Shown here piece by piece: positions 1-37,433 of a DNA stretch of 37,433 bases. Numbering within the stretch: position 1 is the stretch's first letter; the number at the start of each line of letters is the position of its first letter. The stretch spans positions 1-37,433 of the forward strand of contig CADEDA010000025.1 in the NCBI GenBank assembly GCA_902825965.1. Direction: 5' to 3'. Source of the stretch: an uncultured Gemmatimonadota bacterium (GTDB taxonomy: Bacteria > Gemmatimonadota > Gemmatimonadetes > Gemmatimonadales > Gemmatimonadaceae). A program made the translations under genes and the position numbers. A model generated the notes under the pieces. That model saw only the letters and a program-made list of their open reading frames with translations, was not told where the DNA came from and searched no databases.

Positions 1-2
1 TG

Positions 3-2060
3 TTCGGCTTCACGCTGAACACCATGACGCTGCTCGCCCTCTCGCTCGCGATCGGCCTGCTGATCGACGACGCCATCGTCGTGCGCGAGAACATCGTGCG
101 CCACGTGGCGATGGGGAAGGACCACCACCGCGCGTCCAAGGAAGGCACCGACGAGATCGGCCTGGCCGTCTTCGCCACCACGCTCGCGGTCATCGCCGTG
201 TTCGTGCCCGTCGCGTTCATGGGCGGCATGATCGGCAAGATCTTCTTCCAGTTCGGCGTGACGGTCGCCTTCGCGGTCGCCGTCTCGCTGTTCGTGTCGT
301 TCACGCTCGACCCGATGCTCTCCAGCATCTGGCACGACCCGGAGGCCGAGCAGCACGGCCCCGAGGCGCGGGCGCAGGCCGGGCCGATCCGCCGCATCGC
401 CCTCGCGTTCGACGCCTGGTTCGAGCGCGTCTCCGACCAGTACCCACCGCTGCTGCATCGGGCCATCCAGCACCGCTGGCTCGTGCTCGGCGGCGCAGTG
501 GGCTCGGTCGTCCTCGCGTTCCTCATCGCCGGCCGGCTCGGCTTCACCTTCATGCCGGACTACGATGCGGGCGAGTTCAACGTCTCGTATCGCGTCACGC
601 CGGGCTCGCGCGTGGAGTACGTCGTCGCCAAGGGCCAGGCGCTCGACACCATCGTGAAGCGGATCCCCGAGGTGGAGTTCACGTACCTCACCGTCGGCGG
701 TGGCGGCGGCCGCGGGTCCGGCACCGGCGGCCAGATCTTCGTGCGGCTCAAGCCGCAGCACGACCGCGCGCGGTCGATGGCCGAGATCCAGAACGAGCTG
801 CGCCCCAAGTTGCGCATGGTCAGCGGCGCACGGGCCAGCATCGATGGCACGCGTTCGATCTTCGGCGGCTTCCGCCAGCCGATCGACGTGAAGGTGCAGG
901 GGCCCGAGCCGCAACGCCTCAAGCTCATCGCCGGCCAGGTGCTGGCCGTGATGCAGGACATCCCCGGCATGGGGGAGCCCACGTCCAGCGACCAGGGCGA
1001 CATCCCGCAGCTCGATGTGCGCGTCGATCGGCAGCAGGCCTGGGCCGCCGGACTCGGGGTGGGCTCCATCGCCGCCACCCTGCAGCCGCTCTTCAGCGGC
1101 TCGCGCGCCACGCTGTGGCAGGACGAACAGGGCTACACCCACGATGTCCGCGTGGTCTACCCGGATTCGCTGCGCACGTCGGCCGAGGACGTCGCGAACA
1201 TCCCCGTGACGGGCACGGCGATCGACTCCCGCACCGGACTCCCCGCGGCGATCCCGCTCGCCCAGGTCGCGGACGTGCGCGCCGGCGTCGGACCGCAGCA
1301 GATCGAGCGGCGGCAGCTCGAACGGCAGATCTCCGTCTCCTCCGGCGTGCTGCCCGGCGCCCCGGTGGGTGACGTGGCCGACGCCACGCTCCGCGCCCTC
1401 GACTCGCTCGTGCTGCCCGCCGGCTACCGCACCGTCTTCACCGGCGACGTCCAGAACCTCAACGAGACCAAGGGCTTCGTGCTCGAAGCCATCGTGCTGG
1501 CCATCATCTTCATCTATCTCATCCTGGCCTCGCTCTTCGGCTCCTTCCTGCAGCCGTTGGCGATCATGCTCTCGCTCCCGCTGTCGCTGCTCGGTGTCTC
1601 GCTCGCGCTGTGGATCACCGGGGGCACGCTCAATGTGATGTCGATGATCGGCATCATCATGCTGATGGGCCTGGTGACCAAGAACGGCATCCTGCTGATC
1701 GACTTCGTGAACCAGGCGCGCAGCGAGGGCAAGGACCGCCTCACGGCCATCCTCGAGGCCGGCCGCATCCGGTTGCGGCCGATCATCATGACCACCGCGG
1801 CGATGATCTTCGGCATGATCCCGCTGGCGATGGCCATCGGCGAAGGAGCCGAACAGCGCTCCCCGATGGCGCATGCGGTGATCGGTGGACTCATCACGTC
1901 GACCCTGCTGACGCTGTTCGTGGTACCGGCGGTCTACACCCTGCTCGACGACATGGCGACCTGGGCGATGGGGCGCCGCGAGCAGCCGTCGCGCGCCGAG
2001 GATGGGGTCCCGCCGGAGTCACCCGTACTCGCCAGCCAGCGCGTCGAGAACCCCGCTTGA
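3..2060 (+). CDS. RND-family efflux pump, inner-membrane subunit (5' truncated)
   Basis: This is the C-terminal two-thirds (about 686 residues) of an AcrB/HAE1-type RND transporter. The reading frame is already open at the window edge, so the true start lies outside; family members are about 1,030-1,050 residues. The visible part opens in the TM4 motif [13 protein letters not shown], whose paired aspartates carry the proton relay in RND pumps. It then has TM5-6, a periplasmic porter/docking loop containing a Gly-rich stretch ([12 protein letters not shown]), and the last TM bundle, ending near [14 protein letters not shown]. The family works with a membrane-fusion protein and an outer-membrane channel; neither is visible here, and both would be expected upstream. 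Substrate cannot be told from the sequence. The short charged tail after the last helix is typical. Confidence 0.93.
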
Positions 2061-2127
2061 CGGATTGGGGTCATCCGGTGTATTCAGCGTCCTGAGCGTA
2101 CGGCGAACACTTGTAACGGAGGCTACG

Positions 2128-2808
2128 ATGCCGCTCGGCGGGGATCTGTTCGATAGGCTGTTCTCGGATCGGGACGACGATTCCGAAGAGTCAGGGTACG
2201 GCGGCGGGGGCGGCAGCGCCTCGTACGACGACGACGAGGACGAGGACGGCGGCTGGGCGATCAACAAGGATCACTCGGACTCCCTGTGGGACTCGACCGA
2301 CGAGTCGGACGATGATGACGAGGAGGGGGGCGTCGCGCCCGTCGCCGATGCCGGCGACGATGACGAGGACTCCGATCTCTTCGGCGACTCCATCGCGCCG
2401 CGGCGCCGCGGTCGCAAGCCGGCCGAGAAGCCGCGGGTCCCGAGCATCTTCGAGACCGGCGAGAGCGAAGTGCCCGCCGCAGCCAAGCCGGCAGCCGCGA
2501 AGCCGGCGGCGACTCCTGCCAGCCCGGCGCCGGCACCCGCAAAGGTCCCGGCGAACCCGGCGGACAAGCCTGCGGCGGCCAGGCCGACCGCGAAGCCCGC
2601 GGCTAAGCCCGCGGCGAAGCCCGCCGCTAAACCCGCGGTGAAGGCGGCAGCGAAGAAGCCGGCCAAGGCTGCCGCGAAGCCGGCGGCCAAGAAGCCGGTG
2701 AAGAAGGCCGCCGCGAAGAAGGTCGTCAAGAAGGCGGTCAAGAAGGTCGCGAAGAAGCCCGCAGCCAAGAAGCCAGTCGCGAAGAAGAAGCCCGCCGGCA
2801 AGAAGTAG
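2128..2808 (+). CDS. Acidic / AT-hook-like / Lys-Ala-Pro-rich histone-like protein
   Basis: The 226-residue protein has three composition blocks. Residues 14-85 are very acidic, with runs of Asp and Glu. Residues 91-103 are basic and contain RRRGRKP, which resembles an AT-hook core (RGR-K-P). Residues 115-226 are almost only Lys, Ala, Pro and Val in KPAA/KKA repeats, like eukaryotic H1 tails, bacterial Hc1 and AlgP. I chose the ATG at 2128 because ACGGAGG lies just upstream; the frame stays open further upstream, but that stretch overlaps the end of the pump gene and looks non-coding. The tail implies DNA or polyanion binding, and the acidic head could mask it, as in HMGA-like proteins; this role is inferred. 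The gene ends in a strong terminator, so it is probably monocistronic. Confidence 0.8.
   Translation: MPLGGDLFDRLFSDRDDDSEESGYGGGGGSASYDDDEDEDGGWAINKDHSDSLWDSTDESDDDDEEGGVAPVADAGDDDEDSDLFGDSIAPRRRGRKPAEKPRVPSIFETGESEVPAAAKPAAAKPAATPASPAPAPAKVPANPADKPAAARPTAKPAAKPAAKPAAKPAVKAAAKKPAKAAAKPAAKKPVKKAAAKKVVKKAVKKVAKKPAAKKPVAKKKPAGKK
2590..2637 (+). repeat. Four tandem 12-bp units encoding AKPA repeats
   Basis: Four near-identical 12-base units of the form GCGAAGCCCGCG or GCTAAGCCCGCG lie in the Lys/Ala-rich tail of the histone-like gene. They alternate GCG and GCT alanine codons, so the number of units could change by slippage without breaking the frame. Confidence 0.75.
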
Positions 2809-2837
2809 GCGCGCACCGTACGCTCACTGCGACGCCA

Positions 2838-2870
2838 AGGCCCGCCGATGCACTGCATCGGCGGGCCTTT
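2838..2870 (+). terminator. Rho-independent terminator after the histone-like gene
   Basis: A perfect 14-bp GC-rich stem (2838-2851 with 2855-2868) closes a 3-base loop (ACT) and is followed by TT. It sits 30 bases past the stop codon at 2808. The T tract is short, but stem strength and position support termination. Confidence 0.85.
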
Positions 2871-2962
2871 CGCATTGCGCCGTCCGCGTTCGACCGCAAG
2901 GCCAGCGGTGCGATGCCGGTTGCCTATCCACGCGTCCGCTTCCGCGCTAATGTTTCCGCACG

Positions 2963-3508
2963 ATGCCGGATTCACCCGTCTCCCTGCTCCGCGCCCACGC
3001 ACGCCACGCCCCCTGGAACGCGCGCGGTCTCGCCTCGCACGCGACCGCGCTCGTCGATGCCGCGGGGATGCGACCGACGAACACCTCGGCGCGGGCCACA
3101 CCAAGCGCACGGGCGATCCGGTTCTACGTCGCCAACGGCCTGCTCGATCACCCCGAAGGCAAGGGCACGGCCGCGACCTATCACTATCGCCACCTCCTGC
3201 AGCTGCTCGCGATCAAGATCCGGCAGCGCGAGGGGCAGACGCTGGACGTCATCAAGGGCGAGCTCGCGGACCTGCAGGGCGATCAGCTGGAGAAGCGGGT
3301 CGCCACCGCGCTCGCGCCCGCGCTGGGCAACGGCGCCGACGCGCTCACCCGTGGTCCCGAGGATCCGTTCGCCGCATGGCGACGCCTGCAGATCGCCGAC
3401 GGGATCGAGCTGCACGTGCGCGAGGATTCACCCGCCGCGCGGGAATCCGCGATGATGGCGATCCGCGAGTCGGTGCGCGCGGCGTTGGGACGCGACGAAC
3501 AACGGTGA
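2963..3508 (+). CDS. MerR-type winged-helix transcriptional regulator
   Basis: The 181-residue protein contains the helix pair SARAIRFYVANGLLD followed by a basic wing (PEGKGTAATYHYRHLLQL) and a helix LAIKIRQREGQTLDVIKGEL. This matches the second half of the MerR DNA-binding domain, where 'R-x-I-R-Y-Y-x-x-x-G-L-L' is the hallmark. The N-terminal ~45 residues are poorly conserved and the C-terminal ~90 residues form no effector domain I recognise; no Cys cluster for metal sensing is present. A -10-like TAATGT at 2948-2953 ends nine bases before the ATG and no Shine-Dalgarno is visible, so the mRNA may be almost leaderless. The RPA-type initiator gene lies 77 bases downstream on the same strand; a regulatory link is inferred. 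Confidence 0.78.
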   Translation: MPDSPVSLLRAHARHAPWNARGLASHATALVDAAGMRPTNTSARATPSARAIRFYVANGLLDHPEGKGTAATYHYRHLLQLLAIKIRQREGQTLDVIKGELADLQGDQLEKRVATALAPALGNGADALTRGPEDPFAAWRRLQIADGIELHVREDSPAARESAMMAIRESVRAALGRDEQR

Positions 3509-3585
3509 CGGCTGCCGCAGCAGGCTCGGACGATTTCGCGTGGCCCTCTTGCCTGCAATCACGTGCGGACCAACATTAGAGGCTG

Positions 3586-4425
3586 ATGCCCGACGCCCCG
3601 CGACGCCGGCCGCCCGCGCGCACGGTCCTTCTCGACCGGGCTCTTGAATCGCTGCCGCTCTTCCGGCTCTCCGACAGTTCCGAGGAGTCCGCAGTCACCT
3701 TCACCACGGACAGCGGTGGCCGCTGGCGCGTGCTCCCCGCGCCAGGCGAACGCATCCCCGGCACCTTCGATCAGGACGTCTTCGTCGAGTTGCTCCGCCG
3801 CTACCACGAAGCCGACGCCCCGCGCGACGGCGCGCTGACGTTCACGCTGCACGCCTTCCTCCGCTCCATGGGGCGGCGCGTGGACGGCCGCACCTACGAA
3901 CAACTCCGCGGCGCACTCGGCCGCCTCGAACGCACCGTGCTCGAGAGCGAAGGCGGGTGGTTCGACGCCACCACCGGGAAGCCCGGGCACACGCGATTCG
4001 CACTGCTGGCCAGCGTGGCGATCGATCGCCGCCGCCACACCGATCGCGATCAGCTGGCGCTCTTCCCTTCCCTCGCCTCCAATGAGCCCGGCGACGCACG
4101 CGTCGTGCTGGCGGCGCAGTATCGGGCCAACATCGCCGCCGGCCACACGACCACGCTCAATGCGCCGCGGTACTTCGCGCTCACCTCCCCCGTCGCCCGG
4201 CGGCTCTACCGCCTGCTCGAGACCGTCGGACTCGAACCCGGCGGCGCGCCCTGGGTGATCGCACTGGAGCGCCTGGCCGAGGTGCTGCCACTGGCGCAGC
4301 GATACCCGTCGCACCTCCAGCGCGTCCTCCAACCAGCACACGAGATGTTGCTGGCGGCGGAGCTGGTGAAGGACGCCCGGTTCCATCAGAACGGGCGCGC
4401 CTGGTCGGCCATCTACCGCCGCTGA
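3586..4425 (+). CDS. RPA-family (plasmid-type) replication initiator-like protein
   Basis: The 279-residue product resembles replication initiator protein A (the RPA family known from broad-host-range and Deinococcus/proteobacterial plasmids). Features seen are the N-terminal LPLFRLSDSSEES segment, a central helical part with TFTLHAFLRSMGRRVDGRTYEQLRGALGRLERTVL, and a second winged-helix-like part with LTSPVARRLYRLLETVGL and LAEVLPLAQRYPSHLQRVLQPAHEMLL. In the family these two winged helices bind iterons. No iteron array, AT-rich DUE or partition gene is visible around it, so it looks like a chromosomal relic or a domesticated regulator rather than part of an active origin. The family call rests on sequence style and should be confirmed by profile search. 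Start is the ATG at 3586. Confidence 0.7.
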   Translation: MPDAPRRRPPARTVLLDRALESLPLFRLSDSSEESAVTFTTDSGGRWRVLPAPGERIPGTFDQDVFVELLRRYHEADAPRDGALTFTLHAFLRSMGRRVDGRTYEQLRGALGRLERTVLESEGGWFDATTGKPGHTRFALLASVAIDRRRHTDRDQLALFPSLASNEPGDARVVLAAQYRANIAAGHTTTLNAPRYFALTSPVARRLYRLLETVGLEPGGAPWVIALERLAEVLPLAQRYPSHLQRVLQPAHEMLLAAELVKDARFHQNGRAWSAIYRR

Positions 4426-4431
4426 GCGGTC

Positions 4432-4477
4432 CCGCCCTTCCGAGGGCGGTGGCGCATTTCGGCAGGTCCGGCCTGCC
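4432..4477 (+). terminator. Two adjacent hairpins after the RPA-like gene
   Basis: Stem 1 pairs 4432-4438 with 4443-4449 (7 bp, loop TTCG-like TCCG). Stem 2 pairs 4461-4466 with 4472-4477 (6 bp). Only a short ATTT follows the first. They begin just after the stop at 4425, so termination is plausible but not certain. Confidence 0.45.
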
Positions 4478-4561
4478 ACGCCGTCCATCCCCGAACTTTA
4501 CGGTGGCCTCGGGCGTACTTCCTCAGTAACCTTCCCTCTGGTCCTCAAAGAGGTCACTCCG

Positions 4562-6157
4562 ATGTCCCGTCAGCGCACCCTCGCCCTCGCCGCCCTCATC
4601 GCCGTTCCGCTCGCCGCGGGGGCGTTCGTCGTGCAGGAACGCGCCACGCTCAACAGCGCGCGCCTGTTCGACCAAGTGCTGGCGATCGTGAACGACCGCT
4701 TCGTTGATTCGGTCGGCGCAGGTGCCCTCTACGAGAAGGCGGCGCGCGGCCTGGTGGCCGAGCTGAAGGATCCGTACTCCGAGCTGTTCACGCCCAAGGA
4801 CCTCGAGCGCTTCAACACCGAGACCGGCGGCTTCTACGGCGGCATCGGGATGCTGATCGAGGACCAGAACGGCACGATCATCATCTCCAAGGTCTACCCG
4901 AACACGCCGGCGGAGGAAGCCGGCATCCGCGAGGGCGACCGCATCGTCGGCGTCGACACGGCCAGCACCGCTGGCTGGAAGGTGGACCAGGTCTCGGCCG
5001 GCCTGAAGGGAGTGCCCGGCTCGCGCGTGAAGGCGCGCTTCGCCCGCCCCGGCGTCGCCCAGCCGTTCGAAGTCGAGTTCACGCGGCGCACCATCCGCAT
5101 CCCGGCCATCCCCTACGCGATCATGCTCGAGGGGAAGACGGCATACATCCCGCTCCAGCAGTTCAACGAGACGACCACGAAGGAGTTCGCCGAGAACCTG
5201 CGGCGCCTGACGGCCGAGGGTGCGACGGGCCTCGTGATCGACCTGCGCCGCAACACCGGTGGCTTCCTCGACCAGGCGCTCGAGCTCACGAACTTCTTCC
5301 TCCCGCGCGGCCGTGAACTCGCGACCGTCCGTGGCCGCGTCGGGCCGCCGGAGCGCTACGTCGCCGAAGTCGACCCCATCGCACCCCGCATCCCGATCGT
5401 CGTGCTCACCGACGGCTACACGGCCTCGGCGTCCGAGATCGTCGCCGGCGCGCTGCAGGACCACGACCGTGCGCTGATCCTCGGCACCACGTCGTTCGGC
5501 AAGGGACTGGTGCAGTCGGTCTACCGGCTCGACGGCGGCTACGCGATCAAGCTCACCACCGGCAAGTGGTACACGCCGGCCGGCCGCAGCATCCAGAAGG
5601 AGCGGGTGATGGACGCGGCCGGCAACTACGTCGAGGTCCATCCCGACTCGCTCGAGTCCGAGAAGGACCGGCTCGCGCGTCCGCAGTTCAAGTCGGCCAG
5701 CGGCCGCGTGGTCTACGGTGGCGGCGCCATCACGCCCGACATCATCGTGCCCTACGACACGCTCACGACGGCGGAGCAGAAGCTGGCGCGCGCGCTCGTG
5801 CCGCGGTCGCAGGACGTCTACATCGTCCTCGACGAGTACGCGTTCGGCCTCAAGACGAGCCTCCAGCCGGACTTCACCGTCACGCCGGCGATGCGCGACG
5901 AGTTCCACAAGCGCCTCGGCACCAAGGGCATCACGATCGACCGCGGTGAGTGGGACGCGGGCCGGCGCTACGTCGACCGCCTGCTCTCGGATCGCATCGC
6001 GCGCCGTGCGTTCGGCGACTCCACTTGGAAGCGTCGCGACGCGGCCGAGGACGTGCAGCTCACCCGCGCCCTCGAGCTGCTCAAGAAGGGCCGCACCACC
6101 GCCGAACTGCTCGCGATGGCGGGCACGGCGACTCCAGCTCCCGCGCGTCGCGACTGA
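4562..6157 (+). CDS. S41-family C-terminal processing protease (CtpA-like)
   Basis: The 531-residue protein starts with a signal or anchor segment (residues 6-23) and so acts in the periplasm or at the inner membrane. A PDZ domain spans about 92-168 (GGIGMLIE through ARFARPG) and selects C-terminal tails. The catalytic core spans about 180-350. By alignment with E. coli Tsp (Ser430, Asp441, Lys455) the likely catalytic residues are Ser289 in TASASE, Asp300 in QDHD and Lys314 in SFGKGLVQ. Gly-rich oxyanion motif RRNTGGFLDQAL is present. The C-terminal ~130 residues are helical. AAAGAGGT about eight bases before the ATG is a good ribosome binding site. Substrates are unknown. The next gene follows after 30 bases on the same strand, so co-transcription is possible. 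Confidence 0.93.
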   Translation: MSRQRTLALAALIAVPLAAGAFVVQERATLNSARLFDQVLAIVNDRFVDSVGAGALYEKAARGLVAELKDPYSELFTPKDLERFNTETGGFYGGIGMLIEDQNGTIIISKVYPNTPAEEAGIREGDRIVGVDTASTAGWKVDQVSAGLKGVPGSRVKARFARPGVAQPFEVEFTRRTIRIPAIPYAIMLEGKTAYIPLQQFNETTTKEFAENLRRLTAEGATGLVIDLRRNTGGFLDQALELTNFFLPRGRELATVRGRVGPPERYVAEVDPIAPRIPIVVLTDGYTASASEIVAGALQDHDRALILGTTSFGKGLVQSVYRLDGGYAIKLTTGKWYTPAGRSIQKERVMDAAGNYVEVHPDSLESEKDRLARPQFKSASGRVVYGGGAITPDIIVPYDTLTTAEQKLARALVPRSQDVYIVLDEYAFGLKTSLQPDFTVTPAMRDEFHKRLGTKGITIDRGEWDAGRRYVDRLLSDRIARRAFGDSTWKRRDAAEDVQLTRALELLKKGRTTAELLAMAGTATPAPARRD

Positions 6158-6187
6158 CGCCTCCCCGACTCTCCCCCCGCCTTCCCG

Positions 6188-7255
6188 ATGTCCATGCGTG
6201 TGCTTGTGGTCGCTGCGCTCCTTGGCGTAGCGGCCTGTGACCGGTCGTCCGCCGTCCCCGCCGTCACCGTCGCCCCCGAAACGGGCGAATCCCGCCTCTC
6301 CAACATCCGCCAGCTCACCTTCGGCGGCGAGAATGCCGAGGCCTACTGGAGCCCGGACGGGCGCTGGATCACCTTCCAGTCCACCCGCGACGGGCGCACC
6401 TGCGACGAGCAGTTCGTCATGCGCGCCAACGGCGCGGACGTGCAGCGGGTCTCCGACGGCCGGGGCAAGACCACCTGCGGCTGGTTCTTCCCCGGCAGCG
6501 ACCGGCTCTTCTTCGCCTCGTCCACCGCACACGACTCGCTCTGCCCGGCACGCCCGGACCCCTCCAAGGGATACGTCTGGCCGCTCGACAAGTACGACAT
6601 CTACACGGTGAACCGCGACGGCTCCGAGCTGAAGCGACTCACCAACTACGACGTCTACACGGCCGAGGGCGTGCTCTCGCCCGACGGCAAGCGCATCGTG
6701 TTCACGTCGCTCAAGGACGGGGACCTCGACATCTACACGATGAACGTGGACGGCTCCGACGTGCGCCGGCTCACGTCCACGCCCGGCTATGACGGGGGGC
6801 CGTGGTGGTCGCCGGACGGGAAGCGGATCGTCTACCGCGCGCATCATCCCAAGGACTCCACCGAGCTCCGCCAGTACCAGGAACTGCTGGCCCAAGGCCT
6901 CATCCGGCCCAGCAAGGTGGAGCTGTTCGTCATGAACGCCGACGGGACCGACCAGCGGCAGGTGACGGCGCTGGGGGGGGCCAACTTCGGGCCCTCGTGG
7001 AGCCCGGACGGGACCAAGATCATCTTCTCGTCCAACTTCGTCGCGCCGCGCAGCCGCAACTTCGAGCTCTACCTCGTGGACGCCGCGGCCTCGATGGCCA
7101 CCGCCGAGCAGCTGGAGCGCGTGACGACGCACCCCTCGTTCGACGGCTTCGCCATGTTCAGCCCCAACGGCAAGCAGCTCCTCTGGGCCTCCAACCGCAA
7201 CGCCAAGTCCGACGGCGAGACGAACGTGTTCGTGGCGGATTTCCGCTGGGAGTAG
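6188..7255 (+). CDS. PD40/TolB-like beta-propeller lipoprotein
   Basis: The 355-residue protein opens with a short lipoprotein signal peptide ending at GVAAC, so Cys18 is probably lipidated and the protein sits on a membrane facing the periplasm. The rest consists of WD40-like PD40 blades, each with a W-S-P-D-G-x-x-I-x-F core: YWSPDGRWITF, VLSPDGKRIVF, WWSPDGKRIVY, SWSPDGTKIIF and MFSPNGKQLLW. This matches the TolB C-terminal propeller; no TolB N-terminal domain is present, so it is not TolB itself. Such propellers usually serve as interaction scaffolds or surface enzymes; the partner is unknown. A second ATG lies two codons downstream (6194) and could be the real start. No clear Shine-Dalgarno precedes either one. 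Confidence 0.85.
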   Translation: MSMRVLVVAALLGVAACDRSSAVPAVTVAPETGESRLSNIRQLTFGGENAEAYWSPDGRWITFQSTRDGRTCDEQFVMRANGADVQRVSDGRGKTTCGWFFPGSDRLFFASSTAHDSLCPARPDPSKGYVWPLDKYDIYTVNRDGSELKRLTNYDVYTAEGVLSPDGKRIVFTSLKDGDLDIYTMNVDGSDVRRLTSTPGYDGGPWWSPDGKRIVYRAHHPKDSTELRQYQELLAQGLIRPSKVELFVMNADGTDQRQVTALGGANFGPSWSPDGTKIIFSSNFVAPRSRNFELYLVDAAASMATAEQLERVTTHPSFDGFAMFSPNGKQLLWASNRNAKSDGETNVFVADFRWE

Positions 7256-7262
7256 CCGGTCG

Positions 7263-7298
7263 GCGGGGGACCCCGTGGACCTCGACCCGGTCCCCCGC
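7263..7298. terminator. 10-bp GC-rich hairpin between PD40 and SPFH genes
   Basis: GCGGGGGACC at 7263-7272 pairs perfectly with 7289-7298 around a 16-base loop. It lies eight bases past the upstream stop and directly before a -10-like element, so it likely separates two transcription units. No T tract follows. Confidence 0.5.
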
Positions 7299-7323
7299 TA
7301 GTATCACGGCATCTCCCGGAGGA
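7299..7323 (+). promoter_or_regulatory. Candidate -10 element and ribosome binding site of the SPFH operon
   Basis: TAGTAT at 7299-7304 resembles a sigma-70 -10 box. A strong Shine-Dalgarno (CGGAGGAG, about 7317-7324) is placed five bases before the ATG at 7329. No convincing -35 was found because the expected place lies in the hairpin. Confidence 0.4.
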
Positions 7324-7328
7324 GTGCC

Positions 7329-8357
7329 ATGGAAGTCGTGCTCGGTGTGGTCGTCGCCGCGGTCGCTGCAGTGCTCATCCGGAGCATCCGGATCATCGGA
7401 CAGGCGGAGGTCATCGTCGTCGAGCGGCTGGGCGCCTTCAATCGTGTCGCGCGCTCGGGCCTGAACATCCTGATCCCGCTCATCGAGCGGCCCAAGTCGA
7501 TCGACGTCCGATACTTCGAGTCCGACGTCACGGGGCTCAAGAAGATCGTGTCGAGCACCACCACGCGCATCGACCTGCGCGAACAGGTGCTCAACTTCCC
7601 GTCGCAGCCGGTCATCACCAAGGACAACGTCACCATCGACATCGATGCGGTGATGTACTACCGCGTGGCCGACCCGCAGAAGGCCACGTACTCGGTGCAG
7701 AACCTGCCCTACGCCCTCGAGACGCTCACACGGACCACGCTGCGCAACATCGTCGGCGACATCGAGCTCGACCAGACGCTCGCCTCGCGCGACATGATCA
7801 ACAAGAAGATGCGCGAGGTGATCGAGGAGGCGTCCATCGGCTGGGGTGTCGACGTCACCCGCGTCGAACTCCAGAGCATCGAGCCGCCGCGTGACATCCA
7901 GCAGTCCATGGAACTGCAGATGCGCGCCGAGCGCGAACGCCGCGCGGCCGTGACCAACGCCGAAGCCTCCAAGCGCGCGGCGATCCTCGAGTCCGAGGGC
8001 CAGAAGGAGGCCCAGATCCGCAAGGCCGAGGGCGAGAAGGGCGCCGCCATCCTCCGCGCCGAGGGTCTGGCTACGGCGCGCCTCGCCATGGCGGATGCGG
8101 AGGCCGAGGCGGTGAAGCGGATCGCCGCCGCGCTGCCACCCGGTGAGGCGGCCACCTACCTGCTCGGACTCAAGTACCTCGATGCGCTGCCCCAGCTCGC
8201 CCAGGGCAAGGGCACCACGGTGTTCCTGCCGAGCGAGGCGACGGGGGTGCTCGGCGCGATCGGCGGCATCAAGGAGCTGTTGCGTGCGGCGGCGCCCCGG
8301 CACGAGGTGCCCGGCGGCCTCGTCCCCGAGTGGCCGACCAAGGGCGAGCCCAAGTAA
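7329..8357 (+). CDS. SPFH/stomatin-prohibitin family membrane protein (slipin/QmcA-like)
   Basis: The 342-residue protein has one N-terminal membrane segment (residues 3-20), then the SPFH domain (about 22-190) with the family motif QAEVIVVERLGAFNRV, and VITKDNVTIDIDAVMYYRV. A long charged Ala/Glu coiled-coil follows (about 195-265), with repeats such as ASKRAAILESEGQKEAQ and AEGEKGAAILRAEG. A C-terminal oligomerisation part follows. SPFH proteins form large ring-like membrane scaffolds and often pair with an NfeD protease partner; no NfeD gene is adjacent, so this is closer to the QmcA/slipin type. The start is fixed by the strong ribosome binding site. The next gene begins at the base after its stop, which indicates an operon. 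Confidence 0.92.
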   Translation: MEVVLGVVVAAVAAVLIRSIRIIGQAEVIVVERLGAFNRVARSGLNILIPLIERPKSIDVRYFESDVTGLKKIVSSTTTRIDLREQVLNFPSQPVITKDNVTIDIDAVMYYRVADPQKATYSVQNLPYALETLTRTTLRNIVGDIELDQTLASRDMINKKMREVIEEASIGWGVDVTRVELQSIEPPRDIQQSMELQMRAERERRAAVTNAEASKRAAILESEGQKEAQIRKAEGEKGAAILRAEGLATARLAMADAEAEAVKRIAAALPPGEAATYLLGLKYLDALPQLAQGKGTTVFLPSEATGVLGAIGGIKELLRAAAPRHEVPGGLVPEWPTKGEPK

Positions 8358-8579
8358 GTGGCCACCGTCACGCGTGAGCGCGCCGAACGGATCGCCAAGG
8401 CGCACGCGTGTACGCACTGCAAGGAGTACTCGTACAAGCGACTGACCGTGAAGCCCGCGCCGGAGTCGATCACCACCGAACTCGGCGCGATCTGGATCGC
8501 GACCAAGACCTGCGGCGTCTGCGGCTACCAGAGCGAGATCGGGATCGAGGCCGACGGCGACATCGTGTTCGAGAGCTGA
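8358..8579 (+). CDS. Small zinc-ribbon protein (two CxxC)
   Basis: The 73-residue protein contains CTHC at residues 18-21 and CGVC near residue 53, spaced as in a zinc ribbon, with a short beta-rich C-terminal end (YQSEIGIEADGDIVFES). It begins with GTG immediately after the stop of the SPFH gene (no gap), so translation is probably coupled. No catalytic residues are visible. Possible roles include RNA or protein binding, or acting as a metal-dependent adaptor for its neighbours; none can be chosen from the sequence. Confidence 0.75.
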   Translation: MATVTRERAERIAKAHACTHCKEYSYKRLTVKPAPESITTELGAIWIATKTCGVCGYQSEIGIEADGDIVFES

Positions 8580-8582
8580 CCC

Positions 8583-9443
8583 GTGGCGCTCGCGACCTGG
8601 CGTGAGCGCCTGCGCGCGGTCCTGCAGTCGCACGCCACCGGCCGCGCGCTCCTCGCGTGGCGTATCCGCGGCCAGGCCGAGGCCCTGCTCGCCTCGCGCG
8701 GCCTGCGTGCGCCTGGTGCCCAGCTGGCGGATCGGCTCCAGCACCGCGTGGCGCGTGGACCCTTCGCCGGCATGCTCTACCCGCGCCGCCGCGGCGACAT
8801 CGTGCACGCGGCCAAGCTGCTCGGGACCTACGAGTCCGAGCTGCATCCCGCACTCGAGCGCCTCCTCGAGCGGGCGCCCACGCGGGTCGTCAACGTCGGC
8901 TCCGGGGACGGCTACTACGTCGTCGGCATCGCCCGCCGGCTGCCCACGGCCCAGCTCATCGCCGTCGATCCCGATCCGCTCGCACAACGCGCCTGTGCCG
9001 CCACCGCGGCCCGCAATGGGGTGGCCGGACGGGTCACGCCGCGCGTCCGCCTCGACGCGGCGGGATTGCAGGCGGAACTCGGCCCGCACCGCTGCCTCTG
9101 CGTCGTCGATTGCGAGGGCTTCGAGGACGACTTGCTCGATCCCGTCGCGGCACCGGCCCTGGCGGCGGCGGATCTCCTCGTCGAGACGCACGATTTCGCC
9201 CGTGAAGGCGTGACGGCGCGGTTGACGGCACGCTTCGCGGCGACCCACGATATTGCACGCATCGAGCTCGCGGCGCGTGACGTCGCGGCCGTCGCGGCCG
9301 CCGTCCCGGCCTTCGCCGCACTCGTCGCCGACCGCGACGCGCGCGTCGGCGCGGGCCTGCTCGAGGAGTTCCGGCATCGCCCGCAGTCCTGGCTGGTCTG
9401 CACCAGCCGCGCGTGGACACCCCAAGCTTCCGAGAGACCCTGA
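8583..9443 (+). CDS. Class I SAM-dependent methyltransferase-like protein
   Basis: The 286-residue protein has a Rossmann-type motif I, VVNVGSGDGYYVVGIA (about residues 101-116), and the acidic end of beta2 (LIAVDPD). Further on is CLCVVDCEGFEDDLLD, which matches the motif IV/V region of FkbM-like methyltransferases. The N-terminal ~90 residues are helical and Arg-rich. No signal peptide is seen, so it should act in the cytoplasm. The acceptor is unknown. The start GTG lies three bases after the zinc-ribbon stop, and the stop overlaps the next start (ATGA), so the gene is in the middle of an operon. Confidence 0.72.
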   Translation: MALATWRERLRAVLQSHATGRALLAWRIRGQAEALLASRGLRAPGAQLADRLQHRVARGPFAGMLYPRRRGDIVHAAKLLGTYESELHPALERLLERAPTRVVNVGSGDGYYVVGIARRLPTAQLIAVDPDPLAQRACAATAARNGVAGRVTPRVRLDAAGLQAELGPHRCLCVVDCEGFEDDLLDPVAAPALAAADLLVETHDFAREGVTARLTARFAATHDIARIELAARDVAAVAAAVPAFAALVADRDARVGAGLLEEFRHRPQSWLVCTSRAWTPQASERP

Positions 9444-10420
9444 TGGCTCCGCTCGACATCCCCCGCCTCGCCGTCGGCGACCGCGTGCAGCACGAACTGC
9501 TCGTGCGCGAACGCGACGACAAGACCACCAAGACCGGTGATCCCTTCGTCATCCTCAAGCTCGGCAACGCCACCGGTGCGCTGTCGGTGAACGTCTGGAA
9601 GGAGTTCGTGCCGCTCGTCGAGGGCGTGCGCCCCGGCCAGGTGGTGCAGGTCATCGGGACCGTCGAGAGTTATCGCGGTGCCAAGCAGCTCAAGCTCACC
9701 TCCGCGCCGCGGGTGGTGGCCCTCGCCGCGGCCAATGCCGACGAGTTCCTGCCGCGCGTGAGCGTGGGCATCGACGAGCTCTGGTCCCGCGTCGATGCCT
9801 GGCGCGCCGAGATGCGGGGCTCGCTGCGCGCCGTGGTCGACCTGTTCTTCGCCGACGACGTCTTCCGCGAGCGCTTCGCGCGCGCGCCCGGCGCCACCCG
9901 CGGCCATCACGCACAGGTCGGCGGGCTCCTGCTCCACTCCTGCGAGGTCGCCAACATCGCCCGCGCCGCCGTGCAGACCATGCGCGGCGACATCGCGCTC
10001 GTCACCGCCGGGGCGTTGCTGCACGACATCGGGAAGGTCGAGGCGTACAGCGTCGAGCTCGCGGGCTTCGAGAACACGCAGTCCGGGCACCTCATCGGTC
10101 ACATCGTGCTCGGCTCGCTCATGCTCGACGAACGGCTGCGCCGCCTGCCGGACGGCAGCGTCTCCGCCGCGCAGCGGCTCGAGCTGCACCATTTCATCCA
10201 GTCGCACCACGGGATCCCGGAGTTCGGGGCTGCGGTGCGCCCCATGACCCTCGAGGCTGAGCTGCTGCATTTCGCCGACCAGAGCTCCGCCAAGGGGAAT
10301 GACTTCAACGACGCGGTCGACGACGGCGAGCTCTTCGCCTCACCCGACGCCGAGTTCTCGGCCAAGCGGTCCTGGCGCCTCGAACGACGCGTCTGGCGCC
10401 GCACCCACACCTGGGACTGA
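9443..10420 (+). CDS. OB-fold plus HD-domain protein, YhaM-like 3'-5' exonuclease
   Basis: Counted from the ATG at 9443 the protein has 325 residues. It has an N-terminal OB-fold (about 8-95, with KTGDPFVILKLGNATGALSVNVW), then an HD phosphohydrolase domain (about 145-290). Metal-binding motifs visible are HHAQVGGLLLHS, the HD pair in GALLHDIGKVEAY, and HHFIQSHHG. OB plus HD is the architecture of Bacillus YhaM, a 3'-5' exoribonuclease of about 314 residues. The nucleic-acid role is inferred from this match. I chose 9443 because it forms an ATGA overlap with the preceding stop; a frame extension to 9413 exists but is inside the upstream gene. Confidence 0.85.
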   Translation: MAPLDIPRLAVGDRVQHELLVRERDDKTTKTGDPFVILKLGNATGALSVNVWKEFVPLVEGVRPGQVVQVIGTVESYRGAKQLKLTSAPRVVALAAANADEFLPRVSVGIDELWSRVDAWRAEMRGSLRAVVDLFFADDVFRERFARAPGATRGHHAQVGGLLLHSCEVANIARAAVQTMRGDIALVTAGALLHDIGKVEAYSVELAGFENTQSGHLIGHIVLGSLMLDERLRRLPDGSVSAAQRLELHHFIQSHHGIPEFGAAVRPMTLEAELLHFADQSSAKGNDFNDAVDDGELFASPDAEFSAKRSWRLERRVWRRTHTWD

Positions 10421-10424
10421 CCCC

Positions 10425-11948
10425 ATGACCACCATCAAGCAAGCCGACTTCATCCAGTCCATCGCCGACGCGCTGCAGCACATCTCGTACTACCATCCGC
10501 TCGACTACATCCACGCCCTCGCGGCGGCGTACGAACGCGAGCAGAGCCCCGCGGCCAAGGATGCGATCGCGCAGATCCTCACCAACTCGCGCATGTGCGC
10601 CGAGGGACATCGGCCCATCTGCCAGGACACGGGCATCGTGGTCGTGTTCCTCAAGGTCGGGATGGACGTGCGCTGGGACGCCACCATGTCCGTGCAGGAG
10701 ATGGTGGACGAAGGGGTGCGCCGCGCGTACCTGCTCCCGGAGAATGTGTTGCGGGCGTCGATCGTCGCGGACCCGGCCTTCACCCGCAAGAACACGCGGG
10801 ACAACACACCCGCCGTCGTGCACTACGAGATCGTCCCCGGCGACCGCGTCGAGGTGAAGCTGGCCGCCAAGGGCGGCGGCTCCGAGAACAAGTCGAAGTT
10901 CGCCATGCTCAACCCCAGCGACTCGATCGTCGACTGGGTGCTCAAGACCGTGCCGACGATGGGGGCCGGATGGTGCCCGCCGGGCATGCTCGGCATCGGC
11001 ATCGGGGGGAGCGCCGAGAAGGCGATGCTGCTCGCGAAGGAATCGCTGATGGAGCACATCGACATGGCCCAGCTCAAGGAGCGCGGGCCGCGCAACAAGC
11101 TCGAGGAGTTGCGCATCGAGCTGCACGACAAGGTCAATGCGCTCGGCATCGGGGCGCAGGGCCTCGGCGGACTGTCGACAGTGCTCGACGTGAAGATCTT
11201 CGACTATCCCACACACGCCGCGTCCAAGCCGATCGCGATGATCCCCAACTGCGCTGCCACCCGGCACGCCCACTTCACACTCGACGGGAGCGGCGTCGCC
11301 GAACTGCCGATCCCGTCGCTCGAGGATTGGCCGCGCGTGACCTGGAAGCCGGACGTCAACGCCAAGCGCGTCGACCTGGACCGGCTCACCGCGGCGGAGG
11401 TCGCCACGTGGACCGTCGGAGACCGGTTGCTGCTCAACGGCAAGCTGCTCACCGGCCGCGATGCCGCGCACAAGCGCATCGCCGACCTGTTCGCGTCGGG
11501 CCAGGGCCTGCCACCGGAGGTCGACTTCACCGATCGCGTGATCTACTACGTGGGGCCCGTGGACCCCGTGCGCGACGAGGCCGTGGGGCCGGCCGGCCCC
11601 ACCACGGCCACACGCATGGACAAGTTCACCGAGATGATGCTCGCAAAGACCGGGCTCATCGCGATGATCGGCAAGTCCGAGCGCGGGCCCGCGGGATTGG
11701 AGGCCATTCGCAAGCACAAGGCTGCGTACCTGATGGCCGTCGGCGGCGCCGCATACCTGGTGTCCAAGGCCATCCGCTCGTCGCGGGTCGTGGCGTTCGC
11801 GGACCTCGGCATGGAGGCCATCTATGAGTTCGAGGTGCACGACATGCCGGTGACCGTGGCCGTGGATGCTGCCGGACAGAATGTTCACGAGTCCGGCCCC
11901 AAGCTCTGGCAGGAACGGATCCGCGGCTTGCCCGTACTACAGGGCTGA
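10425..11948 (+). CDS. fumA: Fumarate hydratase, class I (4Fe-4S)
   Basis: This 507-residue enzyme converts fumarate and malate in the TCA cycle. The N-terminal alpha domain carries candidate Fe-S cysteines in MCAEGHRPICQDTG, near WCPPGMLGIGIGG, and in IPNCAATRHAHF. The C-terminal beta domain begins near GDRLLLNGKLLTGRDAAHKR and includes GPAGPTTATRMDKF and the conserved end ADLGMEAIYEFEVHDMPV. Length and two-domain layout fit single-chain class I fumarases (about 500-550 residues). Tartrate dehydratase shares the fold and cannot be fully excluded. The start ATG is four bases past the upstream stop; the frame extends upstream but overlaps that gene. It appears to be transcribed with its neighbours. 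Confidence 0.93.
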   Translation: MTTIKQADFIQSIADALQHISYYHPLDYIHALAAAYEREQSPAAKDAIAQILTNSRMCAEGHRPICQDTGIVVVFLKVGMDVRWDATMSVQEMVDEGVRRAYLLPENVLRASIVADPAFTRKNTRDNTPAVVHYEIVPGDRVEVKLAAKGGGSENKSKFAMLNPSDSIVDWVLKTVPTMGAGWCPPGMLGIGIGGSAEKAMLLAKESLMEHIDMAQLKERGPRNKLEELRIELHDKVNALGIGAQGLGGLSTVLDVKIFDYPTHAASKPIAMIPNCAATRHAHFTLDGSGVAELPIPSLEDWPRVTWKPDVNAKRVDLDRLTAAEVATWTVGDRLLLNGKLLTGRDAAHKRIADLFASGQGLPPEVDFTDRVIYYVGPVDPVRDEAVGPAGPTTATRMDKFTEMMLAKTGLIAMIGKSERGPAGLEAIRKHKAAYLMAVGGAAYLVSKAIRSSRVVAFADLGMEAIYEFEVHDMPVTVAVDAAGQNVHESGPKLWQERIRGLPVLQG

Positions 11949-11976
11949 TCCCTCCCACACCCGACCGAGATCCCCG

Positions 11977-12480
11977 ATGACGTTCCGCTCCTTACTCCGC
12001 CGGCCTGCGTTCGTGCTGCTCGTGGGCGCGATGCTGCTCGGACTTTCGGCCCCGCGCCTCCGCGCGCAGTCACCGGATCAGGACGCCGCGTATCGCACGC
12101 TCACCCAGCTGTTCGACGCGATGCGCGCGCGGGATACCGCAGCAATGCGATCAGCATTCGTGAGTAATGCTTCGATGCAGTCGCTGCACCCTGAACGCGG
12201 CGTGAGCTTCAACTCGATCGAGGGGTGGATCTCCGGCGTCTCGCGCGCACCGGCAGGTGTTGTCTTGGACGAACGCTTGGCGAACCCGGTGGTGAAGGTC
12301 GATGGTGATCTCGCGAGCGTTTGGGTGGACTACTGGTTCTTCCTGGGTGATCGACTTTCGCATTGCGGAGTGGACGCCGTGCTGCTGCATCGACAGAACG
12401 GTCAGTGGAAGATCTTCTCCATCGTCGACACGCGCCGTTCAACCGGATGCGCGCCAGCACCACAAAGCAGCGCGCACTGA
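11977..12480 (+). CDS. Secreted NTF2/SnoaL-like protein
   Basis: The 167-residue product has an N-terminal signal peptide (RRPAFVLLVGAMLLGLSA, cleavage near LRAQS) followed by an NTF2-like cone fold. Signs of the fold are the starting helix QDAAYRTLTQLFDAMRARDTAAM, a middle GDLASVWVDYWFFLGDR strand pair and the last strand GQWKIFSIVDTRR. This matches the nuclear transport factor 2/SnoaL 'lumazine-binding' family, whose members range from enzymes to ligand binders; no activity can be assigned. GC content and codon choice fall from about position 12130 onward compared with the rest of the operon, which continues into the following intergenic stretch. The ATG at 11977 gives a clean signal peptide. 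Confidence 0.78.
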   Translation: MTFRSLLRRPAFVLLVGAMLLGLSAPRLRAQSPDQDAAYRTLTQLFDAMRARDTAAMRSAFVSNASMQSLHPERGVSFNSIEGWISGVSRAPAGVVLDERLANPVVKVDGDLASVWVDYWFFLGDRLSHCGVDAVLLHRQNGQWKIFSIVDTRRSTGCAPAPQSSAH

Positions 12481-12724
12481 CACAAAGACGGGGCATACAT
12501 TCACGAATTCCGGACATCGGCAGCGGTTCGACATGCGAACCGAACTGCTTGTCAGCCAATGATTTAAGGGGCAACAGGAGTTCGGGATTCGATTTTAGTT
12601 CATGTGTAAAATGCCCGCAACGTTAGGCCACACTTGGCTTTAGGGCTGTTCTGGTTAGCTTTATTTTCATCGAAGCCGCGGCTAGCCACGGACGGCGGCC
12701 GCGCCAGACCCAGCCGGAGACCGT
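12481..12724 (+). other. AT-richer intergenic stretch
   Basis: About 244 bases without a supported gene. It is clearly less GC-rich than its surroundings. It holds a 7-bp hairpin (12524-12530 with 12536-12542) and a TAAAAT near 12607 that could be a -10 box. The GTTAGGC near 12620 resembles an integron core site but has no matching partner. No RNA gene was recognised. Confidence 0.5.
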
Positions 12725-12934
12725 ATGCGGAAGCCACGACCTAACTCGTACAACCCCGCGCAGGCCCTCCACCTCATCGCGAGCGATCGCAACGGCGATG
12801 CGCTCAGCTGCCCCTCCTGCTCGGGATCGATTCAGCGGGAGCCGGGTAATGCACCTCCACCACCCAGGACGCACGTCACGCTCAAGTGCACCGCCTGCGG
12901 ACGTGTCGCTCGCTACATCGCGGGCGCCGCGTAA
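12725..12934 (+). CDS. Small zinc-ribbon protein upstream of cold-shock gene
   Basis: The 69-residue protein has two CxxC motifs, CPSC at about 29-32 and CTAC at about 55-58, separated by a Pro-rich linker. This is a likely single zinc-binding site. The start ATG is preceded by CCGGAGACC, an acceptable ribosome binding site. It ends 34 bases before the cold-shock gene on the same strand, so both may be on one mRNA. It differs in sequence from the zinc-ribbon protein at 8358. Function is unknown. Confidence 0.68.
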
Positions 12935-12968
12935 CCCCAACCCCTCCCGTCATAGGAGTACGAAGGCA

Positions 12969-13175
12969 ATGGCTCGAATCAGTGGCACCGTGAAGTGGTT
13001 CAATGACGCGAAGGGATTCGGATTCATCCAGCGGGAGGGAGGTCCGGACGTCTTCGTCCATTTCAGCGCGATCCAGTCGAACGGCTTCAAGTCGCTCGCC
13101 GAGGGCGACAAGGTCGAGTTCGAGATCGTGGATGGACAGAAGGGGCCGCAGGCCGCGAACGTCACGAAGGTCTGA
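12969..13175 (+). CDS. csp: Cold-shock domain protein
   Basis: The 68-residue protein is a single cold-shock domain. RNP1 (KGFGFI) and RNP2 (VFVHFSAI) are both intact, so it should bind single-stranded RNA or DNA as a chaperone. AGGAG lies about ten bases before the ATG. A strong hairpin terminator follows the stop. A second paralogue is present at 32015-32224 on the other strand; the two differ in the loop after RNP1 (QREGGPD here, TPDNGTKDC there). Confidence 0.96.
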
Positions 13176-13189
13176 GCATCGCGCCAGTC

Positions 13190-13228
13190 ACGACGAAGCC
13201 CCCGACCGCCGGTCGGGGGCTTCGTCGT
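13190..13228. terminator. Strong hairpin terminator between convergent genes
   Basis: An 18-bp perfect stem (13190-13207 with 13211-13228) with a 3-base loop (GCC). It stands between the cold-shock gene and the leftward gene ending at 13268 and may serve both directions. A true T tract is lacking. Confidence 0.85.
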
Positions 13229-13267
13229 TCGTGTCCGGTCCTGGACGGCCGCCGGCCGCTCAGGCGC

Positions 13268-13624
13268 TCAGGCGCTGAGCGGGAGCTCCATCTGCACCAG
13301 TCGGGGTGGGCGGCGGGTATTCGCAGCGCGCAACGCCGCGTCACCTGCCGCGGCCGCTCGAGGCGCCGACTCCGCAACGGCCGGAGCGACCGCGCGGTCA
13401 GCGACCTCGGGCACATCACGCAGCAGTTCCGCCGTGGTGTGCCGGAGCTGCATCACGCGCAGCGGCGCCGCGAGGGGATCGCACGCGCCGCTCCCGAAGG
13501 CCTGCACCTCGCGCTGTGCCTCCTCGGGCAGGATCCGCGCGAGCGGGTGCGCCAGCAGTCGCTCCACCTCTGCGTGGTCGCGGACGGTGAGTGCCGCGAT
13601 CAAGGCATCCAGATAGGCCAGCAC
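13268..13624 (-). CDS. Hypothetical protein, 118 residues
   Basis: I do not recognise this protein. It begins with a helical Ala/Leu-rich part (AYLDALIAALTVRDHAEVERLLAHPLARILPEE) and ends with MELPLSA; the second half is Ala/Arg/Pro-rich and probably disordered. No membrane segment or catalytic motif is visible. I placed the start at the GTG at 13624 because AAAGGAGGG lies four bases upstream of it; the frame remains open upstream but lacks such a site. It lies downstream of the NrtR-type regulator on the same strand with a 102-base gap that may hold its own promoter. Confidence 0.6.
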   Translation of the reverse strand: MLAYLDALIAALTVRDHAEVERLLAHPLARILPEEAQREVQAFGSGACDPLAAPLRVMQLRHTTAELLRDVPEVADRAVAPAVAESAPRAAAAGDAALRAANTRRPPRLVQMELPLSA

Positions 13625-13726
13625 GGTCCCTCCTTTTGCCGTTAGGTACACTTTGCAACTATTACTGCTACCCGGCAAGGGGGTGGGGCTGTCACGGTCC
13701 TGTCGCGATCCCGTCGCGAGCGGAGG

Positions 13727-14413
13727 CTACTGGAGCAGCTCGAACCGCACCGAACGGCGCGTGCCGCGGCGGCGGCGCGGGGCGTAGCGGAACAACTGCG
13801 CCGGCCGACCGCGTCCCTCGGAGCGCCACGACTCGGTGGGCTCGACGAGGTAAGCCCCCTGCAACGCCCGGCGGAAGCTCGCCTTGTGCAGCCGCCGGCC
13901 CAGCAGGAGCTCGTACATCTCCTGCAGCTCCGAGAGCGTGAACTCCGCCGGCAACATCCGGAAGGCGATCGGCACGAGGTCCATCCGCTCGCGCAGCGCA
14001 GTGGCAGCAGCCCGCAGCATGGCATCCTGCCGTGGCGCGAGCGGGCCGAGCGCCTGGACATCGACCCACTGCATGCCCGCCGGCGCCGCGGAGCCCATCG
14101 GCAGCACCGCGACATAGGCCACGGAGAGTGCACTCGCGGACGGGTGACGCCGGTTGTCACCGAAGGCGCCGAGCGACTCGATCCAGGCCGGCGCACGGCC
14201 GAGCCGCTCACGCGCCAGGCGCCCGGCGGCGAGATCGAGACCGACCGCCGGGTCGAGCGCTTGCCACGGCAGCGCGAGCGCGGCGCGCGGCGTCGATGGG
14301 GCGTCCACGAGCACCACCAACCGGTGGCGCTCGGCGCTGAGGCAGACGAGGTCGAGGGAAGCGGCGGCCGGCGGACGGCCGGCGCGCGCGACGGAGTGGG
14401 GGCGGTCGCGCAT
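13727..14413 (-). CDS. nrtR: NrtR-type (Nudix-related) transcriptional regulator
   Basis: The 228-residue protein has a degenerate Nudix domain followed by the NrtR winged helix. Nudix-part signs are the ESLGAFGDNRRHPSASALSVAYVAVL strand region (in part LGAFGD and VAYVAVLP). The Nudix box is poorly conserved, so hydrolysis is unlikely. The C-terminal part has FTLSELQEMYELLLGRRLHK, SFRRALQGAYLV and GRPAQLFRY, which match the NrtR DNA-binding domain. In known cases NrtR represses NAD salvage/synthesis genes and is released by ADP-ribose. No NAD gene is adjacent. An inverted repeat lies just upstream of the start within the promoter, suggesting autoregulation. Confidence 0.82.
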   Translation of the reverse strand: MRDRPHSVARAGRPPAAASLDLVCLSAERHRLVVLVDAPSTPRAALALPWQALDPAVGLDLAAGRLARERLGRAPAWIESLGAFGDNRRHPSASALSVAYVAVLPMGSAAPAGMQWVDVQALGPLAPRQDAMLRAAATALRERMDLVPIAFRMLPAEFTLSELQEMYELLLGRRLHKASFRRALQGAYLVEPTESWRSEGRGRPAQLFRYAPRRRRGTRRSVRFELLQ

Positions 14414-14423
14414 CGTGCCGTAA

Positions 14424-14450
14424 TTAGTATCGCTTTGTTACTAAAGTCAA
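14424..14450 (-). promoter_or_regulatory. Candidate NrtR operator overlapping its own promoter
   Basis: TTAGTA at 14424-14429 and TACTAA at 14439-14444 form a 21-base palindrome with a 9-base centre, in a locally AT-rich patch. Read on the minus strand, TTGACT (14450-14445) is a near-consensus -35 and the inner arm TACTAA serves as a -10 (15-base spacer). The start codon is at 14413, so transcript leaders would be only a few bases long. Confidence 0.6.
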
Positions 14451-14466
14451 CCCGACGGCGGCGACC

Positions 14467-14745
14467 TCAGTGCGAGATCGTCCCCTGCTTCGTCGTGTCC
14501 ACCTCATCCGTCGCGCCGGCGCGGAAGAGGAACGCTTCCATGTTCCGCGTGAGGAACTGGCGGGCCTGCGGATCCATTACGTTCAAACCGTAGTGGTTGA
14601 TCAGCATCGTCTGCTGCTTGAGCCACTGCGCCCAGCAGTCCTTGCACGTCCCCTCGAGGATGCGCGCGCCGATCGCGCCGGGGAACGGCGGACGCTCGAA
14701 CCCTTCCTTCTTGGCCCCGCACTTGAGGCACGTGATCTCAGCCAT
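14467..14745 (-). CDS. yggX: Fe(2+)-trafficking protein, YggX family, with added CxxC motifs
   Basis: The 92-residue protein matches YggX (about 90 residues), linked to protection of Fe-S clusters from oxidative damage. The core PPFPGAIGARI, WAQWLKQQTMLINHYGLN and RQFLTRNMEAFLF align well with the family. Two CxxC motifs are added, at residues 6-9 (CLKC) and 34-37 (CKDC). E. coli YggX has one Cys at position 7 and none at the second place. Four cysteines at this spacing could form a zinc or Fe site; this is inferred. The start is the ATG at 14745, before which the frame continues only as antisense to the divergent gene. Confidence 0.9.
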   Translation of the reverse strand: MAEITCLKCGAKKEGFERPPFPGAIGARILEGTCKDCWAQWLKQQTMLINHYGLNVMDPQARQFLTRNMEAFLFRAGATDEVDTTKQGTISH

Positions 14746-14769
14746 CGCGTTCCACTCCGGTCCCATCCA

Positions 14770-15849
14770 GTGAAGCCGGAATCTAGCACCGACGCGCACG
14801 CGCGGACGACCCCACCCGCGCACCATCGTCCGGCGGGCGGGTTCCGCAACCCGTGGCCAGGCTCCACACCCACCGGCTTCTCCGGACTCCTGCGATGGGG
14901 GTTCGAGCGCCTGGGCCGCCGACGCGAGCCGACGGCCGCAGACGACACCGCGTCGGCAGGGGCCGCGCGCGGCGCGACGAGCCAAGCAGCGGACGGTGCT
15001 GCCATCGGTCACCCGCGCGCCGCACTCGACGCGTGGACCGTCACGGCGATCGGGCACTCGACCTTCCTCCTGCAGCTCGGCGGACTCAACATCCTCACCG
15101 ACCCGGTGTGGGCCGAGCGCGCCTCGCCGCTGGGGTTCGCCGGTCCCCGTCGGCATCATCCGCCCGGTGTGGCCCTCGAGGCGCTGCCGCCGATCGACGT
15201 CGTCCTGCAGTCGCACGATCACTACGACCACTTCGACGATGCGGCCGTGCGTGCCCTCGCGCGTCGTCACCCGCAGGCGACGTGGTGTGCGCCCCTCGGT
15301 GTGGCGCAGCGCCTCCGCGCGCGCGGCGTCGCGCAGGTCATCGAGCGCGACTGGTGGCAGTCGGCCACGCTCGGCGCCGCCGACATCGGTTGTGTGCCGG
15401 CGGCGCACTTCTCCGGCCGCACGCCGTTCGACCGCGACCGGACCCTGTGGTGCGGCTGGACCGTCGCCGTGCGGGGGCGCCGCTGCTATTTCGTCGGTGA
15501 CACGGGCATGCATCCCGAGTTCGGACGGATCGCGGACACGTTCGGTCCCTTCGACCTCGTGCTCATGCCGATCGGTGCGTATGAACCGCGATGGTTCATG
15601 CGGCCCGTGCACCTCGATCCCGACGAGGCGCTCGAGGCGTTCGCGTTGCTGCGCGCCGCGGATCCGCGTTCGGCCGAGCGGCGGCCCGTGATGGTGGGGA
15701 TGCACTGGGGGACCTTCACGCTCACCGACGAGCCGCGGGACGAACCGCCGCGCCGCGCCCGCGAGGGATGGCGCGCGCGTGGATGGCCCGCGGACGACCT
15801 CTGGCTGCTCACGCCAGGCGAGACCCGGGCGCTCCGAACCTCGCCCTGA
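14770..15849 (+). CDS. MBL-fold metallo-hydrolase, NAPE-PLD-like
   Basis: About 359 residues from the GTG at 14770. The family's N-terminal GGFRNPWPG motif is present near residue 19, so the start must be upstream of it. The metal site is seen in SHDHYDHFD (HxHxDH), PAAHFSGR, FVGDTGMHPEF and a final MHWGTF. This matches bacterial N-acyl-phosphatidylethanolamine phospholipase D-like hydrolases, which cleave phosphodiesters in lipids; the actual substrate here is unknown. A Ser/Ala-rich insert of about 35 residues sits between the N-terminal motif and the MBL core. The GTG start is a best guess; no clear ribosome binding site is visible. The 3' end overlaps that of the convergent gene by 41 bases. 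Confidence 0.82.
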   Translation: MKPESSTDAHARTTPPAHHRPAGGFRNPWPGSTPTGFSGLLRWGFERLGRRREPTAADDTASAGAARGATSQAADGAAIGHPRAALDAWTVTAIGHSTFLLQLGGLNILTDPVWAERASPLGFAGPRRHHPPGVALEALPPIDVVLQSHDHYDHFDDAAVRALARRHPQATWCAPLGVAQRLRARGVAQVIERDWWQSATLGAADIGCVPAAHFSGRTPFDRDRTLWCGWTVAVRGRRCYFVGDTGMHPEFGRIADTFGPFDLVLMPIGAYEPRWFMRPVHLDPDEALEAFALLRAADPRSAERRPVMVGMHWGTFTLTDEPRDEPPRRAREGWRARGWPADDLWLLTPGETRALRTSP

Positions 15850-16705
15850 GCCACTCCACGGTCTGCGCGGCGAGCTGTTCCCAGCCGTGGTCGACGGTGA
15901 TGACGTGGCCCGCCCCGCGCGTCCACACCACCGTGCGATCGCTCGTGCCGATGCGCGCGAACGCATGCGTCGACTGGTCCCGCGGCAGCCGATTGTCCTC
16001 TTCGCTCTGCATGATGAGCGTGGGGGCGTGCACGAAGCCCAGGCGCACCGTCACGCCCTTGGCGATCTGCTCCAGGGCCTCGAGCGAGCGCCGCGTGGAA
16101 CACCCGTACGCGATCATCCGCGCCTGTGCCTCGGGATCGTGGATGCTCCGCCGTCCACCGCCGCTCACGTAGCGCGAGAGCAAGGCCCAGAGGCGCGCGG
16201 TGCTCACCGCCACCTGCATGGGCGCCGGCACGAACAGCATCGGCGCGAACAGGATCACTCCGGCGGCATCCGTCTCGGACGCGAGCCAGCACGCGAGCGC
16301 GCCGCCCATGGAGAGCCCGCCCACGACGACGGTGTGGTGCGTGGCCCGGAGCGCCGCGTATTCATCGCGCACCTGCGCCAGCACCTCCTCGGCGGTCCAC
16401 GCATCGAACGCCGCCAGCGAGCGACCGTGCCCCACCAGCAACGGCACCCGCACGGTCCATCCGTCCGCGTGCACCGCGCGGGCGATACCATCGACCGATT
16501 GCGGGGAGTCATTGTAGCCGTGCAGCAGGAGCAGGGCACGGCCCCCGTGTGCGCCGAGCGTGCGTGGTTCGGCGCGGATGACCACGCCGTCGGCATTGGC
16601 GGGGAACCTCCGGCGCCAGCGCCACTCCTTGAGTCGCGCGCGCAGCGTGCGTTGCGCCCAGAGCGTGGCCACCGCCCCGCCGGTCCACAGCCACACGGAA
16701 GCCAT
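15809..16705 (-). CDS. Alpha/beta-hydrolase, carboxylesterase/monoacylglycerol-lipase type
   Basis: The 298-residue protein has an N-terminal membrane-anchor-like segment (ASVWLWTGGAVATLWA) followed by an alpha/beta-hydrolase fold. LLLLHGYNDSP holds the oxyanion-loop HG motif. GGLSMGGALA holds the nucleophile Ser in GxSxG. MQSEEDNRLP and GAGHVITVDHGW hold the probable acid Asp and catalytic His. It resembles the EstA/Est30 type esterases. The start is two bases after the stop of the MoeB-like gene, so they are co-transcribed. The C terminus is coded in DNA that also codes the end of the facing MBL gene. Confidence 0.87.
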   Translation of the reverse strand: MASVWLWTGGAVATLWAQRTLRARLKEWRWRRRFPANADGVVIRAEPRTLGAHGGRALLLLHGYNDSPQSVDGIARAVHADGWTVRVPLLVGHGRSLAAFDAWTAEEVLAQVRDEYAALRATHHTVVVGGLSMGGALACWLASETDAAGVILFAPMLFVPAPMQVAVSTARLWALLSRYVSGGGRRSIHDPEAQARMIAYGCSTRRSLEALEQIAKGVTVRLGFVHAPTLIMQSEEDNRLPRDQSTHAFARIGTSDRTVVWTRGAGHVITVDHGWEQLAAQTVEWLRARFGAPGSRLA

Positions 16706-16707
16706 CG

Positions 16708-17880
16708 TCAGTAACGCGCCACGCTCGGATCGACCTCCACGCTCCAGCGATCGATGCCTCCGGCGAGGTTCAGCACCTGCCCGAACCCGGCGGCGCGCAG
16801 GTAGTCGGCGACCATCGCGCTGCGCATGCCGTGGTGGCAATAGACCACGTACGTCGCACGGCGGTCCCAGGCGTGGTGCACGGTGGGGACCTGCTGCATC
16901 GGCACGAGCTCCGCATGCTCGAGGTGGGCGATCGCGTGCTCCCAGGGCTCGCGCACGTCGATCACCCGCAGCGCGTCGCCGCGGGCGAGTCGCATGGCGA
17001 GCGCTGCAGGGGCGATCTCCTGCGCGAGGGGCGCGGTGCCGTCCGGCGCGGCAGTGGTGGACGCATGCGGATCCCCGACGGGCGTTTCCCCGCAGAATGC
17101 CGCGTAGTCCGCCAGCAGCGTGTCCGCGTGCCGCGTGGCGCACCAGGCGCAGGCGGGATCGCGCGCGACCGCGACTTCGGTGAAGCGCATCTGCAGCGCA
17201 TCCACCACCAGCAGGCGACCGGCGAGCGAGCGTCCGATCCCGAGCAGGTGCTTGAGCGCCTCGGTCGCCTGCAGGGTCCCGAGCAACCCGGGCAGCACAC
17301 CGAGTACACCGCCCTCGGCGCAGTTGGGCACCGAGCCCGCCGGCGGCGGTTCGGGATGCAGGCAGCGATAGCAGGGGCCGTCCGCCGTGGCGAAGATCGA
17401 CACCTGACCCTCGAAGCGATGGACGCTGGCCTGCACGAGCGGCCGCCGTTCGAGTACGCAGGCGTCGTTGATCAGGTAGCGCGTGCTGAAGCTGTCGGTG
17501 CCGTCGACGACGAGGTCGTAGTCGCCGACGATGCCGCGGGCGTTGTCGCGCGTGAGCATGGTCTGCCACGTGTCGACGCGGACGTGCGGATTGAGGGCTT
17601 CGACGCGTGCCCGTGCGGACGTGGTCTTGGGCGTGCCGACGACGCTGGTGTCGTGGAGCACCTGGCGCTGCAGGTTGTGGACCGCGACGGTGTCGCCATC
17701 GAGCAGGCCGAGCCGACCGACCCCCGCCGCGGCGAGATACAGGGCGACCGGCGACCCGAGTCCGCCCAGGCCGACGACGAGCACGCGGCAATCCCGCAGG
17801 CGCTGCTGCCCGGCCTCGCCCACGAGCGGGAGCACGAGGTGCCGTGCGTAGCGCTGGAGTTCATCGCTGGAGAGCGGCAT
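16708..17880 (-). CDS. moeB: MoeB/ThiF-type adenylyltransferase fused to a rhodanese domain
   Basis: The 390-residue protein activates the C-terminal Gly of a small sulfur-carrier protein by adenylation. The E1-like domain (about 1-250) shows the nucleotide motif VLVVGLGGLGSPVALYLAAAGVG (GxGGxG), RQVLHDTSVVG, and the key Asp in VVDGTDSFSTRY. Zinc cysteines are in CYRCLHP and ACAWC. The C-terminal domain (about 285-385) is rhodanese, with the active Cys in VYCHHGMRS. The fusion matches MoeZ/Uba4-like enzymes that serve molybdopterin or thiolation pathways. TATATT at 17887-17892 ends six bases before the ATG, suggesting a leaderless mRNA. Confidence 0.94.
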   Translation of the reverse strand: MPLSSDELQRYARHLVLPLVGEAGQQRLRDCRVLVVGLGGLGSPVALYLAAAGVGRLGLLDGDTVAVHNLQRQVLHDTSVVGTPKTTSARARVEALNPHVRVDTWQTMLTRDNARGIVGDYDLVVDGTDSFSTRYLINDACVLERRPLVQASVHRFEGQVSIFATADGPCYRCLHPEPPPAGSVPNCAEGGVLGVLPGLLGTLQATEALKHLLGIGRSLAGRLLVVDALQMRFTEVAVARDPACAWCATRHADTLLADYAAFCGETPVGDPHASTTAAPDGTAPLAQEIAPAALAMRLARGDALRVIDVREPWEHAIAHLEHAELVPMQQVPTVHHAWDRRATYVVYCHHGMRSAMVADYLRAAGFGQVLNLAGGIDRWSVEVDPSVARY

Positions 17881-17898
17881 CGTCGCAATATACGCGAC

Positions 17899-17932
17899 GG
17901 GGCAGCACGGGCCCGTGGCCGCGTGCTGCCCC
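17899..17932. terminator. 11-bp hairpin between M28 peptidase and moeB genes
   Basis: GGGGCAGCACG (17899-17909) pairs with 17922-17932 around a 12-base loop. Flanking CGACG/CGTCG could extend the stem. It is downstream of the M28 gene on the minus strand and upstream of the moeB start. The T tract is weak, so the call is tentative. Confidence 0.5.
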
Positions 17933-18039
17933 TTCCGTCGTGCGCGGGAGTGGTCCCGGAACCACCCCCGCTCTCTCCCGGGACGCGTGACGCCTGCGCC
18001 GGGAAACCTGCGACCGCTCCTGGTGTCGCTCCTGCGTCG

Positions 18040-20175
18040 CTACCGCTCGAGCGCCGTGCGAGCCGCATCGAGCGCCGCCGACGCGGCATCGAACCGTGTG
18101 ACCAGGTCCGCGAGTTCGCGCTCGAAGAGTGCGGCATCGCCGTACCGGATCGCTTCGTTCACCGACGGGAAGACCATGTTGCTGTACCCGTTATCGACGT
18201 CGGCGACGTATATCAGATTCCTATACCACGGGCGGGAGCGCAAGCCCTCGGCCCGGGTCATCGCCCGCTCCACCTGCAGCAGCGCGCGGTTCGTCGCGGC
18301 GGCGCGCGCGGGGTTCAGGTCGCCCTGCAGCACGCGGTCGCGCGTGGCGGCGAACGCCGCCGCACTGCGTTCCATGCGCTCGATCGCGGCCGCGAGGGGC
18401 GCACTCGAGCCCGGCCAGCCCTTCGTCTTGAGGTTCTGGTCGATCGGCGCGAGATAGCGCCGCATCGTGCGCGCGAACTCCACGTAGTCGTACGGCAGGA
18501 TGTCCGCGTTGGCGAGGCGCATCATCATCGCGGTCCCGATGCGCGCGGCGGCGGCGTGGTAGCGGTAGCCGGGATCCCCGAAGCGCTCCATGAACGTGTA
18601 GGAGTCGTAGTTCGAGTGATAGATCCCGTTGCCGCCCCCGAAGCCCCAGTCGGAGTGCGGGATGCCGAGGTGGTTGTAGAAGCCCGCGAAGTCGGAGCCG
18701 CCGCCGGGGTCACCCATCGCCGGCTCCTCGCCGGCACGCACGCCGCTGCGGCGCCGCCAGACGTCGTACACGCTGCCGCCGCCACTCGGGTCGGGCACGA
18801 TCCGGGCGACGTCGCGGAGCGTGGCGCGCAGGGTGGGCGTGCCGCCGCCACCGAAGTTCGGACCACTCGCGCTGACGTCCTGGTTGAGGTACGCGACGCC
18901 CCCGCGCATGAGGCGCAGCGAATCATCCTCGACGTATTCCGACGAACCCACGAGGCCCCACTCCTCGGCATCCCAGGTGGCGAAGAGCAGCGTGCGCCGC
19001 GGACGCCATCCCTTCTGCATCTGCGCCGCCACCGCGCGTGCCGCCTCCACCACGCTGACCGTGCCGCTGACGTTGTCCACCGCCCCGGGGCTCCAGGCGT
19101 CGCGATGGCCGCCGATCACGATGAGCTCGTCGGGGAAGTCGCTGCCGCGGATCACGCCGAACGTGTTCCAGATGGGCTTGATGGCGGCCGTCGCGGAATC
19201 GCTGAACACCTTCACGCGGGCGCGCACCGGCCCCGGGCCGACGTGGTAGCGGAACGCGAGCCCCCCCTGCCACCCGCGGGGCAGCGTCGCGCCGCGCACG
19301 TCCTTGAGGAGTTCGACCGCGTTGCCGTAGGAGAGGGGCAGCACGGGGATGCGCGGGACCGGCATCGCCGCGAGCGGGATGCGTGCGGCACCGGCCTTCG
19401 AGGGGTATCCCGGCGTGCTCGGATCGCCCGCACCGTTCATCACGCTGCCACGCTGCACCCCACGGTCGTTGCGGTAGGGACCCTCCGGATACACGTCGCC
19501 CTGCACGTAGCCATCGTCCGCGGGATCGCTGTACATGAGCAACGCGAGGGCACCGCGCTTCTCGGCCTCGCGCGCCTTGATGCCACGGAAGGAGCGTCCG
19601 TAGCGCGCGATCGCGATCTTGCCCTTCACCGAGACACCGATCGAGTCGAGCTGGGCGTAGTCCTCGATGAGGCCGTAGTTCACGTACACGACCTCGCCGG
19701 TCACGTCCCCGGTGCCGCTGTAGCCGTTGACGGTCGGATACTCCGGATGCGCGAGCGTGGTCGGATCCTCGGCGATGCGTCCCTCGCGCAGATCGAGTTC
19801 CTTGGGATTCGGCGCGATGCGCCACACGCCGTACTCGACCGTGTGCGGCAACCACACCTGGTACTCGCGCACCTCGGTCGGCACGCCGGCGTCGCGCAGG
19901 GCCGCGAGCACGAGGTCGCGCGTGCGCGCCTGGGCCGCGGTCCCGGCGATGTGCGGCCGGTCGGCGAGCGCCCGTGCGAGCGTCTGGATGCGCGCGGTGT
20001 CGGGATGGGTGATCGCCGACGCCTCTGCGGCGCGCTGCGCGGCGGCGCGTGCGGCGCTGTAGCCGGTCATCTGCTGCGCGGCGCTGCACCGCCACGCGGC
20101 TTCCGACGCGAGTGCCGTCGTCAGGAGCAGCGTCGCGGTCAGGACGCGGGCGGGGGAACGGAGGAACGGGGCCAT
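18040..20175 (-). CDS. Secreted M28-family peptidase, glutamate carboxypeptidase II-like
   Basis: About 711 residues from the ATG at 20175. An N-terminal signal peptide (VLTATLLLTTALASEA) is followed by a PA-type insert (about 140-330), a zinc peptidase domain (about 340-580) and a helical TfR-like dimerisation domain (about 590-705). Metal-site motifs seen are GGHRDAW (His), GAVDNVSG (Asp), DAEEWGL (catalytic and ligand Glu), NQDVSASG and IYHSNYDSY (Asp/His). This layout fits human PSMA-like carboxypeptidases of about 700-750 residues. It trims peptides outside the cytoplasm. A GTG at 20226 would create a GTGA overlap with the previous stop and is an alternative start, but gives a long Arg-rich leader. 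Confidence 0.92.
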   Translation of the reverse strand: MAPFLRSPARVLTATLLLTTALASEAAWRCSAAQQMTGYSAARAAAQRAAEASAITHPDTARIQTLARALADRPHIAGTAAQARTRDLVLAALRDAGVPTEVREYQVWLPHTVEYGVWRIAPNPKELDLREGRIAEDPTTLAHPEYPTVNGYSGTGDVTGEVVYVNYGLIEDYAQLDSIGVSVKGKIAIARYGRSFRGIKAREAEKRGALALLMYSDPADDGYVQGDVYPEGPYRNDRGVQRGSVMNGAGDPSTPGYPSKAGAARIPLAAMPVPRIPVLPLSYGNAVELLKDVRGATLPRGWQGGLAFRYHVGPGPVRARVKVFSDSATAAIKPIWNTFGVIRGSDFPDELIVIGGHRDAWSPGAVDNVSGTVSVVEAARAVAAQMQKGWRPRRTLLFATWDAEEWGLVGSSEYVEDDSLRLMRGGVAYLNQDVSASGPNFGGGGTPTLRATLRDVARIVPDPSGGGSVYDVWRRRSGVRAGEEPAMGDPGGGSDFAGFYNHLGIPHSDWGFGGGNGIYHSNYDSYTFMERFGDPGYRYHAAAARIGTAMMMRLANADILPYDYVEFARTMRRYLAPIDQNLKTKGWPGSSAPLAAAIERMERSAAAFAATRDRVLQGDLNPARAAATNRALLQVERAMTRAEGLRSRPWYRNLIYVADVDNGYSNMVFPSVNEAIRYGDAALFERELADLVTRFDAASAALDAARTALER

Positions 20176-20222
20176 GGGGCGGGGTTGGGAGAGGTGTCGC
20201 CGCGCGCGCCGGGGCGGCGGGG

Positions 20223-21137
20223 TCACTTGGGCGCGAACCCGTGCGCGATGCGCCCGGGCAGTCCGTCGAAATCCTGCGTGGTCTTGTACCGCTCATGACG
20301 GCCGTCGCCGGCCGTCGGCCGTGCCTTCTGCCGCAACGCGTCCATCTCGCCGGCATGGAAGGGCTTGAAGGCGCTCGCGGCCTTGAGCGTCTTGCGGAGC
20401 ACGGCCGTCGAGTCGCAACCCACGAAGACGGAGGAGACCGGCAGCGACCACGCGTAGCGCAGCGCGTCGTCGGGCTTGATGATCTTGCCGGCCGGGATCG
20501 CGCCGCCGGCGAACGGCTTGGTGCCGAACACCGCGGCGCCGCGACGGATCACCTCGGGCAGCACCTGCTTCTCGAAGGAGCGGAACGTGGCGTCGAAGGG
20601 ATTGAGCGGCATCAGCACCGCATCCCAGGCGAAGCCGCGCGCGAGCAGCTTGAGCGCGATGTGCGGCGACTTCTCGCCGTGGAACGCGATCCACTTCACC
20701 AAGCCTTGCTCGCGCGCCTCCTGCGCCGCGTCGAGCCCCCCGTGATCGGCCATCCATTCCGGGTCGTTGTCGTAGATCACCTGGTAGAACGACCAGAAGT
20801 CCACGCGATCGGTCTGCAGCTGCTTGAGCGACGACTCGAACTGCTGCATCGATGTCTTGTAGTCGCGCAGATGGGCGGAGCACTGCCAGACGATCCGCAC
20901 GCGCTCGCGGTAGCCGTCCTTGAGCGCGAGGCCGATCCAGCGTTCCGTGCGTCCCTCGCCGTACTCCGGTGCGATCTCCAGCACCGAGACCCCGTGGTCG
21001 ATCGCCTCGCGCACGAGACGGATCGTCTCCTGCTGCCCCGCCTCGGCGAGTCGGCGTGTGCCCAGGCCCAGGATACTCGTCGCGGCGTCGCGGCGTCCGA
21101 GGGCGCGGTGCTCCAGCGGGATCGGGGGCTTGGGCAT
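20223..21137 (-). CDS. Aldo/keto-reductase-like protein with altered active site
   Basis: The 304-residue protein has the AKR barrel pattern, with LGRRDAATSILGLGT at the start, EAIDHGVSVLEIAPEYGEG in the first barrel strands and a later VKWIAFHGEKSPHIALKLL. The usual Asp-Tyr-Lys-His tetrad is mostly lost. Only Tyr59 remains; the Asp position is Glu54, the Lys position is Trp84/Gln85 and the His position is Tyr118. It may therefore be a binding protein or have a different chemistry. It has no signal peptide. It lies between secreted phosphatase and peptidase genes on the same strand, 36 bases after the former. Confidence 0.82.
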   Translation of the reverse strand: MPKPPIPLEHRALGRRDAATSILGLGTRRLAEAGQQETIRLVREAIDHGVSVLEIAPEYGEGRTERWIGLALKDGYRERVRIVWQCSAHLRDYKTSMQQFESSLKQLQTDRVDFWSFYQVIYDNDPEWMADHGGLDAAQEAREQGLVKWIAFHGEKSPHIALKLLARGFAWDAVLMPLNPFDATFRSFEKQVLPEVIRRGAAVFGTKPFAGGAIPAGKIIKPDDALRYAWSLPVSSVFVGCDSTAVLRKTLKAASAFKPFHAGEMDALRQKARPTAGDGRHERYKTTQDFDGLPGRIAHGFAPK

Positions 21138-21173
21138 CGGTGCGGGGGGTGTGGTGCCGAAGGGAAGGGATCG

Positions 21174-22829
21174 TCAGGGCGCGAGCGGGAGCACGCGACC
21201 ATCGAGGCGCTCGAGCGGCGTGATGCCGAGGCGCGCGGCCAGGGTCGGCGCCATGTCCACCACGCGTGCGTCGCCGGCCCGTCGGCCCGCCGGGATCCCC
21301 GGCCCCCAGAAGAGCACCGGGACCTGGGTGTCGTGGTCGTGTGGCAGTCCGTGCGTCGCGTAGGTCACGCCCTGCCAGTACGCGAACGGCTCCGGCGTCA
21401 CCACGGCACGCACGGGCCCGTCCACGGGCAGCATGTGCAACCAACGTCGGGCGATCGCGTCGTGCACGGTGTCGGCCCTGGCGAGGTCGCGCAGGAGGTC
21501 GGCCCGCAGCACGCCGTTGAGGCGGCGCAGTTCGCGCACCCAGATGCCAGCGATCGCATCGGGATCGACGCCGGCCCGGCGGAACGCCTCCGCATCGCGC
21601 ACGCGGAAGCCGTCGTCGTTCTCGACCGCCGCCGTGTCCACGCCGGCGGCGCGCATCGCGGCGAATGCGGTGCGCCATGCGTTGCGCGCGTCCACCCGCT
21701 GTGCGTCGTGATTGCGGTAGTACGGGGAGCGCAGCTCGGGGTACGGCGCCACGCCGTGGTCCGCGGTCAGGGCGATGAGCACGTTGGACGCACCGCGGAG
21801 CGCGAACACGGAGTCGAGGAAGGCGCCGAGGTAGCGATCCAGCCGCAGCAGCTGGTCGTGGATCTCCTTGGAGTCCGGGCCGTACTTGTGGCCCACCGCG
21901 TCGGTGGCCGAGAGGGACACGGCGAGCAGGTCCGTCCGTGCGGCGCTCGCCCCCAGCTCGAGGTGGCGCAGGCCCTCCAGGGCGAACGCGAGCGTGAGCG
22001 AGTCCATCCACGGCGTGTCGCGGATGTCGCGGAACACGGCGTCGCGACCGAGCGCCATCCGGTGCGGGAACACGTAGTCCCGGCCGCTCGCCTCGAGCGG
22101 GTTCGAGTCCGGCTCCGCGTACCGGTCATCCGGCAACAGCGGCGTCCAGCTCTTCCCGGCGAACAGCAGCGGCAGTTGGCGCGCGTTGAACGCGGACACC
22201 CAGGCCGGCAACGCCTCGCGATAGTACGTCGACGTGGTGAACACGCCGTTGGACGCGTACCAGTACACGTCGGTCTTCGCGCGACCGATCGGCAGGATCG
22301 CACCGCGGTCCTTGCGCGAGACCGAGAGGGCGCGGGTGGCCGGATCCACGGCCCGCATCCAGTCGAACAACGTCGTGCCCTGGAACCGGAAGGGGGACGC
22401 GCCGACGTCGGTCGAGCCGAGCAACGGAGCCTCGTTCGTGTTGACGCCCTGCGAGTTGCTCGCGATGCCGGTGTGCACGGGGAACCGGCCGGACATCGTC
22501 GAGGCATGCCCCGGCGCCGTCTCCGCGATCGCATGGTCGTGGCGACCACGCATCCAGAGCGCCCCTTCGTCGCGCAGCCGTCGGAGGCCGCCACTGAAGT
22601 TGCCGCCGTACCGCTCGAAGTAGTCGCTGCCGAACTGATCGATGGTGAGGAAGAGCACCAGCGTCGGCTTGGCCGCGCCCGCGCGGCCGGCGTCCGGGCG
22701 GCTCGCCGTCGCCGACGGCCGCGGTGCCGCCGCCTGGGCGCGGCATCCGGTCCCGAACGGGAGCACGAGTATCAACGCGAGCAGGGATGACAGCGAGGCT
22801 CGCAGGGGTCCGAGGGATCGAGTGCGCAT
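21174..22829 (-). CDS. PafA-like secreted alkaline phosphatase / phosphodiesterase family protein
   Basis: The 551-residue protein starts with a hydrophobic signal (SLSSLLALILVLPFGTGC) that could be a lipoprotein signal ending at Cys29 or a cleaved one. The alkaline phosphatase core starts with VLFLTIDQFGSDYFERYG (metal Asp). The nucleophile Thr is in ETAPGHASTMSGRFP. Later metal ligands are in SATDAVGHKYGP, LTADHGV and THGLPHDHDTQVPV. These match the phosphate-irrepressible PafA group. The enzyme probably releases phosphate from monoesters outside the cytoplasm. It is first in a leftward unit with the AKR-like and M28 genes and is divergent from the Asp-box gene. Confidence 0.9.
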   Translation of the reverse strand: MRTRSLGPLRASLSSLLALILVLPFGTGCRAQAAAPRPSATASRPDAGRAGAAKPTLVLFLTIDQFGSDYFERYGGNFSGGLRRLRDEGALWMRGRHDHAIAETAPGHASTMSGRFPVHTGIASNSQGVNTNEAPLLGSTDVGASPFRFQGTTLFDWMRAVDPATRALSVSRKDRGAILPIGRAKTDVYWYASNGVFTTSTYYREALPAWVSAFNARQLPLLFAGKSWTPLLPDDRYAEPDSNPLEASGRDYVFPHRMALGRDAVFRDIRDTPWMDSLTLAFALEGLRHLELGASAARTDLLAVSLSATDAVGHKYGPDSKEIHDQLLRLDRYLGAFLDSVFALRGASNVLIALTADHGVAPYPELRSPYYRNHDAQRVDARNAWRTAFAAMRAAGVDTAAVENDDGFRVRDAEAFRRAGVDPDAIAGIWVRELRRLNGVLRADLLRDLARADTVHDAIARRWLHMLPVDGPVRAVVTPEPFAYWQGVTYATHGLPHDHDTQVPVLFWGPGIPAGRRAGDARVVDMAPTLAARLGITPLERLDGRVLPLAP

Positions 22830-22970
22830 CAGGAGCGGAGGGGGAGTGGGGCTGCCTCGCCAACGTTGCCGACGAACGGGCGTTCCCACCAGAGGGGATT
22901 CCGTGCTGGACGCCGCCTTGACGTGCGTCCGCAGGGAGACCAACGTGCCGCGAACCCGTTTCCCACCGAA

Positions 22971-25900
22971 ATGCGCCTCCTCTCCTGCATTCTTCTCGTC
23001 GGCGTCCTCCCGACGGCCGCCCTTGGCCAAGCCCCCGCCGGTACCGCGCGGGGCGCAACGCGTACCGACGCACGTACTGAATCGCGCGCCGAGTCGCGGC
23101 CGGACAGCAGTGTCCGTGATTGGGCGGGCATGCCGTGGCGCAACATCGGCCCATCGCGTGGCGGGCGCAGCGTCGCGGTGAGCGGCATTCCTGGTCAGCC
23201 GCTCACGTATTTCGCCGGCTACACGGGCGGTGGCCTCTGGCGCACGGACGATGCCGGCATCAACTGGCGCAACATCTCGGACGGGTCGTTCCGCACCGGA
23301 TCCATCGGCGCGATCGCCGTGGCGGCTTCCGACCACAACGTGCTCTACGTCGGCACCGGTGAGCATCCGATCCGCGGCCAATCGTCGACGTACGGCGACG
23401 GCGTGTATCGGAGCACCGACCAGGGACGCACCTGGTCGCATGTGGGGCTGACGGCGACCCGACAGATCGCTGCCGTCCGCATCCACCCGTCGGATCCGAA
23501 CGTCGTGTACGTCGCGGCCCAGGGCGACCGCTGGAAGGGCAGCGCCGACCGCGGCATCTACCGGACCAAGGACGGCGGCGCGACCTGGACGCTGGTGCTC
23601 AAGGGCGAGAACGCCACCAGCGGCGCCAGCGACCTCTCGATGGACCCCACGAACCCGCGGATCCTCTACGCCGCGTTCTGGGACCATCAACGGCAGCCGT
23701 GGTACGTGCGCTCGGGTGGCGCCGGCAGCGGTCTGTGGAAGTCCACCGACGGCGGGGACACCTGGACGCGCCTCTCGCAGGGATTGCCCAAGCTCATGGG
23801 CAAGATCGGCGTCGCCGTCTCACCGGCGAATCCCGACCGCGTGTTCGCGATCGTCGAGGCCGAGCAGGGCGGGCTCTATCGCTCCGATGACGCCGGGCGT
23901 TCGTGGCGCCGCCTGTCGGGCGATCGCCTGATCCAGACGCGCTCGTGGTACTACATGAAGGTGATCGCCGATCCCGCGAACGCCGACGTCGTGTGGGTGC
24001 TCAACGCGCCGGTGCTGCGCTCCATCGACGGCGGCGCGACCTTCGCCACCGTGCCCGCGACGCACGGCGACAATCACGCGCTGTGGATCGACCCCAGCGA
24101 CTCGCGCCGCCTCATCAACGGCAACGATGGCGGTGCCTCCATCTCGCTCGACGGCGGCCGGAGCTGGAGCTCGCAGGACAATCAGCCCACCGCGCAGTTC
24201 TACCATGTCACCGTCGACGACGACTTCCCCTACAAGCTCTACAGCGGGCAGCAGGACAACTCGTCCGTGGTCATCCGCAGTGCCGGGCTCGGCGGCGCGG
24301 TGACGGTGCGCGACTGGTGGAACGGTGCCGGGTGCGAGAGCGCGAACATCGGGGTGAGCGCCCGCGATCCACGCTACGTGTACGGCGGCTGCTATCAGGG
24401 CCTCATCGACGAACTCGACCAGACGACGGGCCTCACGCGGGACATCATGCCCTGGCCCGAGATGAACCTCACGGAGCGGACCGACAGCACGCGCTATCGC
24501 TTCAACTGGACCGCGCCGATCCTCGTCTCCCAGCATGACGCCAACGTGATCTACCACGGCGGCAACGTGCTCTTCCGCACCACCGACCGCGGCACCACGT
24601 GGCGCCCGATCTCGCCGGACCTCACCAAGGACGATCCGGCGCGGCAGGGCTGGGGCGGCGGACCGATCACCAATGAAGGCGCGGGCGGCGAGGTGTATGG
24701 CACCATCTTCGTGATCCACGAGTCGCGGCATGACGCGCGCACGGTGTACGTCGGCACGGACGACGGACGCGTGCAGCTGACGCGCGACGGCGGCGGCACC
24801 TGGACCGATGTCACGCCCCCGGCCGCGGGGGACGGGCTCGTGAACGAGATCGAGGTCTCTCCGCATGACCCGGCGACGGTCTGGGTCGCCTTCCGCAAGG
24901 ACCGCGTCGGCGACCCCACGCCCCACCTGTTCCGTTCGACCGACTACGGCCGCAACTGGACGCGACACGTCGATGGCCTGCGTGAGGGGGAACCGGTACG
25001 TGTGGTGCGCGAGGATCCGGTGCGCCGCGGACTGCTCTTCGCCGGCACCGAGACCGGTGCCTGGTTCTCCGTCGACAACGGGACACGCTGGCAGCCGCTC
25101 ACTGGCATGCCGGTGGTGCCCGTGACCGACCTTGAGGTGCGGCACGGCGACCTCATCGCGTCCACCGAGGGGCGCGCCTTCTGGATCCTCGACGACCTCG
25201 CACCGCTGCGGCAGTGGAGCGCGGAGGTCGCACGCGCGGCCGTGCATCTCTTCGAGCCGCGCACCGCGACCCTGCTCTCCGGAGGCGGCGGCTTCGGTGG
25301 CGGCGGCCAGGCCCGCGTCGGCCGGAACCCGCCGAGCGGCGCGACCGTGCACTACCGCCTCGCCACGGCGCCGGACTCGACTCAGGCGTTCTCGTTGGAG
25401 TTCCTCGATTCCCGCGGCACGGTGCTCCGGACCTACACCAACCGCAGCGGCACGGGCGCGACCCGCCTGGCACCGCGCGCCGGGCTCAACGCCTTCACGT
25501 GGGACCTGCGCCGCGATGCGCCCACCTCTCTCCAGGGCGTCGTGCTGTTCGGCGCGCCCACCGGCGGAGGTGCACGGGTGCTGCCCGGCCGTCACCAGGT
25601 CCGGCTCACCCTCGGCGGCACGGTGCAGACCCGCAGCTTCGACGTGCGACAGGACCCACGCCTCGAGCCGATCGCTGCCGCGGTGCTCGTCGAACGGGAC
25701 TCCGTTGCCAACCTGCTCATGCAGCGCATCGGGGAGATCCACGACGCGGTGCTGCGGGTGCGCGACCTGAAGACGCAGGTGGGGGGCATCGTGAGCCGCA
25801 CGACCAATGAGCCGCTCGCCGATTCCATCGCGGCGCAGGGACGCGTGCTCACCGGCAAGGTCGACAAGCTCGACCCACGCATGACCACCAAGGCCGGCAA

Positions 25901-26156
25901 CGGGCAGGACATCATCAACTACGCCAACGGCATCAACGGGCAGTTCGGCTTCCTCCTCGGGCAGGTCGAGGGACATCCGGCCCTGACCGCGCCCGTGCGC
26001 GAGCGCCTTGCGGAGCTCGAGCGGGAGTGGAGCGCACTGCGCGCCGAGGTCGAGGTGCTGGAGACGGTGGACGTGGCCGCGTTCAACCGGCTGTTGGAGC
26101 GCCTGAACATCCCGGGGCTCATCCTGCCGAAACCCAAGCCCAAGCCGATCATGTGA
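22971..26156 (+). CDS. Secreted sortilin/VPS10-like Asp-box beta-propeller protein
   Basis: The 1,061-residue protein begins with a signal peptide (LLSCILLVGVLPTAALGQ). I count about eleven Asp-box motifs (S/T-x-D-x-G-x-T-W). Examples are RTDDAGINW, RSTDQGRTW, RTKDGGATW, KSTDGGDTW, RSDDAGRSW, SLDGGRSW, RTTDRGTTW, TRDGGGTW and RSTDYGRNW. Together they form one or two large propellers as in sortilin/VPS10 and BNR glycosidases. A Gly-rich linker (GGGGFGGGGQ) then leads to a beta domain and a helical C-terminal region. No glycosidase catalytic residues can be fixed. I chose the ATG at 22971 as it gives the signal peptide; the frame extends upstream to 22866. Confidence 0.9.
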   Translation: MRLLSCILLVGVLPTAALGQAPAGTARGATRTDARTESRAESRPDSSVRDWAGMPWRNIGPSRGGRSVAVSGIPGQPLTYFAGYTGGGLWRTDDAGINWRNISDGSFRTGSIGAIAVAASDHNVLYVGTGEHPIRGQSSTYGDGVYRSTDQGRTWSHVGLTATRQIAAVRIHPSDPNVVYVAAQGDRWKGSADRGIYRTKDGGATWTLVLKGENATSGASDLSMDPTNPRILYAAFWDHQRQPWYVRSGGAGSGLWKSTDGGDTWTRLSQGLPKLMGKIGVAVSPANPDRVFAIVEAEQGGLYRSDDAGRSWRRLSGDRLIQTRSWYYMKVIADPANADVVWVLNAPVLRSIDGGATFATVPATHGDNHALWIDPSDSRRLINGNDGGASISLDGGRSWSSQDNQPTAQFYHVTVDDDFPYKLYSGQQDNSSVVIRSAGLGGAVTVRDWWNGAGCESANIGVSARDPRYVYGGCYQGLIDELDQTTGLTRDIMPWPEMNLTERTDSTRYRFNWTAPILVSQHDANVIYHGGNVLFRTTDRGTTWRPISPDLTKDDPARQGWGGGPITNEGAGGEVYGTIFVIHESRHDARTVYVGTDDGRVQLTRDGGGTWTDVTPPAAGDGLVNEIEVSPHDPATVWVAFRKDRVGDPTPHLFRSTDYGRNWTRHVDGLREGEPVRVVREDPVRRGLLFAGTETGAWFSVDNGTRWQPLTGMPVVPVTDLEVRHGDLIASTEGRAFWILDDLAPLRQWSAEVARAAVHLFEPRTATLLSGGGGFGGGGQARVGRNPPSGATVHYRLATAPDSTQAFSLEFLDSRGTVLRTYTNRSGTGATRLAPRAGLNAFTWDLRRDAPTSLQGVVLFGAPTGGGARVLPGRHQVRLTLGGTVQTRSFDVRQDPRLEPIAAAVLVERDSVANLLMQRIGEIHDAVLRVRDLKTQVGGIVSRTTNEPLADSIAAQGRVLTGKVDKLDPRMTTKAGNGQDIINYANGINGQFGFLLGQVEGHPALTAPVRERLAELEREWSALRAEVEVLETVDVAAFNRLLERLNIPGLILPKPKPKPIM

Positions 26157-26166
26157 GCGGGGATAC

Positions 26167-26202
26167 GACGAACGGGGCGCTCGGATGAGCGCCCCGTTCG
26201 TC
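26167..26202. terminator. 16-bp hairpin terminator between convergent genes
   Basis: GACGAACG... at 26167-26182 pairs perfectly with 26187-26202, loop GGAT. It lies ten bases after the Asp-box gene and 25 bases beyond the argD stop, so it may stop transcription from both sides. No T tract is present. Confidence 0.82.
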
Positions 26203-26227
26203 CATCCCCGTCCGTTGTCGCCGACGA

Positions 26228-27409
26228 TCAGCCGATCGCGGCCTCGAGCTTCTCGACGCCGAGCTTGAGGTCCTCACGCGTCATCACGAGCGGCGGCAAC
26301 AGCCGGAGCGTGTGGTCGCCCGCCGAGACGATCAACAGGCCATGGTCGAGTGCGCGCGCCACGACGTCCTTGGCCGGATCGGTGACGTCCACGCCCCACA
26401 TGAATCCCCGACCGCGCACCGCGCGCACCTTGGGCGAGCGCTGCTTGATCTTCTCGAGCTGGGTACCGAGCCACTTCCCTTCCTTCGCCACGTGCGCGAG
26501 CACGGTGGGATCGTTGAGCCGGTCGAAGACATGGTTCGCCACGTGCGCCACGAGCGGTCCGCCGCCGAAGGTCGTGCCGTGGTCGCCCGGCTGCATCACG
26601 TCCGCGACCCGCTTCGTCACCAGCACCGCGCCCATGGGCAGGCCGGCGGCCATCGGCTTGGCGATGGTGAGGAGGTCCGGCGTGATGCCGAACTGCTCGT
26701 ACGCGAAGAAGGTGCCGGTGCGGCCGTAGCCGCACTGGATCTCATCGAGGATCAACAGCACGTTTCGCTCGCTGGTGAGCGCCCGCAGTTCGCGCACGAA
26801 CCCCGGGTCGAGCACGCGTACGCCGCCCTCGCCCTGCACCGGCTCCAGGATGACGGCGCAGGTCGTCTCGTCCGTGATCACCCGCGCGAGTTCGTTGATG
26901 TCGCGTTCGTGGATGTGGATGCCGCCGGCCAACGGGCGGAAGGCGTGGCGGTACTGCGGGCGATCGGTGGCGGCGACCGTGCCGAACAGCCGCCCGTGGA
27001 ACGCACCGCGCAGCGAGATGATCTCGTGCTTCCCCACCCCGCCTTCGGTCTTCCCCCACTTGCGCGCGAGCTTGAACGCGCCCTCGTTGGCCTCCGCCCC
27101 CGAGTTGCAGAAGAACACGCGGTCGGCGAACGAGGCGGCCACCAGCTTGTCCGCGAGCCGCTCGCCCGGCTCCGTGCGGAACAGGTTCGAGACGTGGATG
27201 AGCCCGGTGTCGAGGGCCTCGAGCATCGCCTGCTTCACGCCGGCGTCGTTGTAGCCGAGCGCGTTGACGGCGATACCGGCGGCGAAGTCGAGCCACGCGG
27301 TGCCCTCGGCGCCATACAAGCGCACACCGTCGGCGCGCACGAGCTCCATCGGGGCGCGACGGTAGAGGCCGAGCAGGGCGTCGGTCTGGGGAGCGGCAGC
27401 AACGGTCAC
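26228..27409 (-). CDS. argD: Acetylornithine aminotransferase
   Basis: The 393-residue class III PLP aminotransferase converts N-acetylglutamate semialdehyde to N-acetylornithine with glutamate as donor. Seen motifs are [19 protein letters not shown] (phosphate binding), [13 protein letters not shown] (PLP-binding Asp), and the Schiff-base Lys in [11 protein letters not shown]. Length is typical (about 390-400). The GTG start overlaps the argB stop in a GTGA, so translation is coupled. The same family includes succinyldiaminopimelate and succinylornithine transaminases; the arg context favours ArgD. Confidence 0.95.
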
Positions 27410-28278
27410 GGCAGGTCTCGCGTGGAGTGGTGATTGAGCAACACGGCCGTCCCGACCGTCGGGTCGATGAGGCCGTCGAGCGCGGCGATGCGCACCCGGC
27501 GCACGCCGTTCCGGAGGGCGAGCTGCGCCGCCTCGAGCTTCGCGCGCATCCCGCCCTGGACGACACCGCGGTCGACGAGGGCACTCACGCGCTCCGGGGG
27601 AAGCTCCTTGATGGGCGTGCCGTTCTCGAGCACGCCCGGCACATCGGCGATGAACAGCAGCTCGTCGGCCCCGAGGCTGGCAGCGATCGCGGCCGCCGCA
27701 TCGTCGCCGTTCACGTTCAGTCCCTCGCCGGTGGCCGAGGCCCGGTCACGCGCGAGCGGGGAGATGACCGGTACCCAGGCACCGTTCACGAGGTCCGCGA
27801 CGAGCGTGGCATCGGCGAACACGTCGCGCCCCACGCGTCCGAACTGCGGATCGGCGACGCGTGCCGTGAGCAATGAGCCGTCCTCGCCGCTCACCCCCAC
27901 CGCCCGGACGCCGGCGCTGATGAGTTGTGCGGTGACGCGCTTGTTCACCGTGCCCGAGAGCACCATGCGTACGGCGTCGAGGTCCGCGGCACTGGTCACG
28001 CGCCGTCCGCCGATGAAGGTCGGCTCGACCCCCATCTGCCGCTGCAGGGCCGTGACCTCGTCCCCACCGCCGTGGACGATGACGACGCGCGCGCCGGGAG
28101 TCTCGACCGCCTCGCGGATGAGCGGCATGAGGCGCGCCTCGCCCTGGGCGCGTCCGCCGATCTTCACGACGCGGATGAAGACCTCCGGCCCGGCGTGCGA
28201 GGCCACGTGCGCCGTCGCCGCGAGGCGCAGTCGCACCGCGACATGGTGGGGGTCCGAACGCCGACGTTGCCTCGTCAC
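27406..28278 (-). CDS. argB: Acetylglutamate kinase
   Basis: About 290 residues from the GTG at 28278. This enzyme phosphorylates N-acetylglutamate in the second committed step. Motifs are VVKIGG near residue 46 (phosphate Lys), VIVHGGGDEVT, the substrate part RRVTSAADLDAVRMVLSG, NKRVTAQLI, VGVSGEDGSLLTAR, and NVNGDDAAAAIAASLGA. An N-terminal extension of about 43 residues precedes the core. I used the GTG that overlaps the argC stop (GTGA), but GTG codons further down could be the true start and would give a more usual length of about 260. A LysZ-type kinase is a less likely alternative; no LysW carrier gene is near. Confidence 0.92.
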   Translation of the reverse strand: MTRQRRRSDPHHVAVRLRLAATAHVASHAGPEVFIRVVKIGGRAQGEARLMPLIREAVETPGARVVIVHGGGDEVTALQRQMGVEPTFIGGRRVTSAADLDAVRMVLSGTVNKRVTAQLISAGVRAVGVSGEDGSLLTARVADPQFGRVGRDVFADATLVADLVNGAWVPVISPLARDRASATGEGLNVNGDDAAAAIAASLGADELLFIADVPGVLENGTPIKELPPERVSALVDRGVVQGGMRAKLEAAQLALRNGVRRVRIAALDGLIDPTVGTAVLLNHHSTRDLP

Positions 28279-29234
28279 TGCGGCAGCCCCATCGGTTCCT
28301 CGAGTCCGAGCATGAGGTTCGCGTTCTGCAGGGCCTGCCCGGCCGCCCCCTTCATGAGGTTGTCGATGGCGCTGAAGACCTGCAGCGTCGGGGCCCGGAG
28401 TCCGTCCACCGCGCGCGCGGTGAGCCGCACGACATTGCGCCCGTTCACCTGCCGGAGTTCCGGCAGGTCCGGGGTCACTTCGATGAACGGCTCGCTCGCG
28501 TACTGCGCACGGAACGGCGCCAGCACGTCCGGGAGCGCGGCGCGGAGCGGCACCGTGATCGTCGAGAGGATGCCGCGTGCGACGGGCAACAGGTGCGGCG
28601 TGAACAGCAGCTCCACGTCCTTGCCCTCGACCATCGCACGCATCTCCTTCAGGTGCCGATGCGAGTTGCCGACCCCGTACGCGCGATAGTTCTCCGTGAT
28701 CTCGCCGAAGAGCAGGTCGAGGCGCGCCGTGAGTCCCGCGCCGGTCACGCCGCTCGACGCCTGGATGTTGATGACGGCGCCGGGTGCCACCAGGCCCTGC
28801 GTGAGCAGCGGCAGGATCGCGAGCAATGCCGACGTCGGGTAGCAGCCCGGATTGGCGACGACGGCGGCGCCCCGCACCGCATCGCGATTCCATTCAGTGA
28901 GGCCGTAGGGAATGCCGGTCGATGCGCCGTTGCCGATGCGGAGGTCCGCGGAGAGGTCGACGACCTTCACGCCCGCCTCGCGCGCGCGCGCCACCCACTC
29001 GGCGCTCGCCCCGTGCGGCAGCGCAGAGAAGGCGAGTTTCGCGCGATCCAGGTCGATCGCGTCGGCTGCGTCGAACGTGACGCTGCCACCACCCGGCAGG
29101 AAGGCGGTTTCTCCCTTCTGCGAGTTGGCGGTGGCGTAGGCGAGCGAGAGTCGCGGATGCCGCAGGATGAGCGCGCAGAGCTCGCGTCCGGCGTAGCCGG
29201 AGGCGCCGAGCACGCCGACTGGAATCTTATGCAC
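28275..29234 (-). CDS. argC: N-acetyl-gamma-glutamyl-phosphate reductase
   Basis: The 319-residue enzyme reduces N-acetylglutamyl phosphate with NADPH. GVLGASGYAGRELC is the NADPH-binding loop, ANPGCYPTSALLAI holds the active-site Cys, and SSGVTGAG and HRHLKEM are substrate-side motifs. I chose the GTG at 29234 because it yields the normal start (HKIPVGVLGASG) and matches the predicted transcription start; a TTG at 29258 is the alternative. It is the first gene of a leftward argC-argB-argD unit joined by 4-base GTGA overlaps. Confidence 0.95.
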   Translation of the reverse strand: MHKIPVGVLGASGYAGRELCALILRHPRLSLAYATANSQKGETAFLPGGGSVTFDAADAIDLDRAKLAFSALPHGASAEWVARAREAGVKVVDLSADLRIGNGASTGIPYGLTEWNRDAVRGAAVVANPGCYPTSALLAILPLLTQGLVAPGAVINIQASSGVTGAGLTARLDLLFGEITENYRAYGVGNSHRHLKEMRAMVEGKDVELLFTPHLLPVARGILSTITVPLRAALPDVLAPFRAQYASEPFIEVTPDLPELRQVNGRNVVRLTARAVDGLRAPTLQVFSAIDNLMKGAAGQALQNANLMLGLEEPMGLPQ

Positions 29235-29269
29235 GATTAATGCATAGTAATGCCGCAACCTCCTGTCAA
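29228..29269 (-). promoter_or_regulatory. argC promoter with candidate ArgR operator
   Basis: On the minus strand a perfect -35 TTGACA (29269-29264) is followed, after 17 bases, by TATGCA (29246-29241). The predicted start of transcription then falls on or next to the GTG start at 29234, giving a leaderless mRNA. TGCAT-AGTA-ATGCC (29241-29254) matches the form of an ARG box (two half-sites around a 4-base centre) and overlaps the -10. A second palindrome, TATGCA...TGCATA (29228-29246), shares its right arm. Confidence 0.65.
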
Positions 29270-29329
29270 CGGCATTCCTCCCGCGCCGCGTCCGCCGGTG
29301 CTAGACTGAGACAACCCGGAGAACCCGCT

Positions 29330-29794
29330 GTGACCGTCAGCAAGCGCGAGCGCCAACACGCGATCCTGGAACTCATCTCGCAACGCGTCGTCGCGTCGCA
29401 GGAGGACCTGCGGCAGCTCCTGCTCAAGCGGGGTTGGGACGTCACGCAATCCACGCTCTCCCGTGACCTGCGCGACCTGCGGATCGCCCGCGTGCCGACC
29501 GACCAAGGACTGCGCTACGTGGTGGCCGAGGGAGGCGGCGAGGACGCCGCCCGGGCGCCACTGTCGTCGATCCTGCCGCAACTCTTCGTCCGCCTGGAGT
29601 CCGTCAGCCACATGGTGGTGCTCAAGACCGTGAGTGGCGGCGCCCAGACCGTGGCACACGCGCTCGACCGCGAGGCCAGCGCCGACATCCTGGGTACCAT
29701 CGCCGGCGACGACACCATCCTCATGATCTGCCGGAGCGAGGGCGCGCGTGAGCGCGTCGCCAAGCGCCTCTCTGCCCTCGGCCGCCGGCCGTAG
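29330..29794 (+). CDS. argR: Arginine repressor
   Basis: The 154-residue regulator has the ArgR N-terminal winged helix (about 5-70, with SQEDLRQLLLKRGWDVTQSTLSRDLRDL) and the C-terminal arginine-binding and hexamerisation domain, ending with DILGTIAGDDTILMICRS, where the GDD turn binds arginine. Length matches the family. The GTG at 29330 is preceded by CCCGGAGAA. It is divergent from argC and lies upstream of argH. In this setting it likely represses both arms when arginine is plentiful. TAGACT at 29302-29307 is a possible -10 for its own promoter. Confidence 0.95.
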   Translation: MTVSKRERQHAILELISQRVVASQEDLRQLLLKRGWDVTQSTLSRDLRDLRIARVPTDQGLRYVVAEGGGEDAARAPLSSILPQLFVRLESVSHMVVLKTVSGGAQTVAHALDREASADILGTIAGDDTILMICRSEGARERVAKRLSALGRRP

Positions 29795-29809
29795 GCGGAA
29801 GCACTGCAG

Positions 29810-29833
29810 TTCGCATAGTTATGCGTGTACTAT
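29810..29833 (+). promoter_or_regulatory. Candidate ArgR operator and argH promoter
   Basis: CGCAT-AGTT-ATGCG (29812-29825), within an 18-base palindrome at 29810-29827, has the same half-site plus AGTN centre as the site at argC. TACTAT at 29828-29833 is a fair -10 box directly after it, so bound ArgR would cover the -35/spacer region. This gives argH an arginine-controlled promoter separate from argR. Confidence 0.6.
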
Positions 29834-29899
29834 TCTCGCTGCGACAAGCGCCGGGGCCGTCTCGGCCCACCGGGGCGACGACGTGAACCCATTTCCCTG

Positions 29900-29922
29900 G
29901 CGGGCCCTGCGGCCCGCGTGAG
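29900..29922 (+). other. Hairpin next to the argH ribosome binding site
   Basis: GCGGGCC (29900-29906) pairs with GGCCCGC (29911-29917) around CTGC, and the Shine-Dalgarno TGAGG follows within one or two bases. It could limit ribosome access or only reflect GC-rich DNA. Confidence 0.35.
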
Positions 29923-29928
29923 GTGCCA

Positions 29929-31311
29929 GTGGCAGAAGGTCAGGATCACAAGCTGTGGGGCGGGCGGTTCGCGGGTGGGCCGGCGCCGGCGCTCGAGGCA
30001 GTCAACCGATCGATCGGGACCGACATCCGGTTGTGGCCCTTCGACATCCAGCTCTCCAAGGCCTGGTCCGCTGCGCTCGGCACCGCGGGCGTGCTCACCG
30101 CGGCGGATGTGGCGGCGATCCAGGCAGGTCTCGATCGCGTGGCGGCGCGGATCGGCGCAGGCGAAGCACCGCTGGCCTCGGACGAGGACGTACACACCTT
30201 CGTGGACCGCCTGCTGCATCAGGAAGCGGGGGAGCCCGCCGGGCGCCTCCACACCGGGCGGTCGCGCAACGACCAGGTCGCAACCGGCACGCGTCTCTGG
30301 ACCATGGATGCGCTCGCGCGCGTCGACGGCCTGCTGCTCCAGCTGCAGCAGGTGCTCGTGGAGCAGGCGGAGGCACAGGTGGAGGCGATCATGCCGGCCT
30401 ACACGCATCTGCAGCGGGCCCAGCCGGTCTCGGTCGCCCACTGGCTGCTCGCGCACTTTTGGGCGCTCTCGCGGGACCGCACGCGGATCGCCGCCGCGCG
30501 CCGCAGCGCCGCGGTGCTGCCGCTCGGCAGCGGCGCCATCGCGGGATCGGCGTTCTCGGTGCCGCGCACGCAGTTGCAGCGCGACCTTGGATTCGACTCG
30601 GTGTCGCCGAACTCCATCGACGCCGTCGGCGACCGCGACTTCATTGCGGACACGCTGTACGCACTCACGCTGGTCGGCACCCATCTCTCGCGCATCGCGG
30701 AGGATCTGATCCTGTTCGGGTCCAGCGAGTTCGGGTTCGTCCGCTTCGGCGACGCCTACTCGACCGGGTCATCGATGATGCCGCAGAAGCGGAACCCCGA
30801 CGCCCTCGAATTGGCTCGCGGCTCAGGCGCCCGCATGCTCGGCGACCTCACGACGCTGCTGGTGACGCTCAAGGGATTGCCGAGTGGCTACAACAAGGAC
30901 CTGCAAGAGGACAAACGGAACCTCTTCGATGCCGTTGATGGCATGACACTCTTGCTGCCGGCGGTCGCTGGCTCAGTGGCCACACTGACCTTCGATCGCG
31001 TGCGAATGCGCGCAGCGGTGAACGGGGCGATGATGGCCACCGACCTCGCAGACTACTTGGTGCGGAAGCGCGTGACGTTCCGCGATGCGCACGGTGCCGT
31101 TGGGCGTCTCGTGCGTGAAGCTGAGGAGAAAGGCGTCGATCTCGCCGAGCTGCCGATCGCGAGCTTCCGCGCGGCACATTCGGCCTTCGCTGATGATGTT
31201 CTGGCCGAGCTTCGACCCGAGACGTCGTTGAGTCATCGCGAAATCGAAGGCGGCACCGGGCCTCAGGCGGTCCGAACTCAGCTTGAGGCTGCCCGCGCCC
31301 TTCTCCGCTGA
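29929..31311 (+). CDS. argH: Argininosuccinate lyase
   Basis: The 460-residue enzyme splits argininosuccinate into arginine and fumarate, the last step of arginine synthesis. Motifs are LWGGRFAGG at the start, HTGRSRNDQVATGTRLW, the TxLQRAQP loop (AYTHLQRAQPVSVAHW) with the catalytic His, and the superfamily signature GSSMMPQKRNPDALE. I prefer the GTG at 29929, five bases after TGAGG; a GTG at 29923 adds two residues. Third-position GC drops in the last ~400 bases compared with the first part, and the AT-rich islet follows. argG is not in the window. Confidence 0.94.
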   Translation: MAEGQDHKLWGGRFAGGPAPALEAVNRSIGTDIRLWPFDIQLSKAWSAALGTAGVLTAADVAAIQAGLDRVAARIGAGEAPLASDEDVHTFVDRLLHQEAGEPAGRLHTGRSRNDQVATGTRLWTMDALARVDGLLLQLQQVLVEQAEAQVEAIMPAYTHLQRAQPVSVAHWLLAHFWALSRDRTRIAAARRSAAVLPLGSGAIAGSAFSVPRTQLQRDLGFDSVSPNSIDAVGDRDFIADTLYALTLVGTHLSRIAEDLILFGSSEFGFVRFGDAYSTGSSMMPQKRNPDALELARGSGARMLGDLTTLLVTLKGLPSGYNKDLQEDKRNLFDAVDGMTLLLPAVAGSVATLTFDRVRMRAAVNGAMMATDLADYLVRKRVTFRDAHGAVGRLVREAEEKGVDLAELPIASFRAAHSAFADDVLAELRPETSLSHREIEGGTGPQAVRTQLEAARALLR

Positions 31312-31543
31312 CGATCGGGCCTTAGAACGCGCGGTCGGCTGTAAGTTATTGAAATGCAGCGCATTACATTGTACATTCTGAGCAAGTATTTTTCTACATT
31401 GTTTCAACAATAATTCAGCCACTCTTGAGAATTATTGTTTCCGCAACTGAGAACTCAAAGTTTGACGGATTGCGCTCGTACCGCAAATGCCTCACCATCA
31501 ATAGTTTACCGGCCCGTATTAATTCTTTGTCCCGAGTATTCAA
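31312..31543 (+). other. AT-rich intergenic islet
   Basis: About 232 bases of distinctly AT-rich DNA in a GC-rich genome. It includes TACATTGT at 31365-31372 and again at 31395-31402 (30 bases apart), plus a third TACATT at 31372-31377, and the inverted repeat listed separately. No gene or RNA was recognised. It probably holds the promoter and operator of the small HTH gene at 31544. Confidence 0.6.
31406..31439. repeat. 11-bp perfect AT-rich inverted repeat with an overlapping alternative hairpin
   Basis: AACAATAATTC at 31406-31416 pairs with GAATTATTGTT at 31429-31439, loop 12 bases. The left arm can also pair with ATTGTT at 31398-31403, so two exclusive structures are possible. It could be a terminator of argH, or an operator. 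Confidence 0.6.
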
Positions 31544-31912
31544 GTGCGAGCCGTCACCACTGCGACCGCTGCTGTTGCACTAGGAGTTGACCGAAAGACA
31601 CTCGACAACGCGATCGCACGGCTTGGCGACGCGGTTGTGCCTCGTGGCAAGCAGGGACTGGAACGGCGCGTGCCAGCTAACCTATTACCTGTCATTGCGT
31701 TGGCGCTTGAGATCTCGCACCAGTTCGAGACGCCGCTCAAGCGTGCCTTCGATATCGCATCGCGTCTGAGCAGCGGGGAGCGGATTCTTGGCCCGCTTCG
31801 GCTCTCGGCGGATCTCGCGTCGATCGAGGCCGAGATTGCGCACCGTCTGGAGACGGCTATCGAGACGGTTGTCCGTCGGCCGCGAGGCCGCCCTCCTCGG
31901 CGCGCCTACTGA
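31544..31912 (+). CDS. Small HTH protein with C-terminal AT-hook-like tail
   Basis: The 122-residue protein has an N-terminal helix-turn-helix-like part (TTATAAVALGVDRKTLDNAI followed by basic RGKQGLERRVP). A helical middle (about 45-105) comes next. The C-terminal tail RRPRGRPPRRAY contains PRGRPP, an AT-hook core. I did not match it to a named family. It begins with GTG, and its GC content is lower than the genome average. AT-rich DNA directly upstream would be a natural target. No partner gene is near; the strand-opposed cold-shock gene follows. Confidence 0.62.
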   Translation: MRAVTTATAAVALGVDRKTLDNAIARLGDAVVPRGKQGLERRVPANLLPVIALALEISHQFETPLKRAFDIASRLSSGERILGPLRLSADLASIEAEIAHRLETAIETVVRRPRGRPPRRAY

Positions 31913-31953
31913 GCCTCTGGCGCATCCGAGGTGGTCGGGGTGGTCATCGATGG

Positions 31954-31993
31954 CCGAAAACGAAAGGCGCCCGGAGCCGAAGCTCCGGGCGCC
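31954..31993 (-). terminator. Rho-independent terminator of the leftward cold-shock gene
   Basis: A 12-bp perfect GC stem (31966-31977 with 31982-31993, loop CGAA) is followed on the minus strand by a T-rich run (TTTCGTTTTCGG). This is the clearest intrinsic terminator in the window and sits 22 bases past the cold-shock stop. Confidence 0.9.
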
Positions 31994-32014
31994 CGTCGAT
32001 TGTGCCGGCGTGGC

Positions 32015-32224
32015 TTACGAAACCTTCGAGACGTTCTCGGCAGCCGGGCCCTTGGCCCCCTGCACGATGTCGAACTCGACGGAGTCGCCCTCGGCGAGCG
32101 ACTTGAAGCCGGAACCCTGGATCGCGCTGTAGTGCACGAAGCAATCCTTGGTGCCGTTGTCGGGGGTGATGAACCCGAAGCCCTTCGCATCGTTGAACCA
32201 CTTCACCTTGCCGGTCGTACGCAT
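32015..32224 (-). CDS. csp: Cold-shock domain protein (second copy)
   Basis: The 69-residue protein is a full cold-shock domain with RNP1 KGFGFI and RNP2 CFVHYSAI, both intact. AGGAGTAGGG directly before the ATG is a strong ribosome binding site. It should act as a nucleic-acid chaperone like its paralogue at 12969. The 322-base stretch before it may carry a long 5' leader, as often seen in cold-shock genes. Confidence 0.96.
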
Positions 32225-32546
32225 TCCCTACTCCTGATTTTGTTGATTGTCGCCGGGAGCGGAACGCGCCGACCCTGCACAATCGAGCTCACGGGACGAA
32301 AATGATCCCCCGTGCTGGACCATCCCTTGGAGAGCCCAAGGGACAATGGGAAACCTAGGTCAGCCGAGGCAAGGCCGCAATAGCAGGCGATTTCCGCCAG
32401 TACCCGAACCCTGCCTGCCCCGGTGCCAGGCACCGGGAGCGGCTCGCGCGTTCGTCCCCGGCTGACGTGCAGGGACTCCCGGCCAGACCCCGACGCAACC
32501 GACGGCCGGCCGGCGCCTGACGGGCGGACCGGCCCAGGCGAGCGGC
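32225..32546 (-). other. Gene-free stretch upstream of the second cold-shock gene
   Basis: No supported gene in 322 bases. It holds a 7-bp hairpin (32324-32330 with 32336-32342) and a 19-base GC-rich palindrome (32419-32437) that could be the terminator of the leftward gene ending at 32547. The rest may be the promoter and leader of the cold-shock gene; I cannot place a promoter with confidence. Confidence 0.5.
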
Positions 32547-33014
32547 CTAGGGGAGCGGCGTCGGTTCGCTCGCTTCTCCCACCTTCTTGTAGCCCGTGAC
32601 ATAGTAGGGCGTGTCGCCGAAGCAGCTGGTGGGCACCCCGCGGTGCTCGTCGTAGGTCAACGCGAGCCGGCCTTCCCCCATCTCCTCCGTCATCGCGAGC
32701 GCGAGCGAGTCGCTGCGGATGGTGAAGGTGAAGATCTCGGGCGACACCCCCGGAGCGGTCGCCATCGCGAGTTCACCCTCCCATGTCTTGCAGAGCCACC
32801 CCTTCTTGGAAAGCTTCTGCACGTACCCGGTCCGCACGCCCGAGGAGTAGGTGTAGTTCAGTGCGACCCCCGCCCAGATGGTGACGATCAGGAAGGGAAG
32901 GCCGAGCAGGGTCAGCAGCGTCAGCTTTCCCCAGTGGCGGCGCGCGAAGCCGGGCGATGGCGCGGCAGGCGCGGGCGCGGCGGGGGCGGCGGACGTCGAA
33001 TCGGGACCGGTCAT
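32547..33014 (-). CDS. Conserved single-pass membrane protein of unknown function
   Basis: The 155-residue protein has an Ala/Pro-rich cytoplasmic start, one membrane segment ([20 protein letters not shown], about 32-51), then a soluble domain with [25 protein letters not shown] and [19 protein letters not shown]. Similar proteins are widespread in Bacteroidetes and Proteobacteria, sometimes mislabelled as 6-phosphogluconate dehydrogenase; there is no dehydrogenase motif here. Two conserved Cys (in WLCKT and TSCFG) could form a disulfide if the domain is outside the cytoplasm. It is divergent from ispG. Confidence 0.75.
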
Positions 33015-33127
33015 CGGGGGACCTGAAGGGAGGGAGGAAACGCGCGACCGGTGGTAAGTTGTTATGTCGAAGGCGCCGTCGCGAGTGCCGCGCGGTGCGC
33101 CCCTCCCTGCCCTTCCCCGCCCTGCCT

Positions 33128-34357
33128 GTGCTTCCGTTCAAACCACGCCGACAGACCGTCACCACCGACATCGGTGGTGTGCTGGTGGGCTCGTCCCAGC
33201 CCATCGTGGTGCAGTCGATGACCAATACCGACACCGCGGATCCCGCATCGACCGCGGCGCAGGTTGCGGCGCTCGCGAAGGCCGGGTCGCAGCTGGTGCG
33301 GATCACCGTGAACAACGACGAGGCTGCGGCCGCCGTCCCGGAGATCCGCACACGGCTCTCCGACCTCGGCGTCGCGGTCCCGATCGTCGGCGACTTCCAC
33401 TACAACGGGCACCTGCTGCTCCGGAAGTACCCGAAGACGGCGGAGGCCCTCGCGAAGTACCGGATCAACCCCGGCAACGTCGGCACCAAGCACCGCGATG
33501 ACAACTTCCGCACGATCGTCGAGGTCGCGGTCGAGTATCAGAAGCCGGTGCGGATCGGCGTCAACTGGGGGTCGCTCGACCAGGACCTGCTGACCCAGAT
33601 GATGGACGCGAACGCCGCCCGCCCGGAGCCGCTCGACGCGAAGGAGGTCTACTTCGAGGCGATGCTCGAGTCGGCGTTGCGCTCCGCGAGCCTCGCCGAG
33701 GAGGTCGGGCTCCGGCACGACCAGATCCTGATCTCGGCCAAGATCTCGCAGGTGCAGGATCTGGTGACCGTGTATCGTCGGCTGGCGGCGCGCTGCGACT
33801 ATCCGCTGCATCTCGGACTCACCGAGGCCGGCCTGGGCACGAAGGGTGTGGTCGCCACCACGGCAGCGCTGTCGATCCTGCTGAGCGAGGGCATCGGCGA
33901 CACCATCCGCGTGTCACTCACGCCGCGGCCTGGCGGCGACCGCACGGAGGAGGTCATCGTCGCGCAGCAGATCCTGCAGTCGCTGGAACTGCGGTCGTTC
34001 ACGCCGCAGGTCACGGCCTGCCCGGGCTGCGGCCGGACGACGTCCACCTTCTTCCAGAAGATGGCGGAGGACATCCAGAACTACCTGCGCGAGCAGATGC
34101 CGCGCTGGCGCGAGTCGCATCCGGGCGTCGAGGAGATGAAGGTCGCGGTGATGGGCTGCGTGGTGAACGGGCCCGGCGAATCGAAGCACGCGAATCTCGG
34201 CATCTCGCTGCCCGGCACGTTCGAGGAGCCCAAGGCGCCGGTCTATGTCGACGGCAAACTCCGGGTGACGCTCAAGGGCGATCACATCGTGCCGGAGTTC
34301 CTGGCCATCCTCAATGATTACGTGGAGCGGACGTACCCGGCGGTGGCGAAGACCTGA
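33128..34357 (+). CDS. ispG: 4-hydroxy-3-methylbut-2-enyl diphosphate synthase
   Basis: The 409-residue Fe-S enzyme makes HMBPP in the MEP isoprenoid pathway. The TIM barrel begins with [16 protein letters not shown] and includes [13 protein letters not shown] and [13 protein letters not shown]. The C-terminal Fe-S domain has CPGCGRTTS and [19 protein letters not shown], giving the three Cys ligands and the catalytic Glu. Length is in the usual range (about 360-410). The start is uncertain: GTG at 33128 fits the family N terminus, while a GTG at 33095 is also in frame. No clear ribosome binding site. Confidence 0.95.
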
Positions 34358-34393
34358 GCGCCGCGGCGTGCCGGCCGGCGGCGACGGGGTCGC

Positions 34394-34990
34394 TCAGGCG
34401 GCCTCGAGGTCAGCGACCAGCGCCACGAGCTCCTGCATGATGGGACCCGCGAAGCCGAGCGCGTGCAGGCGATCGCGCACGCTGCGGAACCACTGCAGCG
34501 TACCGTCGCGCCCGCCGCTGAAGCGACCCCAGACCGTGTCGGCGTCGATGGTGCGCCGCAGGTCGGCCAGGATGCTGCCGGCGTTGTGCACCTTGTCCGC
34601 CGCGCAGACCCACCAGGCGGATTCCGACGCGGCACCGAGACGCTCGAGGTAGTCGGCGCGCGCTTCGTCGCGCGAGAACTCCATGCCCTCGTCGTCCACG
34701 CGGCGCTTGGTGACGGCGAGGACCGTGTCGAGGACCTCGGCACCGAACTTGGCGGCGATCCGCTCCTCGAGCATCTCGCGCGTCCACCCTTCGCGCACAC
34801 AGTCCTCGATGACGTCGTGCAGGATGCCGGCGATGACGGTCTCATCGTCGCGGCCGTAGCGCGTGAGGATGAGGGCGACGTTCGCCGGATGGGTGAGGTA
34901 GGGCAGACGCGTGCCCTTGCGCACCTGGCGATCGTGGTGCTTCGCCGCGAAGGCGAATGCGTGATTGATGCGGTCCGAGTAGCCAGTCAT
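34394..34990 (-). CDS. HD-domain hydrolase, MESH1/SpoT-hydrolase-like
   Basis: The 198-residue protein matches the hydrolase half of RelA/SpoT proteins without a synthetase half, the pattern of small alarmone hydrolases such as MESH1 (about 180 residues). Motifs are AAKHHDRQVRKGTRLPYLTHP (first His), ILHDVIEDC (HD pair and ED) and AADKVHNAGS (Asp). It probably removes the 3'-pyrophosphate of (p)ppGpp or a related nucleotide; the substrate is inferred. TAAGTT about 12 bases before the ATG may be a -10. It is convergent with ispG. Confidence 0.85.
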   Translation of the reverse strand: MTGYSDRINHAFAFAAKHHDRQVRKGTRLPYLTHPANVALILTRYGRDDETVIAGILHDVIEDCVREGWTREMLEERIAAKFGAEVLDTVLAVTKRRVDDEGMEFSRDEARADYLERLGAASESAWWVCAADKVHNAGSILADLRRTIDADTVWGRFSGGRDGTLQWFRSVRDRLHALGFAGPIMQELVALVADLEAA

Positions 34991-35022
34991 CTGCGAGACT
35001 GGAACTTAGCCGACTGCACGCC

Positions 35023-35466
35023 TCAGCGCAGGACGGCGCTGGTGAGCTGCAGGTCCAGCACCAGGAGCGCGCTGCCCTGGACGAGGACGCCGATCCCGGC
35101 GCCGACGAGGCCCATGCGCCTGCCGAGCAGCCATCCACAGAGCGCGAGTGTGACGCCGACCGCCATGTAGCCTGCGTCGAGTCCCGCGTTGAACCAGAGG
35201 AACCGGTCGAGTGCCACCGCCTGCGCGTGGTCCTTGAGTGCGAGGCCGCGCTGCGCGACGATCACGATCGCCAGGTCGATCGTCCCCCACGCCATGCTCT
35301 GGATCGCGAAGTGCTGCAGGAGGTCGGACTGCACGCGGCGCCAGTGGAGAAGGGCGAGGACGGCGGTACCGGCGAGCACACTGAGTGCGGCCCAGAGGGC
35401 GAGTTTGTAGATATGGAGGCGCTCCGCAGCGAGCAGCGCGTCGGACCATTGCCCTTCAAATGGCAT
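35023..35466 (-). CDS. Four-TM membrane protein, DUF6992-like
   Basis: The 147-residue protein has four hydrophobic segments (about 20-41, 58-70, 96-113 and 117-136). WFNAGLDAGYMAVGVTL is the likely family signature. No catalytic or transport motif is seen. The start codon is directly preceded by two 9-base direct repeats that fill the 21-base gap to the upstream gene. It likely shares a transcript with that gene, unless the repeats mark a promoter. Confidence 0.7.
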   Translation of the reverse strand: MPFEGQWSDALLAAERLHIYKLALWAALSVLAGTAVLALLHWRRVQSDLLQHFAIQSMAWGTIDLAIVIVAQRGLALKDHAQAVALDRFLWFNAGLDAGYMAVGVTLALCGWLLGRRMGLVGAGIGVLVQGSALLVLDLQLTSAVLR

Positions 35467-35486
35467 TTTAGTGTTTCTTTAGTGTT
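35467..35486. repeat. Tandem TTTAGTGTT repeat between two leftward genes
   Basis: TTTAGTGTT occurs at 35467-35475 and 35478-35486, one helical turn (11 bases) apart. The pair fills nearly all of the intergenic gap and is AT-rich, so it may be a tandem operator or part of a promoter next to the ATG at 35466. Confidence 0.7.
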
Positions 35487-35487
35487 C

Positions 35488-37269
35488 CTATGACGGCTCT
35501 TTGATAGCGCGGCGAACGGCCTCGAACGAACCGCCTGGCGTGCGGCCCTTTCGCTTCGACAGCAGGGCCGCGAGCTCGGCCCGGGTCGGAAGCTCGGGAC
35601 GCGGAGCCTCCCACAAGACCACGCCCTGCACCCGTCGGTCCGCTGCCCGAAGCGCCGTCGCCTCGGCCATCAGGTCCCCCACGGGCGTCTCACCCACCAC
35701 GGCGGTGTGGATCACCGGACTCGAGGGCAGCAGCGAGACCGCATCAGCGAGCTTCGTCAGCGGACACACGACGATGGTGAGTTCGTACGCCGAGCGGAAC
35801 TTCACGAACTCGTCGCGCAGCGACTGCTGGGCGGACTCCGGCACGGCATCGTCGCGCTCGGTGCCGGCGGGCATCAATGTGATGGGCAATCCGTCGCTCG
35901 AGCCCACAGGCCGCGCGACCTCCTTCCAGCGGAACGCACCGGCGAGCGCGTCCGAGAAGCCCGGCTCGGGACGCTCGCGGAACGTTCGCGCCAGCGCGAT
36001 CTGCGAGGGATCGAGGTCGATCGCCAATGTCGTGCGATGGTCGGCGGCCGCCGCGATCGCGAGGCGGGCGCCCGCCGCGGCGACGATCACCGGGTCACTG
36101 CCGGTCACGATCGCGGTGCGCGCGCGTGTGCCGGTGGCCGTGAGGCCGAGGTACAGCATCCGGAACGGGTCCACTCCGCTGGGGCGGAATCGTGCGGGCC
36201 CATCGAGGAGCGCGTCGCGTACGGTCGCCAGCACGGTCGAGCCGGACACCGCCGCCGCCTCGGCGGCATGCGCCACGGTGGGCTGCTTGAACTCGCGGCT
36301 CAGGGCGGCACCGAGTCGCACGGCGAGGCCGCCGATCAGGAGCACGAACAGCGCGATGGCCGGCGAAGCCGCCGCCCAGTTGGATCGCGCCGGGGTCACG
36401 GTCTCGTTCGCGAGGCCGAGGATGAGGACGCGCAGGGAATCGTGCTGTCGCTGGATCTGTGCCAGTGTGTCGCGCGCGGCGACGAGGACCGCGAAGGCAC
36501 GAGCGGTATCGGGCTTCGCCGCGGCGACCTTCGCGCGCTCCGGGACCGGCGGTGCCGGGGACGGCAGCACGGCAGCCGCACTCGGGGTCACGGCCACCGC
36601 TCCCTGGGCCACGAGCTCCACGCGCCGGTTCTCGGCGATGGCAAGGATCGTGTAGCCGGTACGCGAGAGACGGCGCACGATCTCGTTCATCTGCACCTCG
36701 CGCTGCGGACCGCTCTCCAGCGCCTCCTGCCGCGCGACGAGCGCGGTGATGGTGTCCGCGAGCGCGCGCATGCGAGGCCCGGCGCTGACGGCCGGGTGCG
36801 CAGCCACCGCGAGCCACGCGGGTGGATTGCGGAGCTGACGCGCCTCGGCGATGAGGCGCTCGAACTCCGCGACGGACGGATCGAGGGCGCGCGGCGCGAC
36901 GGCAACGGGCGCAGGGCGGGGCGGGGTCCGAGGGGCGGGCTCGACGCTCACGCCACGGGCCACGACGAGGGCCGATTCCGCAGCGGCCACGGCGAACGAG
37001 GCGGTGCGCAAGCGCCCCGCGCTGCGCAGCGTGTCTGCCGCCTGCCGTTGCAACCGCGCGCGCGCGGGCGCGGCGGGGTCGTTGGTGGCGAGTGGCACGA
37101 GCAGCGCGAGCAGTGCGAGCCCGCCGACGATCGGCACCCAGAGGCGGATGAATCGGAGGGACCGGCGGAGCGCGAGCGAACTGCGTGCGAAGAACCACTC
37201 CGAACCCGTCAGCAGGTGCGGAGGTGTGGTCGGCGTGGGGATCGGCGGCGTTGGGCGAGCGCTGGCCAT
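35488..37269 (-). CDS. Two-TM protein with a BY-kinase-like domain lacking the P-loop Lys
   Basis: 593 residues from the ATG at 37269 (GTG 37335 and ATG 37311 are alternatives). A Pro-rich start is followed by TM1 (43-61), a long helical periplasmic part (about 65-295) and TM2 (303-321). The C-terminal cytoplasmic domain (about 365-590) has a MinD/BY-kinase-like order. This is the Wzz/polysaccharide-copolymerase layout. The P-loop position reads TGSDPVIVAAAGARLA (389-404), with no GK[ST]. A Walker A'-like TTLAIDLD (413-420) remains. No Tyr cluster is seen at the C terminus. It may be a pseudokinase scaffold for exopolysaccharide export. It is leftward and divergent from the window's last start codon. 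Confidence 0.7.
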   Translation of the reverse strand: MASARPTPPIPTPTTPPHLLTGSEWFFARSSLALRRSLRFIRLWVPIVGGLALLALLVPLATNDPAAPARARLQRQAADTLRSAGRLRTASFAVAAAESALVVARGVSVEPAPRTPPRPAPVAVAPRALDPSVAEFERLIAEARQLRNPPAWLAVAAHPAVSAGPRMRALADTITALVARQEALESGPQREVQMNEIVRRLSRTGYTILAIAENRRVELVAQGAVAVTPSAAAVLPSPAPPVPERAKVAAAKPDTARAFAVLVAARDTLAQIQRQHDSLRVLILGLANETVTPARSNWAAASPAIALFVLLIGGLAVRLGAALSREFKQPTVAHAAEAAAVSGSTVLATVRDALLDGPARFRPSGVDPFRMLYLGLTATGTRARTAIVTGSDPVIVAAAGARLAIAAAADHRTTLAIDLDPSQIALARTFRERPEPGFSDALAGAFRWKEVARPVGSSDGLPITLMPAGTERDDAVPESAQQSLRDEFVKFRSAYELTIVVCPLTKLADAVSLLPSSPVIHTAVVGETPVGDLMAEATALRAADRRVQGVVLWEAPRPELPTRAELAALLSKRKGRTPGGSFEAVRRAIKEPS

Positions 37270-37367
37270 TGCCGGACGGGAATCACTGTGAGGGGGTCCG
37301 GACCGGTGCATTCCATCGGTTGGCCCGGGTTGCACCTTCTGACTCGTGCGACTAGCCTTCGGTCACG

Positions 37368-37433
37368 ATGCGTTCTTTGCGCCACGCCCACACCCATCAT
37401 CACCACGGCCCGACGGGTCGGGGATGGGTGGCG
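37368..37433 (+). CDS. Possible divergent gene, 3' truncated by the window
   Basis: An ATG at 37368 opens a frame of 22 codons to the window edge, with a His-rich start (HAHTHHHHGP). TAGCCT about ten bases upstream could be a -10. It may be the first gene of an operon running to the right, but the piece is too short to identify, so confidence is low. Confidence 0.3.
   Translation, partial: MRSLRHAHTHHHHGPTGRGWVA

Follow-up and report, generated by a model that had tools for sequence, protein, structure and literature searches.

The open reading frame at positions 35488 to 37269 of the reverse strand encodes a 593-residue membrane protein, P0001, whose C-terminal domain, as judged from a structural model, has the fold of a bacterial tyrosine kinase (BY-kinase), the enzyme type that drives capsule export. 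It lies in the window, a stretch of 37,433 nucleotides from an uncultured Gemmatimonadota bacterium that is the entire contig C25 of its genome. From the alignments described below, the P0001 family consists of pseudokinases, and the loss of the catalytic motifs is a trait of the family as a whole. The loss of the ATP site, the tyrosine tail, and the usual outer domain suggests a structural scaffold rather than an enzyme. The frame begins with an ATG at 37269 and its stop codon ends at 35488, exactly as an earlier sequence-only reading had placed it; an upstream GTG at 37335 is an alternative start that would add 22 residues. The frame has a strong third-position GC signal and is no chance product, as 108 of 148 genomes of the family Gemmatimonadaceae match it. 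The features of the gene and of its downstream neighbors are as follows.

35488..37269, reverse strand: putative PCP-2a-derived BY pseudokinase of 593 residues (P0001), from the ORF, family matches, and profile and model matches to BY-kinases
37087..37143, reverse strand: first membrane helix, residues 43-61, preceded by RRSLRFIR (positive inside), from a hydropathy peak and a model helix at 22-61
36370..37086, reverse strand: periplasmic helical part, residues 62-300, with no Wzz/GNVR match, from a profile-profile match to the Wzc-type PCP-2a helical stalk and a model with no strand there
36301..36363, reverse strand: second membrane helix, about residues 303-323, from a hydropathy peak at 305-323 and a model helix at 297-328
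35590..36294, reverse strand: pseudokinase domain, residues 326-560, from the family profile, the model, and fold matches
36079..36105, reverse strand: lost Walker A place, residues 389-397, TGSDPVIVA, from the alignment with 83 relatives and 22 BY-kinases and from the model
36010..36027, reverse strand: Walker A'-like LAIDLD, residues 415-420, with the Asp kept and the following Arg lost, from the alignment
35761..35778, reverse strand: lost Walker B place, residues 498-503, TIVVCP, from the alignment
35491..35589, reverse strand: basic C-terminal tail lacking Tyr, LSKRKGRTPGGSFEAVRRAI, conserved within the genus of the window, from the alignment and Tyr counts
35023..35466, reverse strand: DUF6992 protein, 21 bases downstream of P0001 and in the same direction (Pfam PF22503, E 1.4e-19)
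34394..34990, reverse strand: HD-domain protein, same direction as P0001; its relative L039_7 matches Pfam HD_4 (E 5.6e-12)

Fold, domain order, and the former catalytic site

The layout of P0001, with two predicted membrane helices (hydropathy peaks at residues 43-61 and 305-323), a periplasmic part between them, and a cytoplasmic domain of BY-kinase fold, agrees with the two-helix arrangement proposed from the sequence. P0001 alone matches no Pfam or NCBIfam family at E ≤ 10, and neither database names the family, in line with the earlier suggestion that it might be new. A profile built from 29 members matches the solved structures of CapAB (E 3.5e-11) and Wzc (E 4.4e-10) over the kinase domain. 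The single-sequence prediction of P0001 was unusable (pLDDT 44.6), and an alignment-based model from 31 sequences (mean pLDDT 81.9) was used instead. This model aligns with CapAB at Z 25.1 (rmsd 2.2 Å, 217 residues) and with Wzc at Z 23.8, versus 14.5 for Soj and about 14 for MinD/ParA-type proteins. Because the CapAB and Wzc scores stand far above those of MinD/ParA, the domain belongs with the BY-kinases and is more than MinD-like; the comparison with CapB/Wzc that the sequence-only reading had proposed as a check gave a related fold rather than an unrelated one.

At E ≤ 0.1, the NCBIfam model of the XrtA-associated autokinase matches 17 of 29 members and the eps_fam model 16 of 29. In ten members inspected singly, all matches lie below the curated cut-offs and are located in the C-terminal domain with two exceptions, a weak TIGR03007 match at the second membrane helix only and one LysB match in the stalk. 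A link to XrtA, taken from the commonest NCBIfam name, was dropped, with an exosortase present in 3 of 30 genomes. Family frames are 530-615 residues long in 28 of 30 sequences versus 768-968 residues in 20 of 22 BY-kinases.

The motifs were counted in an alignment of 83 distinct family members and 22 BY-kinases from Gemmatimonadota. The Walker A lysine occurs in 0/83 family members (V, A, T, I, S, or L stands in its place, with one gap) versus 22/22 BY-kinases, and a deletion removes the preceding glycine in all 83, while all 22 BY-kinases retain it. In P0001 the P-loop place reads TGSDPVIVA, without lysine and one residue shorter than in the BY-kinases, as the sequence-only reading had recognized when it described the Walker A site as lost. 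In the model, just two loop residues separate strand 385-390 from helix 393-409, which by this prediction leaves no room for a phosphate loop. Three family members carry GK[ST], but outside the P-loop place. The Walker B aspartate is likewise found in 0/83 family members (82 replaced, one gap) versus 22/22 BY-kinases. Of the Walker A' motif, the first Asp is kept in 75/83 members, the second in 61/83, and the Arg in 13/83. An arginine at the place of P0001 Arg412 is present in 78/83 members; this place is not conserved in the BY-kinases.

The tyrosine cluster is also gone, again as first read from the sequence. The last 35 residues hold no Tyr in 78/83 family members, P0001 among them, and one Tyr in 5/83, versus 3-10 in the BY-kinases, such that at least two occur in 0/83 and 22/22, respectively. 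The C-terminal LSKRKGRTPGGSF (window 35491-35589, reverse strand; relatives L008-L015) is found in every aligned member of the window's genus except L010 (8 of 9) and in 0 of 21 other aligned sequences; it is a candidate genus-specific binding motif or membrane-touching tail. The interface helix is partly kept, reading [DE]-x2-R-x2-Y in the family versus E-x2-R-x2-R, with D or E in 76/83 members, R in 60/83, and Y at the third place in 58/83, where 19/22 BY-kinases have R. A tree computed without the motif columns (82 + 22 sequences, 268 columns) splits the family fully from the BY-kinases with support 1.0, and 80/83 family members versus 0/22 BY-kinases match the family profile from its start. 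Since the split is complete even without the motif columns, the motifs were not lost repeatedly from different local kinases in this sample.

The periplasmic part and comparison with known systems

In a profile-profile comparison, the periplasmic part of the family matched that of 21 BY-kinases at 95.0% (E 4e-8, 184 columns). The controls fell far lower: 0.1% with either profile reversed, at most 0.7% in 30 block shuffles, and at most 0.2% with nine unrelated neighbor families; none of these nine is known to form a coiled coil, a feature for which the reversed and shuffled profiles are the controls. At the level of profiles, then, the family's periplasmic part and the helical stalk of the Wzc-type PCP-2a are related. 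The label "Wzz-like" is not supported in the strict sense, however: neither Wzz (PF02706) nor GNVR (PF13807) matched at E ≤ 0.1 in any of the 29 members scanned, and the P0001 model has no predicted strand between the membrane helices. The simplest reading is a PCP-2a in which the stalk was kept and the base domain lost. The base domain is the part through which polysaccharide co-polymerases (PCPs) are thought to act, and as it is not detected in the family, PCP-like work is doubtful.

Wzc and other PCP-2a BY-kinases, including a copy encoded in the window's own genome, share with P0001 the order membrane helix, stalk, membrane helix, and BY-kinase fold; the P0001 family differs in being shorter and in having no Walker A/B, no tyrosine tail, and no detected Wzz or GNVR. 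BY pseudokinases as such are already in print (PMC12004946, PMC4182512). EcpK of Myxococcus xanthus and HfsB of Caulobacter are described as BY pseudokinases acting as scaffolds for a separate PCP, EcpK/EpsV thus being a precedent for scaffolding, and single-chain variants in Sinorhizobium, Brucella, Mesorhizobium, and Vibrio are cited there from an earlier analysis (PMC12004946). EcpK and HfsB resemble P0001 in combining a BY-kinase fold with the absence of catalytic residues and tyrosine tail, and EcpK, too, ends in a basic helix (PMC12004946). They are stand-alone partners of a kinase-less polysaccharide PCP (PMC12004946), whereas P0001 carries two membrane helices and a stalk of its own.

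PssP2 of Rhizobium leguminosarum is fused and motif-less, with a periplasmic part much shorter than that of PssP, and the Walker A, A', and B motifs and the tyrosine cluster are missing (PMC4182512). It shares with P0001 the single chain, the two membrane helices, and the cytoplasmic domain of BY-kinase fold, but it keeps Wzz (PF02706) and GNVR (PF13807) alongside an AAA match and acts in exopolysaccharide chain length (PMC4182512). In the P0001 family, by contrast, Wzz and GNVR were not detected, and the gene stands outside any recognizable export locus. A literature search found no paper on a Gemmatimonas exopolysaccharide tyrosine kinase or a Gemmatimonadaceae tyrosine autokinase. The kind is therefore known; what has not been described, as far as the literature searched goes, is a form such as that of Gemmatimonadaceae, which has no detectable base domain and lies outside any recognizable export locus.

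Distribution, selection, and genomic setting

Matches to P0001 occur in 29 of the 35 genera of Gemmatimonadaceae, a tally that includes a few BY-kinase-only matches. In 5 of the 108 matching genomes (G001, G022, G058, G078, G086), the sole listed match is a frame of more than 800 residues, the size of a BY-kinase; a further search found the short pseudokinase form in G022 and G086. In a profile search of 298 genomes of the phylum, among the matches listed, those starting in the N-terminal part all lie in family f1, and those from other families begin no earlier than profile position 181, mostly in BY-kinase-like frames of 700-980 residues. A scan of the species collection with P0001 alone gave no match. 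The same scan with the alignment gave 31 loci labelled Gemmatimonadota, Gemmatimonadaceae, Gemmatimonas, or similar, except for one "unidentified bacterium" and one Omnitrophota; it depends on one short peptide pattern, which relatives elsewhere could escape. The Omnitrophota record (L106, PLNN01000017.1) has a matched fragment identical to the Gemmatimonadetes record L105 and is probably a mis-binned contig. Within the searches made here, the P0001 family thus appears confined to Gemmatimonadaceae.

The dN/dS of the pseudokinase domain was 0.02-0.05 in four of five g5 pairs (rough values for the two of the five in which dS exceeds 1 and is saturated), and the fifth showed no non-synonymous change; it was 0.16-0.30 in four pairs from the window's genus and 0.24 in one g20 pair. 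In each of the ten pairs it was lower in the pseudokinase domain than in the N-terminal part. With values of at most 0.3 in all ten, the domain is therefore not decaying there. An in-frame TGA counted in four g20 genomes proved to be the terminal stop only. A strongly diverged copy, L189 (G036:C132, 1-969 of the reversed locus), occupies the same place before the HD gene and has lost Walker A' too.

Gene neighborhoods were read in 40 regions, the window, and contig C15. The final 55 bases of the window are identical to the first 55 of C15, so C15 very probably continues the window. Two regions (L056, L071) contain a BY-kinase but lack the family gene, and the counts refer to the remaining 38 loci, where contig ends cut some regions and the simple gene picker may have missed small genes: his genes are present in 29, ispG in 33, and either in 37 (L065 has neither), with an HD gene in 30, a cupredoxin in 29, DUF6992 in 10, and a GAF gene in 10. 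The usual order has the his genes on one strand and, on the opposite strand, cupredoxin, pseudokinase, DUF6992 and/or GAF, and HD; ispG points towards this group. Cupredoxin, DUF6992, GAF, HD, M16, and hisD were named by Pfam; hisG, ispG, the remaining his genes, and the arginine genes carry presumed identities, read from the sequences without Pfam. The cupredoxin gene (a plastocyanin-like lipoprotein, seen in L037-L076) usually directly precedes the pseudokinase gene and is absent from the P0001 locus of the window's genome and from G116.

To the right of the window, where the sequence-only reading had advised looking for exopolysaccharide functions, hisG starts at C15:191. Before it, a short ORF, MRSLRHAHTHHHHGPTGRGWVAHAGAK (window 37368-37433, forward strand, continuing on C15; L004:1-190), is followed by a GC-rich inverted repeat with a T run; it is probably a his-operon leader peptide, judging from its sequence, and Rfam gave no match above the gathering score in this region. 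Similar His-rich peptides (at least 5 His in 10 residues, with HGPTGRG or a similar string often coming next) occur at 16 of 40 neighborhood loci, counted whatever their distance to hisG; the one in L039 looks unrelated. No PCP was seen among the P0001-family neighborhoods read, and for 52 neighboring frames outside the named clusters, no polysaccharide family was found among the first 25 of the 49 Pfam families matched; these 25 include DNA ligase, peptidases, protein kinase, and TerC. From these gene contents, the family gene does not appear to lie in a recognizable polysaccharide export locus.

The gene is dispensable, since it can be absent while its neighbors at the locus are kept: hisG and HD stand with no copy between them in G139, G134, G133, G115, G138, G045, and G001 (with a cupredoxin in all but G001), and cupredoxin precedes HD with no copy between in G120, G114, G132, and G110. 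In three g24 genomes, less than 1 kb of other, unassigned sequence lies between cupredoxin and DUF6992 or GAF.

Export genes were surveyed in 30 chosen genomes, 20 carriers and 10 without the gene. Poly_export was found in 16/20 versus 5/10 (Fisher 0.12), Wzz in 14/20 versus 3/10 (Fisher 0.06), and Wzy_C in 19/20 versus 7/10 (Fisher 0.10), values to be read with the difference in genome size between the groups and the non-independence of relatives in mind. These counts lean towards a link with the pseudokinase gene, a loose trend that may be real. BY-kinases were found in 10/20 carriers (counting a PCP-kinase cut at a contig end in G126 and one weak 842-residue match in G023) and in 0/10 genomes without the gene; these two counts are not comparable, because the ten non-carriers were drawn from genomes with no hit to a profile that detects BY-kinases as well, and a Fisher p of 0.013 based on 9/20 is void for the same reason. 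Diverged copies like that of G036 can escape the selecting profile; the locus was read and held no copy in seven of the ten non-carriers (G110, G134, G139, G120, G132, G114, G115), the other three being G049, G137, and G035. Ten of the 20 carriers have eps_fam matches only in frames of 255-502 residues (ParA/MinD sizes) or in the pseudokinase itself. In carriers G006, G060, and G079, drafts that are 93-96% complete, no Poly_export (Wza), Wzz, or BY-kinase was detected and Wzy_C is present; in G122, neither Wzz, Wzy_C, nor BY-kinase was detected. Conversely, G001, G045, and G138 have BY-kinases and no pseudokinase copy between hisG and HD. Carriers without a detected BY-kinase and BY-kinase genomes without the pseudokinase at the locus speak against mutual need. 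Of the earlier proposal of a pseudokinase regulator of export, the pseudokinase is borne out by fold and lost motifs, but the role in export, though conceivable, is not, given the his/ispG setting of 37 of 38 loci and the three carriers without detected Wza, Wzz, or BY-kinase.

Possible roles of the P0001 family

The explanation that we favor, and consider somewhat probable, is that P0001 is a membrane-anchored, phosphorylation-independent BY pseudokinase scaffold that descended from, or shares an ancestor with, the Wzc-type PCP-2a. Such a protein would be unable to bind ATP or to transfer phosphate in the manner of a BY-kinase, may self-assemble into a ring or another form through its partly kept interface helix, and would link the cytoplasm and the periplasm. 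By analogy with the proposals for EcpK and HfsB, it could be a constitutive scaffold that holds at least one envelope partner without a phosphorylation cycle. By descent, an envelope-polysaccharide enzyme would be the first guess for this partner; the Wza/Wzz/BY-kinase set could fill that place in every carrier only if the genes not detected in some of them lie in gaps of the draft assemblies. Against a scaffold, no partner stands out among the named neighbors (his, cupredoxin, DUF6992, GAF, HD, M16, ispG), the gene is dispensable, the third interface residue is mostly Y instead of R, and the Walker A' aspartate, kept in most of the aligned members, would be unexplained by pure scaffolding. 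More tentatively, the protein may be a Wzc-type co-polymerase minus its kinase chemistry and outer base domain that much of Gemmatimonadaceae has kept for a task other than capsule export, the frame of an export machine turned into a membrane ring or post with a new partner.

The same aspartate, together with the family-specific arginine at the Arg412 place, is what an alternative reading accounts for, in which the dead domain uses its former active site to hold a different small ligand and relays a signal, from the envelope or from a nucleotide, to the other side of the membrane. The HD protein found at 30 of 38 loci would fit such a sensor, but HD and the other neighbors stay where the gene is gone, and we regard this reading as unlikely. 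Slightly less likely still is that P0001 modulates the genuine Wzc-type kinase with which it shares a cell, its dead subunits joining the kinase ring and slowing its phosphorylation cycle. The folds are the same, and contig C5 of the window's genome encodes a genuine BY-kinase with Walker A, GNVR, and a Tyr-rich end, near Poly_export, Wzz, and Wzy_C matches. Half of the surveyed carriers, however, have no eps_fam match of BY-kinase size (with the G126 copy cut and the G023 match weak among the others), and three genomes have BY-kinases and no copy between hisG and HD.

A decaying Wzc relic without function would agree with the absence of the gene from several genomes and with the far more divergent G036 copy, in which even Walker A' is lost, but it is very improbable in view of the near-uniform frame length, dN/dS far below 1, and the spread of matches over 29 genera. 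A still active kinase with an unusual nucleotide site is hardly credible, as the kept Walker A' aspartate stands against the joint loss of Walker A Lys and Gly, Walker B Asp, and tyrosine tail and a model without space for the phosphate loop.

The P0001 family is a natural case, family-wide, of the BY-kinase fold held under selection without its chemistry, and naming the family by homology to Wzc would be wrong. Genuine kinases are present in some carriers and none were detected in others, and some relatives are without only this gene at the locus; the role of the BY-kinase ring apart from phosphorylation is therefore directly testable in these organisms.
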